Shown here: piece by piece, positions 1 through 64,000 of the stretch
Layout: every line of letters starts with the position of its first letter
How positions within the stretch are numbered: position 1 is the stretch's first letter
From: an uncultured Altererythrobacter sp.
Lineage (GTDB): Bacteria; Pseudomonadota; Alphaproteobacteria; Sphingomonadales; Sphingomonadaceae
DNA: 64,000 nt
NCBI GenBank assembly: GCA_913056125.1
Contig: CAJXNC010000003.1
Span: 186,001 to 250,000 of the forward strand
Direction: 5' to 3'
The notes under the pieces: model-generated
What the model saw: the letters and a program-made list of their open reading frames with translations, nothing else
What the model was told of the DNA's origin: nothing
The model's database searches: none
Program-made: the position numbers and the translations under genes

Positions 1-1041
1 TCCGCGCAGGTCTGGCCCGAAGAGACCGAGGCCTTGCTCAACACGCAGCGCGAAGTCGCCGCCACGGCTGATCCTGCGGCGATTACCGAGCAGCATATTG
101 CCAATGCGCGAGAGGCGCTGGAGCCCTACGGGTCGATTGTCTCGGTCAATGTGGGGGCGGTTGGTGAGCCGCTGGTCGCCTCGACCGCCGGCTATGCCGA
201 TCCGCCCTTCGGTATTGGTGCACCGGGTGGCATGACGCGGCAGGCCTATGTTGATCCCGACAGCGCTGCGGTGATCGATAATACGGACAGCGCTGGCGGG
301 TTCATGTGGTACATGCACTTCATCCACGGCCTGTTCCTGATCCCCGGCTGGGGCCGCCAGCTGGTTGGCATTATGGGCCTGTTCCTGACCATTTCGGCCG
401 TGACCGGGATCTATGTCTTCTGGCCCGGCACCAAGCGTGTGATCGCTGCGCTCAAGTGGCAGAAGCGCGACGGTTTCAATCTCAACGTCCATCGCCAGTC
501 AGGCTTCCTGCTTTCTCTTGTTATCATCATCGAAGCGATTACCGGGGCGTGGATTTCCTTCCCGACCTTCTTTGCCAGCATTGTCGAACCGGGAGTCGAG
601 CAGCCCGTGCGCCGCCGCGGCCCGCCTCCGGGCGCGCCTGCACCGGCAGAACCGCTCGTAATGGAAGACGGGCAATGGGTCCTCGCGCTGGAACGTGCCA
701 GTTCAGCTTTCGACGGCCGCCCGACTGCGATCAACGTCCCACGCGGCGAAGACGGCGCGTGGAGCATTTCATTGGCCGGCGAAGGAACCAATGCCACGGT
801 CAGTGTACCATTGGGCGCGGGCGAAGTGACGGTTGAGGAGCGGCCTGCCGTCAACGGACCGCCTCCCGGCTTCACACAGACTCGCGCCAGCGCGATCGCC
901 GGTTTCATGCGCCAGGCGCATTACGCCACAATCGGCGGGATCATCTGGGAGATCCTCGTTTTCCTCAGCGGTATCGCGCTGACCTTCCTGTCGATCAGCG
1001 GCGTCTATGTCTGGGCCAAGCGCAAGTTCAGGCGCCGTTGA
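1..1041 (+). CDS. PepSY-associated TM domain protein, 5' partial
   Basis: The reading frame is open from the first base of the window, so the N-terminus lies upstream; about 346 residues and the TGA stop are visible. Three hydrophobic helices can be read at visible residues about 121-140, 167-187 and 311-339, with a soluble Pro/Gly-rich stretch between the second and third. Conserved His residues sit next to helices (MHFIHG, NVHRQSG, QAHYATIGG), the layout of the PepSY-TM (iron-regulated membrane protein, PiuB-like) family. These inner-membrane proteins are often linked to iron or siderophore reduction; that role here is inference. Its stop is directly followed by the stop of the convergent M16 peptidase gene. 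Confidence 0.75.
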   Translation, partial: SAQVWPEETEALLNTQREVAATADPAAITEQHIANAREALEPYGSIVSVNVGAVGEPLVASTAGYADPPFGIGAPGGMTRQAYVDPDSAAVIDNTDSAGGFMWYMHFIHGLFLIPGWGRQLVGIMGLFLTISAVTGIYVFWPGTKRVIAALKWQKRDGFNLNVHRQSGFLLSLVIIIEAITGAWISFPTFFASIVEPGVEQPVRRRGPPPGAPAPAEPLVMEDGQWVLALERASSAFDGRPTAINVPRGEDGAWSISLAGEGTNATVSVPLGAGEVTVEERPAVNGPPPGFTQTRASAIAGFMRQAHYATIGGIIWEILVFLSGIALTFLSISGVYVWAKRKFRRR

Positions 1042-3918
1042 TCACTCCGATTCGGGCAGCGCAGTGATTTCCACCCGCTGCGCCGGGTCAAGATAGAGCT
1101 GCGCAATGGCCTGCACATCCTCGGGTGTGATCATCTGCAACAGCTCGATACCTTCGGCATAGCGTTGCAGGCGGTCGGCCTGGGTCTGTGCCCGGTCGAC
1201 CAGCTGCATCCAGCCATCATTGGTCTTGAGCAGGTTCTCATAGGCTTCGACATGTGGGGCGCGGGCGCGTAGCAGCACATCCTCGTCCACCGGTGCGCCG
1301 CGCAGTTCCGCGACCGTTGCCAGCATGGCCTCGCGCGCGCTGTCGACATCGGTTTCGGCAATCGAGGCGTTGATGGTGAAGGTGCCCCAGCCGGGCCAGG
1401 TCCGGCTCTGCGAGGCACTGACCGAAGGCGAATAGGTCTGGCCCAGCTCCTCGCGCAGGCTCTCGGTCAGCTTGATGCGCATGATACGCTCAAGCACTTC
1501 CAGCTTCATCGATTCGCGGAAGTCCTCGCCATCGCGGGTCGGCCAGATCATTCGGATCAAAGCCTGATTGGGCTCGCCGTCGTGATACACCACACGCGGG
1601 CTGCGGTCGGCGGTGAAGCTGCGCTGGCGGTTGTCGGCATAGTCCCCGAAGCCTTCCTCGCGTGCGGGTAGGGCACCGAGCGTACGGGCGACGAAGTCGA
1701 TCGCCTGCTGCTCGTCGAAATCGCCGACAATCGCCACTTCGATCGCGCCATGATCGAGCCTGTCGGAGATGGCATCGCGCAGGCCCGCGAAGGTCAGCGC
1801 CATATAGTCTTCCCGCGGCTGGATGGAGAAGCGCGGATCATTGTCGGATATGATCTCGTCCTCGGCAAAGCCGACCGCATTTTCCGGCGTGGCATTGCGC
1901 TGGGCGAACCAGTTGATGACGCTGCGGCGATATTGCTCCTCGCCCGTCGGGCGATAGGCAGGATCGCTAATGGCGGCGGCAAAGAGCTGAAGCTGGATCT
2001 CCAGATCGCGCGGAGTGGTCGTGGCAGAAAAGCGGAAAGTCTCTTCCTGCGCCGAAACCCCCAAGCCGACCTGCTTGCCGGCCAGCGCCGAAACCAGATC
2101 GTCGAGCGTGTGTGCACCAAGTCCACCGGAGATGAAGGAAGAGGTCATGGCGGTGGCCAGCGGAGCCTCGCGCGTATCGAGCATTTGCCCGCCGTCGACG
2201 TTGATCTGCACGGAAATGCGATCCTGTTCGAGATCGGTCTGCTTGAGATTGAGCATCACGCCATTGGCAAAGCGGATCTCGCGAATGCCGAGCAGGGGCT
2301 CGACGCTGTCGGAGACGATCTCTCCTTCCGGTCCGAAATCGGAATAGGCGAAGGTGCTGACCTCGACGTCTTCGCGCGCAGCCAGTTCGGTGGCCATGCC
2401 CGCATCCCATGCCGTGCGCAGGGCCTCCGTGCCACCTTCGGGCGCGGTGGCGCCGGTGAAGCGGATCAGCGGGTTGTCGAGCGGGATGACATCGTCACGC
2501 AGGGCGGCCAGGACCGTTTCCGGCGTGATGTTCGGTTCATGCTCGTTGAAGCGTTCGAGCGCGGTCTGCGGCGTGGTCGGCACCTGGCCGTCACCCAGAA
2601 GGGTCAGCGCCCCGGTGATGAAATCGCTGTTGTTGCGGGTCGCCGCACCGGCCGCATTGGATTCGATCGCGGCGCGCAGGTTCGCGACCTGCTCCGCCAC
2701 TTCGCTGGCACTGAAGCCAAATTCCATCGCCCGGCGATATTCCTCCTGCGCCGCGGCAAGGCCGCGCTGCCATTCGCCTTCCGCCGCTTGTACGATCAGC
2801 GAGGTTTCGCGCCCCGCTTCCAGGATATCGCCCGTGTTGAACCCGGCGGCGCGGTAGGGCGGGTCTTCCACGCGCTGGAGGCGTTGCAGGCGGCGGCTGA
2901 TAATGCCGTAGCCGATCTGGCGCAGCACGCGCTGCTGGCGCGTGGCGATGGTGTCCGGGCGGTCGATCCACGGGCCGAGGCGGCTGACGGTGATGCTCTC
3001 GGGCAGGGCAGGGTCGAGATAGATATCGGTCTGGCCTTGCAGGTCGATCTCGACCGGGCCGCCATCTGGCACCTCTTCGGTCGTGTGGCCCTGCCAGTCC
3101 GCGAAATACTGGCGCACCATGTCTTCGGCCACTTCGGGGTCGAAATCGCCGACCACGATGATCGCCGCATTGTCCGGCTGGTACCAGCGCTCGTAATAGT
3201 CGCGCAGGCGCTCAGGCGTGGCTGCGTCGATCGTCTCGTCCGTGCCGCCGATCCAGCGCGTGGCGATGCCCGATCCAGGATAGGCGAAGTCAAACTGGTC
3301 GAGCTGGTTGCGCAGCTGGAAGGTGTCGCGAACGCGCCGCTCCGACTGGATCACGCCGATTTCGCGCGCGACGGCTTCGGGCTCGAGCAGCAGGTTGCTT
3401 GCCGTTTCGCGCATCAGCATCAGCGCGGTATCGAGCAGGGCGACGTCGTTGCGTGGCAGGTTGAGCTGGTAGATCGTGCGGTCGAAACCGGTCGAGGCGT
3501 TGGTATCCGGGCCGAAGGCCAACCCCTCGCGCTCGAGCAGCGGGATCATCTCGCCTTCGGGCACATTGGTCGAACCGTTGAACGCCATGTGCTCGAGGAA
3601 ATGGGCGTAGCCAAGCTGGTCTTCATCCTCGCCCAGAGACCCGGCATTGATCCAGAGATAGACCATGCCTTGTCCTGCCGGCGTGCCATTGGGACGGATC
3701 ACGAAGCGCATGCCATTGTCGAGCACGCCCAGCCGGTATTCGGGATCGATCGGCAGGTCACTGTCGGCAATCCCCCAAGGGTCATGATCGGCGTCGTCCT
3801 GCGGGGCGACCACCTCGTGAATGACCGTTTCCGGGTTCTGGTATTCCGGAGCCTGGGCAAAGGCGGCAAAGGGAAGGGCGGCCGCGACTGCAATCGCGGT
3901 AATGATCCTCTCAAACAT
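1042..3918 (-). CDS. Secreted M16 family zinc metallopeptidase
   Basis: 958-residue pitrilysin-family protease. Start chosen at the ATG at 3918 because it gives a clean signal peptide (MFERIITAIAVAAALPFAAF, then AQA) ; an ATG 36 bases upstream would put polar residues in front. The inverted zinc motif HFLEH (His106, Glu109, His110) is intact, and the downstream REIGVIQSERR helix supplies the expected third-ligand Glu. The length fits two tandem M16 halves (N-terminal active, C-terminal inactive), as in PqqL-like periplasmic proteases. Likely acts in the periplasm on peptides or small proteins; substrate unknown. Transcribed convergently to the PepSY gene and divergently from the TonB-like gene. 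Confidence 0.9.
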   Translation of the reverse strand: MFERIITAIAVAAALPFAAFAQAPEYQNPETVIHEVVAPQDDADHDPWGIADSDLPIDPEYRLGVLDNGMRFVIRPNGTPAGQGMVYLWINAGSLGEDEDQLGYAHFLEHMAFNGSTNVPEGEMIPLLEREGLAFGPDTNASTGFDRTIYQLNLPRNDVALLDTALMLMRETASNLLLEPEAVAREIGVIQSERRVRDTFQLRNQLDQFDFAYPGSGIATRWIGGTDETIDAATPERLRDYYERWYQPDNAAIIVVGDFDPEVAEDMVRQYFADWQGHTTEEVPDGGPVEIDLQGQTDIYLDPALPESITVSRLGPWIDRPDTIATRQQRVLRQIGYGIISRRLQRLQRVEDPPYRAAGFNTGDILEAGRETSLIVQAAEGEWQRGLAAAQEEYRRAMEFGFSASEVAEQVANLRAAIESNAAGAATRNNSDFITGALTLLGDGQVPTTPQTALERFNEHEPNITPETVLAALRDDVIPLDNPLIRFTGATAPEGGTEALRTAWDAGMATELAAREDVEVSTFAYSDFGPEGEIVSDSVEPLLGIREIRFANGVMLNLKQTDLEQDRISVQINVDGGQMLDTREAPLATAMTSSFISGGLGAHTLDDLVSALAGKQVGLGVSAQEETFRFSATTTPRDLEIQLQLFAAAISDPAYRPTGEEQYRRSVINWFAQRNATPENAVGFAEDEIISDNDPRFSIQPREDYMALTFAGLRDAISDRLDHGAIEVAIVGDFDEQQAIDFVARTLGALPAREEGFGDYADNRQRSFTADRSPRVVYHDGEPNQALIRMIWPTRDGEDFRESMKLEVLERIMRIKLTESLREELGQTYSPSVSASQSRTWPGWGTFTINASIAETDVDSAREAMLATVAELRGAPVDEDVLLRARAPHVEAYENLLKTNDGWMQLVDRAQTQADRLQRYAEGIELLQMITPEDVQAIAQLYLDPAQRVEITALPESE

Positions 3919-4044
3919 GTGCAGAGTGATGGCGCAATATTCCTGAACGGGCAATTGCTTATGCTCCGAGTGCTCGACTGCCTTCGATGAGCGCTTTCTT
4001 GACTAGCTACCGCCCGCTTCATAGCCTCGCTTCCCGGGGAGGAT

Positions 4045-4821
4045 GTGGTGACGGCGTTTGGCCAGCCAGCTTCGATCGGAGACGGATTCCTGTCCGGTCG
4101 CGACCGTGCGGGCAGCGCGGGCCTGACCGCATTGGTCTATGCCGCGATCCTCGCCTTCCTGCTGCTCCTGCCCGATACCCCGGAACCCGAGGAGACGCCG
4201 GCAGAGAGCCTGGTCATGGTCGACATCCCGCCGCCGCCCCAACCGCAGCCCGAACCTTCCGAAGCTGCGCCGCAGCCCGATCCCGCACCGCGCCTGGACG
4301 CAGAGCCCGAACCGCCATCGCCGCTCGATATCGAACCGCTGGCCGCACCTGCCCCCATCCTGCCTCCCATCGTGCTCAACATTCCCGATCCCGTTTCTCC
4401 GGGAGAGGACAGTTCGGGTGTCGGTTCCGTCGGCGATGGACTGGCGCGCGCAGGAGACGGGACGGGCAATGGTACGCGTGACGGGACCGGCGGAACGGGT
4501 ACTGGCGGAGGTGGCGGGACGGGCCAGCTGATCAGGACGGGCGAGTGGGTGCGCGACCCAAGTCCGCGCGATTTCAATCCGCCGCCAAACATGATCCGGG
4601 GTGCTCCGCGCGAAGGCTGGGGCGAGATCATCTGCGTCAGCGCGCGCAATGACCGGCTGACCGATTGCGTTACGCATGACGAATTTCCCGCCGAATCCGG
4701 CTTCAGCGAGGCCATGCGCAAGGCATCGCGGCGCTTCCGCTTTGCGGTTCGCGATGACGATGGCGAGGCGGTGGTCGGCCAGCGCGTGCTGGTTCACCTC
4801 AACTTCCACCCGCCAAACTAG
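4045..4821 (+). CDS. TonB-like energy transducer family protein
   Basis: 258 residues, GTG start preceded by GGGGAGGA. One N-terminal membrane helix (LVYAAILAFLLLLP, residues about 31-45) is followed by a long Pro/Glu-rich spacer (residues about 50-115), a Gly/Thr-rich linker (residues about 130-165) and a small C-terminal domain. The C-terminal pattern (GWGEI..., RRFRF near residue 232, closing VLVHLNFHPP) resembles a TonB C-terminal domain, and the helix/Pro-spacer/domain order is the TonB plan. It probably couples inner-membrane energy to outer-membrane receptors, but no exbB/exbD genes lie nearby. TonB assignment is from architecture, so a related periplasm-spanning protein is possible. 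Confidence 0.65.
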   Translation: MVTAFGQPASIGDGFLSGRDRAGSAGLTALVYAAILAFLLLLPDTPEPEETPAESLVMVDIPPPPQPQPEPSEAAPQPDPAPRLDAEPEPPSPLDIEPLAAPAPILPPIVLNIPDPVSPGEDSSGVGSVGDGLARAGDGTGNGTRDGTGGTGTGGGGGTGQLIRTGEWVRDPSPRDFNPPPNMIRGAPREGWGEIICVSARNDRLTDCVTHDEFPAESGFSEAMRKASRRFRFAVRDDDGEAVVGQRVLVHLNFHPPN

Positions 4822-4861
4822 GGTTAATGAATCTTAGGCCTTTTGCCCTAGCCATTGTCAC

Positions 4862-6436
4862 ATGGAGGACAGGAGGTACCCGACCAAGGGCTGGAACAAG
4901 GCGATCCGCACGCTTGCGGTGCTGGTCCTGTTCGCCTGCGCCTATGCTGCGGGGAATTACTACCAGCTGGTCCATGCCGTGCTGTACCGCGCGGCGGCAA
5001 ATGACTGGTACAATGCCGCGCTGCAATTTGCCGTGCTTGGCGGGCAGGCTCTGGCCCTGCTTGGGGCGATCCTCCTGCTTCCGCGCAATTGGTTCGCGCT
5101 GGCACTGGCCGTGATTGGCCTGTCGCTTGCCGTGAACCTGGGATTCTCCTCCACCTCGAGTGAATTGCTGACTGCCGGAAGGCTGGGCTGGCTGTTCGTG
5201 GAGGCGCGGCAGGCGGACAATGCACTTGGCGAATTTGCCGTGACTCTCGCCCTTGCTGCAGTCCAGCTCGTGCTGGCGCTTGTCCTGCTTTGGGCTACGC
5301 GCGCGGCTGCGGGGAGGGGTGTCAGACGCAACTTGCCCCTGGGGCTGGTCCTGTTGATCGTGCCGAGCCTTCTGGTGCAGCCGCTCGGCCTCAACCCGCC
5401 TTCTGCCGAGCGCAACCTTTACAGCTATGCCTTTCGGGTATGGACCGCCGATCCTGTCCCACAGCGCGATCCGGTGGATATCGCGCTGGTCGGGGAGCCG
5501 TCCATGCGCCCGCGCCATTTCGTCTGGCTGCTGGATGAAAGCATAGCCTATGCGCCCTTCCAGCGGCTGATCCGTCCGCAGGTGGATATTCACGACCCGC
5601 TCGATTTCGGCGCAGCGGCCTCGCTCGGCCATTGCAGCGGGCCGGCTAATTTGGCCCTGCGCTCCGGCGTCGATGTCCGCAATGCCGCGCCGGGAATGGA
5701 CTTGCGTCGCAGCCCGTCGATCTGGGCCTACGCCGCAGGGGCGGGCTATCGTACGCGGCTGATCGAAGGACAGATGGCGGGCGCGCCGCAGAACTATTTG
5801 CTGGAGCCCGAGCTGGAGCTCATTGATGACTATGTCACGGCGGTGGGAGGGATCGACACCGATCGCGAGATCGCTGCCCTGATCAACAAGCAGCTGCAAG
5901 ATGGGCAGCCGACTTTCACGCTTGCCGTGCTGCGGGGCGTACATTTCCAGTATCGCGACCACGTTCCGTCCGGGAGCTTGTCCGGCGACGAACCCAAGCG
6001 CGAACGATATGAAACCGCGCTCGCCTACTCGAAGGATCGCTTCTTCGACATCCTGCTCGATGGCGTTGATCGCGAGCAGGTGGCGGTGGCCTATCTCTCC
6101 GACCACGGCCAGAATCTGGAGGAAGGCGTGCTCGCCCATTGCAGCCAGGCGCCGCATGCGGATGAGTTCCGAATTCCGCTGCTGGCCTTCCTGCCTGAGC
6201 CGCTGGCTGCGTCATATCGCGAGGCAGGCCCGCAGGGGCACAGTGCCAGCCAGCTCTACGCTGCAACGCTGGGCTGGATGGGTTATGACAGGCAGGCGGT
6301 CGAGGCGCGATACGACAACGACCTCGACAAGCCGACTGCGCGCTATGTCTGGTTCGACCGCGACGTGATCCCGCTCGACGCGGAGGATGAAACTGGCGTC
6401 AATGCCGGGCCGGATTTTCCCGGCACAAGGCGCTGA
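4862..6436 (+). CDS. EptA-like membrane sulfatase-fold (phosphoethanolamine transferase-like) protein
   Basis: 524 residues. The N-terminal 160 residues or so hold four to five hydrophobic helices; the remainder is a periplasmic alkaline-phosphatase/sulfatase-fold domain. The metal-binding motif SDHG (Asp414-His415-Gly416) and the LDES motif (around residue 224) match EptA/OpgB-type transferases that move phosphoethanolamine onto lipid A or glycans. The stretch where the nucleophilic Thr of EptA normally sits reads GHCSGPANLALRSG (residues 256-269) with no Thr, so Ser259 or Ser268 would have to serve, or the protein is catalytically different. The gene follows the TonB-like gene by 40 bases and ends 4 bases before purC (convergent). 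Confidence 0.65.
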   Translation: MEDRRYPTKGWNKAIRTLAVLVLFACAYAAGNYYQLVHAVLYRAAANDWYNAALQFAVLGGQALALLGAILLLPRNWFALALAVIGLSLAVNLGFSSTSSELLTAGRLGWLFVEARQADNALGEFAVTLALAAVQLVLALVLLWATRAAAGRGVRRNLPLGLVLLIVPSLLVQPLGLNPPSAERNLYSYAFRVWTADPVPQRDPVDIALVGEPSMRPRHFVWLLDESIAYAPFQRLIRPQVDIHDPLDFGAAASLGHCSGPANLALRSGVDVRNAAPGMDLRRSPSIWAYAAGAGYRTRLIEGQMAGAPQNYLLEPELELIDDYVTAVGGIDTDREIAALINKQLQDGQPTFTLAVLRGVHFQYRDHVPSGSLSGDEPKRERYETALAYSKDRFFDILLDGVDREQVAVAYLSDHGQNLEEGVLAHCSQAPHADEFRIPLLAFLPEPLAASYREAGPQGHSASQLYAATLGWMGYDRQAVEARYDNDLDKPTARYVWFDRDVIPLDAEDETGVNAGPDFPGTRR

Positions 6437-6440
6437 CCCC

Positions 6441-7247
6441 CTACTTCTTCGGCTTGGGGGCAGGCGTGCGCAGGCGTGAGCGGTGTGCGCTCATGTCGAG
6501 CACTTCGCCGGGGCCATTGTCGTCGCCCTGCAGCAGGCCGAGGCGGCGCGCCACTTCCTGGTAGGCTTCTTCTTCGCCGCCCATGTCGCGGCGGAAGCGG
6601 TCCTTGTCGAGCTTCTCGCCCGTATTGAAGTCCCACAGGCGGCAATTGTCCGGGCTGATCTCGTCGGCCAGGATCACGCGGCTGTAATCGCCATCGTAGA
6701 TGCGCCCGAATTCGAGCTTGAAATCGACCAGGCGGATATCGATCGCGGCGAACATGCCGCACATGAAATCGTTGATGCGGATCGCCATGGCGGCGATGTC
6801 CTGCATCTCTTCATGGCTCGCCCAATTGAATGCGGCGATATGCTCTTCCGCCACCATCGGATCGTTGAGCTCGTCCGACTTGAGGTAATATTCGATCAGC
6901 GTGTGCGGCAGCGGTTCGCCTTCCTCGAGGCCAAGCTTCTTGGCGATCGAGCCGGCCGCGACATTGCGCACCACCACTTCGAGCGGGATGATATCGACCT
7001 GGCGCACCAGCTGCTCGCGCATGTTGAGGCGGCGGATGAAATGCGTCGGGATGCCGATATGCGAAAGGCGCGTGAAGACATGCTCGCTGATGCGGTTGTT
7101 GATCACGCCCTTACCGTTGATCGTGCCCTTCTTGGCGGCGTTGAAGGCGGTCGCGTCATCCTTGAAATACTGGATGATCGTGCCCGGTTCGGGGCCTTCA
7201 TAGAGGATCTTGGCCTTGCCTTCGTAGATCTGGCGGCGGCGGGACAT
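6441..7247 (-). CDS. purC: Phosphoribosylaminoimidazole-succinocarboxamide synthase
   Basis: 268 residues; SAICAR synthetase of de novo purine synthesis, which joins CAIR and aspartate using ATP. The N-terminus [18 protein letters not shown] and the internal [17 protein letters not shown] and DFKLEFG segments are family signatures. Start set at the ATG at 7247; the frame stays open upstream but those residues are not conserved. The C-terminus carries a short basic tail (about 25 residues beyond the usual end, closing TPAPKPKK). Its leader contains a strong terminator-like hairpin immediately downstream of a promoter-like sequence, so expression may be attenuated (see separate entries). Confidence 0.95.
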
Positions 7248-7268
7248 GGGCGAAACCTTTCGCGAACT

Positions 7269-7322
7269 AAAAAAACGAGCGCCCCGGGTGACGAAGCGAG
7301 CACTTCGTGACCTCCGGGGCGC
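7269..7322 (-). terminator. Terminator-like hairpin in the purC leader
   Basis: Read on the minus strand, a long stem (arms 7314-7322 and 7279-7287 pair perfectly as GCGCCCCGG/CCGGGGCGC, and inner arms CACGAAG/CTTCGTC extend it) is followed after three bases by seven consecutive T (7275-7269). This is a canonical intrinsic terminator shape but lies only about 22-75 bases upstream of the purC ATG, with no gene before it on that strand. An attenuator or the end of a tiny leader RNA fits best. Confidence 0.7.
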
Positions 7323-7332
7323 GTGTGGTGAG

Positions 7333-7361
7333 CCTATACACCCAAGTGGGGGGGAGGGCAA
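7333..7361 (-). promoter_or_regulatory. Candidate sigma70-type purC promoter
   Basis: On the minus strand TTGCCC (7361-7356) and TATAGG (7338-7333) are separated by exactly 17 bases. A start site about 7 bases downstream would fall at about 7326, directly at the foot of the terminator-like hairpin. Assigned from sequence match only. Confidence 0.4.
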
Positions 7362-7463
7362 TTGCGCGCGGTTTCCACGTCCGTCGCAGTACCGTCCGGC
7401 ATGTCCATTGCGGCACGGCGATGTTCTGATAGTCTCGCGCGGGTTCAAAATGGGAGTGATTTG

Positions 7464-7862
7464 ATGAAAAAGTTCGTGATTATCGGTGCATTGGCCCTGG
7501 CCGCCTGTTCAGGGGGCGAAGAGGCAGCGGACGAGGCCATGGTCGAAGAAACCGTGGTCGAGGAAGTGGCGATCATGGCTGCCGATGGCAATCCGCCGGA
7601 AGGCACCTTTGAGGTTACTTCCGCCGAGGGCGATGTGCTTACTGAGGTCGTAAATGCGGACGGGACTTTCGTCCTCCTCGATGATGAAGGCGAGGAAATC
7701 AGTGGTGGCACCTGGTCGATCCCCGAGCAAAACGTCTGGTGCTCGACACCCGAAGGCGGTGAGGAGACCTGTTTCGACGAGACGGTTGACGAGGACGGCG
7801 TCTGGAGATTTGTCAATGTGAACGATCCGGAAGACAGTGGCACCGTCGTCCGCGTCGAATAG
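7464..7862 (+). CDS. Small acidic lipoprotein, unknown function
   Basis: 132 residues starting [18 protein letters not shown]: a short signal peptide ending in a lipobox (LAAC, Cys15), so a probable membrane-anchored lipoprotein. GGGAGTG lies six bases before the ATG. The mature part is very acidic (runs of Glu/Asp), with two Cys ([13 protein letters not shown]) that could form a disulfide, and a repeated sandwich-like pattern ([24 protein letters not shown]). It is not a family I recognise. It is divergent from purC and followed by its own terminator. Confidence 0.8.
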
Positions 7863-7880
7863 GCCTATCTGATCTGATGC

Positions 7881-7912
7881 AAAGGGGCTCGCTTCGGCGG
7901 GCCCTTTTTTGT
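7881..7912 (+). terminator. Intrinsic terminator after the small lipoprotein gene
   Basis: AAAGGGGCTCGC, a TTCG tetraloop and GCGGGCCC followed by six T: a textbook rho-independent terminator 18 bases after the lipoprotein stop and just before the convergent transporter stop. Confidence 0.85.
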
Positions 7913-7921
7913 TTGTGCGTT

Positions 7922-8725
7922 CTAGTCGCGTGGCGAAAGCGGCTTGAGATAGACCAGCCAGTAGACCAGCGCGACGAGCACGCCGCCGCCGACAACGTTC
8001 CCCAGCGTGACGAAGAACAGGTTGGCAAGTGCCGGGCCGAGCGGAAACACGCCAGCATGGAACATGGCCACGGGCAGGAAGTACATATTGGCGATCGAGT
8101 GCTCGAAACCGCAGGCGACGAAGGCGGTGATCGGGAACAGGATGACCAGTACCTTGCCAGACACGCTATGCGCGGCAAAGCACATCCATACCGCCAGGCA
8201 GACCAGCACATTGCACAATATGCCGCGGGCAAAGGCCTCTACAGGCGAGAGGTGGAACTTCACATCGGCAATGGTCATGGCGGTGGTTCCGACTGCCCCT
8301 CCACCCGCATCGAGCACGCCCGAAAAGTGGACCAGCAGCGCGCAGCCGAGCGCGCCGATCAAATTGCCCAGATAGACGATCCCCCAATTGCGCAGAAGGC
8401 CGGCAAGCGCCACCTTCCCGTCGGCGAAGGCGAGCACGATCAGGCTGTTGCCGGTGAACAGCTCGGCCCCTCCGATAATCACCAGCACCAAGCCGAGCGA
8501 GAAGGCCATGCCGCCCAGCAGGCGCGTGGGACCAAGCCCCAAATCGCTGCCGGTGACGGTGACGGTGAAGACCATGGCACCAAAGGCGATGAAGGCGCCG
8601 GCGAGCACGCCGAGCGTCAGCAATTGCAGGAAGGGCATGCCTGCCTTGCGGATACCCACTTCCTCCACCAGCTGCGCGATGCGCGCCGGGGCGACAACGT
8701 CTAGCGGATGCGGTCCTTCACTCAT
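7922..8725 (-). CDS. Formate/nitrite transporter (FNT) family channel
   Basis: 267 residues with six hydrophobic helices. The two FNT signatures are present: GGAELFTGN (after helix 2) and GFEHSIANM (helix 5-6 region). FNT proteins (FocA, NirC and relatives) are pentameric inner-membrane channels for formate, nitrite or other small monovalent anions. The sequence alone does not separate formate from nitrite or acetate; formate is an attractive guess because a formate-tetrahydrofolate ligase lies at the other end of the window. Starts 33 bases after the antiporter stop on the same strand, so the two may be co-transcribed. Confidence 0.9.
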   Translation of the reverse strand: MSEGPHPLDVVAPARIAQLVEEVGIRKAGMPFLQLLTLGVLAGAFIAFGAMVFTVTVTGSDLGLGPTRLLGGMAFSLGLVLVIIGGAELFTGNSLIVLAFADGKVALAGLLRNWGIVYLGNLIGALGCALLVHFSGVLDAGGGAVGTTAMTIADVKFHLSPVEAFARGILCNVLVCLAVWMCFAAHSVSGKVLVILFPITAFVACGFEHSIANMYFLPVAMFHAGVFPLGPALANLFFVTLGNVVGGGVLVALVYWLVYLKPLSPRD

Positions 8726-8758
8726 TGGGCAGGCTCCTGGAGCAGGATTGTTGCAGAT

Positions 8759-10066
8759 TTAGTGCAGGTTCTTGGGTGAGCCATCCTCGTCGAGCGGTGG
8801 CCCGTGCGGGAACTTGCCCCGTTCGATCAACCGGCCAAGCGTGGCGCGCTGCACCAGCACGCTGAACAACACGGCTGCGAAGGTCGCGGCGAGCAGCAGG
8901 TCTCTCACCGGCCCGGCGGGCAGCGAGAGCGCCAGCGCGATGGAAATGCCACCACGCAGTCCGCCCCACCATAGCACGCCGAAGGCGCCTTCGGCCTTGG
9001 GGCTGGCGCCGGGCACGACACGGGTGGACAGTGCGACAGCTGCGGCGCGCGCGGCCAGCGTGATGACAATGGCTGCCAGCGCCAGTTCAAGGTGTGGCAG
9101 GCCGGGCACAAGCACGATCATCTCCAGCCCGATCAGCAGGAACAGCACCGAATTGAGCAGTTCGTCCACCAGCTCCCAGAACTTGATCACGTAGTCGCGC
9201 GTCTGGTCGCTCATCGCATAGGTGACGCCGTGATTGCCGATCAGCAGGCCGGCCACCGCCATAGCCAGAGGGCCGGAGACATGGAGCCAGTGGCACAGAG
9301 CATAGCCGCCCATCACAACGGCCAGCGTGATCGTCACTTCCAACGCATATTCGTCCATACTGCGCATGGCGCGATAGCCGATATAGCCCGCCACCAGGCC
9401 AATCAGCACGCCGCCACCGGCCTCCATGACGAAAAGCTGTGCGCCCTCGGACAGGCTGAAATCCTGTCCTGTCAGTGCCGCACCGAGGAGGATGGTGAAG
9501 ACGACGATCCCGACGCCGTCATTGAACAGGCTTTCGCCCGCCACGGTCGCCTGCAGGCTGGCAGGGACATTCTCTTCCTTGAGCACGCCGAGCACGGAGA
9601 CCGGGTCGGTCGGCGAAATCAGCGCGCCGAAAACGAAATACCAGATCGGCGTAATGGGCAGGCCGAGCACCAGCCCCACGCCCCATGTTGCCAGCCCGAT
9701 CAGCGCGGTCGAAACGATCACGCCCACGGTGGAAAGCAGCAGGACCGGCACCCAGTCCGCGCGCAGCCGGTCGAGATCGACATGGAGTGCGCCGGCAAAC
9801 AGCAGGAAGCTGAGCATGCCCTGCAGCAAGGTATCGGTGAAATTCATCTCGCCCAGCCAGCGCGTGACCGTATCGTCGAGCGTCACGCCGGGGATGAATT
9901 CGTTCGCGAGCAGCAGGCCGATCGCCGCCACTGCACCCATCACGGTCAGGCCGATGACATGTGGCAGCTTGAAGACGTGGTGGTTGATCGTGCCGAGCAG
10001 CGCCGCAGCGACCACCAGCATGGCGGCCAGGTCAAAGGGCGATAGCGCTGCGGATGTCTCGTGCAT
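8759..10066 (-). CDS. CPA1-family Na+/H+ antiporter
   Basis: 435 residues, about 12 hydrophobic helices. Motifs ALISPTDPVSVLGVLK and GESLFNDGVGIVVF are the conserved ion-binding (ND) core of the CPA1 (NhaP/NHE) group of cation:proton antiporters. It would exchange cytoplasmic Na+ (or K+) for protons at the inner membrane, in keeping with a marine lifestyle. No C-terminal TrkA/RCK or CBS regulatory domain is present. Upstream neighbour on the same strand is the SF2 helicase, 27 bases away; downstream is the FNT channel. Confidence 0.9.
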   Translation of the reverse strand: MHETSAALSPFDLAAMLVVAAALLGTINHHVFKLPHVIGLTVMGAVAAIGLLLANEFIPGVTLDDTVTRWLGEMNFTDTLLQGMLSFLLFAGALHVDLDRLRADWVPVLLLSTVGVIVSTALIGLATWGVGLVLGLPITPIWYFVFGALISPTDPVSVLGVLKEENVPASLQATVAGESLFNDGVGIVVFTILLGAALTGQDFSLSEGAQLFVMEAGGGVLIGLVAGYIGYRAMRSMDEYALEVTITLAVVMGGYALCHWLHVSGPLAMAVAGLLIGNHGVTYAMSDQTRDYVIKFWELVDELLNSVLFLLIGLEMIVLVPGLPHLELALAAIVITLAARAAAVALSTRVVPGASPKAEGAFGVLWWGGLRGGISIALALSLPAGPVRDLLLAATFAAVLFSVLVQRATLGRLIERGKFPHGPPLDEDGSPKNLH

Positions 10067-10093
10067 GGGACGATGGATAGCGGTGATGGGCGG

Positions 10094-12718
10094 TCAAAGC
10101 CACATGGAACGGCGTTCCATCGGATTGCGCATGCCGGCAGCGAGCGAGGATGCCCGGCCCTTGAGCAGCATGCGCCGGCCATGCTTGCTGCGCGTATAGT
10201 CCAGCCGTGCCTGGCCGATCCGCAATTTCCAGCGCGCGAGAAAGAATTCGGCATGTTTCCGCTTCGTGCCGATGGCCGAGGGCACCGCATGGTAATCGAC
10301 CTGGGTGAAGCCAAGCGTTTGCCCGTAACGCCGCAACAGGTAGCGCGGGTTTCCGACCGGGCCGAGCATCTCCACCATCGCTTCGACAAAGCGGTGCTGG
10401 TCCGCCCTCGTGCCGCCGATCATGGTGATCGCATGGCTGCCCTTGACGCCGCGCGCCATGCGCACGTGGTAGGAACTCGCCTGGCGTGACAGCTGGCCGG
10501 CATGGGCGAGGCCTTCCAGCACCACTATCCCCACCTGTTCGAGTCGGCGTTCGAGCGTCCCGTTGCGCAGGAATAGCAGGCCCGTGTTGAACAGGCCGGG
10601 CAGGGCATAGGCCAGTGTCGCACCACCCAGCCCCAGCAAGAGGAGGCCGAGGCCCTGTGTCGATCCAGCAGCGAAACCCGCCGAAACAGCTCCGCCCCCA
10701 AGCGCACTGACGGCCAGCTTTTGCAGCGTGTGGTGCAGGTGGATTGTACTGGTCATGGGCGCACCGGTGGTTTCGGCAACTTCGCGCAGCGCCTTTCGCT
10801 CGGTCGCCGAACCGAGCGATTTGCTCCAGTGTCCGAGCGTCGCATTGCGGTTCTCGGCACGCTCCAGCGTCAATGCATTTCGGGCTTCGACCGATAGGGA
10901 CAGGTCGATGTCGAGGCGGTCCATGCCGTTCTCGATCAGGCAGTCTCCGCCTTCGGCCACGCCGTCGAACATGGCAAAGCGACGCTGCATCAACCGCATG
11001 TCCGGCCCTTCGTCGGCAATGGCATGGGGATCGACCGTGGCGAGGTGCCAGATATTGGCGACCTTGTCCGGTTGCGCCGGATTCGTGCGGATCGCGCGCC
11101 CGCGCATCTGGTTGGAGAGCATGAAGGAACCGGCATTGCTCGCCAGCACCAGGCTGTTGATCGAAGGGGCATCCCAGCCTTCGCCGAGCAGCGCCTGCGT
11201 ACCCACGAGTACGCGCAAATAGCCTTCGCGTACCAGCGCTGTGACCAAGGCAACGCGGGCATTGGCGTATTTCCCGATCATGTCTAGGCGCAGGAAGGCC
11301 GGGTCGTGCTCCAGCGGTTTGAGCGAGATTGCCTCCTCGCCGATACCGAGCATAGAGGCTTCTTCGCGCGCCGCCTCTGCAGCACTGGCAGGAATGATGA
11401 CCAGAGAACCGCTGAGCACGCCGAGCCGATCCTCGATCTTCGCCTTTCGCAGGGTTTCGAAAATCGGGACCACGCCGAGCCGCTGCGGATTATAGCTGCT
11501 GCCCGGTGAGCGCGGCAGTTCCGCGGCGCGCACATGGTCGGTCAGCACCGCCATGCGCAGATCCTCGCTCAGCGAAGCGCTTTCGGCGCGCAGGATATCC
11601 GTCACGCTTGCAAGCTTGGCATTGCTGCCTGCGAGTTGCCGCGCCAGTTCCTGCGTCTCCCTGAATTGCACCTGGTTGTTGGAGATTAGGCCGGCTTCGC
11701 TCAGACGCGCGCGCCAGCTTTTATTGCGATCTTCGTCCAGCCGCCATTCGCCCACCCTGGCAAAGAGCACCAATTGCAGCAGGTGTTGAAGCCAAAAGGG
11801 GGCCCATTCGGGAACCTTCTCGCCATCGATGCCGAGTAGTTCCATCGGGGCTTCGGGCAGGTCGCGCCCGGCATGGGCGAGCAGGACCATGATCGCTGAC
11901 ATGGCTTCGGGCAGTTCGTAGATGGCATCCAAATGGCTGTCCGGATCGCCCAGGAAGGGATGCGCGGCGAACTGGTCGAGCGCGCCCTCGTCTCCTGCCA
12001 AGTCGTCCAACAGGCCGAACACCGCCTCCCGACGCTTCAGCAAAGCATCGACCAAACTCTGCGAGGGCAGGGAGAAAAGGATATGGTCCTGGTGCGGAGC
12101 GAGGTCGCCGTTACGCACCAGTTCGGGCACGCCAATCTCGCTGTCGATCGGGCCACACAGATCCTCATAGCGCTGCCATTCGACCGGCCCGGCATCGTAG
12201 GGCGGGGTGGCGGTGAGCGAGAGGATTGTAACGTCCTCCAGCCGCTCGCGCAGGTCGAACAGCGCGTTCCACCATTCGCGCCGCAAATGGTGGCATTCGT
12301 CGAGCAGCAGCGTGATGGGGCCGAGCGCCTTGAGGGCGGCGAAAGGCTCCTCCTGACTTTTCCAAGCGGCATGCAGCGCCTGATAGGTCGCCACCGTCAT
12401 GTCGCCCGGCGCTTCGAGGTCATGAGAGACGGAGGCTCGCCACGGCGCGAGATCGGGCAGGAAGAGCGGGCACAGCCGCTCACGCCACTGATTGCGGATG
12501 GTGATCGTTGGCGCCAGCACCAGCGCCTTGCGGCCGAGCCGCCGCATGGCTTCCAGGCCGAGCACGGTCTTGCCCGAACCCGGCGCGGCGACCACGTGCA
12601 GCCGGCTATCGTCGAGATGGCCCTGCATCTCCCCCAGCACGCGCGCCTGATAATCCCGCCATTCGGCGCGAAAATTCATCGCGCCAAGTAGCGCAGGAAT
12701 ATCAGCTGCTTCTTGCAT
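10094..12718 (-). CDS. Large SF2 DEAD/DEAH-type helicase with hydrophobic C-terminal region
   Basis: 874 residues. Walker A APGSGKT (residues 45-51), motif II DECH (140-143), a TATPPY motif III, and a second RecA-like domain with GEGWDAP and the motif VI QMRGRAIR give a complete superfamily II ATPase. After the motor, residues about 675-720 are strongly hydrophobic and glycine-rich (two possible membrane helices), and the last 150 residues form a basic domain ending in RSMWL. No nuclease motif is obvious. Such stand-alone SF2 proteins can act in DNA repair, restriction or phage defence, but the sequence does not decide. Followed closely by the antiporter. Confidence 0.8.
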   Translation of the reverse strand: MQEAADIPALLGAMNFRAEWRDYQARVLGEMQGHLDDSRLHVVAAPGSGKTVLGLEAMRRLGRKALVLAPTITIRNQWRERLCPLFLPDLAPWRASVSHDLEAPGDMTVATYQALHAAWKSQEEPFAALKALGPITLLLDECHHLRREWWNALFDLRERLEDVTILSLTATPPYDAGPVEWQRYEDLCGPIDSEIGVPELVRNGDLAPHQDHILFSLPSQSLVDALLKRREAVFGLLDDLAGDEGALDQFAAHPFLGDPDSHLDAIYELPEAMSAIMVLLAHAGRDLPEAPMELLGIDGEKVPEWAPFWLQHLLQLVLFARVGEWRLDEDRNKSWRARLSEAGLISNNQVQFRETQELARQLAGSNAKLASVTDILRAESASLSEDLRMAVLTDHVRAAELPRSPGSSYNPQRLGVVPIFETLRKAKIEDRLGVLSGSLVIIPASAAEAAREEASMLGIGEEAISLKPLEHDPAFLRLDMIGKYANARVALVTALVREGYLRVLVGTQALLGEGWDAPSINSLVLASNAGSFMLSNQMRGRAIRTNPAQPDKVANIWHLATVDPHAIADEGPDMRLMQRRFAMFDGVAEGGDCLIENGMDRLDIDLSLSVEARNALTLERAENRNATLGHWSKSLGSATERKALREVAETTGAPMTSTIHLHHTLQKLAVSALGGGAVSAGFAAGSTQGLGLLLLGLGGATLAYALPGLFNTGLLFLRNGTLERRLEQVGIVVLEGLAHAGQLSRQASSYHVRMARGVKGSHAITMIGGTRADQHRFVEAMVEMLGPVGNPRYLLRRYGQTLGFTQVDYHAVPSAIGTKRKHAEFFLARWKLRIGQARLDYTRSKHGRRMLLKGRASSLAAGMRNPMERRSMWL

Positions 12719-12783
12719 GCGCGGAAGGATAACCGCGTAGCGGAGCGCTGGCTATCTTGCGAGTTTGAGGCCGAGACCCGGCC

Positions 12784-14109
12784 TTACGCTTCCATCATCT
12801 CCGCAACCGCGTCCGCGCCGTCCTGGTAGCGGGCGGGCAGCAAATGCTCGATCCCGCGTGCGAACTCCTGCGCTTCCTTCGCCATGGCGATTGTGAAAGC
12901 GCGGCTCTGCTCGCGGCTGGCGCCCGGCGCATATCCCATGCTGAGCGGGTCGAAAGGCATGCCAACGCCATATTTCGGCAGTTCGGCGGCAAGCGGCCAC
13001 AGGCCCGACATCATCTGCGCCACGGAGGCCTGCATCGCGCCCTGGTGATCGTAGCGATAGCTGTAGTCGAGGCAGCAGAGCGAGGTCCAGTAATGCAGGT
13101 TGCCGAGCCACGCGATGGCCAGCGCATCTTCGGATTCGATCTGGTTGGGATGGCCGACAAAGCCGGTGGGACTGTGTGCCAGCTCGATACCCGGATAGGC
13201 CTCGTGGTCCTTGTGCAGGTCCCAGACATTATCGACGCCCGCATTGGCGAAGGCCGAATGGCGGCCCTCATACAGCTCGCGGAAGAACAGGAAGTGATCG
13301 TGCTCGCCCTCTTCCATCACCGCGTGCAGGCCTTCTACCCATGCCTCGACTTCGGCAGGCGCCAGCGGGAAGCCGGGCCGGGTGGAGGCTTCCTCGAACA
13401 GGTCGAGGATCTGGCGATAGAGGCTGCCGACATGGTTTGGACGGTCGATGCCGCCCATATCGGCCAGGACCTGGCTGCTGAAACGCTCGTCTTCGGGCGA
13501 GCGGTCCGCGCCGGCGGCGAAGACTTCCGCAGGGCCTTCGAGATAGGCGTATTTTGCCACCGAGGCGCGGCTGATCGGTTCCAGCGCAAAGGGGAAGGGA
13601 TAGATATCGGGCTCGTAGGGGAAGTCCTGCCGGTCGACATGCGGACTGCCGCCAAGCGCCACGAGGAAGCGATTGACCGCTCCCATATGCTGCATTTCCT
13701 GGATCGCGACGCCGAGGATATTGCTCGCGCTCGGCGCGCCAAAGCCGATCAGGCTCTGGTAGCTGTCCTTCACCGAAAACGCGCAATAGAGATATTGCAG
13801 CATCACCGCGTGCTCGATCTCGGCGCCTTCGCGCAGCAGTCGGAGCAGTTCGAGATAGGGATCGGAAAAATCGCGCACGATCAGGCCGGTCCGCTTCGAG
13901 GCGGTCGAGCCGGGCACAGCAGCGACGAGGCCTTCCTTGCGCGCCGCCGCCGGCGTGCTCAGCGCGGCAATCGCGGCAGGCGCCGCGATCCCGGTAGTCA
14001 TTGCCGCTTGCAGAAAGGATCGCCGACTTGCGTCGGGAATATAGTCTACGAGGCGGGTCGTACCGCGTGCAGCGTTGTTGCGCCCTCTATCGTGGCTGTC
14101 ATTCTTCAT
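12784..14109 (-). CDS. Tat-exported ferritin-like domain protein (iminophenyl-pyruvate dimer synthase-like)
   Basis: 441 residues. Start taken at the ATG at 14109 because GGGAAG precedes it at good spacing; another in-frame ATG lies 33 bases upstream. A twin-arginine signal (SRRSFLQAA, residues 28-36, followed by an Ala-rich hydrophobic stretch) predicts folded export. The mature N-terminal half has ferritin-like metal-helix patterns (EIEHAVMLQYLY at 98-109, and IQEMQHMGAVNRFL) like the PF12902 family that includes the VioB/RebD partner domain. Two Glu/His helices suggest a di-iron or similar centre. Substrate unknown; the Tat signal implies cofactor loading in the cytoplasm. Confidence 0.75.
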   Translation of the reverse strand: MKNDSHDRGRNNAARGTTRLVDYIPDASRRSFLQAAMTTGIAAPAAIAALSTPAAARKEGLVAAVPGSTASKRTGLIVRDFSDPYLELLRLLREGAEIEHAVMLQYLYCAFSVKDSYQSLIGFGAPSASNILGVAIQEMQHMGAVNRFLVALGGSPHVDRQDFPYEPDIYPFPFALEPISRASVAKYAYLEGPAEVFAAGADRSPEDERFSSQVLADMGGIDRPNHVGSLYRQILDLFEEASTRPGFPLAPAEVEAWVEGLHAVMEEGEHDHFLFFRELYEGRHSAFANAGVDNVWDLHKDHEAYPGIELAHSPTGFVGHPNQIESEDALAIAWLGNLHYWTSLCCLDYSYRYDHQGAMQASVAQMMSGLWPLAAELPKYGVGMPFDPLSMGYAPGASREQSRAFTIAMAKEAQEFARGIEHLLPARYQDGADAVAEMMEA

Positions 14110-14256
14110 CAGTTTACTTCCCACCCACTCGCGCATTGCCAAAGGCTGCGCGCATCATCCGTCCCCATAACCTGCCGTCATCGGGGGGCAATAGTGCACC
14201 CCCGGCAAGCGCATCAGTATTACAATTTATTACGCTTCCGCTTTCCTGCAGCAGCG

Positions 14257-14274
14257 CCGTCATTTGACTGACGG
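14257..14274. other. Short inverted repeat downstream of wrbA
   Basis: CCGTCA-TTTGAC-TGACGG forms a 6-bp stem in the 226-base gap between wrbA and the ferritin-like gene. No T-run follows on either strand, so it may be an operator or weak processing hairpin rather than a terminator. The rest of the gap shows nothing I can assign. Confidence 0.3.
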
Positions 14275-14335
14275 AGCCCGCGGCTCTTTGCACAGCAGGG
14301 CAGCGGCGCAATTGCGCGCGATCAAATGACCGCGA

Positions 14336-14938
14336 TCACGCCATAAGCTTGGCGGCGGTCTCCGCGACGCGCTTCCCCATGTAGCGCGCGCCGGCCAGTT
14401 CGTCCTCGCTCGGCTGGCGCGAACCGTCGGGTCCGGCAATGGTGGTGGCGCCATAAGGCGATCCGCCCTTGACCGCTTCCACGCCGTTCTGTCCGCTAAA
14501 GCCATAGTCGAGGCCGACAATGGTCATGCCGAAATGCAGCATGTTGGTGATCAGGCTGAACAGGGTCGGCACGGTGCCGCCGTGCTGCGAATTGGAGGAG
14601 GAAAAGGCTGCGCCCGGCTTGCCGATCAGCGCCCCGCTTGCCCACACGCCGCCACACGTGTCGAGGAAGCTCGCCATCTGGCTCGGCATGCGGCCGAAGC
14701 GGGTCGGCGCGCCGAAGACAACGCCGTCATATTCTCCCAGCGCATCTGGCCCCTCGATCACCGGATGGTTTTCGTTCGCCGAGAAGCCGAAATTCTCGAC
14801 GATTTCCTTGGGCGCGGTCTCGGGCACGCGGCGGATCGCAACTTCGTGCCCGGCCTCGACGACACCTTCTGCAACGGCCTCGGCCATCTGCGAATTGTGT
14901 CCGTAGGAAGAATAATAAAGGACGAGGATGCGTGCCAT
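14336..14938 (-). CDS. wrbA: NAD(P)H:quinone oxidoreductase, WrbA type
   Basis: 200 residues, the normal WrbA length. The flavodoxin-like FMN-binding start ILVLYYSSYGHNSQMAEA, the GAPTRFGRMPSQMASFLD segment and SSNSQHGG are WrbA hallmarks. A tetrameric cytosolic flavoprotein that reduces quinones by two electrons and limits redox cycling. Divergent from the symporter pair with a 69-base shared promoter gap. Confidence 0.95.
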   Translation of the reverse strand: MARILVLYYSSYGHNSQMAEAVAEGVVEAGHEVAIRRVPETAPKEIVENFGFSANENHPVIEGPDALGEYDGVVFGAPTRFGRMPSQMASFLDTCGGVWASGALIGKPGAAFSSSNSQHGGTVPTLFSLITNMLHFGMTIVGLDYGFSGQNGVEAVKGGSPYGATTIAGPDGSRQPSEDELAGARYMGKRVAETAAKLMA

Positions 14939-15007
14939 GGTGAGGTTCCTTCTGCGTGCTTGTGTGTCTTTGAACCCTCGCTACAAAGCGGTGAAGGGGA
15001 GGACAAG

Positions 15008-15307
15008 ATGGACGAAAATCCACCAAGCCAAGAAAATCCTGCCGATGAGAGCGGCGAGACCGCGGAAAGCGGCGCCTACTGGAAAGCGAACCTGAAACTG
15101 GTTGGCTGGCTGATGGCGATCTGGTTCGCGGTCAGCTTCGGTGCGGGGATATTGTTCCGGCCCTTCCTCGACCAGTTCATGCTCGGCGGATACCCGCTCG
15201 GCTTCTGGTTCGCGCAGCAGGGCTCGATCTACGTCTTTATCCTGCTGATCTTCTATTACGTCTTCGCCATGCGCCGCCTCGACCGCAAATTCCACGTCGA
15301 GGACTGA
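15008..15307 (+). CDS. DUF4212 protein, sodium:solute symporter small subunit
   Basis: 99 residues, start at the ATG preceded by GGGGAGGAC. An acidic N-terminal tail of about 20 residues is followed by two membrane helices (about 30-50 and 63-86). The pair DUF4212 plus a long sodium:solute symporter subunit is a recognised two-component arrangement (TIGR03647/TIGR03648 families). It ends 7 bases before the large subunit, so they are surely co-transcribed. Substrate is unproven; small organic acids such as acetate are likely. Confidence 0.9.
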   Translation: MDENPPSQENPADESGETAESGAYWKANLKLVGWLMAIWFAVSFGAGILFRPFLDQFMLGGYPLGFWFAQQGSIYVFILLIFYYVFAMRRLDRKFHVED

Positions 15308-15314
15308 TCGGGCC

Positions 15315-17087
15315 ATGAGTACACAGACCCTGATCTACATCTTCGTGCTGGCAAGCTTTGCGCTCTATATCGGCATCGCGATCTGGAGCCGCGCGGGTTC
15401 CACGTCCGAATTCTACGTCGCGGGCGGGCATGTGAACCCCGTGGTCAACGGCATGGCCACGGCGGCGGACTGGATGAGCGCGGCCAGTTTTATCTCCATG
15501 GCCGGGATCATCGCTTTTTCGGGCTATGACGGCAGCGTCTACCTGATGGGCTGGACCGGCGGCTATGTCATGCTGGCTTTGTTGCTCGCGCCCTATCTGC
15601 GCAAGTTTGGCGAGTTCACCGTGCCCGACTTCATCGGCGCAAGATACTATTCGAAAGCGGCGCGCGTGGTTGCGGTTATCTGCCTGATATTTATCAGCTT
15701 TACCTACATCGCCGGGCAGATGCGCGGCGTGGGTATCGTGTTCTCGCGCTTCCTCGACGTCGACGTGACGCTCGGTGTGATCATCGGCATGGGCATCGTC
15801 TTCATCTATGCCGTGCTCGGCGGGATGAAGGGCATCACCTACACGCAGGTCGCGCAATATTGCGTCCTGATCTTCGCCTATCTCGTGCCCGCCTTCTTCA
15901 TCAGCTTCCTCATTACCGGCAATCCGTTGCCGCAATTGGGGCTGGGGAGCACGGTAAATGACGGGTCGGGCATGTATGTGCTGCAAAAGCTCGACCTGGT
16001 GCTGCAGGATTTGGGTTTCGGAGCCTATACCGATGGCTCCAAGTCGATGATCGACGTGTTCTGCATCACCGCCGCGCTGATGATCGGCACGGCGGGCCTG
16101 CCGCATGTGATCGTGCGCTTCTTCACCGTACCCAAGGCGTCGGATGCGCGCCGCTCGGCCGGTTGGGCGCTGATCTTCATCGCTTTGCTCTACACTACCG
16201 CACCGGCAGTAGGCGCCTTCGCCCGGCTCAATTTCGTCGATACAGTGAATGAGCAGACCTATGCCGATGCACCCGAATGGTTCGGCAATTGGGAGGACAA
16301 TGGCCTCATCGCCTTCCGTGACCGCAATCGCGACGGGGTGATGCAATATCGCAGCGGCGATGCGATCGTCGGCGCGCCCGAATTCACCGAGGAACGCGGC
16401 GCATCGGGCGAACGTCTGACTTCCAACCAGACTCCGCCGGGCGATAACGAGGTCTATGTCGACCGCGACATCATGGTGCTCGCCAATCCGGAGATTGCGC
16501 GCCTGCCCGGCTGGGTGATCGCGCTGGTGGCGGCCGGTGGCCTTGCGGCGGCGCTAAGTACCGCGGCGGGCCTGTTGCTGGTGATATCGTCCAGCGTTAG
16601 CCACGATTTGCTCAAGCGGACTTTCAAGCCGGGCATAACCGAGAAAGGAGAGCTGCTGGCCGCGCGTATCGCGGCCACGGCGGCCATCGTGGTGGCAGGC
16701 TATCTCGGTGTCTATCCGCCCGGCTGGGTGGCGCAGGTGGTTGCCTTCGCCTTCGGGCTTGCTGCGGCGTCGCTATTCCCGGCGATCTTCCTCGGCATCT
16801 TCACCAAGTGGATGAACCGCGAAGGCGCGATTGCGGGCATGGTCTCGGGCCTCGCCTTCACCTTCCTCTACATCGCCTGGTTCAAGCTTTGGTTGCCCGA
16901 AAGCAATGTCGAGGCGAACTGGCTGCTGGGCATTTCGCCAGAGGGGATCGGCGTGATCGGCATGGTGATTAATTTCCTCGTGGCTATTGCTGTAGCGAAA
17001 ATGACCGCGCCTACACCCAAGGAGGTGCGCAGGCTGGTGGCCGAGATCCGCATTCCCAAAGGCGCGGGTGAACCGCACATGCATTAG
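15315..17087 (+). CDS. Sodium:solute symporter family large subunit
   Basis: 590 residues, about 13 hydrophobic helices with the SSS-family core (GGMKGITYTQVAQY, and LSTAAGLLLVISSSVSHDLL). Imports a small solute with Na+; the pairing with DUF4212 places it in the TIGR03648 subgroup, ActP-like. A hydrophilic insertion of about 80 residues (about 320-400) between helices contains DRNRDG (336-341), an exact DxNxDG calcium-loop core, although position 12 of the EF-hand loop is Ser rather than Glu/Asp. Ends 41 bases before the convergent dioxygenase gene. Confidence 0.9.
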   Translation: MSTQTLIYIFVLASFALYIGIAIWSRAGSTSEFYVAGGHVNPVVNGMATAADWMSAASFISMAGIIAFSGYDGSVYLMGWTGGYVMLALLLAPYLRKFGEFTVPDFIGARYYSKAARVVAVICLIFISFTYIAGQMRGVGIVFSRFLDVDVTLGVIIGMGIVFIYAVLGGMKGITYTQVAQYCVLIFAYLVPAFFISFLITGNPLPQLGLGSTVNDGSGMYVLQKLDLVLQDLGFGAYTDGSKSMIDVFCITAALMIGTAGLPHVIVRFFTVPKASDARRSAGWALIFIALLYTTAPAVGAFARLNFVDTVNEQTYADAPEWFGNWEDNGLIAFRDRNRDGVMQYRSGDAIVGAPEFTEERGASGERLTSNQTPPGDNEVYVDRDIMVLANPEIARLPGWVIALVAAGGLAAALSTAAGLLLVISSSVSHDLLKRTFKPGITEKGELLAARIAATAAIVVAGYLGVYPPGWVAQVVAFAFGLAAASLFPAIFLGIFTKWMNREGAIAGMVSGLAFTFLYIAWFKLWLPESNVEANWLLGISPEGIGVIGMVINFLVAIAVAKMTAPTPKEVRRLVAEIRIPKGAGEPHMH

Positions 17088-17096
17088 TTGAGTTGC

Positions 17097-17116
17097 GCAC
17101 CTCCATCCGGAGGTGC
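17097..17116. terminator. Hairpin between convergent symporter and dioxygenase genes
   Basis: GCACCTCC-ATCC-GGAGGTGC is a perfect 8-bp stem 10 bases after the symporter stop. No T-run follows on either strand, so termination may be weak or Rho-assisted. Confidence 0.45.
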
Positions 17117-17127
17117 CTGCTCGATGC

Positions 17128-18048
17128 TCAGGCGTGGACCATGGCCCGGAACTGCTCGGGATCGAAGCGATCGGCAAAGCGCGGGTCCATTACCACGGGC
17201 GGGGGCGGCCAGGCGAAGACGGTGGTGCGCCTGAGGTCGCGCCGCTGGGTGACGTCGTCATATTCACCGCCGCGGTGGAGCGTGGAGAAATTGTCCCAAA
17301 TCACCAGGTCGCCCGGCTTCCAGCTATGGCCGAAGGTGAATTGCGGCTGGGTGGCGAATGCGAGCAGTTCGTCGATCAGCGCGCGGCCTTCCTCGTCATC
17401 CATGCCGATAATGCGCATTGCATGGGCCGCGATATAAAGGCTCTTGCGGCCCGATCCCGGTGCAACATGGACCAGCGGATGGATCGCCTTGGGGCCTTTC
17501 TCGATCTGCTCCTCGGTAATCGGATAGCCGGCCCTTTTGCGCGACCAGAAATAGGAATGCTCGGCGGAGAGGTTTTCGATCTTGTCCTTCATCTCCTGCG
17601 GCAGGGCGTCATAGGCGCCGCGCGCATCGGCGAAGAAGGTCTCGCCGCCCTCATTCGGAACTTCATGCGCCAGCAGTAGCGAATAGGTGGTGCGCTGTGT
17701 GGTGAAGGAGGAATCGGTGTGCCACAGCCGGTCGCCCTTGCGGCGCGAGCGGGCCATCTCGTCATCGCTGATCTGGCCGTCGACGGTGAGGTTCCCCGCC
17801 TCGAACAGATGCGGGTAGTCGAAGCGCGACTTGCCGGTGCCGCCGCCGGGGATGGTCCAGAGATTGCCAAAAATGCGGCTGAACCAGATATGCGTCTGGT
17901 CGGTCAGGCCGGAATCGGGAAAGATGCACACGCCATATTTGGCGATGGCACCGACCAGGTCTGCCTCTTCTTCCGAACTGAACGGACGGTTGAGATCGAT
18001 ATCGGTGATCTCCGCCCCGAATCCCGGATTGATTTCGCGCACCTGCAT
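17128..18048 (-). CDS. TauD/TfdA family Fe(II)/2-oxoglutarate dioxygenase
   Basis: 306 residues. The iron facial triad is visible: His110 and Asp112 in LWHTDSSF and His258 in STLHRGG; Arg271/Arg274 (RDLRRTT) are placed to bind 2-oxoglutarate. The family hydroxylates small sulfonates, 2,4-D-like ethers, carnitine precursors and other carboxylates. The overall pattern resembles the TfdA branch more than taurine-specific TauD, but the substrate cannot be read from sequence. No transporter or regulator is adjacent apart from the unrelated symporter. Confidence 0.9.
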   Translation of the reverse strand: MQVREINPGFGAEITDIDLNRPFSSEEEADLVGAIAKYGVCIFPDSGLTDQTHIWFSRIFGNLWTIPGGGTGKSRFDYPHLFEAGNLTVDGQISDDEMARSRRKGDRLWHTDSSFTTQRTTYSLLLAHEVPNEGGETFFADARGAYDALPQEMKDKIENLSAEHSYFWSRKRAGYPITEEQIEKGPKAIHPLVHVAPGSGRKSLYIAAHAMRIIGMDDEEGRALIDELLAFATQPQFTFGHSWKPGDLVIWDNFSTLHRGGEYDDVTQRRDLRRTTVFAWPPPPVVMDPRFADRFDPEQFRAMVHA

Positions 18049-18158
18049 GGCCAGCCTTTCGCATTCTCTCCGTCATGGAGTGTGTGCGTGCAGGAGGCGA
18101 TTTGCAAGATGGTTCGCAAGCTAAGGATAATGCCGCGATCTATCGTGAGGAAAGGCAG

Positions 18159-18233
18159 TGGTGCCCAGGGGCGGAGTCGAACCACCGACACGACGATTTT
18201 CAGTCGTCTGCTCTACCACTGAGCTACCCGGGC
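18159..18233 (-). tRNA. tRNA-Phe (GAA)
   Basis: Minus-strand cloverleaf with acceptor stem GCCCGGG/CCTGGGC, D-arm TAGCTCAGTGGTAGAGC, anticodon arm GACGACTGAAAATCGTC with GAA anticodon, and TpsiC arm GTGGTTCGACTCCGC. The 3' CCA is encoded (18161-18159). 75 bases in all. Confidence 0.95.
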
Positions 18234-18321
18234 ATCGCTGCGGCGACGATCCCAAAACGGACCGGCGAGCGAATGGAAGCGGCCCTATGGCGAAGCCTCT
18301 CGCGCTTGGCAAGGGGGCAAT

Positions 18322-18492
18322 TCAATCCTCACCCGCGATATCCTCTGGGTTCGCCGGAGGACCGGGCACGGAATAGCCATCATTGAACCACTGGGCGAGG
18401 TCGCGGTCGCGGCAGCGGCTCGAGCAGAAGGGGGCAAATTCTTCCGAGCGCGGCTTCTTGCAGATCGGGCAGGGGCGGGGCGTTTTGCTCAT
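18322..18492 (-). CDS. yacG: YacG-type zinc-finger protein (DNA gyrase inhibitor)
   Basis: 56 residues. Four Cys (CPIC near the N-terminus and CSSRC 15 residues on) make the C-x2-C-x15-C-x3-C zinc site of the YacG/DUF329 family; the following RDLAQWFNDGYSVPG segment is also typical. E. coli YacG binds the gyrase B subunit and inhibits gyrase; the same function here is by family. The ATG overlaps the stop of the RNase E/G-like gene by four bases (ATGA), placing it last in the infA-maf-rne/g-yacG cluster. Confidence 0.92.
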   Translation of the reverse strand: MSKTPRPCPICKKPRSEEFAPFCSSRCRDRDLAQWFNDGYSVPGPPANPEDIAGED

Positions 18493-19451
18493 GAACTGAC
18501 AAGCTGGGCATGCGGCGCTTCCAGTGCAAGACCGGGAGAAGTCTCGATCCGCACTTCCTTGCCTGTACGACGGGCAAGTTCCGCCAGCCAATCCGGTTTG
18601 AGCTTTGCCTTCAGCGCCGGGTGTATGGTGAGCAGCAGGACAGGACCTGTCCCTTCCACCATTTCAGCACTGCGCAGGGCCATGCGCGCGCATGCTCCCA
18701 CACGGGAAGACTGGAACCGATGGAGCAGCGAAGGGCCTTCCAGTCTTGCGACTATCTGGACAAAGCCGAAACCGTTCATGGAAGTGCGCTCGTGCGGCCA
18801 GCTATCCAGCGCCTCGTCCAGCGCGGCATCTACCGCCTTGCGATCCGCCTTGGCTTCGACGGTAGGAAAATCGATCCCTATCGAACCGCCAAGATCGAAC
18901 CAGTTTATCGCCTGCGCCACGGCGGCAACCGAGGCGATCGCCGTTTGCACGGTCTTGTCCGGTCCATCGACGTCGATCAGTGTCATCGCCGGTGTCGGGC
19001 ACACAATGATCTGTCCCGAGGGAAAGTCTATCGTCCCGCCCGAAGCCGCCGACCAGACGTCCTCCCATAGTCCGGCGGGAAAACGGCGGACGCGTCGGCC
19101 TTCCGGGAATGGTGCCTGTCCGGATCTTGCGAGTTTGCCCACAGCAAGGAAGCGGCCCGTTGCCCGCTTGAAACGCCCTCGTTCTGCCACGGGCGCGCGC
19201 GTGATCGTGAGGCTGATCCCGGTGCCTTCGGACAGTTCGGGCGGCAAGTGGTCGACAAGGACCTCCTCGCCATTCTCCAGCCTCGCCATTCCCCTCCTGC
19301 CGCCGGAAGGCTTTGCGACCAGCTTGGCGCGGGCCTCGAGTCCGGCATGGAGTTCACCCGGCCAGTGGAGCTTGGCTGCCATGACTCGCCCGCTGTCCAC
19401 CAGCAGCGCACGGTGTTCGCCGATCCCCTCTTCGACAAGCCACTCAGCCAA
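18489..19451 (-). CDS. Reduced ribonuclease E/G family protein
   Basis: 320 residues, TTG start. The catalytic-core pattern of RNase E/G is recognisable: MTLIDVDGP (Asp160, Asp162) and LGGSIGIDFPTV (Asp194) align with the two metal-binding Asp motifs, followed by a GFVQIVARLEGPSL segment. Much shorter than RNase G (about 490 residues): the S1 domain is rudimentary and the CPxC zinc-link motif is missing. It may be a specialised or dimer-altered ribonuclease. Gene order infA-maf-this-yacG is common in sphingomonads as far as I know. Overlaps the maf stop by 8 bases. Confidence 0.8.
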   Translation of the reverse strand: MAEWLVEEGIGEHRALLVDSGRVMAAKLHWPGELHAGLEARAKLVAKPSGGRRGMARLENGEEVLVDHLPPELSEGTGISLTITRAPVAERGRFKRATGRFLAVGKLARSGQAPFPEGRRVRRFPAGLWEDVWSAASGGTIDFPSGQIIVCPTPAMTLIDVDGPDKTVQTAIASVAAVAQAINWFDLGGSIGIDFPTVEAKADRKAVDAALDEALDSWPHERTSMNGFGFVQIVARLEGPSLLHRFQSSRVGACARMALRSAEMVEGTGPVLLLTIHPALKAKLKPDWLAELARRTGKEVRIETSPGLALEAPHAQLVSS

Positions 19452-20019
19452 GGTCGAACCCCGCCGATTTCAGCAGCGCGCGCGTTTCGAACAGGGGCAG
19501 GCCGACCACGCCCGAATGGCTGCCCTGGATCCAGGCGATCAGGCCCTCGGCACTGCCCTGAATGGCGTAGCCGCCGGCCTTCCTGTCCCATTCGCCGGAG
19601 GCGAGATAGGCGTCCACCTCTTCGTCGGAGAGGCGCTTGAAGCGCACGATCGTCTCGCTCAATCGTTCGCCTATCGTGCCATCTGGTGCGCGCAGGGCGA
19701 TCGCGGAAAGCACGCGGTGACGCCGGCCGGAGAGCAGTTCCAGGCATTGGCGCGCCGTTGTCTCGTCTTCGGCCTTGGGCAGGATGCGGCGACCTGCTGC
19801 GACTACCGTATCGCCTGCCAGCACATATCCTTCGTCCGCTGCGGCGGCTTCGGCTTTCTCGCGCGCCACGCGTTGCGCGTAGACGCGCGGAAGCTCGCCT
19901 TTGCGCGGCGTTTCATCGATATCCGCAGGGGCGATGGCAGCAGGCTCCACGCCGAGCCGCGCGAGGAGTTCGCGCCGCCTGGGGCTGGCCGATGCGAGGA
20001 TCAGGGAGGGCGTAGCCAC
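19444..20019 (-). CDS. maf: Maf family nucleoside triphosphate pyrophosphatase
   Basis: 191 residues from the GTG at 20019. SLILASASPRRRELL, GDTVVAAGRRILPKA and GGYAIQGSAEGLI are Maf hallmarks; the family hydrolyses non-canonical or modified nucleotides (dTTP/UTP-like or m7GTP-like) to the monophosphate. An in-frame GTG at 20052 would overlap infA by 23 bases and adds a non-conserved basic N-terminus, so the shorter start, 11 bases after infA, is preferred. Substrate class is not assigned. Confidence 0.9.
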   Translation of the reverse strand: MATPSLILASASPRRRELLARLGVEPAAIAPADIDETPRKGELPRVYAQRVAREKAEAAAADEGYVLAGDTVVAAGRRILPKAEDETTARQCLELLSGRRHRVLSAIALRAPDGTIGERLSETIVRFKRLSDEEVDAYLASGEWDRKAGGYAIQGSAEGLIAWIQGSHSGVVGLPLFETRALLKSAGFDLG

Positions 20020-20029
20020 GCCCGCTATC

Positions 20030-20275
20030 TTATTGCGGGCCCGGGCCGCCACGTCCCGGCATGAAGCGGTAAGTGATACGCGCCTTGGTCAGGTCATAGG
20101 GCGTAAGCTCGCACAGGACTTCGTCCCCGACCAGCACGCGGATGCGGTTCTTGCGCATGCGACCGGCCGTGTGACCCAGCACCTCGTGACCATTTTCGAG
20201 CTCCACCCGGAACATCGCGTTTGGCAGCAATTCCACCACCTTGCCGCGCATTTCGAGGAGTTCTTCCTTAGCCAT
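20030..20275 (-). CDS. infA: Translation initiation factor IF-1
   Basis: 81 residues, an S1/OB-fold protein. [19 protein letters not shown], the [17 protein letters not shown] core and [15 protein letters not shown] are diagnostic. It occupies the ribosomal A site with IF-2 and IF-3 during initiation. Slightly longer than the usual 72 residues because of a Gly/Pro tail (GRGGPGPQ) after YRF. First gene of the cluster. Confidence 0.97.
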
Positions 20276-20493
20276 CTAGGTTCTGGTTCCGTGTGCAAAT
20301 TTGTCCTTAGGCGGCGCGCATAGCCGCGAGCGCGGGAAAAGGGAAGTCTCGGCGTGTTCGGCGGCGAGTAAGCAATGTTGGGAAACCGATACAATTGCGA
20401 CACTTTATTACCCGAACCGGCTTGCCCGCTATTGCGATGCGGAACATACGCCCGCCGGGGGCTGTAACGTATGCGATCTTTGGAGTTTTGAAC

Positions 20494-23400
20494 TTGAATC
20501 TAAAGAGCTCGGCCAGCCTGACCGCCCTCTCACTCGCGCTGATTTCGATGCCCGCAGGGCAGGTGTTTGCGCAATCGGAGGAAGGGGCTTCCATCGCTCA
20601 GGCCGACGGTGGCGACGGCGAAGCCGAAAGCGGGGTCGAAGAGCTTCCGGCTTATGACGAGGACACGATCGTGGTTCTCGGTGCGCGCCTCTTCGGGCAA
20701 GTCGATACGCAGCAGACGCCGCTGCTCGAGCTCGATGAACAGGATATCGCCGCATATGGTGCGGGTTCCATTGCCGAACTGATCGAGGCGCTGGGTTCGC
20801 AGGTCACCGGCGCACGCGGCCGCGGAGGCGGGCAGGTCATTCTCGTCAATGGCGAACGCATCTCTTCTTTCCGCGAATTGCGGAGCTATCCGCCCGAAGC
20901 GATCGAGAAATTCGAGGTCTTTCCGGAGGAAGTGGCGCTGCAATATGGCTATTCGGCCGACCAGCGCGTCATCAACATCATCCTCAAGGACAGCTTCGCC
21001 AGCAAGGAAATCGAGGTCGAGTACCAGCAGCCCTGGGATGGCGGCTTCTCTTCGCAGGAAGTGGAAGCAACCTATCTGCAGGTGGACGGCCCTTCGCGCT
21101 TCAACATCAATCTCGGCTGGGAAAACTCGAGCCTGCTGACCGAGGCGGAGCGTGGCATCATTCAGACCACTCCGTCCCCAACCTTTGCCAGCGATCCCGA
21201 TCCCGCAGACTATCGCAGTCTGCGCAGCGATACGGCCGATATCGAAGCAACGGTAAACTGGAGCACGCGTCTCAGCCCGGGCAATTCGCTGAGCCTGAAC
21301 GCAACCTACGAGCGCGGCGATTCCCGCAGCTTGCAGGGTCTCGACACGATCACGCTGATCGGTCCGGCCCCCGAGCTCGAAACGGCCTTCCGCACCTTCA
21401 ACGCCAATGATCCGCTCGATATCGACCGGCGGACTGAGAGTTTTGCCGGCGCGGCAGCGCTTAGCACCAGCTTGGGTGACTGGGACATTACCGCGACGGT
21501 GGACGCGAACCACACCAAGACGCGCAGCGTTATCCAGTCGCGCCTGTCGGTCCTCAATTCGCAGGACTATGCGAACCTGCTCGCGGCCGCTGCTGACGGA
21601 TCCTTCCCGCTCGATGGGCAGATCACGGGCATCAGCCCGGGCGGCTTCGATGAGGCATTGACCAAGACCACCACTGCATCGGGTCTCGTGACCGCGCGCA
21701 GCATGCCGATAACGCTTCCTGCCGGCGATGTGAACGTAACGATCGATGCCGGTTATAACTGGAACCGTATCAATAGCGAAGACACGCGCAATCCGGGTCT
21801 CGGCAACAAGCTGACGCGGGGCGACCTGACCGGCGGCGTCAATGTCGCGATCCCGATTACCAGCACGGTGGACGAGGTCCTCGCATTTGCCGGCGACATC
21901 ACGCTGAATGCCAATGCAGGCATCGATTACCTTTCGGATTTCGGCACGCTGTATGACTGGTCGCTGGGTCTGTTCTGGGGCCTGAGCGACAGGCTCAGCG
22001 TCAATGTCAACTACACCAATCGTGATGCCGCTCCCTCGCTCGGGCAGCTCGGCAATCCGGAAATTGCCACCCAGAACGTGCCGGTCTTCGACCTGGTGAA
22101 CAACGAGACGGTGCTGGTTACGGTTATCTCGGGCGGCAATCCCTTGCTCCCGGCGCAGAGCCAGAGCGACTGGCGCGTTGGCTTCCAGTGGCAGCTGCCG
22201 ATCCTGAACGATGCCCAGTTCGGCATCGATTACGTCAAGAACCGTTCGACCGACGTAGCGGCGGCCTTCCCTGTTCTGACACCGGAAATCGAAGCGGCCT
22301 TTTCTGATCGCGTGACGCGCGACAGTTTCGGCACGCTGCTGCAGATCGACCAGCGCGCCGTCACCTATGCGCAGCAAGACCAGGAGCGCCTCCAGTTCAA
22401 TTTCAATATCTCCGGTGAAATCAGCGGAGGCAGCGAAGAAGGATCGGGTGGCGATGCCTCGCAGGCCACTGGTCCGGCCAATGGCGGTCCGGTGCAGATG
22501 GCCGGGGGACCTGCCGGTGGACAGGCTGGAGGCCCTCCAGCAGGCGGGCAGGGCGGCTTCCCTGGTGCCGGTGGCTTTGCCCAGATGCGCGAGAGCATTT
22601 GCGCCGGGGATGCCGCTGCGCTGCAAATTCGCCTGAATGAGGCATTGAGCGCCTCGGCTTCAGGCGAAACTGCTCCTGACGGCCTGACCCTGCCGTCTCA
22701 GATGCTGCAGATGATTGCGGGCGATGACGGTGAAGTGAGCGCCGAGGAGGCCGAAACCCTTTATGGCCGCATGTGTAGCGGTCAAGGGCCGGGCGGCGGC
22801 GGATTTATGTTCGGCGGTCCGGGTGGCCCCGGCGGAGAGGATCAAGAGCGGCTCGCGGAAATGCGCGCGACCTTCTGCGAGGCGGAGGCAAGCGTCCTGC
22901 GTGACCAGTTCAACCAGGCGATCATGGCTGCGCGTACCGGTGAGCAACTGACCGGCGAAGATGGCGCAGCCATCAACCTCCCGCCGCAATTGCTGCAGGC
23001 GCTTGGCGGTGAAGACGGCGTTATCGACGCGGATGAATTTGCGGCTTTGCGCCTCCGCATCTGCGATCCGGAAGCAGCCGCGGCGCAGGGCGAAGGCGGC
23101 CCGAGCGCTGGTGGTCCTCCGGGTGGATTCGCCGGCGGTCCGCCGCGCGGTGGTGGTGGACCTCCGGGCGGTGGTGGCGGTTTCCGCGGACCTCCGATCG
23201 GGGCGATCATGGGCGCCGGCGGCAGGCCTTCCGGCGGACGTTGGTTCTTCAACGTGCAGTACAATCTGGAACTCACGAACGAGACGCTGATCGCACCGGG
23301 CATTCCCGTGCTCGACCTGCTCGATGGCAGCGCGCTGTCGGGTGGCGGTCAGCCGCGGCACACGGCGAACTTTCGCTTGGGCACTTTCTTCAACGGTTTC

Positions 23401-23715
23401 GGTGCTTTCTGGACCGGGCAGTATACCGGCAAGTCGCGGATCAACGGCTCGGGCCAGGTCGGCAGTACCGATCTGTTTTTCGACGACTACTTTACGCTGG
23501 GCGTTCGTGCCTTTGCCGATCTCGGCGCGCGCGAAGGCCTGGTAGAGGCGGTGCCCTTCTTCGAAGGAACGCGCCTCGGCATCGGCGTCGACAATATCTT
23601 CGATGCGCGCCAGACGGTGACGGACAGCACGGGTGCGGTGCCACTGCGCTACCAGCCTTACCTGATCGATCCGGTTGGCCGCCGCTTCGAGATCGAATTC
23701 CGAAAGATGTTTTAG
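20494..23715 (+). CDS. TonB-dependent receptor-like outer-membrane protein with duplicated EF-hand-like insert
   Basis: About 1073 residues. I choose the TTG at 20494: GGAG lies 8 bases before it and it gives the signal peptide MNLKSSASLTALSLALISMP ending VFA-Q; ORF continuation upstream is possible but lacks these signals. A plug domain (VVLGARLFG, IAELIEALG, RGGGQVILVNGERI, VINIILK) precedes a beta-barrel closing with a terminal aromatic (FRKMF). No TonB box was located with confidence. A non-barrel insert at about residues 641-915 holds three Gly/Pro-rich linkers and two tandem repeats (694-761 and 787-857), each beginning near an MR...C segment and ending R-(M/I)-C, with a half EF-hand (DGEVSAEE, DGVIDADE). 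Likely imports a bulky nutrient; the ligand is unknown. Confidence 0.8.
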   Translation: MNLKSSASLTALSLALISMPAGQVFAQSEEGASIAQADGGDGEAESGVEELPAYDEDTIVVLGARLFGQVDTQQTPLLELDEQDIAAYGAGSIAELIEALGSQVTGARGRGGGQVILVNGERISSFRELRSYPPEAIEKFEVFPEEVALQYGYSADQRVINIILKDSFASKEIEVEYQQPWDGGFSSQEVEATYLQVDGPSRFNINLGWENSSLLTEAERGIIQTTPSPTFASDPDPADYRSLRSDTADIEATVNWSTRLSPGNSLSLNATYERGDSRSLQGLDTITLIGPAPELETAFRTFNANDPLDIDRRTESFAGAAALSTSLGDWDITATVDANHTKTRSVIQSRLSVLNSQDYANLLAAAADGSFPLDGQITGISPGGFDEALTKTTTASGLVTARSMPITLPAGDVNVTIDAGYNWNRINSEDTRNPGLGNKLTRGDLTGGVNVAIPITSTVDEVLAFAGDITLNANAGIDYLSDFGTLYDWSLGLFWGLSDRLSVNVNYTNRDAAPSLGQLGNPEIATQNVPVFDLVNNETVLVTVISGGNPLLPAQSQSDWRVGFQWQLPILNDAQFGIDYVKNRSTDVAAAFPVLTPEIEAAFSDRVTRDSFGTLLQIDQRAVTYAQQDQERLQFNFNISGEISGGSEEGSGGDASQATGPANGGPVQMAGGPAGGQAGGPPAGGQGGFPGAGGFAQMRESICAGDAAALQIRLNEALSASASGETAPDGLTLPSQMLQMIAGDDGEVSAEEAETLYGRMCSGQGPGGGGFMFGGPGGPGGEDQERLAEMRATFCEAEASVLRDQFNQAIMAARTGEQLTGEDGAAINLPPQLLQALGGEDGVIDADEFAALRLRICDPEAAAAQGEGGPSAGGPPGGFAGGPPRGGGGPPGGGGGFRGPPIGAIMGAGGRPSGGRWFFNVQYNLELTNETLIAPGIPVLDLLDGSALSGGGQPRHTANFRLGTFFNGFGAFWTGQYTGKSRINGSGQVGSTDLFFDDYFTLGVRAFADLGAREGLVEAVPFFEGTRLGIGVDNIFDARQTVTDSTGAVPLRYQPYLIDPVGRRFEIEFRKMF
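22573..23064 (+). repeat. Tandem protein-level repeat inside the receptor gene
   Basis: Repeat 1 is encoded at 22573-22775 and repeat 2 at 22852-23064. Shared landmarks in order: QMRESIC / EMRATFC; LNEAL / FNQAI; LPSQMLQ / LPPQLLQ; DDGEVSAEEAE / EDGVIDADEFA; GRMC / RIC. The units are about 68-71 residues and separated by a glycine-rich linker. Confidence 0.8.
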
Positions 23716-23718
23716 GGT

Positions 23719-24897
23719 CTAAAGGGCTTGGGCAGCGGCGAACCCGCTAGCCCAGGCCCACTGGAAATTATACCCGCCCAGCCAGCCGGTCACGTCCACC
23801 GCTTCGCCGATTACGTAAAGGCCTGGAACGGTCTTTGCTTCCATTGTCTTGGAGGAGAATTCGGCTGTCGAAATGCCGCCCGCTGTGACTTCGGCCTTGG
23901 CGAAGCCCTCGGTTCCGTTTGGATGGAACTGCCAGCCCTTCAGTCGCTGTTCTGCTCCGTTCAGTGCCTTGTCGGTGACGTTACCCAAATCGCCTTCCAC
24001 GGCGAGCTGTTCGGCTAGGACATCGGCCAACCGGTCGGGCAACGCGTCGCGCAGGATAGTGCGCAATGTGGCCGAGGGCGTCACTCGCTTCGCTTCCAGC
24101 AGCCAACCCGCCGGCCGATCGGGCAGAAAGTCGATCGCGACGGCTTCGCCCGGGCGCCAATAGCTCGAAACTTGCAGGATGGCGGGGCCCGACAGGCCGC
24201 GATGGGTGAACAGCGCCGCCTCGCGAAAGCTGGTCTTGCCCGCCTTGGCCTCGACCGGTGCGGCAACGCCCGAAAGCTCGCGGAACAGCACTTCATCACC
24301 GCCCAAAGTTAGCGGGACGAGGGCCGGGCGCGGCTCGACCACTTTCAGGCCGAACTGCCGCGCAAGGCGATAGGCGAAGTCTGTCGCGCCCATCTTGGGA
24401 ATGGAAGGACCGCCCGTTGCGATGACGAGGGCCGGGGCGGTGAAACTGTCCCATTGCGTGCGGACGGTGAAGCCTGCAGGCCCGTGCGAAACCTCGGCCA
24501 CCTCCTCATTGCAGCGGATCGTCACCGTGCCGGGACCGGCTGCGCATTCTTCCAGCAGCATGTCGACGATCTGTCGCGCCGATCCGTCGCAAAAGAGCTG
24601 GCCGAGCGTCTTTTCATGCCAGGCAATGCCATGGCGATCGACCGTTTCGATAAAGTCGCGCGGGGTGAAGCGGCTAAGCGCCGACTTGGCGAAATGCGGA
24701 TTGGCGCTGTGGTAATTTCCCGGACCCGCGCCCAGATTGGTGAAATTGCAGCGTCCGCCGCCCGAAATGAGGATCTTCTTGCCGACCTTCTCCGCACGTT
24801 CGAGTACCAGCACGTTCTTGCCGCGCAGGCCCGCCTGTGCGGCGCAGAACAGGCCCGCTGCACCGCCGCCCAATATGATCGCATCGAAGCTCGACAT
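23719..24897 (-). CDS. HI0933/YhiN family flavoprotein (NAD(P)/FAD-dependent oxidoreductase)
   Basis: 392 residues. N-terminal dinucleotide-binding GGGAAGLFCAAQAG, followed by GKKILISGGGRCNFTN, the signature of the BaiN/HI0933 family, and C-terminal GEAVDVTGWLGGYNFQWAWASG. A two-domain FAD enzyme whose cellular substrate is generally unknown (a gut homologue acts on steroid ring double bonds). Its stop lies 3 bases from the convergent receptor stop. Divergent from uvrC. Confidence 0.92.
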   Translation of the reverse strand: MSSFDAIILGGGAAGLFCAAQAGLRGKNVLVLERAEKVGKKILISGGGRCNFTNLGAGPGNYHSANPHFAKSALSRFTPRDFIETVDRHGIAWHEKTLGQLFCDGSARQIVDMLLEECAAGPGTVTIRCNEEVAEVSHGPAGFTVRTQWDSFTAPALVIATGGPSIPKMGATDFAYRLARQFGLKVVEPRPALVPLTLGGDEVLFRELSGVAAPVEAKAGKTSFREAALFTHRGLSGPAILQVSSYWRPGEAVAIDFLPDRPAGWLLEAKRVTPSATLRTILRDALPDRLADVLAEQLAVEGDLGNVTDKALNGAEQRLKGWQFHPNGTEGFAKAEVTAGGISTAEFSSKTMEAKTVPGLYVIGEAVDVTGWLGGYNFQWAWASGFAAAQAL

Positions 24898-24976
24898 GGC
24901 AGCGCCCTAAGCGCCTTGCGGGATAAGTGGAAGCGGCGCTTTGCCATTCGCCGGGCACGATCCTATCTCATGGCGC

Positions 24977-26920
24977 ATGTCTCGCACGCCGGCCGGAACA
25001 CCGCATGACCCGAGGGGGAAGGAGCGCTTCAATGAGGAGCGCGCCACCTACACGGTCAAGGGCAGCACGCAGCCCGACCTCGAAGCGGGCGTGAGCGCGA
25101 TCCGCGAAGTGGTGAAGACGCTCAAGCCCAAGCCCGGGGTTTACCGCATGCTCGATGCGCGTGGGGACGTGCTCTACGTGGGCAAGGCGCGCGCGCTGAA
25201 AAACCGCGTGTCCAACTACACGCAGGTGGCGAACCTCACCAATCGGCTCCAGCGCATGGTCGCGCAGACGCGCGGCATGGAGATCGTCACCACCAATTCG
25301 GAAGCCGAGGCGCTCCTTCTCGAAGCGCAATTCATCAAGAGATTTCGCCCACCTTACAATGTCTTGCTGCGCGATGATAAGAGTTTTCCTTTCATCCTTT
25401 TGCGCGAAGGACATGACTTTCCGCGGATCATGAAGCATCGCGGCGCGCGCAAGGCCAAGGGCAGCTATTACGGCCCGTTTGCCAGCGCCGGATCGGTCAA
25501 CACCACGATCAACGCGCTGCAGAAACTGTTTCTGCTGAGGAGCTGTACGGACAGCTTCTTCGAGCGGCGCGACCGGCCCTGCCTGCTCTACCAGATCAAG
25601 CGTTGCGCGGCGCCTTGCGTCGGGCGCATCGACAAGGAAGGCTATGACGAGCTGCTGCGCGAGGCGAAGCAGTTCCTTTCCGGCAAGTCCGATGCGGTAC
25701 AGAAGAAGATCGAGCGGCAGATGCAGGAGGCGGCTGACGCGCTAGACTTCGAGAGCGCAGCCATGCTGCGTGACCGGCTACGCGCCGCGACCTTTATCCA
25801 GGGGTCTCAGGCAGTGAATGCGGAAGGCGTTGGCGATGCCGATGTCTTCGCGCTGGCGGCCAAGGGCGGGCAGGTCGGCATACAGGGCTTCTTCGTGCGC
25901 GGCGGACAGAACTGGGGCCACCGCGCCTTCTTCCCTAGCCACACCAAGGATGTCGACGAGGCCGAGGTGCTCAGCCGCGTGCTGGCGCAATTCTACGAGG
26001 AAGTGCCACCTCCGCGTACCATTTTGGTCGACCGCGAACTACCCGACCGTGCATTGCTGGAAGAAGCCTTCGGCGAGCTGGCCGAGCGCAAGGTCAGCAT
26101 CTCGATCCCGCAACGCGGGGACCGGCGCAAGCTGATGGAACAGGCCAGCCGCAATGCCACGGAGGCGCTCGACCGGCGCCTTGCCGAAAGCGGGACGCAG
26201 GCCAGGGTCATGCGCGAAATGGCCGAGTTCCTTGAACTGGCCGACGTTCCGAGCCGGATCGAGATCTACGACAACAGCCACATCCAGGGTGCCAAGGCGG
26301 TCGGTGCCATGGTCGTTGCCGGGCCGGAGGGCTTCCTCAAGAACCAGTACCGCAAGTTCAACATCAAGAGCGCGCAGTCGGACGATGATTTCGGCATGAT
26401 GCGCGAGGTGATGGAGCGGCGCTTTGCCCGCGCGATGAAGGAAGACCCCGACCGCGAGGCAGGCCAATGGCCCGATCTCGTCCTGATCGATGGCGGCAAG
26501 GGGCAGATGTCCGCCGTGCGCGACACGCTGGAAGAGTTGGGGATCGAGGACGTTCCGCTGATCGCCATTGCCAAGGGGCCGCATCACGGGCGCGAGGGGC
26601 GCGAAGTGTTCCACTTCCCCGATGGGCGCGAGAAAACCTTGCCGGTCAATTCGCCCGTCCTGTTCTACCTCCAGCGCCTCCGCGACGAGGTGCACCGCTA
26701 TGTCATCGGCGCGCATCGGGCCAAGCGCAGCCGTGCCATCAGCGCATCGCCGCTGGACGAGATTCCCGGTATCGGCCCGGCACGCAAGCGCGCGCTGCTG
26801 CTGCATTTCGGTACGGCGGGGAAAGTCCGCGCGGCGGCGCTGGAAGACCTCAAGCGTGCGCCTGGCGTCAGTGAAAGCGTGGCGCAGAAGATATACGACT
26901 TCTACCACGCGGGCGGCTAG
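24977..26920 (+). CDS. uvrC: Excinuclease ABC subunit C
   Basis: 647 residues from the ATG at 24977. The GIY-YIG nuclease domain (PGVYRMLDARGDVLYVGKA, about residues 45-65) makes the 3' incision; the UVR motif (QMQEAADALDFESAAMLRD) binds UvrB; the C-terminal RNase H-like nuclease (EIYDNSHIQGAKAVGAMV, LVLIDGGKGQ) makes the 5' incision; and a helix-hairpin-helix end (IPGIGPARKRALLLHFG) binds DNA. An N-terminal extension of about 30 residues precedes the first domain. Nucleotide excision repair. Confidence 0.96.
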   Translation: MSRTPAGTPHDPRGKERFNEERATYTVKGSTQPDLEAGVSAIREVVKTLKPKPGVYRMLDARGDVLYVGKARALKNRVSNYTQVANLTNRLQRMVAQTRGMEIVTTNSEAEALLLEAQFIKRFRPPYNVLLRDDKSFPFILLREGHDFPRIMKHRGARKAKGSYYGPFASAGSVNTTINALQKLFLLRSCTDSFFERRDRPCLLYQIKRCAAPCVGRIDKEGYDELLREAKQFLSGKSDAVQKKIERQMQEAADALDFESAAMLRDRLRAATFIQGSQAVNAEGVGDADVFALAAKGGQVGIQGFFVRGGQNWGHRAFFPSHTKDVDEAEVLSRVLAQFYEEVPPPRTILVDRELPDRALLEEAFGELAERKVSISIPQRGDRRKLMEQASRNATEALDRRLAESGTQARVMREMAEFLELADVPSRIEIYDNSHIQGAKAVGAMVVAGPEGFLKNQYRKFNIKSAQSDDDFGMMREVMERRFARAMKEDPDREAGQWPDLVLIDGGKGQMSAVRDTLEELGIEDVPLIAIAKGPHHGREGREVFHFPDGREKTLPVNSPVLFYLQRLRDEVHRYVIGAHRAKRSRAISASPLDEIPGIGPARKRALLLHFGTAGKVRAAALEDLKRAPGVSESVAQKIYDFYHAGG

Positions 26921-26929
26921 TTCCAGCCC

Positions 26930-27826
26930 CTATTCGATCAGCGGCAGGCGGGCTCCGCAGGCCTGGCAGTGCCGCGCGGTCTGGAGGTGGACGGTCTCAC
27001 CACAGGCCGCACATTTGCGGGTCTCGGCTTCGGGCTTCTGTTCGTCTTCGGTCCGTCTTGCCTGGCGCAACGCGATCTCGCTGGTGACGATGCCGGTGGG
27101 CACGGCCAGCGTACCCCAGCCGAGCAACATCATCAGGGCGGTGATCGCGCGCCCAATTCCCGATTGCGGCGTGATGTCGCCATAGCCGACCGTAGTCATG
27201 GTGGTAATCGCCCAGTAGATCGAGGTCGGGATGCTGGTGAAGCCGCGCTCCGGACCTTCGATCACATACATGAGTGATCCCATCACCACGATGATCAGCG
27301 TGACGGCCGAGAGGAAGACGAGGATCTTGCGGCGGCTGGCCTTCAGCGCCAGCGCCAAGGTCTGGTATTCCGAAATATAGGCGGTGAGCTTGAATATCCT
27401 GAACACGCGAAGCAGGCGCAGCACGCGCACGTCGATCAGCACGTGAATGGCCGGGAAGACCAGCGCCAGGTAGGTCGGCAGGACGGCCAGCAGGTCGATC
27501 ACGCCGAAAAAGCTGAAGGCATAGCGGCGCGGCTGCTTCAGGCAGGACAGGCGTAACAAATACTCGACCGTGAAGAGTATGGTGAAGAACCATTCGGCGA
27601 TATCGAAGGCGAGATACCAGTGATCGTGCAGGTCGGGCACGCTGTCTGCCACGACCACGGCGACGCTGGCGAGGATCGCCCAGATCAGTAGCTTGTCGAA
27701 CAGGCGCCCCGCAGGCGTTTCGGATTCGAATGTGACGCGATAGACAAGCGCGCGCCAGCCGCCATGCGGCTCGCCATATTCGCGTTTGCCGGGCTTGCTG
27801 CCCGCGTTCTCTGCCGGAGGCGTCAT
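26930..27826 (-). CDS. Kv-type voltage-gated ion channel with C-terminal zinc ribbon
   Basis: 298 residues. Six membrane helices: S4 has regularly spaced arginines (RVLRLLRVFRIFKL), and the pore carries the potassium selectivity filter TTVGYGD (about residue 212). The inner-membrane channel should form a tetramer passing K+ in response to voltage. Unusual for the family, the C-terminus has two CxxC pairs (KCAACGE and CQACGAR, about 15 residues apart), a small zinc ribbon that could be redox- or metal-responsive or aid assembly. Convergent with uvrC. Confidence 0.9.
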   Translation of the reverse strand: MTPPAENAGSKPGKREYGEPHGGWRALVYRVTFESETPAGRLFDKLLIWAILASVAVVVADSVPDLHDHWYLAFDIAEWFFTILFTVEYLLRLSCLKQPRRYAFSFFGVIDLLAVLPTYLALVFPAIHVLIDVRVLRLLRVFRIFKLTAYISEYQTLALALKASRRKILVFLSAVTLIIVVMGSLMYVIEGPERGFTSIPTSIYWAITTMTTVGYGDITPQSGIGRAITALMMLLGWGTLAVPTGIVTSEIALRQARRTEDEQKPEAETRKCAACGETVHLQTARHCQACGARLPLIE

Positions 27827-27917
27827 TCCCTTCCCCTTGCGCTCTCTCTAGGATGGATTGCTCGGGAAATGCCAGCCCGGTCTCATCCGATGTTTGACGG
27901 GTGAATGCGAGACATAC

Positions 27918-27929
27918 TAACGATCGTTA
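27918..27929. promoter_or_regulatory. Palindrome upstream of the GH3 gene
   Basis: TAACGATCGTTA is a perfect 12-base dyad ending 20 bases before the GTG start. The same core is the centre of a 20-base perfect palindrome at 41613-41632, suggesting a shared repressor or activator site (inference). Confidence 0.5.
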
Positions 27930-27949
27930 CAAACAAAGGGGGATGTCGC

Positions 27950-30640
27950 GTGAAATCGAAAGTGCTGATCGCACTATCCGGCCTGCTTGCCACGGCCTGG
28001 GCCTTGCAGTCTCAAGCGCAAACTTCCGGCTCTGCAGAAATCTGGGCGACGCAGGGACTCGAATGTGCCGATCAGGTCATTACCGGCTCGCCCTGGCTCA
28101 ACCGCGGCATGGATCCAGAATGCCGCGCGCGCCTCGTGCTCGATCAGTTCGAAACTTTGGAAGAGAAGATGCTCTTCCTCGGCCGCGTCCCCGTCGGCAT
28201 CAATGCCGAGGAAGAGGGCGCCATTCGCGATGTCATGGCCGAACTTGGGCTGCCGCAGATAGCGGGCTCCGATGGTCCGGCTGGCCTGACCGCTGGCGAC
28301 GCCGATGCCACCGCACTCCCTTCGCCGATTTCGGTCGCCGCCAGTTTCGACACGGATATGGCGACGGCCTATGGTTCGATTCTCGCCGACGAATTTCGCG
28401 CGTCGGGGCGCGGCATTATCCTGGGTCCAGCTTATGACATCGCCCGCAACTGGAAGTTCGGCCGCCTGTCCGAAAGCATGGGCGAGGATCCCCTGCTAAT
28501 GTCGGAAATGGCTGCTGCTCAAGTCGGCGCGCTGAGCGCGGGCGGCGTGCTGTCCATGATGAAGCACTTCGCCGTTTATGCGCAGGATGCCGGGCGCGTA
28601 GGTGACCAGCCGAGCGGGTCGGGCGAGACGGGCAACAATATCGTCTCCGAGCGGGCCATGCGCGAAATCTACCTGCCCGGCTTCCGCGCCGCGATCGAGC
28701 GTGGCGGAGCCGGTGCGGTGATGTGCTCTTTCCCGCGCATCAACGGCGTCTATGCCTGCGAGAACGCGCATTTGATGGACATCTTGAAGCGCGAATGGGG
28801 CTTTGACGGATACGTTGCACCCGATTTTCCGTCGGCACAGCGCAGCATTACGCGCGCCGTACTCGCGGGCCTCGATGCAGGGTCGACAGGGGCAAGCACG
28901 GTCAATGCGGCGCTGGCAGATGAAAAGCCGCTCTACCAGGCGGTGCTCGACGGCGAGGTGCCCGAACGACGCATCGACGACATGATCCTGCGGCGGCTGG
29001 TTCCCGCCTTCCGGCTCGGCCTAATGGACGATCCACCCGAACAGACGCGTGAGGCCGTTTCCACGACCGAGAACCGCGCTATCGCTGCCGACATTCTTGC
29101 ATCGGGAACGGTGCTGTTGCGCAATGAAGGCGGTATCCTGCCCCTTGGCGAAGAGGTCACCTCGATCGCGCTGATCGGTCCGCAGGCGGGTGCCGATGCA
29201 GTGCTTGTCGAGCAGGGCTCCCCCTTCGTGGACCCGATCCACGCCAGTCCGGCCTTTGCTTCGATCGCAGAACGCGCTGGTGACGGTGTTGCGGTCAGCT
29301 ATTCCCCGGGATCGCTGGGCCTGCGTCCATTACCAGTCGCGGATATCGAGCACTTCGCCACGCCCGGTGGCGAGCCGGGATTCCTCGCCCAATATTACTC
29401 CAGCGCCAGTATGGAATTCCCCGGCGCACCGCGTGCCGAGGAGGTGGTCGAGGATCCCTCGCTCGCCGCGGCCCCGGACATACCCGGCCTGCCGAGGAAC
29501 AACCAGTGGTCGGTGCGCTATGACAGTGTCTTCACGCCGGAAGAGAGCGGCGTGCACCGTTTCACATTGCACGGTTCGGGAAGCGCGCGGCTCTATGTCG
29601 CGGGCGAGTTGGAAGGTGAGTACTACCACTCCGACTTCGCCAACTCCGCCTTCGCCAATGTTGAACTGTTTCAGGGCGTGCCTGTCGACATTCGCATCGA
29701 ATACACGCCGCGTTCCGCCTTGCGCAGCGAACGGATGGAAATGTTCGGCGTGGAAATGGGTCTGACCCTGCGCTTCGGTCATGCCGAACCGGACGACCTG
29801 TTGGACGAGGCGGTCTCAGCGGCGAGCGAAGCGGACGTCGCTGTGGTCTTTGCCGGAGAGCTGGTCGGCGAGGGTATGGATCGCCATTCGCTGGCGCTGC
29901 AGGCCGACCAGGATCGACTCATCCAGGCCGTTGCCCGCGCCAATCCCAACACGGTCGTGGTGCTCAATACAGGTGGTCCAGTCGCCATGCCCTGGCTCGA
30001 CCGCGTGGCGGCAGTGATGGAGATGTGGCTTCCCGGCGATGCCTTTGGCGAGACCATGGCCGGCCTGCTGTTCGGCGATCGTGAACCGGGTGGACGCCTG
30101 CCAATCACCTTCCCTGCGGATGAGTCCCAGGGAGCGGCGACACAGCCGCACCAGATGCCCGGCATCCTCGATCCCGTCACCGGATCGCTGGGAGATGCCT
30201 TGTTCGATGAAGGAATCTTCGTCGGCTATCGCTATTTCGACGAGCACGGGCAGGAGCCTCTGTTCCCCTTTGGCCATGGCCTTTCCTATGCCGATATCGA
30301 GATGAGCCTTCTCGATGCCGAATTGCGCAGCGATGGATCGCTGGTGGTGCAATTATTGTTGGAGAATGAATCGGACCGGCCCGGCAAGGCGGTGGCCCAG
30401 CTTTACCTTGGCCTGCCGGAAACCACCCAGTCGCCGCCCTGGCAGCTTAAGGGCTTTGCCGATGCGGTGGTTGGTGCCGGCGATAGCGAGCTGGTGGAGA
30501 TCACCGTCCCGGCCGAGGCCTTCCGCTATTGGGATTCTGCGTCCGGCAGTTGGAAGGTCGCGGCGGGCACCTATCGCATGCGGATCGGCCCGTCCTCTCG
30601 CGAGGCGGTGTGGGAAGACGATTTCGAAATCAGCGAGTGA
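27950..30640 (+). CDS. Secreted GH3 family glycoside hydrolase with PA14 domain
   Basis: 896 residues from the GTG at 27950, chosen because AAAGGGGG lies 7 bases before it and it gives a signal peptide (MKSKVLIALSGLLATAWALQ, SQA-Q). GH3 N-terminal TIM-barrel: catalytic nucleophile Asp292 in GFDGYVAPDF. A PA14 domain (about residues 470-600, FLAQYYSS to RIEYTPRSAL) is inserted in the GH3 C-terminal domain, and an FnIII-like domain closes the protein. Periplasmic or exported beta-glycosidase, probably a beta-glucosidase type with a PA14-shaped pocket for oligosaccharides. A palindromic operator candidate lies just upstream. Confidence 0.9.
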   Translation: MKSKVLIALSGLLATAWALQSQAQTSGSAEIWATQGLECADQVITGSPWLNRGMDPECRARLVLDQFETLEEKMLFLGRVPVGINAEEEGAIRDVMAELGLPQIAGSDGPAGLTAGDADATALPSPISVAASFDTDMATAYGSILADEFRASGRGIILGPAYDIARNWKFGRLSESMGEDPLLMSEMAAAQVGALSAGGVLSMMKHFAVYAQDAGRVGDQPSGSGETGNNIVSERAMREIYLPGFRAAIERGGAGAVMCSFPRINGVYACENAHLMDILKREWGFDGYVAPDFPSAQRSITRAVLAGLDAGSTGASTVNAALADEKPLYQAVLDGEVPERRIDDMILRRLVPAFRLGLMDDPPEQTREAVSTTENRAIAADILASGTVLLRNEGGILPLGEEVTSIALIGPQAGADAVLVEQGSPFVDPIHASPAFASIAERAGDGVAVSYSPGSLGLRPLPVADIEHFATPGGEPGFLAQYYSSASMEFPGAPRAEEVVEDPSLAAAPDIPGLPRNNQWSVRYDSVFTPEESGVHRFTLHGSGSARLYVAGELEGEYYHSDFANSAFANVELFQGVPVDIRIEYTPRSALRSERMEMFGVEMGLTLRFGHAEPDDLLDEAVSAASEADVAVVFAGELVGEGMDRHSLALQADQDRLIQAVARANPNTVVVLNTGGPVAMPWLDRVAAVMEMWLPGDAFGETMAGLLFGDREPGGRLPITFPADESQGAATQPHQMPGILDPVTGSLGDALFDEGIFVGYRYFDEHGQEPLFPFGHGLSYADIEMSLLDAELRSDGSLVVQLLLENESDRPGKAVAQLYLGLPETTQSPPWQLKGFADAVVGAGDSELVEITVPAEAFRYWDSASGSWKVAAGTYRMRIGPSSREAVWEDDFEISE

Positions 30641-30647
30641 GCGGGGA

Positions 30648-31553
30648 TCAGGACTTTTTCGGCATGGGCCGGATCATGCCTTCCTGCGCCACGCTGGCGA
30701 TCAGGCGGCCATCGCGGCTGAATATCTGCCCCCTGCCGAAGCCGCGCGCCTGTCCGGACCACGGGCTCTCGGTAACGTAGAGCAGCCAGTCATCGGCGCG
30801 GAAATCGCCGTGGAACCATACGGCATGGTCGAGGCTCGCGGCCTTCACCTCGCCACGATAGAAGCTGCGACCATGTGGCTGGAGAGCCGTCGATAGAAGC
30901 TGGAAATCGGTGCAGAAGGCCAGAACTGCGCGGTGGATCGGCCGATAGTCTGGTAGGCTGGCAACGGTGCGGAACCAGCAATGGGCCTGCGGTTCGCGCG
31001 CCTCCGGGTCAAGCCAGTCGCGCGGTTCGACTGAACGGAAATCGATCGCTCTTGGCCTCAACAGCAGTTTTCGCATCGGTCCATCGGGCAGTTGCTCTGC
31101 AACTTCGCGGCGGATCTGGTCGTCTGGACGCAACTCCTCGGGCGGGGGCACGTCGGGCATCTGCGCATATTGGTGTGTCAGCCCGTCCTGTGGCTTCTGG
31201 AAGCTGGCGATCAGGTTGAGGATTGGCTGGCCGTTCTGGCTGGCGACGACGCGGCGATTGGAGAAACTTCGGCCATCGAGGTCGCGCTTGACGCGAAACT
31301 CGATCGGAAACTCGTCGCTTCCCGAACGCAGGAAATAGGCGTGCAGGGAATGGGTGTGCCGGTCATCGGCAACGGTACGGCGCGCGGCCCCTAGCGCTTG
31401 TGCAATAGCCTGCCCGCCAAAGACTCTGCCAAGGCCTTCGGGATGTTTGCGACCGATAAACAGATCGCCTCCGCGCTGCTCGAGGTCGAGCAGCAGCATG
31501 AATTCGGCGACCAGTTGTTCAGGCGTCGGATTTGTCGGGATCGCGTTTGCCAT
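30648..31553 (-). CDS. tesB: Acyl-CoA thioesterase II
   Basis: 301 residues from the ATG at 31553, which has GGGAAG five bases upstream. Double hot-dog fold: the GRVFGGQAIAQALGAA segment, RSFSNRRVVASQNG, and the C-terminal half with SLDHAVWFHGDFRADDWLLY are characteristic of TesB. Hydrolyses medium to long chain acyl-CoA to free acid and CoA in the cytosol. Ends 8 bases after the convergent GH3 stop. Confidence 0.95.
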   Translation of the reverse strand: MANAIPTNPTPEQLVAEFMLLLDLEQRGGDLFIGRKHPEGLGRVFGGQAIAQALGAARRTVADDRHTHSLHAYFLRSGSDEFPIEFRVKRDLDGRSFSNRRVVASQNGQPILNLIASFQKPQDGLTHQYAQMPDVPPPEELRPDDQIRREVAEQLPDGPMRKLLLRPRAIDFRSVEPRDWLDPEAREPQAHCWFRTVASLPDYRPIHRAVLAFCTDFQLLSTALQPHGRSFYRGEVKAASLDHAVWFHGDFRADDWLLYVTESPWSGQARGFGRGQIFSRDGRLIASVAQEGMIRPMPKKS

Positions 31554-31585
31554 CGCACTTCCCATGCGCGGCAAAGTGTGCGCAG

Positions 31586-32425
31586 TCAACGTATGCCGGG
31601 AATCCTGCGGGCTGCGCGCCATGCCATTGCCTTGGTGCGATTGCTGCCCGGCCAGCGCTTTGTAGGTTCGGGAACAATGCCGACAGAGCGCAGCAAACCA
31701 TTGAATGCGCGCGCATCGGCCTCCGCATAGCTCCATTCGCTGCGCCAAGTGATGGATAGGGAAACGGAGACATCCGGCCCGTTCCTGACGAAATGAGGCG
31801 ACATGACCGGCACGAAGACCGCCCGTCCCGGTTCGAGCGACACTGCACGCCCCTGCGACAGGAAATCGTCCCGCCAGGGAAGTTCGGCGCCGCCGCCGCG
31901 ATGATAGACTTCGTGCATCTCATGCGGGGCGAAACGTGGATTGCCAGCCGGATAGATCGTCATCACCTTGGTCCCGCGAACCTGCATCAGGATGTTGTGC
32001 TCGGGATCGAAGTGATAGGGGGTGATCCCGCCCGCCGAGGTGATGAAGATGAAGCTTTGCAAGGAAAGCATGTTCCCGGTGCGTGCTTCGATATCGGGTC
32101 GCAATTCGCCGAGCAGGTCGTGCAGCAATTGCCGGTAGGCCGGATGCTGTTCGACCCGCTTGAGCATGACCCAGCTCTTTGCATTGGCGATGTTGCGGAT
32201 CGTCTCGCCGCCGGTCCTGCCGGTCTGCTGGGGTGCACCATCGACACCGATCGGCAAGTCGGACTGATTGCACTCGACCGAAGCTGTCGGGAGGAAGTCT
32301 GCCAACTCGGCGAGTTTATCCAGACCCATCAATGGATGGTCGCCCAGTTCGTGGTGCAGTTCGCAGATATTCTCTGGATACTGTCCGGCAAATGTCTCGC
32401 GAGACGATGTGGGAAAGACGCTCAT
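31586..32425 (-). CDS. JmjC/cupin-8-like Fe(II)-dependent oxygenase
   Basis: 279 residues, start at the ATG at 32425 which overlaps the stop of the GNAT-like gene by four bases. The cupin core has HFD (His138, Asp140) in YHFDPEHNILMQVRG and a distal His211 in VPVMSPHFVRNG, the iron-binding triad of JmjC/FIH-like 2-oxoglutarate oxygenases. Such enzymes hydroxylate proteins, RNA or small molecules. The tight overlap with the acetyltransferase-fold gene points to a shared pathway. Substrate unknown. Confidence 0.75.
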   Translation of the reverse strand: MSVFPTSSRETFAGQYPENICELHHELGDHPLMGLDKLAELADFLPTASVECNQSDLPIGVDGAPQQTGRTGGETIRNIANAKSWVMLKRVEQHPAYRQLLHDLLGELRPDIEARTGNMLSLQSFIFITSAGGITPYHFDPEHNILMQVRGTKVMTIYPAGNPRFAPHEMHEVYHRGGGAELPWRDDFLSQGRAVSLEPGRAVFVPVMSPHFVRNGPDVSVSLSITWRSEWSYAEADARAFNGLLRSVGIVPEPTKRWPGSNRTKAMAWRAARRIPGIR

Positions 32426-33609
32426 TGCCGGTGAGACTTTTGTTGCCGGTCCATTTCCTGGCCCAGGATCGCCTTGAACACGCCGCGGCGCAGAAGGCCG
32501 CCGATCCCGAGTGAAATGCGGCCTATCGAACGGCGCGCAATCCACAATTCGCTCATCACCGAATGGTCTGGCGCTGCGCAGCTATCGCACCAGGTGATGT
32601 CCTTGCGGTCGAGCGTCTTGAGATATTCGCATTCTAGCAGCACGCCCGGCGAGAAGCTGGAAAAAGCCTCGTTGAAGGCGGTCTTGAAGCCGAAGGAGCC
32701 GGGCCGGTCGACGAAATTGGCCAGCATGGCAATGGGCTGGCCGTTGTGCTGGAGGCTGAGCCTGACCAGCTTGCCGTCCCTTGCAGCGCCATGCATCGCA
32801 TCGGTAAAGAGTGCGTGTGTGCCTGGGTCGCAGGCAAGGGCGGAACCGGACTTGCCTTTCCAGCCCGAGCTTTCGATCCTGAGAAAATCTTCGGTCCAGC
32901 TTGCGATATCGGTATCGTCCCAGTGCCAGACGAAATCGGTTTCTCCCAATTCGTTGAGCTTGTTGAGCTGGCGTCGCAACTCCTTGCGCCGTTTCTTGGA
33001 ACAGACCGTGTCGAAATAGTCCTCGCTGTCGAGCGGTGAGGCTAGCATGGCACGCTCCTCACGCATGACAATCCCGCCGGGACGCTTCTGCTCGCCGATG
33101 ACATCCTCCAGCGCCTCGTGAAGCGGGCCAGCGAGCGGCATTTGCGAGAGGTGGAAAAAGAGAGAATTCCCGGCATGGCCGTCGGCCCAGGCCAGCGCGG
33201 CCCGCCAGAAGGCCCGTTCGCAGCCCAGCGCCACCAACGGCGTGCCGAGGAAGCAATTGGGATGAACCCAGTTTGCGATGTTGGGGAGGGGATAGGTGTA
33301 GTAGCGCGAGCTGCGGCGTACCGGCATTATGCCGGCAAGCTGGCCGTCGGCGCAGAAGCAGAGGATCTTGACGTCGCCGCCGGGATCGAGCGCGCGAAGA
33401 GAAGGCAACAGGTACCAGCTTTCGTAGAAGGGATTGGGTTCGCAGGCCCATTGCGCCAACGAATCCCAACGGGCGATTCTCTCCGACGTGTCGAATTCCG
33501 ACCAGTCGCGCAGGCTCGTCACCAGCACCGGCTCAGGATTTTGGACAAACGGGCTCGAATGCCCCGAATTGGGCGCCGACAGATCAAGCGCTGCGGCGTT
33601 GCTGGCCAC
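32422..33609 (-). CDS. FemAB/CelD-like GNAT-fold acyltransferase
   Basis: 395 residues, GTG start. The pattern matches the BioF2-like (PF13480) GNAT family: an N-terminal GNAT half (residues about 35-180), the signature KKRRKELRRQLNKL (around 203-216), and the second GNAT half with ALFTDAMHGAARDGKLVRL and SPGVLLECEYLKTL. Members act on cell-surface polysaccharides or peptidyl substrates (CelD, FemX). Cytosolic, no signal. Paired with the JmjC-like oxygenase by ATGA overlap. Confidence 0.75.
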   Translation of the reverse strand: MASNAAALDLSAPNSGHSSPFVQNPEPVLVTSLRDWSEFDTSERIARWDSLAQWACEPNPFYESWYLLPSLRALDPGGDVKILCFCADGQLAGIMPVRRSSRYYTYPLPNIANWVHPNCFLGTPLVALGCERAFWRAALAWADGHAGNSLFFHLSQMPLAGPLHEALEDVIGEQKRPGGIVMREERAMLASPLDSEDYFDTVCSKKRRKELRRQLNKLNELGETDFVWHWDDTDIASWTEDFLRIESSGWKGKSGSALACDPGTHALFTDAMHGAARDGKLVRLSLQHNGQPIAMLANFVDRPGSFGFKTAFNEAFSSFSPGVLLECEYLKTLDRKDITWCDSCAAPDHSVMSELWIARRSIGRISLGIGGLLRRGVFKAILGQEMDRQQKSHRQ

Positions 33610-33698
33610 CTGGTAGTTAACCTTTCCGCGCCTTTCCCCAAGAAAAGCGCCATGTGGTTCTAGGAGATGCAGGCGAATGAAAGACTAATCTTCAAGGT

Positions 33699-33735
33699 AA
33701 AGAAAACCCTGCCCGGCGTTAAACCGGGCAGGGTT
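33699..33735 (-). terminator. hppA terminator
   Basis: Perfect 12-bp stem AACCCTGCCCGG/CCGGGCAGGGTT with a 7-base loop, followed on the minus strand by TTTTCTTT, about 30 bases after the hppA stop. A strong rho-independent terminator. Confidence 0.9.
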
Positions 33736-33765
33736 CTTTCGTTGCCCAATCCAGGCCTGCTGGTG

Positions 33766-35859
33766 TCAGGCGGCGAGAGCCGCGAGCAGCAACAGGGCCA
33801 CAATATTGGTGATCTTGATCATCGGGTTCACGGCCGGTCCGGCAGTATCCTTGTAAGGATCACCCACCGTATCGCCGGTCACTGCGGCATGATGGGCATC
33901 CGAGCCCTTGCCACCGTGATTGCCGTCTTCGATGTACTTCTTGGCATTGTCCCAGGCACCGCCACCGGCGGTCATGGACAACGCCACGAACAGGCCACCG
34001 ACGATCACGCCGAGCAGCAGCGCACCCAAGGCGGCAAAGCCGTTCTCGGGTCCGCCGATGGCCGTGATCACGAAATAGACCACGATCGGCGCCAGCACCG
34101 GCAGCAGCGACGGAATGATCATTTCCTTGATCGCTGCCTTGGTCACGAGGTCCACCGTCTTGGCGTAGTTCGGCTTGCTGGTGCCTGCCATGATGCCAGG
34201 ATCGTTGGAGAACTGCTCACGCACGTCCTTCACCACGTCACCGGCAGCACGGCCAACGGCGGTCATGCCCATGGCACCGAACAGGTAGGGCAGCAGAGCG
34301 CCGAGCAGCAGGCCGACGATGACGTATGGGTTCTCGAGGCTGAAATCGACGCTCAGCGACGGGAAGAACTCCCTCAAGTCGGTGGTGTAGGCTGCAAACA
34401 GCACCAGCGCGGCAAGACCGGCCGAACCGATGGCATAGCCCTTGGTCACGGCCTTGGTGGTGTTACCCACGGCATCGAGCAGGTCGGTCTTTTCACGAAC
34501 GCTGTCGTCGAGACCGGCCATTTCGGCGATACCGCCGGCATTGTCGGTCACCGGGCCATAGGCGTCGAGCGCGACGACCATGCCTGCCAGGGCCAGCATG
34601 GCGGTGGCGCCATAGGCGATGCCGATCAGGCCGGCGAGCTGGTAGGCGATGATGATGCCGGCAACGATCACGATGGTCGGCAATGCAGTCGACTCAAGCG
34701 AGATCGCCAGGCCCTGGATTACATTGGTGCCGTGGCCCGTTTCCGATGCCTTGGCGATCGAGCGAACCGGACGGAAATTCGTGCCGGTGTAATACTCGGT
34801 AATCCAGATGATCAGGCCGGTGATGACCAGGCCGAGCAGCGAGCAATAGAACAGCGAGCGCCCGGTGAACTCCTGACCCGGAACAGCAGCCGACATTCCA
34901 CCAAGTGCTGCATCAGTTGCAAACCAGATGGCCGGAACGGCGAGAATGGCCGAAACAAGGAAGCCCTTATACATCGCGCCCATGACATTCGTGCCGCCGC
35001 CAAGGCGGACGAAATACGTGCCGATGATCGAGGTCACGATGCATACGCCGCCGATCAGAAGCGGCAGGGCCATCAGCCCGGCCAGCATGTCGCCGGCGCC
35101 CTTGAGTAGCAGTGCGGTAAGCACCATGGTGGCGCCAACGGTCACAACGTACGTCTCGAACAGGTCGGCAGCCATGCCGGCACAGTCACCGACATTGTCG
35201 CCCACATTGTCGGCGATCACGGCCGGGTTGCGGGGATCGTCTTCCGGGATGCCCGCTTCGACCTTGCCCACGAGGTCGGCACCGACGTCTGCAGCCTTGG
35301 TGAAGATGCCGCCACCGAGACGTGCGAAGATCGAGATCAGCGAGGCGCCGAAGGCGAGACCGACAAGGCCATCGACCACGGTGCGGTCTTCACCGCCAAC
35401 GCCGTGGCCGGCGATCGCAGTCAGGTAGTAGTAGAACACAGCAATCGCGAGCAGCGCGAGGCCAGCCACGAGCAGCCCGGTAATGGCACCGGCTCGGAAG
35501 GCGAGGGTAAGACCATCTTGCAGTCCCACACTGGCAGCCTGCGCGGTCCGCACGTTCGAACGCACCGAGATGTTCATGCCGATGAAACCGGCAACACCCG
35601 ACAGGATCGCGCCGATGACGAAGCCGATGGCCGGGACGGCGCCGAGGAACACGGCGACGAGAACGGCTACGACCACGCCGACCATTGCGATGGTGGTGTA
35701 CTGGCGCTTCAGATAGGCTTGTGCGCCTTCCTGGATCGCCCCGGCGATTTCCTGCATTTTTTCGGAACCGGCACTGGCGCCGAGAACCTGGCGGCTGGTG
35801 ACAAAGCCGTAGACGACTGCCAGCAGGCCGAGAATGATTGAAACAAGTACGAGGTCCAT
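33766..35859 (-). CDS. hppA: K+-independent membrane H+-translocating pyrophosphatase
   Basis: 697 residues from the ATG at 35859, with about 16 membrane helices. The acidic PPi-binding motifs and the [18 protein letters not shown] segment are typical. The motif [10 protein letters not shown] carries Lys where K+-dependent enzymes have Ala (GNTTAA), so the pump is predicted K+-independent and H+-translocating. It couples PPi hydrolysis to proton export at the inner membrane. Flanked by its own terminator downstream and the thiL terminator upstream, so it is a stand-alone unit. Confidence 0.95.
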
Positions 35860-35885
35860 GACCCGTAATCCCCCTCTCCAAATGA

Positions 35886-35912
35886 AAACGGCCCGGTTTT
35901 TCCCGGGTCCGA
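35886..35912 (-). terminator. Terminator after thiL
   Basis: On the minus strand CGGACCCGG, an A-rich loop, CCGGGCCG and then TTTT: an intrinsic terminator about 70 bases after the thiL stop and 27 bases before the hppA start. It separates the his-nusB-thiL operon from hppA. Confidence 0.7.
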
Positions 35913-35981
35913 AGAAGGACAATGGCTAAATGTCCGGCAGCCGACTCGCAAGCGGAAACGGGCCATTTCCACGGCAAAAGC

Positions 35982-36857
35982 CTATTTGTGCATGTATCCG
36001 AGGCCGGCAGCGTCCAGAATTGGTTCGCCATCGCAGAAGAGCGGGGCGAAACCTTGAGGTTCGACGCTCCCGATACGGGCCGCGGAAACCGGCGGTTCAA
36101 CGCCTTCAGGCAGGGTAAAGAGCAACTCGTAATCGTCGCCCCAGCTGAGCGCTTCCATTCGCCGTTCTGCGGGCGCAGCGATAGGAACCGCCTTGCTGTC
36201 CAGAGCGATCGAAACCTCGCTTGCCAGAGCCAAGCGGAAAGCATCGAGCAGCAATCCGTCCGAGACATCCATCATCGCGGTGACGAGCGGGGCGAGTGCA
36301 AGGCCTTCCGCCAAGCGCGCCATGGGTCGCGAATAAGCGGTGTGGTCTCCCTTCGTGTTTTCGCGAAGAGCCTCATAGCCGATCATGGCCGTACCCAGGC
36401 TGCCCGTCACCCACAGGGCATCGCCGATCTGCGCTCCTGCGCGCGAGGGAACGGGGATGTGCGTGGCCCGGCCGATGGCGGTGAGGCCGTGCGAATGTGT
36501 CTCCGCGCCCGACACGGTGTCTCCTCCCAGCAGCGGGACATTATAGTGTCCCAGCACTTCGGCCAGTCCCTCGGCAAAGCGTGCATCGTCTTCGCCCAGC
36601 ATGTGGCCGATAAGCACGCCGATCGGTTCGGCACCCTTGGCGGCGAGGTCGGAGAGATTGGTGGCGACCAGTTTCCATGCAACATCGGCCATGTCCGCGT
36701 CGGCGAGGTAATGGATGCCCTCGACCATCATGTCATGCGTGAGGACGAGCGCTTCCCCGCCGATTGCGAGCACGGCGCAATCATCTTCCAGGTTTCGGGC
36801 GGCAGGATGCGTCGCGAGAGCGCGAAGAGAGGAGATGAATTCCGCCTCGCTACTCAC
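35982..36857 (-). CDS. thiL: Thiamine-monophosphate kinase
   Basis: 291 residues, GTG start overlapping the nusB stop by four bases. NLEDDCAVLAIGG, LTHDMMVEGIHY, LVATNLSDLAAKGAEP, MMDVSDGLLLD and GDDYELLFT are the metal/ATP signatures of ThiL. It phosphorylates thiamine phosphate to the coenzyme thiamine diphosphate. Gene order nusB-thiL is widespread in Proteobacteria. Confidence 0.95.
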   Translation of the reverse strand: MSSEAEFISSLRALATHPAARNLEDDCAVLAIGGEALVLTHDMMVEGIHYLADADMADVAWKLVATNLSDLAAKGAEPIGVLIGHMLGEDDARFAEGLAEVLGHYNVPLLGGDTVSGAETHSHGLTAIGRATHIPVPSRAGAQIGDALWVTGSLGTAMIGYEALRENTKGDHTAYSRPMARLAEGLALAPLVTAMMDVSDGLLLDAFRLALASEVSIALDSKAVPIAAPAERRMEALSWGDDYELLFTLPEGVEPPVSAARIGSVEPQGFAPLFCDGEPILDAAGLGYMHK

Positions 36858-37303
36858 CTTGCCGCCTTGGCGACCGCGTCGAGCACGCCGTTGACGAATT
36901 TTGCCTCGCGCTCCTCGAAAAAGGCGTGGGCGACATCGACAAATTCGCTGATTGCCGCAGCGGTCGGCACATCGGCACGGGCGAGCAGCTCGTAGGCACC
37001 GGCGCGCAGGATCTGCAGCATGGTCTTGTCGAGACGCCTCAGCGTCCAGCCTTCGGCCAGCTTGCTGGTCAGCAGCTCGTCGATCTCTTCCTGCCGGGCG
37101 ATCACACCGCTTACGAGGTCGTCGAAGAAGTCGATCTCGGCATTTTCATAGACATCGTCCTCGATCTCCTTGCCGAGGCGATGCTGGTGGAATTCGTCGA
37201 GCAGCTTGGCCGTGGCGGTGCCTTCCATCTCGCGCTGGTAAAGCGCCTGGACGGCACCGAGGCGGGCGGCGGAACGGCTACGGGAGCGGGCGGGCATATT
37301 CAT
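36854..37303 (-). CDS. nusB: Transcription antitermination factor NusB
   Basis: 149 residues. RSAARLGAVQALYQREMEG, the DKTMLQILRAGAYELL core and INEF-like ISEFVDVAHAFFEERE plus KFVNGVLD are NusB signatures. It binds boxA RNA with NusE (S10) in rRNA antitermination. Overlaps hisD upstream and thiL downstream by four bases each, so translation is probably coupled along the operon. Confidence 0.95.
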   Translation of the reverse strand: MNMPARSRSRSAARLGAVQALYQREMEGTATAKLLDEFHQHRLGKEIEDDVYENAEIDFFDDLVSGVIARQEEIDELLTSKLAEGWTLRRLDKTMLQILRAGAYELLARADVPTAAAISEFVDVAHAFFEEREAKFVNGVLDAVAKAAR

Positions 37304-38592
37304 TTAAGGCGCAGCTCCACGGATTTGGCATGGGCGGGCAGGCCTTCGACGCCGGCCAGCGAAACGGCGGCCGGGCCGACCTTGGCGAGCGCGGCCTCGT
37401 CCAGCGCGATGAAGCTGGTGCGCTTCATGAAATCGAGCACGGACAGACCGCTGGAGAAGCGCGCGCGGCGCCCCGTGGGCAGGACGTGGTTGGGTCCTGC
37501 AACATAGTCGCCCACCGCTTCGGGCGTGTGGCGTCCGAGGAACACGCTGCCCGCATGCTTCAACTCGGCGAACATGGCTTCGGGATCGTCCACCGCCAGT
37601 TCGACGTGTTCGGCAGCCAGGCGATTGGCGAGGGCAGGGGCTTCGGACATGTCCTCGACCACCACGACAAGCCCGTGATCCTCCCAGCTGGCGCTTGCCA
37701 CGCGTTCGGTTGCCAGCTGCGCGATGGTGATATCGACAGCATCCTCGACTGCGAGGGCAAACTGCTCGTCATCGGTGATGAGGATCGATTGCGAGGTCGG
37801 ATCGTGCTCGGCCTGGCTCATGAGGTCCGCCGCGATCCAGTCGGGGTCGGACTTGCTATCGGAAATCACAAGGATTTCGCTTGGGCCTGCGACCATGTCG
37901 ATGCCGACCACGCCATAAAGCTGGCGCTTGGCTTCGGCCACCCAGGCATTGCCGGGGCCGGTAATGACATCGACCGGTCGTATGCGCTTGGTGCCATAGG
38001 CCAGTGCGCCCACGGCCTGTGCGCCGCCGATGCGCCAGACCTCGTCCACACCGGCAAGATGCGCTGCGGCGAGCACGAGTTCGTTGAGTTCGCCCTTGGG
38101 CGTCGGCGTGGCGACAACCAGCCGTTCGACACCGGCCACCTTGGCGGGGATCGCATTCATGAGCAGACTTGATGGATAGGCTGCGCGGCCACCGGGAACG
38201 TAAAGTCCGGCCGCATCGACCGGATACCACTTGGCACCGAGCCTTACGCCCGCCTCGTCCGTATAGTCGCGGTCTTCGGGCAGCTGCGCTTCGTGATAGG
38301 CGCGGATGCGATCGGCAGCGAGGTTAAGCGCCTCTTTCACATCCTTGTCGAGGAAATCGTAAGCGATCTGGCACTGCTCTGCCGAAATGCGCCAGCTGGT
38401 CAGGTCGGCGGTCAGCGCGTGTTTGTCGAAACGCATGGTCAGTTCGGCCAGCGCCTCGTCACCTGTCTGGCGGACCTGCTGAAGAATCGCGGTCACGTCG
38501 CGGCTGACATCACCATCGCTTTCGCGCCGGTCATTGACGATGCGCGCAAATTTGCGCTCGAAATCCTCGTCGCGTGTGTAAAGCCGCTGCAT
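37300..38592 (-). CDS. hisD: Histidinol dehydrogenase
   Basis: 430 residues, the family length. The GPSEILVISD, GGAQAVGALAYGT and DVITGPGNAWVAEAKRQ segments and QAEHDPTSQSILIT are diagnostic; zinc and NAD-dependent oxidation of histidinol to histidine, last two steps of the pathway. Its ATG shares one base with the hisG stop (TGATG) and its TGA overlaps the nusB start. Confidence 0.96.
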   Translation of the reverse strand: MQRLYTRDEDFERKFARIVNDRRESDGDVSRDVTAILQQVRQTGDEALAELTMRFDKHALTADLTSWRISAEQCQIAYDFLDKDVKEALNLAADRIRAYHEAQLPEDRDYTDEAGVRLGAKWYPVDAAGLYVPGGRAAYPSSLLMNAIPAKVAGVERLVVATPTPKGELNELVLAAAHLAGVDEVWRIGGAQAVGALAYGTKRIRPVDVITGPGNAWVAEAKRQLYGVVGIDMVAGPSEILVISDSKSDPDWIAADLMSQAEHDPTSQSILITDDEQFALAVEDAVDITIAQLATERVASASWEDHGLVVVVEDMSEAPALANRLAAEHVELAVDDPEAMFAELKHAGSVFLGRHTPEAVGDYVAGPNHVLPTGRRARFSSGLSVLDFMKRTSFIALDEAALAKVGPAAVSLAGVEGLPAHAKSVELRLK

Positions 38593-39257
38593 CAGGCCGC
38601 ATCCTTCGCCGCATTGGCGCGGAACTGGTCGACCAGGTCAGCCACGCGGCTGTCGGTCTTGTAGGCAGCGCGATTGACGATCAGGCGCGCGCTGATCTGC
38701 ATGATCACGTCTTTCTCGACCAGTCCGTTCTGCTTGAGCGTACGACCGGTAGAGACAAGATCGACGATTCTGCCCGACAGGCCGAGCGAGGGGGCGAGTT
38801 CCATCGCGCCGTTCAGCTTGACGCATTCGGCCTGCACACCCTGCTTTTCGAAGTGGCGGCTGGTCAGGTTGGGATATTTGGTGGCGACGCGCAAATGACT
38901 GGCAATACCCGGTGTATACTCTGTGCTTTCTGCCGGTTCCGCAACCGAAAGGCGGCAATGGCCAATATCGAGATCGACCGGCGCGTAGAGTTCCGAATAG
39001 TTGAATTCCTCGATCACGTCCGAACCGACAACGCCGAGCTGGGCCGCACCGAAAGCGACGAAGGTGGCCACGTCGAAGGCACGCACGCGGATGATCCGCA
39101 TGTCGCCGCCCTCGCAGGCAAAACTCAGCGAACGGTCGGCCTTGTCGTGGAAGGCAGATTCCGGCACGACGCCGGCACGCGCCATCACGGGCAGCGCTTC
39201 CTCGAGGATGCGCCCCTTGGGCACGGCAAAGGTCAGGGGTCGGCCAGTTTCACTCAT
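38592..39257 (-). CDS. hisG: ATP phosphoribosyltransferase, short form
   Basis: 221 residues from the ATG at 39257. [29 protein letters not shown], and [16 protein letters not shown] are HisG motifs. The ~80-residue C-terminal regulatory domain of long HisG is missing, so catalysis and histidine feedback should need the HisZ partner, not present in this window. First step of histidine synthesis. First gene of hisG-hisD-nusB-thiL. Confidence 0.95.
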
Positions 39258-39272
39258 GGGCGCGCGCAATAG

Positions 39273-40379
39273 ATGCGAGCAAGCGAAAGGGCAATGTCAT
39301 TGGCAGCGAAAGATGATGGCGCAGCAGCAATGGAGATCACCAGCGTCCCGCAGGCGCTGGAATGGCACGCGGCGCATTGTGAGCGCGCCGATGCCCCGAT
39401 AACCGCGCGCGTCATTCGCAGCCTGCTGGCGCTGATGAAGACGGATACGGTCTCCGGGCGGCGTCTTGCCAGCTGGGCGGGCAAGGGGATCGAGGACGCG
39501 CTGGCGCTGCGCGTGGTCGGCGGATTGCACTTCCTTTGCCTGACCGGAGAGGAGGAGCGGCTGGAGCCGGTCTTTGCAGGGCTGGTGACCGATCAGGCGC
39601 AGGTGGACGAGATCGTCTGCGCCGCTGCAGAAACGCATGACTACCAGTTGCTCAAATGGTTCGACGGGCCGCCGCAGACGAACGAGGCCGGGCGCTCCTC
39701 CAGCGTGATGGCCGGGCTGCTCTGGCTGTCGGGCAAGCTCGGGCCGAAATTCGAGATCACCGAGATCGGCGCCAGCGCGGGCATCAACACGATGATGGGC
39801 CGCTATTTCTTCGATCTTGGAGGCACAACCACCGGGCCGAGCCTGTCGAGCATGCGCATCAAGCCCGAATGGCGTGGGCCGCCACCGCCACAGAACCCAG
39901 TCGAGATCACCGATATTGCCGGCTGCGACATTGCCCCGGTCGATCTGACCGACCCGGCACAGGCACAGAGGCTCAAGGCCTATATCTGGGCCGATGCGCG
40001 CGAACGCATGGCGCGCATGGATGTCGCCATCGCCATGGCCAAGCGCGCCGCGCCCGACCTGGTGAAGATGGATGCCGCTCCATTTGTCCGCGAGAGGTTG
40101 GCGCGGCCTCAGGAGGAGGGCGTTACCCGCCTGCTGTTCCACACCATCATGTGGCAATACCTGCCCAAGGAAACGCGTGATGAAATCCGCACCATGATGG
40201 AAGAGGCGGGAGCGAAGGCAAGCAAGGAAAAGCCGCTCGCCTGGATCAGGCTCGAAACCAATCGCGAGACCTTCCGCCACGAGCTGACGGTGAAGTATTG
40301 GCCCGGTGGCTCAGACAAATGGGTACAGCTGGCCGAAGCGCATCCGCATGGCGCCTGGGTCGAATGGCAGGGAAGCTAG
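39273..40379 (+). CDS. DUF2332 family protein
   Basis: 368 residues, divergent from hisG; the downstream in-frame ATG at 39294 is an alternative start. The [17 protein letters not shown] segment, PEWRGPPPP and [28 protein letters not shown] match DUF2332, whose members are of unknown function. [11 protein letters not shown] resembles a nucleotide or SAM-binding glycine loop (DUF2332 proteins are predicted methyltransferase-like), but I would not assign an activity. Cytosolic, no membrane segment. Confidence 0.8.
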
Positions 40380-40380
40380 C

Positions 40381-40881
40381 TCAGCCGCCCGGCGGGATCA
40401 TGATATCGACCAGCTCGATGGTGAAAAACAAGGTCGCATAGGGCGGGATCGGGCCGCCGCCGCGGGGGCCGTAACCCATCTCCGCCGGTACGGCGATCTC
40501 GGCCGTGTCGCCCACGCCCATATAGGGAATGGCCACCTGCCATGCGCGGATGAGGTTGCGCAGCGGGAAGGTCACAGGATCGCCGCCTTCGCTGGAATCG
40601 AACACAGATCCGCTGGTGAGCATTCCCGTATAGTGGACCGTCACAGTGTCGCGCACGCGCGGGGCGGGGCCGGTGCCGTCGCCCGCAATACGGCGGAAAC
40701 GCACTCCGCCTTCGAGAACGGACCAGCCATCGGCGGGCGAGAGCGATTGCAGCGCGGCTTCCTGCGTGTTCAGCCAGCGCGCGCTCTGGGCGATTTCCTC
40801 GGCAGTCATGGCCTCCTGTGCCTGCGCGGGAGCGGCGAGGACGGCGGCGGCAAGCGCCGCTAGCATTGCGATATTTCTCAT
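40381..40881 (-). CDS. Exported FKBP-type peptidyl-prolyl isomerase
   Basis: 166 residues. Signal peptide MRNIAMLAALAAAVLAAPAQ (A-Q) at the ATG at 40881; the ORF stays open upstream without signals. The FKBP domain shows DTVTVHYTGMLTSGSVFDSS, the AWQVAIPYMGVGDTAEI loop and YGPRGGGPIPPYATLFFTIELVDI. Periplasmic prolyl isomerase/chaperone. Convergent with the DUF2332 gene (1 base between the stops). Confidence 0.92.
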   Translation of the reverse strand: MRNIAMLAALAAAVLAAPAQAQEAMTAEEIAQSARWLNTQEAALQSLSPADGWSVLEGGVRFRRIAGDGTGPAPRVRDTVTVHYTGMLTSGSVFDSSEGGDPVTFPLRNLIRAWQVAIPYMGVGDTAEIAVPAEMGYGPRGGGPIPPYATLFFTIELVDIMIPPGG

Positions 40882-40972
40882 GGCGCGATCTCTAGTCACC
40901 GCATGGCGTTCCGTCATCCCCGGAAATGCGTTAGGGGTTCGCGCAGGATCACGTATTTCAAGGAATCTCTGC

Positions 40973-41584
40973 ATGACTCGCATCGCCTTTTCGCTGCTCG
41001 CTGCAACTACGTTTACCCTCGCCGCATGTTCTTCCGGCCCGGTGGAGGATGCCCCGCTGGCAGGCGAATGGGTCCTGGTTCCCGGGGAATCGCACCTGTC
41101 CTTCGTGACGGTCAAGAACGCCCAGGTGGCGGAGGCGCATCACTTCACCAACCTGGCCGGTCTCGTCTCTGCGGACGGCGCAGCCACGCTGGCGATCGAC
41201 CTTTCCAGTGTCGAGACCAATATCGACATCCGCAATGAGCGCGCGCGGGACCTGCTGTTTGATGTCGCTGATTTCCCTGAAGCTACGGTTAGCCTGTCGG
41301 TCGATCCTGCAAGTCTTGCTTCGCTGCAGACAGGTGACAGCACCACGCAGGAGGTGACGGCTTCGTTGGCTATTCACGGCGTTACGGCCGAAGTGCCCGC
41401 CACGCTTACAGTGACGCGTATCGCTCCGGGCAAGGTGCAGGTGGCAAGCGCAAGCCCGGTCATCGTCGAAGCCGGAAGCCTCGACCTCGCTGAAGGTGTC
41501 GAGGAATTGCGCGAAATCGCCAATCTTGATTCCATCACCGGGGCGGTACCGGTGACGTTCGAGCTGACCTTCACCCAACAATAA
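40973..41584 (+). CDS. YceI-like lipoprotein
   Basis: 203 residues. A short signal peptide ends in the lipobox TLAAC (Cys19), giving a membrane-anchored protein. The YceI beta-barrel pattern (WVLVPGESHLSFVTVKN, IDLSSVETNIDIRNERARDLLFD, LTVTRIAPGKVQV) is visible. YceI proteins bind isoprenoid quinones or act in acid/base stress; here unproven. Divergent from the FKBP gene; downstream lies the large palindrome at 41613. Confidence 0.88.
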   Translation: MTRIAFSLLAATTFTLAACSSGPVEDAPLAGEWVLVPGESHLSFVTVKNAQVAEAHHFTNLAGLVSADGAATLAIDLSSVETNIDIRNERARDLLFDVADFPEATVSLSVDPASLASLQTGDSTTQEVTASLAIHGVTAEVPATLTVTRIAPGKVQVASASPVIVEAGSLDLAEGVEELREIANLDSITGAVPVTFELTFTQQ

Positions 41585-41612
41585 GCAGCCGAAACCTTCG
41601 CGAATTGTCGCA

Positions 41613-41632
41613 ACTGTAACGATCGTTACAGT
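41613..41632. promoter_or_regulatory. 20-base perfect palindrome, operator candidate
   Basis: ACTGTAACGATCGTTACAGT is perfectly self-complementary. It is 29 bases after the YceI stop and about 170 bases upstream of a small secreted ORF. Its core TAACGATCGTTA recurs upstream of the GH3 gene. TetR- or LacI-type dimers bind such dyads (inference). Confidence 0.6.
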
Positions 41633-41800
41633 ATGTTTTGGGAAATTTTTCCTGTAATTCAATGAATTGCGGGATCGCTGTCCTGTGCCTGCTGATGCAA
41701 TTTTGGACAATTCGCGGTCAATGGGACAAAGCCTTGCGACAAAGGAGGGTTAGTCGGTGGCCATCGCCCGGAAGGGTGGATAGATCGAAGGACCACGACA

Positions 41801-41941
41801 ATGAAGAACTTCATCACCGATACCGCCGCTGCCTGCGCCATCATTGCCCTCGCGCTCGCTCCCACGGTGGCACAGAGCCATGCCGACAATGCCGAAACGT
41901 TGCAGGTCGTTTCTTCGGCCGATCTTGCCTACGACGCCTAG
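41801..41941 (+). CDS. Small secreted UrcA-like protein, possibly truncated
   Basis: 46 residues with a signal-peptide-like N-terminus (MKNFITDTAAACAIIALALA, then PTVAQSHA), so the mature peptide is only about 20 residues. AAGGA precedes the ATG. The remainder (ETLQVVSSADLAYDA) looks like the opening of a UrcA-family domain, which continues for about 60 residues with a Cys, and which is common in sphingomonads. The frame ends after that opening, 4 bases into the convergent pirin gene. Either a remnant or a micro-protein; too short for the ORF-size cut-offs of most annotations. Confidence 0.45.
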   Translation: MKNFITDTAAACAIIALALAPTVAQSHADNAETLQVVSSADLAYDA

Positions 41942-42816
41942 GCGATCGTCTTGGGTATGTCGGGGAGGGGAATGAACTCCTCCTCGTCGCCTGGAACTTT
42001 GGGGAAGCGCCCTTCGCGCCAGTCTTCCTTTGCCTGGTTGATCCTCTCCCGGTCGGAGCTGACGAAGTTCCACCAGACATGGCGGCGGGTCGAAAATGCC
42101 TCGCCGCCCAGCAGCATGGCCTTGCCGCCCTTTTCCGAGGCGAGCACCATCTTCGCACCCGGGGCAAGCACGTAAAGCGTGTACAGCTGCAGCGCATCTC
42201 CATCGAGAGTGGCCTCACCGCCGACCAGCATTACCGCACGCTCGTCGGCTGAGATATCCACCGGGATCATCCCACCGGGGGCAAGGTTTATCTCGGCATA
42301 GATCGTGTGTGCATAGGTCGTAGTTGGCGCGCTTGCCCCCCAAAGCTCGCCCATGATTACCTGCGCACTGGCCCCCGCATCCTCGATGATCGGAAGGTCG
42401 CTAACCGCCTCGAAGGCCGGATCGATTTCTTCCTTGCCGTCGGGCAGTGCGAGCCAGGTCTGCATTCCGTACATGGCCGGACCATTGTCGCGCTCGCTCT
42501 GCGGGCTGCGCTCCGAATGAACGATACCCGTGCCGGCGGTCATCAGGTTAACCGTGCCGGGATGGATGGTCGAGAATGTGCCGAGGCTGTCGCGATGATC
42601 GATTGCGCCTTCGAACAGCCAGGTGACGGTGGCTAGGTTGATATGCGGGTGCGGACGGACATCCATGCCGTCCCCGCTTTCGAGCCGGGCCGGGCCGAAC
42701 TGGTCGACAAAGACAAAGGGTCCGACCATGCGGCATTGCTTGCTTGGGACGGCGCGGCGAACCTGGAAACCGCCAAGGTCATGTGTGACGGGAAGCACTT
42801 CATTGGTAATCGTCAT
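41938..42816 (-). CDS. Pirin family bicupin protein
   Basis: 292 residues with two cupin domains. FVFVDQFGPARLESGDG, the metal ligands in RPHPHINLATVTWLF and GTVNLMTAGTGIVHSE are the pirin N-cupin. Bacterial pirins have quercetinase activity or regulatory roles; neither is proven here. Follows the first GST gene 12 bases downstream on the same strand, so probably co-transcribed with it. Confidence 0.92.
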   Translation of the reverse strand: MTITNEVLPVTHDLGGFQVRRAVPSKQCRMVGPFVFVDQFGPARLESGDGMDVRPHPHINLATVTWLFEGAIDHRDSLGTFSTIHPGTVNLMTAGTGIVHSERSPQSERDNGPAMYGMQTWLALPDGKEEIDPAFEAVSDLPIIEDAGASAQVIMGELWGASAPTTTYAHTIYAEINLAPGGMIPVDISADERAVMLVGGEATLDGDALQLYTLYVLAPGAKMVLASEKGGKAMLLGGEAFSTRRHVWWNFVSSDRERINQAKEDWREGRFPKVPGDEEEFIPLPDIPKTIA

Positions 42817-42828
42817 CGCCCGCTACTC

Positions 42829-43536
42829 CTATTGCCGGTCCAGCTCCTCGTAATGTCGGAAGATGCCGTCCTCGTTGAATTCCATGCGCCGTTCGGAGGC
42901 GAGATAGTCTGCCAACCCCTCGATCTCCGGCACGGTTCCCTGCAGCGCTTCGAGATTGGGGAAGCTGCCCTGCAGCTCGGCCATCTGGTTGGGGAAGGCG
43001 TAGTCGAGACCCTCCATCACCTGGAACAGGCTGGTGTCGACATGGCTCCACTGATCGCCCAGCATGAATGGTCCGCCATTACCGGCCAGCGCATTGTCGA
43101 AATGGATGAGGTATTTGGGCAGCCGGTTCTCGCGGAAGTCGTGTGCCTTCTCGAAGGCGGCGTCCATCTGGTCGGCATAATAGAGGCCGCTGGCGATGGG
43201 ATGATGCGTGCCGTGGATTTCCTCTACGAAATCGGAAATATCCATCTGTAATTGCATCAATTTAAGATCGGTCGCCAGGTCGCCAGAGCCGAGACCTTCC
43301 TTGTCGGAAAGGTAGAGCAGGATCAACGCGGTCTGGCCGATGACGACGTCGCCATCGACGAGATAGGGCGGGGCGAAGGGGCGCATGCCGGTGCGGGCAA
43401 GAAGGTCTTCCACCAGCGCATCGGCGCTCTCCTCGCGGGCGACATCTTCGTAATCGAGCTCGGCCGCTTCGAGGAAGAGGCGCACGAATTCACCCCGACC
43501 GGGAATCATCGGCCAGTACCAGAGCTGGTAGCTCAT
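42829..43536 (-). CDS. Glutathione S-transferase (sigma/mu-like)
   Basis: 235 residues. The N-terminal thioredoxin fold has YWPMIPGRGEFVRLFLEAAEL, the Tyr-containing start of sigma/mu-type GSTs, and VIGQTALILLYLSD for glutathione binding; the all-helical C-domain follows. Detoxifying conjugation or glutathione-dependent reductive steps in the cytosol. Start ATG overlaps the bolA stop by 4 bases and the gene is 12 bases from pirin, making a bolA-gst-pirin operon. Confidence 0.9.
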   Translation of the reverse strand: MSYQLWYWPMIPGRGEFVRLFLEAAELDYEDVAREESADALVEDLLARTGMRPFAPPYLVDGDVVIGQTALILLYLSDKEGLGSGDLATDLKLMQLQMDISDFVEEIHGTHHPIASGLYYADQMDAAFEKAHDFRENRLPKYLIHFDNALAGNGGPFMLGDQWSHVDTSLFQVMEGLDYAFPNQMAELQGSFPNLEALQGTVPEIEGLADYLASERRMEFNEDGIFRHYEELDRQ

Positions 43537-43811
43537 CTGTGGTCGTCCGGCGCCAGAGCCTGGATCGCCAGGGCATGGACGCGCTGGCCGGGAATGTCGC
43601 CGAGCGCGGCATTGACCATGCGCTGGCGTTGCAGGCGGCTCACGCCAGAAAAGGCTGCACTTTCGATTCGCACGGTGAAGTGCGATTCCCCGCTGCCATC
43701 ATCGCCCGCATGGCCGCGATGCATGGCCGTATCGTTGATCACGTCGAGCAGGATCGGATTGAACGCCTCCGTCAACAATTGCTCGATTTCTTTCTGCACC
43801 GGTCCGGACAA
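43533..43811 (-). CDS. bolA: BolA family protein
   Basis: 92 residues from the TTG at 43811, which has AGGAG 8 bases upstream; ATG starts further up would add a non-conserved extension. EIEQLLTEAFNPILLDVIND, HRGH and SRLQRQRMVNAALGD are BolA hallmarks, including the HRGH box of the [2Fe-2S]-glutaredoxin contact. BolA-monothiol glutaredoxin pairs sense or deliver iron-sulfur clusters. Divergent from the J-protein. Confidence 0.88.
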   Translation of the reverse strand: MSGPVQKEIEQLLTEAFNPILLDVINDTAMHRGHAGDDGSGESHFTVRIESAAFSGVSRLQRQRMVNAALGDIPGQRVHALAIQALAPDDHR

Positions 43812-43887
43812 TTTCCTGGCTCCTGATTTGGCTTTTTGGCCCCGAAAGGGGTTTTCATCTGGGCGCGGATACCCCACTTTCAAGCGG

Positions 43888-44478
43888 ATGCGCTCCAGCA
43901 AATTTCACGGCAGGTATGACAGCGATGGGCGGGTTTGCGAAGCGCCCGGTTGCGAGGAGGCGGGCGAATTCCGTGCGCCCGGCGGTCGTGGCCACGGTTT
44001 CGACGGTCCGGGAGACTGGCGCTATCTCTGCCTCGACCACGTGCGCGAATTCAATTCTGGTTACGATTTCTTCGAAGGCATGAATGCCGACGAAATCCTC
44101 TCCGCCCAGTCGCCGGCTGCCGGCTGGCAGACCGAAACGCGCGCCTTCCGCGCCGATGCCGGCGTTGATGGCATGCCGCGCTGGGCCGATTTCCATGACC
44201 CGCTCGATGCGATCGGATCGCGCGCCAGTGAGATCAAGCGTGCGGCGAGGGGGCGGCAGCACGAAGTGTTTAGCCAGTTTACTCCGCGAGAACGCGAAGC
44301 GCTTCAGGTCATGGGCCTCGATCCCAAGGCCGACCGGAGCAAGCTGCGTCGGCGCTATTCGGAACTGGTGCGGCGCTACCACCCGGATCGTAATGGCGGC
44401 GACCGAAGCCATGAAGCCAAGCTGCAGAACGTGGTCGAGGCCTACCAGTTGCTCCGACGGGCAAACGCTTTCGCCTAG
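43888..44478 (+). CDS. J-domain protein with N-terminal Cys/His site
   Basis: 196 residues. The C-terminal 60 residues are a J domain with the HPD triad (165-167, RRYHPDRNGGD), so it should stimulate DnaK. The N-terminal half has C17 and C22 (CEAPGC), then C48 and H51 (CLDH), which may make a zinc site, and no G/F or substrate-binding domain of classical DnaJ is present. Divergent from bolA with a 76-base gap. A bolA/J-protein/cobS neighbourhood is common in alphaproteobacteria, as I recall. Confidence 0.85.
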   Translation: MRSSKFHGRYDSDGRVCEAPGCEEAGEFRAPGGRGHGFDGPGDWRYLCLDHVREFNSGYDFFEGMNADEILSAQSPAAGWQTETRAFRADAGVDGMPRWADFHDPLDAIGSRASEIKRAARGRQHEVFSQFTPREREALQVMGLDPKADRSKLRRRYSELVRRYHPDRNGGDRSHEAKLQNVVEAYQLLRRANAFA

Positions 44479-45080
44479 CTGGTGGGTATTGCGCCCAGCG
44501 TGTCCTTGAAAGCATCGCGCGTAGAAAACCGCCCGACATAGTTGCGGAAGCTTGCACGGTCCGGAAGCTCGTTGAACCGGACGCCCCAGAAGAGCTGACT
44601 GCCCACATAGACATCGGCCATGGTGAAGCGGTCGCCACAGACGAAGTCATGGGCGGAAAACCAGCTGTCGAGCGCGTCGGCCACGCGCTCCATGCTGCCA
44701 AATCCGACCGTGCCGCCCTTGTCCTCGGGGACCTCCCAACCCATGCTTTGCGCCGTTACCGCGGTTTCAACCGGTCCGGCAGCGAAGAACAGCCAGCGGA
44801 AATAGGCGGCACGTTCGCCCGGCGTCGGCATGAGGTCCGAGCGCTCGGCTTCGGCCAGATAGTGGCAGACCGCGGGTGCTTCGCTGACTACGCGGTCGCC
44901 TGCTGGCGTGTGGTGGATGATGGTTGGCAGTTTGCCCATGGGATTTGCCTCGAGCAACGCCTTGGGTTTGTCCGCCCATTCGACCGGAATGACCTCGAAA
45001 TCCGCGCCCACTTCGGCAAATGCCCAGGCAGCGATCGCGCTCCTGCTCATCGGGTTATGAAAGAAGGTGTAGTCGGCCAC
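44475..45080 (-). CDS. Glutathione S-transferase
   Basis: 201 residues. Starts DYTFFHNPMSRSAIAAWAF, with Ser13 near the beta-type position, then NPMGKLPTIIHH and SEAPAVCHYLAEAE for glutathione contact; the helical C-domain ends NYVGRFSTRDAFKDTL. Cytosolic detoxification enzyme. Overlaps the stop of the convergent J-protein by 4 bases. Confidence 0.88.
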   Translation of the reverse strand: MADYTFFHNPMSRSAIAAWAFAEVGADFEVIPVEWADKPKALLEANPMGKLPTIIHHTPAGDRVVSEAPAVCHYLAEAERSDLMPTPGERAAYFRWLFFAAGPVETAVTAQSMGWEVPEDKGGTVGFGSMERVADALDSWFSAHDFVCGDRFTMADVYVGSQLFWGVRFNELPDRASFRNYVGRFSTRDAFKDTLGAIPTS

Positions 45081-45184
45081 AGAATCGCCCGCCCGGCAGT
45101 CAGCAAAGAGAGAACATTAGTGGAACAAATATGGGCGTCAACCACACATTGCTGGTTCGACCCCTGTTTGCTTCTGGCGGCAAC

Positions 45185-45838
45185 TCAGACCGGAGAACCG
45201 GTCAGGTCGTCCAACTGAGCCTGCAGCGCGCGCTTGAATGCCGGACGGGCGAGGCCGCGTGCCCGATAGGCAAGCAGGTTCGGGTGATCGTTGATCATCT
45301 CCCCGCCGAAACTGCGCAGCACGAAGATCAGCAGGATGTCCGCCACGGAGAACTCTGTGGCGATCCAGTCCTTGTTGCCAAGTGCATCGGCAACGCGCTT
45401 CAGGCGTCCTTCGGCGAGCGGCATGAGCGAGGCGACCGCCGGGGCGCTCCAGTCCTTGTCGCCATGGAAAAGCGGGTAGAGCGCGATCGGGCGCAATGCC
45501 GGCTCGACGGAATTGAGCGTGGCGAACAGCCAGCTCATCGCTCTCGCCTTGCCGGCAGCATCGGAAGGCAGGAGCTTGCTGTGCTTTTCCGCGAGGTAGA
45601 GCAGGATCGCACCGCTTTCGAAAATCTCCACCTCGCCATCGCGATAGGCGGGTACCTGGTCGAAAGGCTGCCATGCAATATAGCTCGCATCGCGCGCAGT
45701 GGCCGCGTTCAGCAGATAGGTCTGATAGGGCAGGCCAAGCTCTTCAAGCGCCCAGCGGACCACCAGGTCGCGCACTTGGCCCTTGGCGAATTCGGGGACC
45801 CATTCGAAGGCACTGATGGTGATCTGGTTGCCGCTCAT
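45185..45838 (-). CDS. Glutathione S-transferase family protein
   Basis: 217 residues. The N-terminal thioredoxin-like half (VVRWALEELGLPYQTYLLN, FDQVPAYRDGEVEIFESGAILLYLAEKH) and the helical half with DWIATEFSVADILLIFVLRSFG identify a GST. The catalytic position near the start is unusual (FEWVPEFAKG, no obvious Tyr or Cys), so class is unassigned. Second of three GSTs between the J-protein and cobS. Confidence 0.85.
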   Translation of the reverse strand: MSGNQITISAFEWVPEFAKGQVRDLVVRWALEELGLPYQTYLLNAATARDASYIAWQPFDQVPAYRDGEVEIFESGAILLYLAEKHSKLLPSDAAGKARAMSWLFATLNSVEPALRPIALYPLFHGDKDWSAPAVASLMPLAEGRLKRVADALGNKDWIATEFSVADILLIFVLRSFGGEMINDHPNLLAYRARGLARPAFKRALQAQLDDLTGSPV

Positions 45839-45925
45839 ACCTCAAATCTCACTTCCGATTCGTCCCATCGGGCATCATGCGCGACCGGGCGGGTAGGGGG
45901 AAGGGGGTAGGGTTTTGGGCTGCAA

Positions 45926-46579
45926 TCAGCCGGGCCGGTGTGCTCCGCTGGCGATGGCCTCTTCAATCATGTCGCGTTCGAGGCCGGCGATCTTCTGCCA
46001 TGCGCGCCGCACCTCGATCCGCTCAAGCCAAGCCGCTGTCTTTGGACGCGCCTTGACGTCGAGTCCGTAGGACAAGGTCTTGAGGCAGGAGGCGACGGCC
46101 ATGTCCGCGAGCGAGTAATCCCCTACCAGCCAGCCGTTTTCAGGAACCTGCTCTTCAAGATAGTCGAGCGCGGGATGGGCCTTGGCCTCTGCCTCGCTTG
46201 CCGCGTCCTCGTTCTTTGGCAGTCCAAGCAGGGCGGGGCCGATATAGCGATTGAAGGCGACGCCGCGCGCGCTGTTGGCCAGCACGGTGTCGGCAAATTC
46301 GTCGAGCCAGATCGCCATCCCACGTGCCTCGGCCTCTTCGGGCAAGAGCGGCGGTTCGGGAAATCTTGCGTCGAGGTAGAAAGCGATTGCCGTCGAATCG
46401 GGCAGGCGAAACTCGCCGTCCTGCATCGCCGGCATCATGCGGAACGGGCTCGCGGCGAGGAATTCGGGAGTGGGATTGTGCGGCGTCGCTTCGACCAGCT
46501 CGGCCGGTGCGTCCTTCTCCGCCGCAATCAGCATGACCTTGCGGACATAGGGGCTGGTGGGGAAACCAAATATCTGCAT
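45926..46579 (-). CDS. Glutathione S-transferase
   Basis: 217 residues. Start at the ATG at 46579: MQIFGFPTSPYVRKVMLIAA is a typical GST N-terminus with SPYVRKV for glutathione binding and PDSTAIAFYLDARFPEPPLL. The helical domain includes NGWLVGDYSLADMAVASCL, the N-cap motif. A much longer antisense reading frame runs upstream across cobS and is not coding. Divergent from cobS with a 66-base gap. Confidence 0.9.
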   Translation of the reverse strand: MQIFGFPTSPYVRKVMLIAAEKDAPAELVEATPHNPTPEFLAASPFRMMPAMQDGEFRLPDSTAIAFYLDARFPEPPLLPEEAEARGMAIWLDEFADTVLANSARGVAFNRYIGPALLGLPKNEDAASEAEAKAHPALDYLEEQVPENGWLVGDYSLADMAVASCLKTLSYGLDVKARPKTAAWLERIEVRRAWQKIAGLERDMIEEAIASGAHRPG

Positions 46580-46645
46580 TGTCGCCTCTCTCCTGCCCAT
46601 ATGCTTGTTGCAGCCATTGTCTGCCGCGTCTAGGCAACCATCGCG

Positions 46646-47629
46646 ATGAACGAGATGACCACGAATAACGATCCTTCCGGCACTCTGATGTCGGCCCCCG
46701 ATACCGAAGTCGATGTCCGCGAGACGTTCGGCATCGATATCGACATGAAGGTTCCCGCCTTCACCAAGGCGGATGAGCGCGTGCCCGACGTGGATCCGAC
46801 CTACGTCTTCGATCCGGACACCACGCTGGCGATCCTGGCAGGCTTTGCGCACAATCGCCGTGTCATGATCCAGGGCTATCACGGCACCGGCAAGTCGACC
46901 CATATCGAGCAGGTCGCCGCGCGCCTCAACTGGCCCTGTATCCGCATCAACCTCGATGCGCATATCAGCCGTATCGACCTGATCGGCCGCGATGCCATCG
47001 TGCTGCGCGACGGATTGCAGGTGACCGAGTTCCGCGAAGGCCTGCTGCCCTGGGCGCTCCAGCACCCGGTGGCACTGGTGTTCGACGAATACGATGCCGG
47101 CCGTCCGGACGTAATGTTCGTGATCCAGCGCGTGCTGGAGCAGGCGGGCAAGCTGACCCTGCTCGACCAGAACCGCGTGATCCGTCCCGATCCCAATTTC
47201 CGCCTGTTCGCCACGTCGAACACGGTCGGCCTTGGCGACACGTCGGGCCTCTATCACGGCACACAGGCGATCAACCAGGGCCAGATGGACCGCTGGAACA
47301 TCGTCGCCACGCTCAACTACCTGCCCGAGGAAACAGAGCGCGAGATCGTCGGTGCCAAGACCACGCTCGATGCCAAGCTGGTAGCGGACATGATCCGCGT
47401 GGCGGACTTGACACGCCAAGGCTTCATCAATGGCGATATCTCGACCGTGATGAGCCCGCGTACGGTAATCAGCTGGGCCGAGAATACCGAGATCTTCAAG
47501 GATACCGGTTTCGCCTTCCGCCTGACCTTCCTTAACAAGTGCGACGAGGCGGAGCGCATGCTGGTGGCCGAATACTACCAGCGCGTGTTTGGCGAAGAAC
47601 TTCCCGAAAGCGTTGTCGGCAAGGCGTAA
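46646..47629 (+). CDS. cobS: Aerobic cobaltochelatase subunit CobS (MoxR-like AAA+)
   Basis: 327 residues. Walker [10 protein letters not shown] (residues about 76-84), Walker [10 protein letters not shown], sensor 1 LFATSNTVG and the arginine finger region ([16 protein letters not shown]) belong to CobS. CobS with CobT and CobN inserts cobalt into hydrogenobyrinic acid a,c-diamide in aerobic B12 synthesis. cobT, usually adjacent, is not the next gene here; either elsewhere in the genome or the protein has another AAA+ role. Confidence 0.88.
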
Positions 47630-47722
47630 GCCGGTCGGAAAATGCATTTCGTCGAGTGAATGCTTGCGTCACGCGCCTGCGTGGCTAGCAGCATGCTTTC
47701 ATTTGTAACGGGACTCGACATC

Positions 47723-49324
47723 ATGAATCGCTTTGCTGCCCTGGCTGGGGCTGCGCTTTCGCTATCGCTGGCAATTCCTGCCTTCGCCCATGACATGGCC
47801 GATCAGGACGTGCTGGAGCGCGACCTTACCATCCTTGCTCACGACAACATGGAAGGGCGTGAGGCCGGCAAGCGCGGCTATGAGCGTGCCGCAGGTTATG
47901 TTGCGGGGCGCATGGCGGCGCTCGGGCTCGAGCCAGCGGGTGACAATGGAACCTATTTCCAGTCCGTCCCCATGCTCGAATATGACCGGGCGGAATCGGG
48001 CAACACCATAGAGATCGCAGGGCAGGGCGACCTTGTCCTGTTCGAGGATGTCATCATCACCGGAACCGCGCAGCAGCAAAGCGGCACGATCGAGGCGGAA
48101 CTGGTCTTCGTCGGCAATGCGCTCGACATGCCCGGCCGCGACAACTTCGAAGGTATCGACCTTGAAGGCAAGATCGCCGTGCGCGCCTATGGCGCTCCCG
48201 AAGGTCTGAATACCGAGCAGGCTGCGCATATGCGTTCCAGCGTCCTGCAGCGTCTGTCGGATCACGGTGCAGTGGGTTCATTGCTGCTGTTCACGCCGAG
48301 GCTTGCCGATCGTTACACCTCTTGGGAATCGCTGGTCGAGCGCTCGCTGCACGGCGGTTCGGTGACCTGGGTCGGCCCCGACGGCCTGCCCTATTCCAGT
48401 GCACCCAAAGTGCTTGCCACGGGATATCTCTCGGAAGAGCTCTCGCGTGCCTTGCTCGACGGGGAAGACTTCGATTTCGACGATCTCGTCGCGGCGGAGG
48501 AAGATGGCGAGCACCTGCCGAGTTTCGCGCTCGGGCGTATGGCCAGGATCGCCTTCAACAGCGAGTTTGCGCACTTCTCGGCTCCGAACGTCATCGGCAT
48601 GCTGCCCGGCAGCGATCCGGCCTATGCCGACCAGTATCTCATCCTCACCGCCCATCTCGACCATGTCGGCATCCAGCCGACAGAGGAAGAAGGCGATGAC
48701 GAGATCTACAATGGCGCGCTCGATAATGCGGTCGGCGTCGCCAGCATGCTCGAAGTGGTACGCATGCTGGGCGAGGAGCCGCCCCGGCGTCCGGTGCTGG
48801 TGATCGGCCTTACGGCCGAGGAAAAGGGCCTGATCGGGTCAAGCTACAATGCTGCATATCCCACGGTCCCGCGCGAGCAGATTGCCGCCAATGTAAACCT
48901 CGATATGCCCGTCATCACCTACGACTTCAGCGATGTCGTGCCCTTCGGAGCCGAGCGGTCCAACCTCTATCCGCAGGTCCTCGCCGCGACCGAGGAATAC
49001 GGCGTGGAACTGGTGCCTGATCCGCAACCGGAACAGGGCTTCTTCACCCGCTCGGACCAGTATTCCTATGTCAAGGCGGGGGTCCCCGCCGTCTACCTCG
49101 ATCTCGGATTCGGGAATGGCGGCGAGGAAGAGCAAAACAAGGTCTATGAAAACGACTATCACGAGCCCTCGGACGAGATCGACCTGATCGATTTCCCGGC
49201 GCTTGTGCGGTTCACCAGCCTCAATTTCGCCATCGCGCGCAATATCGCCAACATGGATGATCGGCCGATGTGGAACAGGGGCGACTTCTTCGGCACCGTC
49301 TTCGGTGGGCCGATGGCGGACTGA
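47723..49324 (+). CDS. Secreted M28 family zinc aminopeptidase
   Basis: 533 residues. Start at the ATG at 47723 gives signal peptide MNRFAALAGAALSLSLAIPA (FA-H). Metal ligands of M28 co-catalytic zinc enzymes: HLDHVG, DNAVG (GALDNAVG), EE in TAEEKG, Asp in VNLDMPV, and His in NDYHEPSDE. An inserted PA-like domain occupies about residues 100-280. Periplasmic or outer-membrane exopeptidase supplying amino acids. 93 bases after cobS, own promoter likely. Confidence 0.92.
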   Translation: MNRFAALAGAALSLSLAIPAFAHDMADQDVLERDLTILAHDNMEGREAGKRGYERAAGYVAGRMAALGLEPAGDNGTYFQSVPMLEYDRAESGNTIEIAGQGDLVLFEDVIITGTAQQQSGTIEAELVFVGNALDMPGRDNFEGIDLEGKIAVRAYGAPEGLNTEQAAHMRSSVLQRLSDHGAVGSLLLFTPRLADRYTSWESLVERSLHGGSVTWVGPDGLPYSSAPKVLATGYLSEELSRALLDGEDFDFDDLVAAEEDGEHLPSFALGRMARIAFNSEFAHFSAPNVIGMLPGSDPAYADQYLILTAHLDHVGIQPTEEEGDDEIYNGALDNAVGVASMLEVVRMLGEEPPRRPVLVIGLTAEEKGLIGSSYNAAYPTVPREQIAANVNLDMPVITYDFSDVVPFGAERSNLYPQVLAATEEYGVELVPDPQPEQGFFTRSDQYSYVKAGVPAVYLDLGFGNGGEEEQNKVYENDYHEPSDEIDLIDFPALVRFTSLNFAIARNIANMDDRPMWNRGDFFGTVFGGPMAD

Positions 49325-49445
49325 GGCTCCGCTCCTGCACTGCGAAGGAACATGGTTTAGACCGTGTTAAGCAGGTGTTTGAAGAAGCGGTCAATCGCTG
49401 GGAATCTATCGCTGAAATCACGCTCTTCGTGCATGGGATTCAGGT

Positions 49446-49742
49446 ATGACCACGCTCAATAGCTCGGATGTTATCGGCACGATCGAAGTGAAGTGCAGGT
49501 TGAAGTCGGGCAATTCGGTCGATCTCGAAGTGGTCGATATCTCGCATGGCGGCTGCATGGTCGATCGCAAGCGCTGGAATTGCGAAGCCGGTGACCGCGT
49601 GCTGGTCAAGCTGCCCGGCCTCGCCTTCCAGCCGGGTGACATCGTCTGGGTCGAAGAAGAGCATGCAGGGATCGCCTTCGAGCAACCGCTTTACGATGCG
49701 GTCCTCACCCATCTGCGTGATACGGCTGGCGCTCCGGCCTGA
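49446..49742 (+). CDS. PilZ-like domain protein
   Basis: 98 residues. The second half of the c-di-GMP motif is present (VVDISHGGCMV, D-x-S-x-x-G), with the PilZ beta-barrel pattern (VLVKLPGLAFQPGDIVWVEEEHAGIAF). The first motif RxxxR, which contacts c-di-GMP in PilZ, is not visible N-terminally, so ligand binding may be lost or altered. Stand-alone single-domain protein. Ends 10 bases before the convergent SMP-30-like gene. Confidence 0.75.
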   Translation: MTTLNSSDVIGTIEVKCRLKSGNSVDLEVVDISHGGCMVDRKRWNCEAGDRVLVKLPGLAFQPGDIVWVEEEHAGIAFEQPLYDAVLTHLRDTAGAPA

Positions 49743-49751
49743 GGCTGTTGC

Positions 49752-50723
49752 CTATTGCGGCCCCCGCGTGAGCACTGGCACGCGGTAGACCGTCATCGCG
49801 ACATTGCGCTCGTCATGCGGCGTGGCCCATTCCTCGCCTTCCGGTGTTGTTGCTCCCATCGCTCCGACATAGAGGATGTCGCGATCGGGCCCGGCAAAGG
49901 CGAGAGTGATCGAACGACGCGGAACAGGTATCACGCCCAGCTTGGCTCCGTCTGGAGCGAACACGTAAACGCCCGCATCGCCGGTGACATAGACCCTTCC
50001 TGCTGCATCGACAGCCATGCCGTCTCCGCCAAATCCTGCGGTGTCTTCATCCAGCGTGGCGAAAATGCCTGAAGTGGTTCCGCGCTGGCCTGTATCGAGG
50101 TCGAACGCCACGACATTGCGCATGTCGGTGACGTAGAGGCGCGAACCGTCGGGGCTGGTCGCCAGGCCATTGGTAAAGGCCTGCGCCTCGTAAACCGTGG
50201 TCACATTGCCTTCTGCATCGGAGTGGTAGAGCCCGCCCTGTGTAAACCAGGCGCCGCCTTCATTGTCGGCATGAAGGTCGTTCAGGCGGCCAAGCGTGGA
50301 GCCATCCTCGAAACTGTCGGCGATCACCTTGCGCTCCGGCGACAGTTGCACGAGCGCCGAAGGCTTGTCGCAAACAAGGCCGGTGAGGCCCGGATCGGTG
50401 CAAGCGCGCTCCACTGCGAGCACGCTGCCATCCTGGGCGACGCTGACTGCGCCCGCGCCGAGCACGTAAGGATATTCGACGAAGTTCTGCCCGTCGGGCC
50501 AAAGTGCCCAAATGGCATTGCTCTGTTCCTGCGCGAAGAGGAGAACGCCTTCGGGCGTTACCGTCATGCCGTCGGCCGTCATCGGGCCGGACCAGGCCAT
50601 TTCCCATTCGGCATCGCCGGAGATCACGCCGTCGATGGCAGGAATATCGACGGTATTCTCCTGTGCGGTGGCCGGGTTCGCAAGTAGTGCAGTTGCAGCC
50701 AGCAGCGGGGCGATGCGCTTCAT
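49752..50723 (-). CDS. SMP-30/gluconolactonase-like secreted beta-propeller
   Basis: 323 residues. Start at the ATG at 50723, with AGGAGG 7 bases upstream. Signal peptide MKRIAPLLAATALLANPATA. The repeated blade pattern (GVLLFAQEQSNAIW, GRLNDLHADNEGGAWFT, NGLATSPDGSRLYVTDM, DGMAVDAAGRVYVTG) with the ND metal ligands is that of SMP-30/gluconolactonase family calcium lactonases. Last gene of a three-gene operon; the middle gene ends 2 bases before its start. Confidence 0.88.
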   Translation of the reverse strand: MKRIAPLLAATALLANPATAQENTVDIPAIDGVISGDAEWEMAWSGPMTADGMTVTPEGVLLFAQEQSNAIWALWPDGQNFVEYPYVLGAGAVSVAQDGSVLAVERACTDPGLTGLVCDKPSALVQLSPERKVIADSFEDGSTLGRLNDLHADNEGGAWFTQGGLYHSDAEGNVTTVYEAQAFTNGLATSPDGSRLYVTDMRNVVAFDLDTGQRGTTSGIFATLDEDTAGFGGDGMAVDAAGRVYVTGDAGVYVFAPDGAKLGVIPVPRRSITLAFAGPDRDILYVGAMGATTPEGEEWATPHDERNVAMTVYRVPVLTRGPQ

Positions 50724-50725
50724 CC

Positions 50726-51523
50726 TCAATCCTCCTGAGCTTCGGCCTCGATTGTGTTGTACTCGCCATCCGAGCCGGTCCGGTCATTGTCCCAGTCGAT
50801 CTGGATCATGCGGTCGAAGCCTTCATCGCGCAGCCAGCCAACGGTGACCTGCCAGGGTTCGCTCAGCGTGGTCGGATCGGTGATCGTATATTCGCCAACC
50901 AACCGGTCTCCTTCGAGGCGAAGTCGTTCTTCATAGACGGCATCTTCAGAGAAGGCCGGAGCGCTGTGGAAATAGTCCGAAGGCGTGGAGACCATGCGCG
51001 TCTCCACCACCAGCGTATCGCCTTCCCAATGGCCCACCGATGTACCGTAAACCGTAGGCCACATGTCGAGCTCGTCGGGCATGGGGCGGCCATCGGTGTA
51101 GATGTAGCGCACCTCGTTATAGGAATTGGCGATGATCACCATTTCTGGTGAGAAGACGAACACAAGCGGGGTCGCCGCATTCATCATCATCGGGAAACCC
51201 CAGCCATCCGCCTTGCGGCCGCGCGCGGCAGCACGCACTTCGGCCATGCGGCGGCGGCCCTCCTCGTTCCATGGGGCCGCTCCACCGTTCAACGCCATGA
51301 AATTGCGGAACACCTCGGTATTGCCGCTTTCACGTGCTTCCTGAAGGGCAGGAGCGGCACCGCCAATCGTGGTGCCGATCGTGTATTCACTCACCCAATA
51401 ACCGGGCCAGTAAGGTATCTCGGAAAATGCCTCGATGCGGGCCTCTTGCGCCTCGTCCGACTGGGCACAGGCCGGAGCGGCGAGCGAGGAAAGCGCCAAT
51501 GCGGCGAAAGCAGTCCACCTCAT
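50726..51523 (-). CDS. Uncharacterised secreted protein
   Basis: 265 residues, signal peptide MRWTAFAALALSSLAAPACA-Q. The segment IYTDGRPMPDELD...TSVGHWEGDTLVVET is a recurrent motif I know from families of unknown function linked with DUF6152 and with steroid or aromatic degradation loci (recall, not checked). Mostly beta, acidic C-terminus. Its ATG overlaps the DUF6152 stop by 4 bases. Confidence 0.75.
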   Translation of the reverse strand: MRWTAFAALALSSLAAPACAQSDEAQEARIEAFSEIPYWPGYWVSEYTIGTTIGGAAPALQEARESGNTEVFRNFMALNGGAAPWNEEGRRRMAEVRAAARGRKADGWGFPMMMNAATPLVFVFSPEMVIIANSYNEVRYIYTDGRPMPDELDMWPTVYGTSVGHWEGDTLVVETRMVSTPSDYFHSAPAFSEDAVYEERLRLEGDRLVGEYTITDPTTLSEPWQVTVGWLRDEGFDRMIQIDWDNDRTGSDGEYNTIEAEAQED

Positions 51524-51894
51524 TGGTTGGTCCCGATCTCGTTGCCCTCGGCATCGACGACATCGACCACAACGCCGCCCGGATCGCCGCTGCGCAGCGG
51601 GTTGGCGCGAACCTGGATCTCGGTGCCCGGACGCAAGGTGCGGGGACGCCAGCCACGGGCATAGAGATACATGGGCGCGCCCATCTCCATGCTCCATTCG
51701 ACCTCCTCGCCATTCTCGTCGGTTACTACCAACTGGATATAGGCGTGCGGGTTGGTCCACTGGAATTCGCGCACCACGCCGCGCATGTTCACTTCGCGCG
51801 ACATGTCGAACATCGCATTCGAATGATGCGCCGATGCGGTTGGGGTAATTGCCGTAAGACCCAATATTGCTGTAACGGCAAGCAGCTTCTTCAT
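51520..51894 (-). CDS. DUF6152 family secreted protein
   Basis: 124 residues, start at the ATG at 51894 (AGGA upstream). Signal peptide MKKLLAVTAILGLTAITPT, then SA-HHS. The mature start HHSNAMFDMSREVNM and the VVREFQWTNPHAYIQLVV segment, with RPGTEIQVRANPLRSGDPGG, identify DUF6152; function unknown, predicted small beta-barrel (OB-like). First gene of the operon with the uncharacterised protein and the SMP-30-like enzyme. Confidence 0.85.
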   Translation of the reverse strand: MKKLLAVTAILGLTAITPTASAHHSNAMFDMSREVNMRGVVREFQWTNPHAYIQLVVTDENGEEVEWSMEMGAPMYLYARGWRPRTLRPGTEIQVRANPLRSGDPGGVVVDVVDAEGNEIGTNQ

Positions 51895-52037
51895 TATCCT
51901 CTCCAAGCCCATTGGCCCTGTTTGATTGCGTACATGGCAAGTTTATGCAGCCGCGTCATCACCTGAAATTGTGTCGGTCCGTATCAGGATCGGCGAATCC
52001 TCTCGCCATAACTGTATTAATCAGGTAACACAGCGTT

Positions 52038-54131
52038 ATGGGTTGGTTGCGCAAGAACAAGTCAGGCACTGATGGCTACTGGAAGCCGGGCGAGGCCAGC
52101 TCTATGCTTGAGGAAGCGCCGTGGTCGCCATTCTTCGATGAAGGCGATGATGACGTCCTCGGATCATCCGGCAAACCCTTGTCCACTTCCGACTTGCCAG
52201 AGCCTGAACGCCCACCGCGCAAGCGCACGCGCTGGTGGTGGATCAGCCGCGGAATTGCGGGCCTCCTGCTGGCCTTCTTCCTGCTGGTCGCCTGGCTGGC
52301 GGTTACGGCTCCGCTGTCCAAGTCGCTTGAACCGATTGCCCCGCCGCAAATCACGCTGCTGGCTGCAGACGGTACGCCGATCGCGCGCAATGGCGCGGTG
52401 GTGGATGAACCGGTCGTCGCCAGCGAACTGCCGGACCATGTCATATGGCCCTTCCTCGCCATCGAGGACAGGCGCTTCTACAGCCACTGGGGCGTCGATC
52501 CGCGCGGTATCGGTCGCGCCTTGTTCACTGGCACGGGCGGCGGCAGCACGATCACCCAGCAGCTTGCCAAGTTCACCTTCCTCACGCCCGAGCGCACGCT
52601 GACGCGAAAGGCGAGAGAAGCTCTTATCGCCTTCTGGCTGGAGGCTTGGCTGACCAAGGACGAGATCCTGGAGCGCTATCTCTCCAACGCCTATTTCGGT
52701 GACAACATGTACGGCCTGCGCGCGGCCAGCCTGCACTATTTCTACCGCCAGCCGGAGAACCTTCGGCCGGAGCAGGCGGCCATGCTGGCGGGCTTGCTGC
52801 AGGCGCCGAGCCGCCTTGCGCCCACGCGCAATCCGCAGGCTGCGGCAGAGCGCATGCGGCTGGTAAAGAATGCCATGGTCGCCGCCGGCTACATCACGCA
52901 AGCGCAGGCCGATGCCATGCCGGTGCCCACGCTCGACGTTCGCGCCACCAACGACCTGCCAACGGGTACCTATTTCGCCGACTGGGCGCTGCCCGAAGCG
53001 CGGCGGCTGAGCGAAGTCGGCTATGTCAATCGCACGCTGACAACCACGCTCGATTCCCGCCTGCAGGGGATCGCGCGGCAGGTGATCCAGAGTGCGCCGC
53101 TCGGCAATGCGCAGGTCGCTCTGGTGGCGATGCGGCCCTCGGGCGAGGTCGTCGCAATGATCGGCGGCAAGGATTACGAGATTTCGCCCTTCAACCGCGC
53201 TACGCAGGCGCGGCGGCAGGTCGGCTCCACCTTCAAGACTTTCGTCTATCTCGCTGCCTTGCGCGAGGGCTGGGAGCCGGACGACACGATCGAGAACACA
53301 CAGTTCACCGAAGGCTCCTACCAGCCGCGCAATGCCAGCGGCGTCTATTCGGACTTCATCACACTGGCGGATGCCTATGCCCAAAGCTCCAACGTTGCCG
53401 CAGTGCGCCTGCAGGCGCGGGTGGGTGACGAGGCGGTGATCCGCATGGCGCGCGACCTCGGCGTTACCTCGCCGCTGGACGAAGGCGATCCCAGCCTGGC
53501 GCTGGGCACCTCGACCATGTCGCTGATCGAGCTGACCTCCGCCTATGCCGGGATTGCCGCCAATGCCTATCCCGTGGAACCGCATGCCTTCGCGCGCGAA
53601 GAGCAAAGCTGGTGGGAATGGTTGTTCGACGGCCCCTCCGAACTGCCGAGCCGCGTGCATGAGGATATGGAATCGATGATGCGGCAGGCGGTCAATCGCG
53701 GTACCGGCCGCGCCGCCATGCTGAATGCGCCCAATTTCGGCAAGACCGGCACCACGCAGGATAATCGCGATGCGCTTTTTGTCGGCTTTGCGGAGGACCT
53801 CGTGGTGGGCGTTTGGATCGGCAATGACGACAATTCGCCGCTGCAGGGCATTTCGGGCGGCGGCCTGCCTGCGCGAATCTGGCATGACTTCATGGCCGCT
53901 GCGATTGGCGAAACGCGCCGTCCTGCACCGGCACCCACCGCTTCGCAGGATCCCGGCGGACCGATCCAGCCGCTCGATGTCGAAGGGCTGGAGAACATCC
54001 CGCTAAGCGATGACGGACGCACGACGCTCTCGATCGGCGATGGATCAGCGACGATCAGCACCGAGATCGAGGGCGTGCCGATCGATATCACGCTGGATGA
54101 GGACGGCGAGTTCTCCGTCCAGCCGCGTTAG
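52038..54131 (+). CDS. Class A penicillin-binding protein (PBP1a-like)
   Basis: 697 residues. A cytoplasmic acidic tail and one membrane helix (about residues 72-95) are followed by the GT51 glycosyltransferase ([39 protein letters not shown]) and the transpeptidase with Ser397-x-x-Lys400 (GSTFK), Ser450-Ser451-Asn452 and Lys569-Thr-Gly. Polymerises and crosslinks peptidoglycan in the periplasm. A C-terminal extension of about 70 residues (after residue 630) is Pro/Thr-rich with an acidic, beta-like end. No OB domain evident, and shorter than the PBP1a of many Gram-negatives. Confidence 0.93.
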
Positions 54132-54868
54132 GGGTAGATTGCTTCCACGAAGTACAGGCCTTCGGGCGGGGCGTTGAGGCCGAGATAGTCCCGGTCTTTC
54201 GCCGCCAGTGCCATCGCTACCTTGTTGCTGCCCCATTGGCCGAGCCCGACCAGTGACAGCGTGCCGACCATGCTGCGTACCTGGTGGTGCAGGAAGCTAC
54301 GTGCTGCTGCGCGCACGATCACATGGTCGCCCTCGCGCGTCACGTCGAGCCGGTCGAGCGTCTTGACCGGATCCTTGGCCTGGCAGTGGGCCGAGCGGAA
54401 GGTGGTGAAATCGTGGCAACCGACAAGGTGCTGCGCCGCCTCGTGCATGGCTTCGGCATCGAGCGGGCGCGGCACGTGCCATGCCCTTCCGCGCTCGATG
54501 GTCAGCGGCGCGCGGCGATTGGCGATACGATATTCGTAGCGCCGCCCGATGCAGGAAAAGCGGGCATGCCAGTCATCGGGCTTCACCTCGCAGTCAATGA
54601 CCGCAATCGGATCGGGCTTGAGGTGGTGGTTGAGCGCTTCGGACAGGCGGAAGGGATCGATGTCCTTTGCGATATCGACATGGCTGACCATGCCGAGCGC
54701 GTGGACACCGCTATCGGTGCGCCCGGCAGAATGCATACGCACTTCCTCGCCGGTCACCTTGAAGACCGCCTCCTCGACCGATTGCTGTACGCTGGGGCCG
54801 TGGTCCTGCCGCTGCAGGCCCATGAAGGGGCCGCCATCGAATTCGATTGTGAGGGCGAAGCGGGTCAT
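54128..54868 (-). CDS. truA: tRNA pseudouridine synthase A
   Basis: 246 residues from the ATG at 54868. Catalytic Asp52 in [26 protein letters not shown], and the C-terminal [15 protein letters not shown] segment are TruA signatures. Converts U38-U40 in the anticodon stem-loop. Overlaps the fmt stop by four bases (54865-54868) and ends 3 bases into the PBP stop region (convergent). Confidence 0.96.
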
Positions 54869-55770
54869 CGCAGGACTGCCCCGACTGGTGCTGGCTTGCC
54901 GCGCAAATACTCCTCGGCCTGCATTGCCGGCTTGCCCGCGCGCTGCAATTCGAGCGGACGGATCGCGGCATTGCCGCAGGCAATGGTGAGCTGCTCGTCG
55001 AGCACCGTCCCGGGTTTCCCGTTCACCCCGATCACGCGGGCGCGCAGCAGCTTGATCCGCTCGCCATCCATTTCGAACCATGCGCCGGGGAAGGGCGAGA
55101 AGGCGCGCACCTGCCGTTCGATATGCAGGGCAGGCTTGTCCCAGTCGATCGCCGCTTCGGACTTGTCGATCTTGGCCGCATAGGTGGCATCGCGCCGGTC
55201 CTGCTTCTCGGGCCGGATGGTGTCGAGCTTCTCCAGCACCTCGACCATCAACCGCGCGCCCATCTGCATCAGCTCGTCATGCAGGTCCCCCGCGGTCTTG
55301 TCCTCGGTTTCGGTCTTGCCCTTGAGCAGCATCGGCCCGGTATCGAGGCCGGTTTCCATTTGCATGATGGTGACGCCGGTCAGGCTGTCGCCCGCCAGGA
55401 TGGCCCGCTGGATCGGCGCCGCCCCGCGCCAGCGCGGCAGCAGGCTGGCATGGACGTTGAAGCAACCGAGCTTCGGTCCGTCGATGATCGCCAGCGGCAG
55501 GATCTGTCCATAGGCGACGACCACTGCCGCATCGGCTTCCAGCGCATGGAAATCGGCCTGTGCTTCCAAATCCTTCATCGTCTCTGGATGACGCACCGGC
55601 AGGCCCCGCTCTTCCGCCTTGGCCTGGACGGGGGAAGGGCGCAGCTGCTTGCCGCGGCCCGAGCGGGCGGGCGGCTGCGAATAGACCGCGCAGATCTCGT
55701 GCCCCGCCTGGTGCAGGGCGCAAAGGGTCGGCACGGCAAAATCCGGCGTTCCCATGAAGATCAGACGCAT
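54865..55770 (-). CDS. fmt: Methionyl-tRNA formyltransferase
   Basis: 301 residues. [16 protein letters not shown], the [19 protein letters not shown] loop, and the folate-binding [15 protein letters not shown] are diagnostic. Formylates Met-tRNAi from 10-formyl-THF. Divergent from recR-def: the formylation and deformylation enzymes sit on either side of a 62-base gap. 10-formyl-THF may be fed by fhs in the same window. Confidence 0.96.
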
Positions 55771-55832
55771 TGCTGTGGCCTTCCGCTTGACGGGGCTTTC
55801 GCTCCCAAGCCAGCGGCCCTATCTCCCGCTCC

Positions 55833-56429
55833 ATGGCATCGCAAGAGATCGAGACACTGGCATCGGCGCTCGCCAAGCTGCCCGGGCTCGGCCCGCGCTC
55901 GGCGCGCAGGGCGGTTCTGTGGCTGGTGAAGCGGCGCGAAACGGCGCTCAAGCAGGTGCTCGATGCGCTGACGGCGGTGCAGGACAAGCTCGCCGAATGC
56001 GATATCTGCGGCAATGTCGACACGCAGAACCCGTGTTCGATTTGTGCGGATCCGCGCCGCGACCAGAAGCAGATTTGCGTGGTCGAGGACGTGGCTGATT
56101 TGTGGGCGCTTGACCGGGCCAAGCTGTTCACCGGGCGCTACCACGTGCTGGGCGGAAGGCTCTCCGCGCTCGACGGCGTTCGGCCCGAAGATTTGACCAT
56201 CGATGCGCTGGTAGGCCGCGTGGCCGAGGGCGGCGTGGACGAGGTCGTGCTCGCCATGAACGCCACGCTCGAAGGGCAGACGACCAGCCACTACATCGCC
56301 GAAAAGCTCGAAGCCTATCCGGTGCGCATCACCCAGTTGGCGCATGGCCTGCCCGTGGGTGGCGAGCTCGACTATCTCGACGAGGGCACGCTGGCGCAGG
56401 CGTTGAGGGCGCGCAGGCCCGTCGGGTAA
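55833..56429 (+). CDS. recR: Recombination protein RecR
   Basis: 198 residues. N-terminal helix-hairpin-helix ([16 protein letters not shown]), zinc site C-x2-C...C-x2-C (CDICGN, CSIC), Toprim domain ([16 protein letters not shown]) and a Walker-like C-terminal tail ([16 protein letters not shown]). RecFOR gap repair by loading RecA on SSB-coated DNA. Ends 37 bases before def. Confidence 0.95.
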
Positions 56430-56466
56430 GATTGAAAACGGGGCCAAACCGCATTATCTGCGCCCC

Positions 56467-57045
56467 ATGGCCATCATGGAAATTATCGAAGCGCCGGATC
56501 CCCGGCTCAAGACCGTCTCGACTCCGGTCGACACTTTCGACGACCAGCTCAAGATCCTGGTCGATGACATGTTCGAGACGATGTACGATGCGAATGGCAT
56601 CGGCCTTGCCGCCATCCAGGTCGGCATCCCCTTGCGCGTGCTGGTGATCGACCTCCAGCCCGAAGATACCGATGCCGAGCCCGAAGAATGCGACCACGAT
56701 CATGGCGGGGACGGGCACAGCCACGTGCATTATCCGCTCAAGAAGGAACCGCGAATCTTCATCAATCCGGAAATCCTCGATCCGGCCGACGAGATGAACA
56801 CCTACCAGGAAGGCTGCCTGTCGGTGCCCGACATCTATGCCGAGGTGGACCGGCCCAAGGCCTGCCGCGTGCGCTGGCAGGACCTTGAGGGCAATGTGCA
56901 TGAGGAAGCGATGGATGGCTTGCTTGCCACCTGCATCCAGCACGAGATGGACCATCTGAACGGCATTTTGTTCATCGACCACCTTAGCCGCCTGAAGCGT
57001 AATATGGCGCTCAAGAAGCTGGAAAAGGCGCGGAAAGCCGCGTGA
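56467..57045 (+). CDS. def: Peptide deformylase with His-rich insertion
   Basis: 192 residues. The three metal motifs are GIGLAAIQ (44-51), EGCLSVP (115-121) and HEMDH, so Fe2+/Zn2+ is bound by Cys117 and two His. Removes the N-formyl group from nascent proteins. Between strand regions 60 and 92 there is an inserted acidic loop rich in His and Asp: Cys75, His77, His79, His84, His86, His88. This is absent from the standard enzyme as I know it. Downstream of recR, in the same direction. Confidence 0.93.
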   Translation: MAIMEIIEAPDPRLKTVSTPVDTFDDQLKILVDDMFETMYDANGIGLAAIQVGIPLRVLVIDLQPEDTDAEPEECDHDHGGDGHSHVHYPLKKEPRIFINPEILDPADEMNTYQEGCLSVPDIYAEVDRPKACRVRWQDLEGNVHEEAMDGLLATCIQHEMDHLNGILFIDHLSRLKRNMALKKLEKARKAA

Positions 57046-57087
57046 TCGGCTAGTCTCGCCCCGGAGGATGATTCGGGGAGGGACTTC

Positions 57088-57639
57088 ATGACTATTCGTT
57101 ATGCGATCATGGCCGGCGCACTGGGACTGGCCGGTTGTGCGCAGGCCGACACTGCGGAGCTGGAAGCCCGGCTGCAAGCGGTCGAGGACCAGGTCGAAAT
57201 CCAGCGTGTGATCACCGATTATGCCGCTGCGCTCGATGCGCGCGATTACGACGGATATGTCGGTGTCTTCACCGAGGACGGCATCTGGCAAAACGGCGAT
57301 ACAATACGAAATGGCCGCGGCGAAATCCGCGAAATGCTCTCCGGCCTGTTCGGCGAGCCCGATCCCGATTTCGTCAATTTGTCGAGCTTCCACCAGTCGA
57401 CCAATTTCGAGATCGATGTCACCGGCGACACGGCACATGCCAAGTCGCGCTTCATCTTCGTGATGCGTGGCGATGGCGGCTCCCCCACGCCCGCCCTGTC
57501 GGGTCAGTATGAAGACGACCTCGTGCGCACGGAGGATGGCTGGAAGATCGCGCATCGCAACGACCACACGATCATGCCTACGCCCGAGGAATGGATCGCG
57601 CAGGTCGAATCCTGGGGCATGAATACGCTGGAGGACTGA
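57088..57639 (+). CDS. NTF2/SnoaL-like domain lipoprotein
   Basis: 183 residues. Short signal with lipobox LAGC (Cys17) makes this a predicted lipoprotein. After a coiled-coil-like linker (TAELEARLQAVEDQVEIQRV), the SnoaL-like fold follows (ITDYAAALDARDYDGYVGVF to GWKIAHRNDH). Such domains bind small hydrophobic ligands or act as isomerases and dehydratases; no catalytic assignment is made. Separated from def by 42 bases, and GGGAGGGA precedes the ATG. Confidence 0.8.
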   Translation: MTIRYAIMAGALGLAGCAQADTAELEARLQAVEDQVEIQRVITDYAAALDARDYDGYVGVFTEDGIWQNGDTIRNGRGEIREMLSGLFGEPDPDFVNLSSFHQSTNFEIDVTGDTAHAKSRFIFVMRGDGGSPTPALSGQYEDDLVRTEDGWKIAHRNDHTIMPTPEEWIAQVESWGMNTLED

Positions 57640-57703
57640 GAAATCGCGGCGATGGCCTGAACAGCCGGGCCACAATTACTTCAACGTCTGTGGTCCATTA
57701 AAC

Positions 57704-57719
57704 GAATTCCTTAGAATTC
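57704..57719. promoter_or_regulatory. Two GAATTC sites spaced one helical turn, upstream of the Amt fusion
   Basis: GAATTC at 57704-57709 and 57714-57719 are 10 bases apart centre to centre in an otherwise AT-rich pocket about 45 bases upstream of the Amt-GGDEF-EAL start. This is a possible operator; no sigma54 (NtrC-type) promoter could be recognised. Confidence 0.25.
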
Positions 57720-57763
57720 CCCGGTAATCGTCTCCGCTTACGCTAGGTGGGGACCGGGCACGT

Positions 57764-60700
57764 ATGATTGCCATGTTTGGACGGATTGCCGTTGCGACCT
57801 TCGCTGTGCTTGCGCCGGGGGCGAGTGCAAGCGCTTCCACTCGCTTCGCCGTCGCCACACCCGAGATCATCGAGATCAAGCACCTCGCCGCGACGCTGGA
57901 CACTTTCTGGGTGCTGGTCGCTGCGACGCTGGTTCTGATGATGCAGATCGGTTTCATGCTGCTCGAAGCCGGGTCGGTGCGCACCAAGAATGCGATCTCG
58001 GTCGCCCAGAAGAACTTGCTGGACTTTGCCTTTGCGACGCTCGCTTTCGGCCTGATCGGTTTCGGCATCGCCTTTGGACCCGCGCTTGGGGCACTGCCGT
58101 TCGGGACAGATTCGAGCATGTTCTTGCTCAAGGGCATTTCAGGGGAGCATGCCGCCTTCTTCATATTCCAGGTGATGTTCTGCGGCACGGCTGCAACGAT
58201 CATCTCCGGCGCGGTGGCAGAGCGCATGCGTTTGCGTGCCTATGTGCTGATCTGCGTCATCATGGCGGCGCTGATCTATCCCATGTTCACGCACTGGGCA
58301 TGGGGTCGGGCGCTACAACCATCCGAAAGTGCGTTCCTTGCAAATGCTGGCTTTGTCGATTTTGCCGGGTCTACGGTAGTGCACGCCACTGGCGGCTGGT
58401 TCGCGCTCGCGGCCTGTCTCGTGCTGGGAGCCCGCAAGGGACGCTTCTCGGATGGCCCGCCCATGCGCATCGGCGGACACAGCGCAGTGCTCTCCTCCGC
58501 CGGCGCGCTGTTCCTGTTTGTCGGCTGGATCGGTTTCAACGGCGGGTCGACGCTCGCTGCATCCTCTGCGGTTCCCCCGATCATTCTCAACACGGTCATT
58601 GCCGGTTCCGCAGGCGGCGTTGTCGGCTACGGCCTGATGTGGTTCGGCGGCGCCATGCTGCCCGAAAGGGCGGTGAACGGCATGGTCGGCGGCCTTGTTG
58701 CCATCACCGCGGGTTGCCACCTCGTCGATCCGGGCGGTGCGCTGATCCTCGGCGCGGCCGGAGGGCTTTGCGCCAATGGCGCCAACCACCTGCTCGAAAC
58801 ACGGTTGCGCATTGACGATGCCGTTGGTGCTGTCGGGGCGCATGGTGTTGCCGGCGTGGTAGGCACGCTTGGCCTGGCCCTGCTGGCACCGGTCGAATTG
58901 CTGCCTGCCGGATCGCGCATGGACCAGTTCCTCGTCCAGGCGATGGGCAGCGGGATCAATTTCGTCTGGGCGTTCGGCGTCGGGCTGGTCTTCATCATCG
59001 CATTGCGGAAGTTTATCTATCTACGAATTTCCCCGGAGGAAGAAGCTGCCGGTCTCAACGCCACCGAACATGGTGCTCGGCTGGGGACCGACCACATCCA
59101 GGCAGCACTACAGACGCTGGTCCACTCCGAACCAGGTTCGCGCAAGCGGATCGATGTCGAGGCGGGTGACGAGAACGAACACCTGACCACGACGCTCAAC
59201 GATTTGATGGACAAGCTCCAGCATGCCGAGGCCGAACGTTTCACCAAGGCCGAAGCTGCGGGAGCAGGCGAGGATGCACAGCGCCTGGCCGCTTTCGGCG
59301 AGATCGCTTCGGAATCCATCTTCCTGATCCATGATGGCAAGATTCGCAGCGCCAATGCCGCAGCCGCCACGCTGTTTGCGACCACCGTCGATGCCCTGAT
59401 CGACAAGCGTCCCGAGGATCTCATGCGCGAAGACCTGCGGCAGGAGATGATCGGCTGGCTGGAATCGGGAGACGATGCCGTCGAGCAGGCGGTCGTCGTC
59501 GATATGCAGGAAAAGCAGGTACCCGTGGAACTGCGTTTCCGGCAGATGGACCTGAACGGTCACGACGTGATGGTGCTGCGCATGACCGATCTCAGTGAGC
59601 GTGAGGAAGCGCGCAAGCGCATCTACCACCTTGCCTTGCACGACACGCTGACGGACCTGCCCAATCGCGAATTGTTCAACCAGCGCCTGCATGAGGCATT
59701 GGCCAAGCAGCGCGAAGGCGCATTAACCGCGTTGCTGATCATCGACCTCGATCGCTTCAAGGACGTCAACGACCTGCATGGCCATCAGTCGGGCGACACT
59801 TTGCTTGCGGCTACAGCCGAGCGCCTGCTCAGCAATGTTCGTGGCTGCGATACGGTGGCCCGCCTTGGCGGTGACGAATTCGCCATCATCTACACCAATA
59901 TCGCCTTTCCCAACCAGGCGCTGGACCTTGCCTATCGTATCCTGCAGTCGATCTCGGCGCCGCTGACCTTGCCGACGGGGACGACGATCCATCCGCGTAC
60001 AAGTGTTGGTGTGGCAGTATCCCCGCTCGATGCCGAAGAGGCACAGGCGCTTATCTGCAATGCGGATTTGGCGCTCTATTCGGTCAAGAACCGCGGGCGG
60101 AACGGCTATTCCCGTTACAAGCCCGAGATGGGCCGTGTGCTGCGCCGACGGCAAGAGCTCGAAGAAGACCTGTCATTCGCGATCGAGCGGGACGAGCTGG
60201 AGCTCCTCTACCAGCCGCGCATCGACCTCAAGACCGGCGCCATTGCCAGTTTCGAGGCACTGATCCGCTGGCAGCGCGGAGACAAGCTGGTCAAGCCGGA
60301 AGACTTCATTGGCATTGCCGAGGATTCCGGTCTCGTCATCCCGATCGGAACGTGGGTGATCGAGGAGGCCTGCCGTGCAGTCACACGCGACCTTGGAGGC
60401 AAGGCCGTCAGCGTCAATATCAGCGTGCGCCAGTTCCAGGATCCCTCGCTCATAGACACGATTGCCGCGGCGCTCGAAGCGAACAGGCTTCACCCCTCTC
60501 AGCTCGAGCTCGAGATCACCGAAAGCGTGCTGATCGAGGACGATCAGCGCGCTTCCAACACGCTGAGCCAATTGCGTGCGCTGGGAGTGCGCATGGCGCT
60601 GGATGACTTTGGAACGGGCTATTCCTCGCTCAGCTACCTTACGCGCTTCAAGTTCGACACGATCAAGATCGATCGCAGCTTCATCCAGTCCGAGGATGAG

Positions 60701-60922
60701 CGGACCTGGCATGTCATTCGCTCCGTGCTGGGCATGGCCAGGGGGCTGGGTACTTCAGTAGTTGCCGAAGGCGTGGAGACGGCAGAACAGCTCGACCGGC
60801 TGGCGCAGGAAGGCTGCAACGAAATCCAGGGATTCTTCGTCGCCCATCCGCTGCCTGCCAAGGACGCACTGCAGAGGCTGAGCGGCGCACGCATCCTCGA
60901 GAAGGACGTCCGCGCCGCCTGA
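57764..60922 (+). CDS. Ammonium transporter fused to PAS-GGDEF-EAL
   Basis: 1052 residues. After a signal-like N-terminus, an Amt/Rh domain of about 11 helices (residues about 40-410) keeps the key parts: Asp199 and His207 in DFAGSTVVHATGG, the second pore His360 in AHGVAGVVG, and the FNGGST gate region. Then a PAS domain (about 509-620), a GGDEF diguanylate cyclase with intact GGDEF (702-706) and an intact I-site RxxD (RGCD) five residues before it, and an EAL phosphodiesterase with EAL (831-833), ITESVL, DDFGTGYSSL and EGVE. All the elements of both enzymes appear functional. The obvious model is an ammonium-responsive c-di-GMP enzyme, or an Amt with its own c-di-GMP output. No glnK gene is nearby. 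Confidence 0.92.
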   Translation: MIAMFGRIAVATFAVLAPGASASASTRFAVATPEIIEIKHLAATLDTFWVLVAATLVLMMQIGFMLLEAGSVRTKNAISVAQKNLLDFAFATLAFGLIGFGIAFGPALGALPFGTDSSMFLLKGISGEHAAFFIFQVMFCGTAATIISGAVAERMRLRAYVLICVIMAALIYPMFTHWAWGRALQPSESAFLANAGFVDFAGSTVVHATGGWFALAACLVLGARKGRFSDGPPMRIGGHSAVLSSAGALFLFVGWIGFNGGSTLAASSAVPPIILNTVIAGSAGGVVGYGLMWFGGAMLPERAVNGMVGGLVAITAGCHLVDPGGALILGAAGGLCANGANHLLETRLRIDDAVGAVGAHGVAGVVGTLGLALLAPVELLPAGSRMDQFLVQAMGSGINFVWAFGVGLVFIIALRKFIYLRISPEEEAAGLNATEHGARLGTDHIQAALQTLVHSEPGSRKRIDVEAGDENEHLTTTLNDLMDKLQHAEAERFTKAEAAGAGEDAQRLAAFGEIASESIFLIHDGKIRSANAAAATLFATTVDALIDKRPEDLMREDLRQEMIGWLESGDDAVEQAVVVDMQEKQVPVELRFRQMDLNGHDVMVLRMTDLSEREEARKRIYHLALHDTLTDLPNRELFNQRLHEALAKQREGALTALLIIDLDRFKDVNDLHGHQSGDTLLAATAERLLSNVRGCDTVARLGGDEFAIIYTNIAFPNQALDLAYRILQSISAPLTLPTGTTIHPRTSVGVAVSPLDAEEAQALICNADLALYSVKNRGRNGYSRYKPEMGRVLRRRQELEEDLSFAIERDELELLYQPRIDLKTGAIASFEALIRWQRGDKLVKPEDFIGIAEDSGLVIPIGTWVIEEACRAVTRDLGGKAVSVNISVRQFQDPSLIDTIAAALEANRLHPSQLELEITESVLIEDDQRASNTLSQLRALGVRMALDDFGTGYSSLSYLTRFKFDTIKIDRSFIQSEDERTWHVIRSVLGMARGLGTSVVAEGVETAEQLDRLAQEGCNEIQGFFVAHPLPAKDALQRLSGARILEKDVRAA

Positions 60923-60942
60923 GGCGACTGCGGCGGAATCGA

Positions 60943-60972
60943 AAAGGGCCGCCCCTTGCGGAGCGGCCCTTT
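60943..60972. terminator. Bidirectional terminator after the Amt fusion
   Basis: Perfect 10-bp stem AAAGGGCCGC/GCGGCCCTTT with a 10-base loop, between the Amt-fusion stop and the fhs stop. A/T ends on both sides allow it to serve both convergent genes. Confidence 0.75.
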
Positions 60973-60997
60973 CGTGTTCCTGCAATCCGGTGAAGGC

Positions 60998-62662
60998 TTA
61001 GAACAGGCCTTCGATCTGTCCGTTCTCGTCGAGGTGGATTGCCTCGGCCGAGGGAACCTTGGGCAGGCCCGGCATTGTCATGATGTCGCCTGCGATGGCG
61101 ACGACGAAGCCGGCACCGGCCGACAGGCGCACTTCGCGAATGGCGATCTCGTGATCTTCGGGCGCGCCCAGCTTGGTCGGATCGGTCGAGAAGCTGTACT
61201 GCGTCTTGGCCATGCAGACCGGGAACGAGCCGTAGCCCATCTCTTCCCACTGCTGCAGCTGCTTGCGCACGGCGGTAGGGATGGCAACCGAACCGGCGCG
61301 ATAGATCTCGGTCGCAACCGTTTCGATCTTCTCTGCCAGCGGCATTTCGCTGGGGTAGAGCTGATCAAAGTCGGGCGCGCCGGCATCGGCCTTGGCGGCA
61401 ACGATCTCGGCCAGTTCGCGTGCACCTTCGCCGCCATCGGCCCAGTGCTTGCAGATCACGGCGTCGGCGCCGTATTCCTTGGCCATCTCCTGGATCACCG
61501 CGATTTCGGCATCGGTGTCGAGGTAGAAGTGGTTGATCGCGATGGTCGGCGTGATGCCGAACTTCTTCACGTTCTCGATGTGGCGCTTCAGGTTCACCGA
61601 ACCGGCGCGGACTGCATCGACATTCTCGCCTTCGGTCAGCTGGCTCTTGGGCACGCCGCCATTCATCTTGAGCGAGCGCACGGTGGCGACCAGCACGATG
61701 GCATCGGGCTTGAGGCCGGCGAGGCGGCACTTGATGTCCATGAACTTCTCGGCGCCGAGGTCGGCGCCGAAGCCGGCTTCGGTCACGACATAGTCGGCCA
61801 TGCGCAGGGCGGTCTTGGTGGCGATCACCGAGTTACAGCCGTGGGCGATGTTGGCGAACGGGCCGCCATGCAGGAAGGCCGGGCGGTTCTCGAGGGTCTG
61901 CACCAGGTTCGGCAGGATCGCGTCCTTGAGCAGCACGGTCATGGCCGGATCGGCCTTGATGTCGCGGCAGAACACCGGCTCGCGCTTGCGGGTATAGCCG
62001 ATGATGATGTCGCCGAGGCGCTTCTGCAGGTCGTCGAGGTCCGAAGCGAGGCACAGGATGGCCATGATTTCGGAAGCCACGGTGATGTCGAAACCGGTTT
62101 CGCGCGGGAAGCCGTTGGCAACGCCTCCGAGCGGGCCGGCGATCTGGCGTAGCGCGCGGTCGTTCATGTCGAGCACACGGCGCCAGGTGACGCGGCGCAC
62201 GTCGATGTCGAGCGGGTTGCCCCAGTAGATCGAGTTGTCGATCATCGCCGAGAGCAGGTTGTGGGCGCTGGTGATGGCGTGGAAGTCACCCGTGAAGTGC
62301 AGGTTGATCTCGTCCATCGGCATGACCTGGCTTTTGCCGCCGCCGGCGCCGCCGCCCTTGACGCCGAAGCACGGGCCGAGGCTCGGCTCGCGCAGGCACA
62401 GCATGGTCTTCTTGCCGATCAGGTGCAGGGCGTCCGACAGGCCGACCGACGTGGTGGTCTTGCCTTCGCCTGCAGGCGTCGGGTTGATGGCGGTGACGAG
62501 GATCAGCTTGCCGTCGCTGGTGGTGGGCAGGGTCGCGGTATCGACCTTGGCCTTGTACTTGCCATAGGGGATCAGCGCTTCGTCCGGAACACCGGCGTTC
62601 TTGGCGACTTCGGTGATCGGGATAAGCGTAGCTTGACGGGCAATCTCGATATCGGTGGGCAT
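60998..62662 (-). CDS. fhs: Formate-tetrahydrofolate ligase
   Basis: 554 residues from the ATG at 62662. The ATP site [30 protein letters not shown], and [13 protein letters not shown] plus the [12 protein letters not shown] region are diagnostic. Makes 10-formyl-THF from formate, ATP and THF, feeding purine and fMet synthesis or formate use. Convergent with the Amt fusion. A 17-base dyad lies upstream of its start. The ORF upstream of the ATG is open but not conserved. Confidence 0.97.
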
Positions 62663-62703
62663 GGGTGATCCTCTTCCTTGTAACCGGGTCAGACTTTTCA
62701 CCA

Positions 62704-62720
62704 TCGCGAAAATTTCGCGA
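62704..62720. promoter_or_regulatory. Palindrome in the fhs-rmuC gap
   Basis: TCGCGAAA-A-TTTCGCGA is an 8+1+8 perfect dyad 42 bases upstream of the fhs ATG and 170 bases upstream of rmuC. A candidate operator; the regulator is unknown. Nothing else is evident in this 227-base gap. Confidence 0.45.
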
Positions 62721-62889
62721 ATCTGAATTTGTAAGCACCCCATACAATCTTGCGGGGCACATTCTCAAGTACGATTTGCAGTGCTGGGCTTAGCGTGAAT
62801 CGTGGATGATTGCGCGGAGGAACTTGTGTGCATTCCAGAACAGCGATAGGTTCTCTTTTCGTTCTCCTTTGTTCCTTTCAGGTCACCTT

Positions 62890-64000
62890 ATGGATCCGCT
62901 TGTTCTTGCGATTGTCGTCGGCGCTCTCCTGCTGGGGGCGGCATTGGGCTACTGGTTTGGCAGCCGACCTGTGGCCGAGTGGAAGGAGCGTGCCGGTAAG
63001 GCAGAACAAGAGGCGGGGGCGCATGAAGAGAAGCTGGCTCGCATGGCTCCCGAGCTAGCGACCATGTCGGAACGGGCCTCTCGCGCAGACAAGTTGGCGG
63101 AGGATCTCGACAGGGCGCGCGAAGAGAATGCGCAGTTCAAGGCAGAACGCGCCGGCTTTGCCGAGCAAAAGCGCCTGCTGGAGGAAAGCCGCGACAAACT
63201 GCTCAAGGAGTTTGAGAATACGGGCGCCAAAGTTCTAGAGGCAGCGCGCGAGCGATTCAGCGCCGAAGCGACTGCACGGCTTGGCGACGCGCAGGAAAAG
63301 AACAAGGAGGCCGTGGCCAACCTCCTGAAGCCGGTTCAGGACCGCCTGCAGAAATATGAGGACCAGGTTGGATCGCTGGAGCGACAACGGACGGATGCCT
63401 TTGCCAAGCTCCATCAGCAGATCGAAACGATGCGGCTGGGGCAGGAAGAGGTGCGGCGCGAAGCCCAGCGGCTCGGCAATTCGCTGACCAATGCGCCCAA
63501 GGCGCGCGGCCGCTGGGGCGAGCGGGCACTCCAGAACGTGCTTGAGCAATGCGGCCTTTCAGAACACACCGATTTCGATCTCGAGCACTCCATGGAGACG
63601 GATCAGGGGCGCCTTCGGCCCGATGCCATCGTCCACGTACCGGGACAGAAGAAGCTGGTGATCGATGCCAAGGTTTCGCTCAACGCCTACCAGGCGGCTT
63701 TCGAGGCCGACGACGATGATGAGCGCAAGCGCCACCTGGACCTGCATGCCAAGTCCATGCGTACCCACGTGCAGACCTTGGGCAGCAAGGGCTACCAGAA
63801 CCAGTTCGACGACGCGCCGGATTACGTGGTGATGTTCGTGCCCGGCGAGCATTTCGTCGCCGCCGCGCTCGAACACGATCCGGAGCTGTGGGACTTCGCC
63901 TTCAAGAACGGCGTGCTGCTGGCAACGCCGACCAACCTCGTCGCCATTGCCCGCACCGTCGCGCAGGTCTGGCGGCAGGACAAGATGGCTGAGGAAGCGC
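62890..64000 (+). CDS. rmuC: DNA recombination protein RmuC, 3' partial
   Basis: 370 residues are visible before the window ends. N-terminal membrane anchor (LVLAIVVGALLLGAALGYWF), a long coiled coil (about residues 30-160), and the RmuC core NAPKARGRWGERALQNVLEQ, with PDAIVHVPGQKKLVIDAKVSL and YVVMFVPGEHFVAAAL. This nuclease-fold protein limits inverted-repeat recombination. The frame starts with ATG at 62890, and no stop precedes the window edge. Confidence 0.93.
   Translation, partial: MDPLVLAIVVGALLLGAALGYWFGSRPVAEWKERAGKAEQEAGAHEEKLARMAPELATMSERASRADKLAEDLDRAREENAQFKAERAGFAEQKRLLEESRDKLLKEFENTGAKVLEAARERFSAEATARLGDAQEKNKEAVANLLKPVQDRLQKYEDQVGSLERQRTDAFAKLHQQIETMRLGQEEVRREAQRLGNSLTNAPKARGRWGERALQNVLEQCGLSEHTDFDLEHSMETDQGRLRPDAIVHVPGQKKLVIDAKVSLNAYQAAFEADDDDERKRHLDLHAKSMRTHVQTLGSKGYQNQFDDAPDYVVMFVPGEHFVAAALEHDPELWDFAFKNGVLLATPTNLVAIARTVAQVWRQDKMAEEA

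Follow-up and report, generated by a model that had tools for sequence, protein, structure and literature searches.

The window analysed here, a stretch of 64,000 nucleotides from an uncultured Altererythrobacter sp., contains a single unbroken open reading frame, from ATG to TGA and free of internal stops, that encodes a protein of 1052 residues (Table 1). The initial annotation had read this protein as Amt, PAS, GGDEF and EAL domains in one chain; the open frame and the Pfam matches bear this out, and what had been overlooked was a HAMP-like segment between the Amt and PAS domains (approximately residues 439-497) together with the residues of a receptor-type ammonium site. The PAS match lies just above threshold (27.2 bits, cut-off 27), and of the five domains compared PAS is the least conserved, with a median identity of 24%. 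In each domain pN is lower than pS. The AF2 model of the whole protein has a mean pLDDT of 86.9 and a pTM of 0.49, with low confidence over the hydrophobic N-terminus, which may be a signal peptide.

Table 1. Features of the gene, in positions of the window
Feature	Positions	Strand	Basis
Whole gene, Amt-HAMP(-like)-PAS-GGDEF-EAL protein	57764..60922	+	single open frame, Pfam domains, AF2 model
Hydrophobic N-terminus, residues 1-25	57764..57838	+	read off the sequence; AF2 confidence low
Amt domain, residues 49-438, apparently receptor type	57908..59077	+	Pfam Ammonium_transp, E 3.5e-97
Predicted intramembrane NH4+ site, helix 1-2 part: Q61, E68, N84, D87	57944..58024	+	alignment to Ks-Amt5 Q24, E31, N47, D50
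Predicted NH4+ site, helix 4 part: T145, S148	58196..58207	+	alignment to Ks-Amt5 T109, T112
D199 and pore histidine H207	58358..58384	+	alignment
Pore histidine H360	58841..58843	+	alignment
HAMP-like linker, residues 439-497	59078..59254	+	alignment/profile of fusion linkers; helices in AF2 model
PAS domain, residues 517-612	59312..59599	+	Pfam PAS_9, E 5e-6
GGDEF diguanylate cyclase domain, residues 624-780	59633..60103	+	Pfam, E 8.1e-41
I-site RGCD, residues 693-696	59840..59851	+	RxxD motif
GGDEF motif, residues 702-706	59867..59881	+	alignment
EAL phosphodiesterase domain, residues 801-1029	60164..60850	+	Pfam, E 6.3e-71

Such a frame could in principle be an artefact i.e. two genes fused by assembly or annotation, and the initial annotation had named residues 410-500 as the place where a join might lie. 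However, orthologues in five other genomes are 61.7-74.0% identical across ~1000 residues, and among 80 loci drawn from named genomes, 78 contain a full-length Amt-GGDEF-EAL frame, while in the remaining two the frame is cut by a contig end. The count rests on the Amt, GGDEF and EAL domains; the 80 loci are part of 401 relatives found, and two of them duplicate two of the five orthologues. The full-length frame also occurs in 17 of the 397 genomes sampled from the host phylum. Because other genomes carry full-length counterparts, a join is refuted, and we give an artefact practically no chance. The pattern and phylum searches also showed that Amt fusions are commoner than the "few proteins" to which they had been said to be limited, and related Amts bear other outputs (a histidine kinase or a chemoreceptor domain). 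Amt fusions are reportedly discussed by Tremblay and Hallenbeck in 2009. None of the 5000 plasmid records listed contained 80% or more of the query at a single location.

The surroundings of the gene were uninformative. It is flanked by genes for a peptide deformylase and a SnoaL-like protein and by a 581-residue gene that is presumably a formate-THF ligase, but the neighbours give no clue, since none of eight neighbouring window genes was matched in the available flanks of 16 relatives (tblastn, E 1e-8). The 700 bases preceding the gene contain no sigma-54 promoter match (a scan of the whole window allowing up to two mismatches gave 78 matches against 77.7 expected), and a sigma-70 promoter scan found nothing upstream.

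The best PDB sequence matches of the Amt domain were the receptors Ks-Amt5 (6eu6, 295 bits) and Sd-Amt1 (8qj3/8qpf, 283 bits), as against at most 123 bits for AmtB and at most 158 bits for the transporter Amts found in the PDB; in sequence the domain therefore resembles the receptor Amts more than the transporters. The same receptor structures (6eu6, 8qj3 and 8qpf) lead the Amt matches by fold, 6eu6 with a TMt of 0.95 and an rmsd of 1.6. The Ks-Amt5 ammonium site consists of Q24, E31, N47, D50, T51, T109 and T112; five of these seven residues are identical here, with T112 replaced by S and T51 by F. In one alignment, D87 and T145 were present in all 86 fusion Amt rows (84 distinct) and in none of 26 ordinary Amts, and Q61 in 85 of the 86 and again none of the 26. 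The pattern search used to find relatives selected in part for Q61 and E68, but not for D87 and T145. The phylum search returned 30 loci: the 27 above 222 bits (three of which are this gene itself or were already in the first set) all have Q61 and 26 of them have D87 and T145, while the three lowest-scoring loci lack all three residues. A single fusion, found later and represented by two loci of one gene, carries N and A where this protein has D87 and T145, and seven stand-alone Amts share the site residues without a fused output. A rapidly built tree, in which several branches are long, gave the branch between sensor and ordinary Amts a support of 0 and offers no proof that receptor Amts form one clade. 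Judged by its residues, the Amt domain looks like the receptor type.

As the initial annotation had stated, both pore histidines (H207 and H360) and D199 are kept, and the Phe gates (F139/F258) and W180/S262 are likewise present; all of these are retained nearly throughout the fusion family. Only one of the three bulky residues reported to block the pore of Ks-Amt5 (F27, Y30 and F34) is kept here, as F64, with L67 and S71 replacing the other two. As all of the tested transporter pore residues and only one of the three blockers are present, ammonium transport could still occur. Sd-Amt1 has F, F and N at the blocking positions, so bulky pore closure is a feature described for Ks-Amt5 and need not define the receptor kind. 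The protein could on these grounds be a transceptor, in which the Amt domain would still import ammonium and the transport cycle, not static occupancy of a site, would set the enzymes; the similar AmtE is termed "likely a transceptor" by the authors of PMC8467165. However, the same pore residues are found in Ks-Amt5, which according to PMC5764959 does not translocate ammonium efficiently, the membrane-site carboxylate D87 is missing from all 26 ordinary Amts, and the genome holds a further amt gene in addition to two glnK-amtB pairs. We consider a transceptor unlikely, though still worth weighing. The initial annotation had called for a search for a separate amtB-glnK operon, and each of the two pairs is a tandem glnK-amtB located elsewhere in the genome: there are four PII matches, none on this contig, two of which pair with amt genes on another contig, and no PII gene adjoins the amt fusion, so that the AmtB-GlnK arrangement is absent at this locus. 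The existence of separate pairs for uptake counts in favour of a receptor. The earlier suggestion that ammonium passage or occupancy sets the level of c-di-GMP is the best reading, with occupancy better supported than passage because Ks-Amt5, the best studied relative, binds NH4+ without efficient transport (PMC5764959). Ks-Amt5 is reported to give only a transient displacement of charge in solid-supported-membrane electrophysiology.

In the AF2 model the linker consists of a helix (443-454), a connector and a second helix (472-497), all at moderate confidence. HAMP domains follow a helix-connector-helix pattern with a conserved Glu and Asn in the second helix, and they are the usual relay of bacterial receptors. 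A direct scan of 22 homologous fusion linkers with Pfam HAMP (PF00672) matched 12 of them (best 1.1e-8) and gave no match for the linker of this protein, which was one of the 22 rows. The profile of the fusion linkers matched the HAMP kinase construct 9trk (1.4e-6) and Sd-Amt1 (8.6e-6), and in the 22-linker alignment E41 is nearly invariant and N50 invariant. The linker fits the HAMP pattern, including its two conserved second-helix residues, and appears to be HAMP-like i.e. a divergent HAMP detected only via homologous linkers. Together with the receptor-type ammonium site, it strengthens the reading that ammonium sets c-di-GMP.

Both enzyme signatures are intact, as the initial annotation had found. 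The GGDEF motif is complete with R693xxD696 five residues ahead of it, and nine EAL positions that we take to be catalytic (E831, N885, E917, E920, D947, D948, K968, E1002 and Q1022) are present. These nine, and the GGDEF residues D661, D663, N669, D704 and E705, are invariant in all 83 distinct rows of relatives. The RxxD I-site occurs in only 25 of 85 rows (23 of the 83 distinct relatives), which rules out I-site feedback as a family-wide feature. It may be that the protein is a net phosphodiesterase only, in which case the GGDEF domain would bind GTP and merely regulate EAL; this would be compatible with a receptor function. The nearest solved tandems are PA0575 (5m3c), MorA (4rnh) and PA0861 (5xgb), several GGDEF-EAL tandems act mainly as phosphodiesterases, and RxxD is absent from 60 of the 83 relatives; against this stand the invariance of all five GGDEF residues alongside the nine EAL positions and the retention of the I-site in the 1052-residue protein itself. 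We give a phosphodiesterase-only output a substantial but less than even chance.

Several known systems resemble parts of this protein. Sd-Amt1 of Shewanella denitrificans (8qj3, 8qj4 and 8qpf, released 2024) likewise matches as a receptor-type Amt plus GGDEF; its Amt domain is ~40% identical to the one here, it has the same letter in all seven ammonium-site columns, including F at the T51 position, and its linker matches the HAMP-like profile. Its chain of 644-661 residues aligns only over the Amt and GGDEF stretches and, unlike the present protein, has no EAL. The entries 8qj3 and 8qj4 are titled "Receptor Sd-Amt1" in the OFF- and ON-state, and no paper on Sd-Amt1 was found among the openly licensed papers searched. 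An Amt-GGDEF receptor has already been solved, and a fusion of Amt with GGDEF/EAL has been published as AmtE of Azoarcus olearius BH72 (PMC8467165). AmtE is likened by description to the arrangement found here, with an Amt domain preceding GGDEF and EAL in the same polypeptide; the available text mentions neither PAS nor HAMP and reports no enzyme activity. According to the same text, the A. olearius genome also has an amtB gene co-transcribed with glnK, and AmtE is induced 36-fold under N2-fixing conditions, which fits a role in nitrogen status. Ks-Amt5 of Kuenenia stuttgartiensis also uses an Amt as a sensor, the role proposed here, but its output is a histidine kinase without HAMP or PAS (PMC5764959) in place of a HAMP-like linker and PAS-GGDEF-EAL, and the protein here lacks counterparts of its pore-blocking Y30 and F34. 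PA0575, MorA and PA0861 of Pseudomonas aeruginosa share the tandem GGDEF-EAL (43% identity for PA0575), with a PAS domain in 5xgb, but have no Amt in their solved parts. Finally, E. coli AmtB-GlnK shares the Amt fold (TMt about 0.9) and the pore histidine pair, but is a transporter with a separate PII protein and scores far below the 295 bits of Ks-Amt5.

We think it probable, from the sequence comparisons above, that the protein is a membrane ammonium receptor controlling c-di-GMP. In such a receptor, NH4+ would be selected at the outer vestibule of the Amt sensor domain and held inside the membrane at the predicted site (Q61, E68, N84, D87, T145 and S148). Binding would move the last helix and C-terminal tail, and the HAMP-like segment would transmit this movement to the cytoplasmic PAS-GGDEF-EAL part, where GGDEF would make and EAL destroy c-di-GMP, the balance being set by the state of the receptor. 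As a pure guess at the direction, the phosphodiesterase would dominate without ammonium and the cyclase would be favoured with it. On a broader view, which we hold slightly more readily than we doubt it, sensor-type Amts would be a general bacterial ammonium-receptor module in which a single Q-E-N-D-T intramembrane site and a single HAMP relay serve outputs that can be swapped (dual cyclase/phosphodiesterase, cyclase, histidine kinase or chemoreceptor), and of which this protein would be the dual-enzyme version. A three-fold symmetric sensor would then drive HAMP and enzyme domains that normally work in pairs, and the relay would therefore have to solve a 3-to-2 symmetry mismatch.

The initial annotation had linked nitrogen supply through c-di-GMP to motility and biofilm. 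The link to motility is weak, as no flagellin was found at its cut-off in this genome; 12 PilZ and 12 EAL matches are present. If the protein is a receptor as proposed, external ammonium would feed straight into the c-di-GMP network, bypassing uptake, glutamine and PII, and many proteobacteria, including rhizobia, would have such a direct input. The signature residues may provide a simple rule by which probable ammonium receptors encoded in genomes can be separated from transporters, and the Amt-chemoreceptor fusions of the family are candidates for chemoreceptors of ammonium. A HAMP relay would connect the Amt receptors with a signalling adaptor that has been studied in depth, and a three-fold sensor placed on outputs that usually work in pairs would make the question of signal transmission testable.

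The gene is a single open frame of 1052 codons with zero internal stops, encoding an Amt domain followed by PAS, GGDEF and EAL domains (table). A join of two genes at residues 410-500, the objection that the initial annotation had raised against itself, is ruled out by full-length relatives in other genomes. Five orthologues are 61.7-74.0% identical to the window protein across about 1000 residues. Eight fusion Amts with their linkers were aligned and scanned against the GTDB species genomes, which gave 401 relatives, the best 80 of which were examined: in 78 the frame is complete, 1050-1169 codons long, and carries the GGDEF and EAL residues, and the remaining two are truncated by contig ends. 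In four pairwise comparisons, with synonymous sites near saturation, pN was below pS in every domain. The AlphaFold2 model of the protein (mean pLDDT 86.9, pTM 0.49) suggests that the domains are well predicted but their arrangement is not.

Features of the window protein, its own genome and related loci
Feature	Position and strand	Details
Gene studied	window 57764-60922 (+)	
Ammonium_transp	residues 49-438	Pfam, E 3.5e-97
HAMP-like linker	residues 439-497	AlphaFold2 model: helix 443-454, connector, helix 472-497
PAS_9	residues 517-612	Pfam, E 5e-6
GGDEF	residues 624-780	Pfam, E 8.1e-41
EAL	residues 801-1029	Pfam, E 6.3e-71
HAMP in full-length fusions	linker position	E: L217 0.00014; L190 0.0017; L070 0.069; L199 0.079; L205 0.17
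Amt-MCP fusion	L070:2895-5189 (-)	
Amt-MCP fusion	L192:2401-4638 (+)	
Amt-MCP fusion	L194:1685-3928 (-)	
Amt-PAS-PAS frame	L199:2446-4578 (-)	710 aa, without GGDEF or EAL
Frame overlapping amt end	L210:3968-4624 (+)	217-221 aa (range of three)
Frame overlapping amt end	L211:3745-4398 (+)	as L210
Frame overlapping amt end	L212:3529-4194 (-)	as L210
GGDEF-EAL-like gene	L071:1748-3823 (+)	691 aa
Tandem PII-Amt-PII-Amt	own contig C11:97381-101004	

The Amt domain is of the receptor type. The closest solved sequences are the Kuenenia stuttgartiensis sensor Ks-Amt5 (6eu6, 295 bits) and the Shewanella denitrificans receptor Sd-Amt1 (8qj3 and 8qpf, 283 bits), compared with 158 bits for the transporter Amt1 of A. 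fulgidus and 123 or less for E. coli AmtB. The Amt part likewise matched the folds of 6eu6, 'Sensor Amt Protein' (TMt 0.95, rmsd 1.6), and 8qj3/8qj4, 'Receptor Sd-Amt1 (OFF-state)/(ON-state)' (0.94). Ks-Amt5 holds two NH4+ ions inside the membrane, with ligands Q24, E31, N47, D50, T51, T109 and T112, and assimilatory Amts are described in that paper as lacking such a site (PMC5764959). By alignment, the equivalents in the window protein are Q61, E68, N84, D87, F88, T145 and S148. D87 and T145 were kept in 86/86 fusion Amt rows of the first set (84 distinct) and Q61 in 85/86, and each of the three was found in 0/26 aligned ordinary Amts; E68 and N84 are less telling because 23/26 ordinary Amts have them too. 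The GTDB scan patterns included Q61, E68 and K83, so the conservation of Q61 and E68 was partly selected, with D87 and T145 unaffected.

A phylum search, for which 30 loci were listed, gave the same signature: among the 27 scoring above 222 bits, Q61 was present in 27/27 and D87 and T145 each in 26/27, and the three lowest-scoring loci had none of these residues. Twenty-four of the 27 were new; of the rest, L160 is the window gene itself, L177 is the same as G127 and L162 repeats L152. The one locus of the 27 that lacks D87 and T145, L164 (= L193), is a fusion in which N and A take their places. Q61, D87 and T145 are absent from all three other Amts of the own genome. The second Amt of the C11 tandem has E68 and N84 without Q61, D87 or T145, and its site residues are therefore intermediate between those of AmtB and those of the receptor Amts. 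The tested transporter pore residues, present in nearly all rows of fusion and ordinary Amts alike, cannot distinguish sensor from transporter; of the Ks-Amt5 pore-blocking residues, F27 alone has an identical counterpart in the window protein. Seven stand-alone Amts (L210-L216) also carry the receptor-type site, which thus marks an Amt type and not a fusion.

At the output end, both the cyclase and the phosphodiesterase signatures are intact, as the initial annotation stated: D661, D663, N669, D704, E705 and F706 of GGDEF, together with nine positions of EAL, are the same in 83/83 distinct full-length rows (85 minus two duplicates), two rows having an AGDEF variant. In the phylum set the tested EAL residues are kept in 15/16, L193 having H and K at two positions, and the EAL motif itself varies in its second and third letters. 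On these alignments, both predicted activities seem to be under selection. The RxxD of the I-site occurs in 23/83 distinct rows, so it is not a general control.

The linker between Amt and output is HAMP-like. The window linker alone had no match to Pfam HAMP, and 12 of 22 aligned fusion linkers, with different outputs, matched it (E up to 1, best 1.1e-8). Against the PDB, the linker profile matched the histidine-kinase construct 9trk, whose repeats we take to be HAMP domains, at 1.4e-6, and Sd-Amt1 at 8.6e-6. Pfam scans of full-length fusions placed HAMP at the linker position in 5/21, each below the curated cut-off (table). Ks-Amt5 is without HAMP, a point its authors stress (PMC5764959).

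The outputs of receptor-type Amts are exchangeable: one type of Amt is joined to PAS-GGDEF-EAL, to GGDEF-EAL with no match to PAS (L209), to a histidine kinase (L205, L217) or to a methyl-accepting chemotaxis (MCP) signalling domain (L070, L192, L194). The MCP label requires two changes on the tree, and the three Amt-MCP fusions are candidate ammonium chemoreceptors. The nearest tree row to the Amt-PAS-PAS frame of L199 is L198, with both GGDEF and EAL. Of the seven stand-alone receptor-type loci, five were listed for their frames: in three (L210-L212) a short frame overlaps the amt end, and in L214 and L216 the amt gene was masked by the simple frame filter. The three encoded proteins resemble one another, with 30-31% identity to the first, and have no Pfam match; that of L211, the one searched, had no plasmid match. 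They are possibly a signalling partner.

The Amt-GGDEF-EAL architecture is widespread yet patchy. How often the Amt-PAS-GGDEF-EAL chain occurs, which the initial annotation had asked, can be answered for Amt-GGDEF-EAL as lower bounds: at least 17/397 genomes of the phylum sample, all at least 90% complete (own and 16 loci, with domains from Pfam for 11/16 and from aligned motifs for 16/16), at least 6/397 of the family sample (G000, G325, G355, G222, G415 and G082, with G355 and G222 counted on full-length alignment only) and, as full-length matches, at least 2/37 genomes searched in the genus (own and G020). Among the matches listed, at least one family genome (G127) has an Amt-MCP fusion. 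Record titles place the best 80 of the 401 relatives in Novosphingobium, Rhizobium, Neorhizobium, Ciceribacter, Roseibium, Stappia, Cohaesibacter, Jiella, Henriciella and others. None of eight window neighbour genes was found within the flanks available for 16 relatives, which, together with the patchy spread, fits transfer or frequent loss. In L071 a second GGDEF-EAL-like gene lies directly upstream of that genome's Amt-PAS-GGDEF-EAL gene.

The best reading, which we hold to be fairly probable, is that the protein senses ammonium as a receptor: occupancy of the intramembrane site would be the input, and the C-terminal tail and the HAMP-like linker would pass it on to the cyclase/phosphodiesterase pair. 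HAMP domains, like GGDEF domains, normally function as dimers. Amts are strictly trimeric according to PMC5764959, and in this protein a trimer would have to drive dimeric parts. Ks-Amt5 is an Amt-histidine kinase (2018) and Sd-Amt1 an Amt-GGDEF protein (structures released 2024); PMC8467165 calls AmtE of Azoarcus olearius, an Amt-GGDEF/EAL protein induced 36-fold under N2-fixing conditions, a likely transceptor. With these fusions already known, the window protein adds to a known type; the openly licensed literature searched did not yield the proposed HAMP relay, a D87/T145 signature shared by different outputs, or the breadth of the family.

The own genome (3.01 Mb in 19 contigs) does have a separate amtB-glnK system, with two glnK-amtB pairs on contig C11, and one more amt on contig C2. 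It has 12 EAL matches, 12 PilZ matches (11 over the cut-off) and a single flagellin match, below the cut-off. The proposed link to motility and biofilm is therefore more likely on its biofilm side: an influence on biofilm or surface polymers is more probable than one on swimming.
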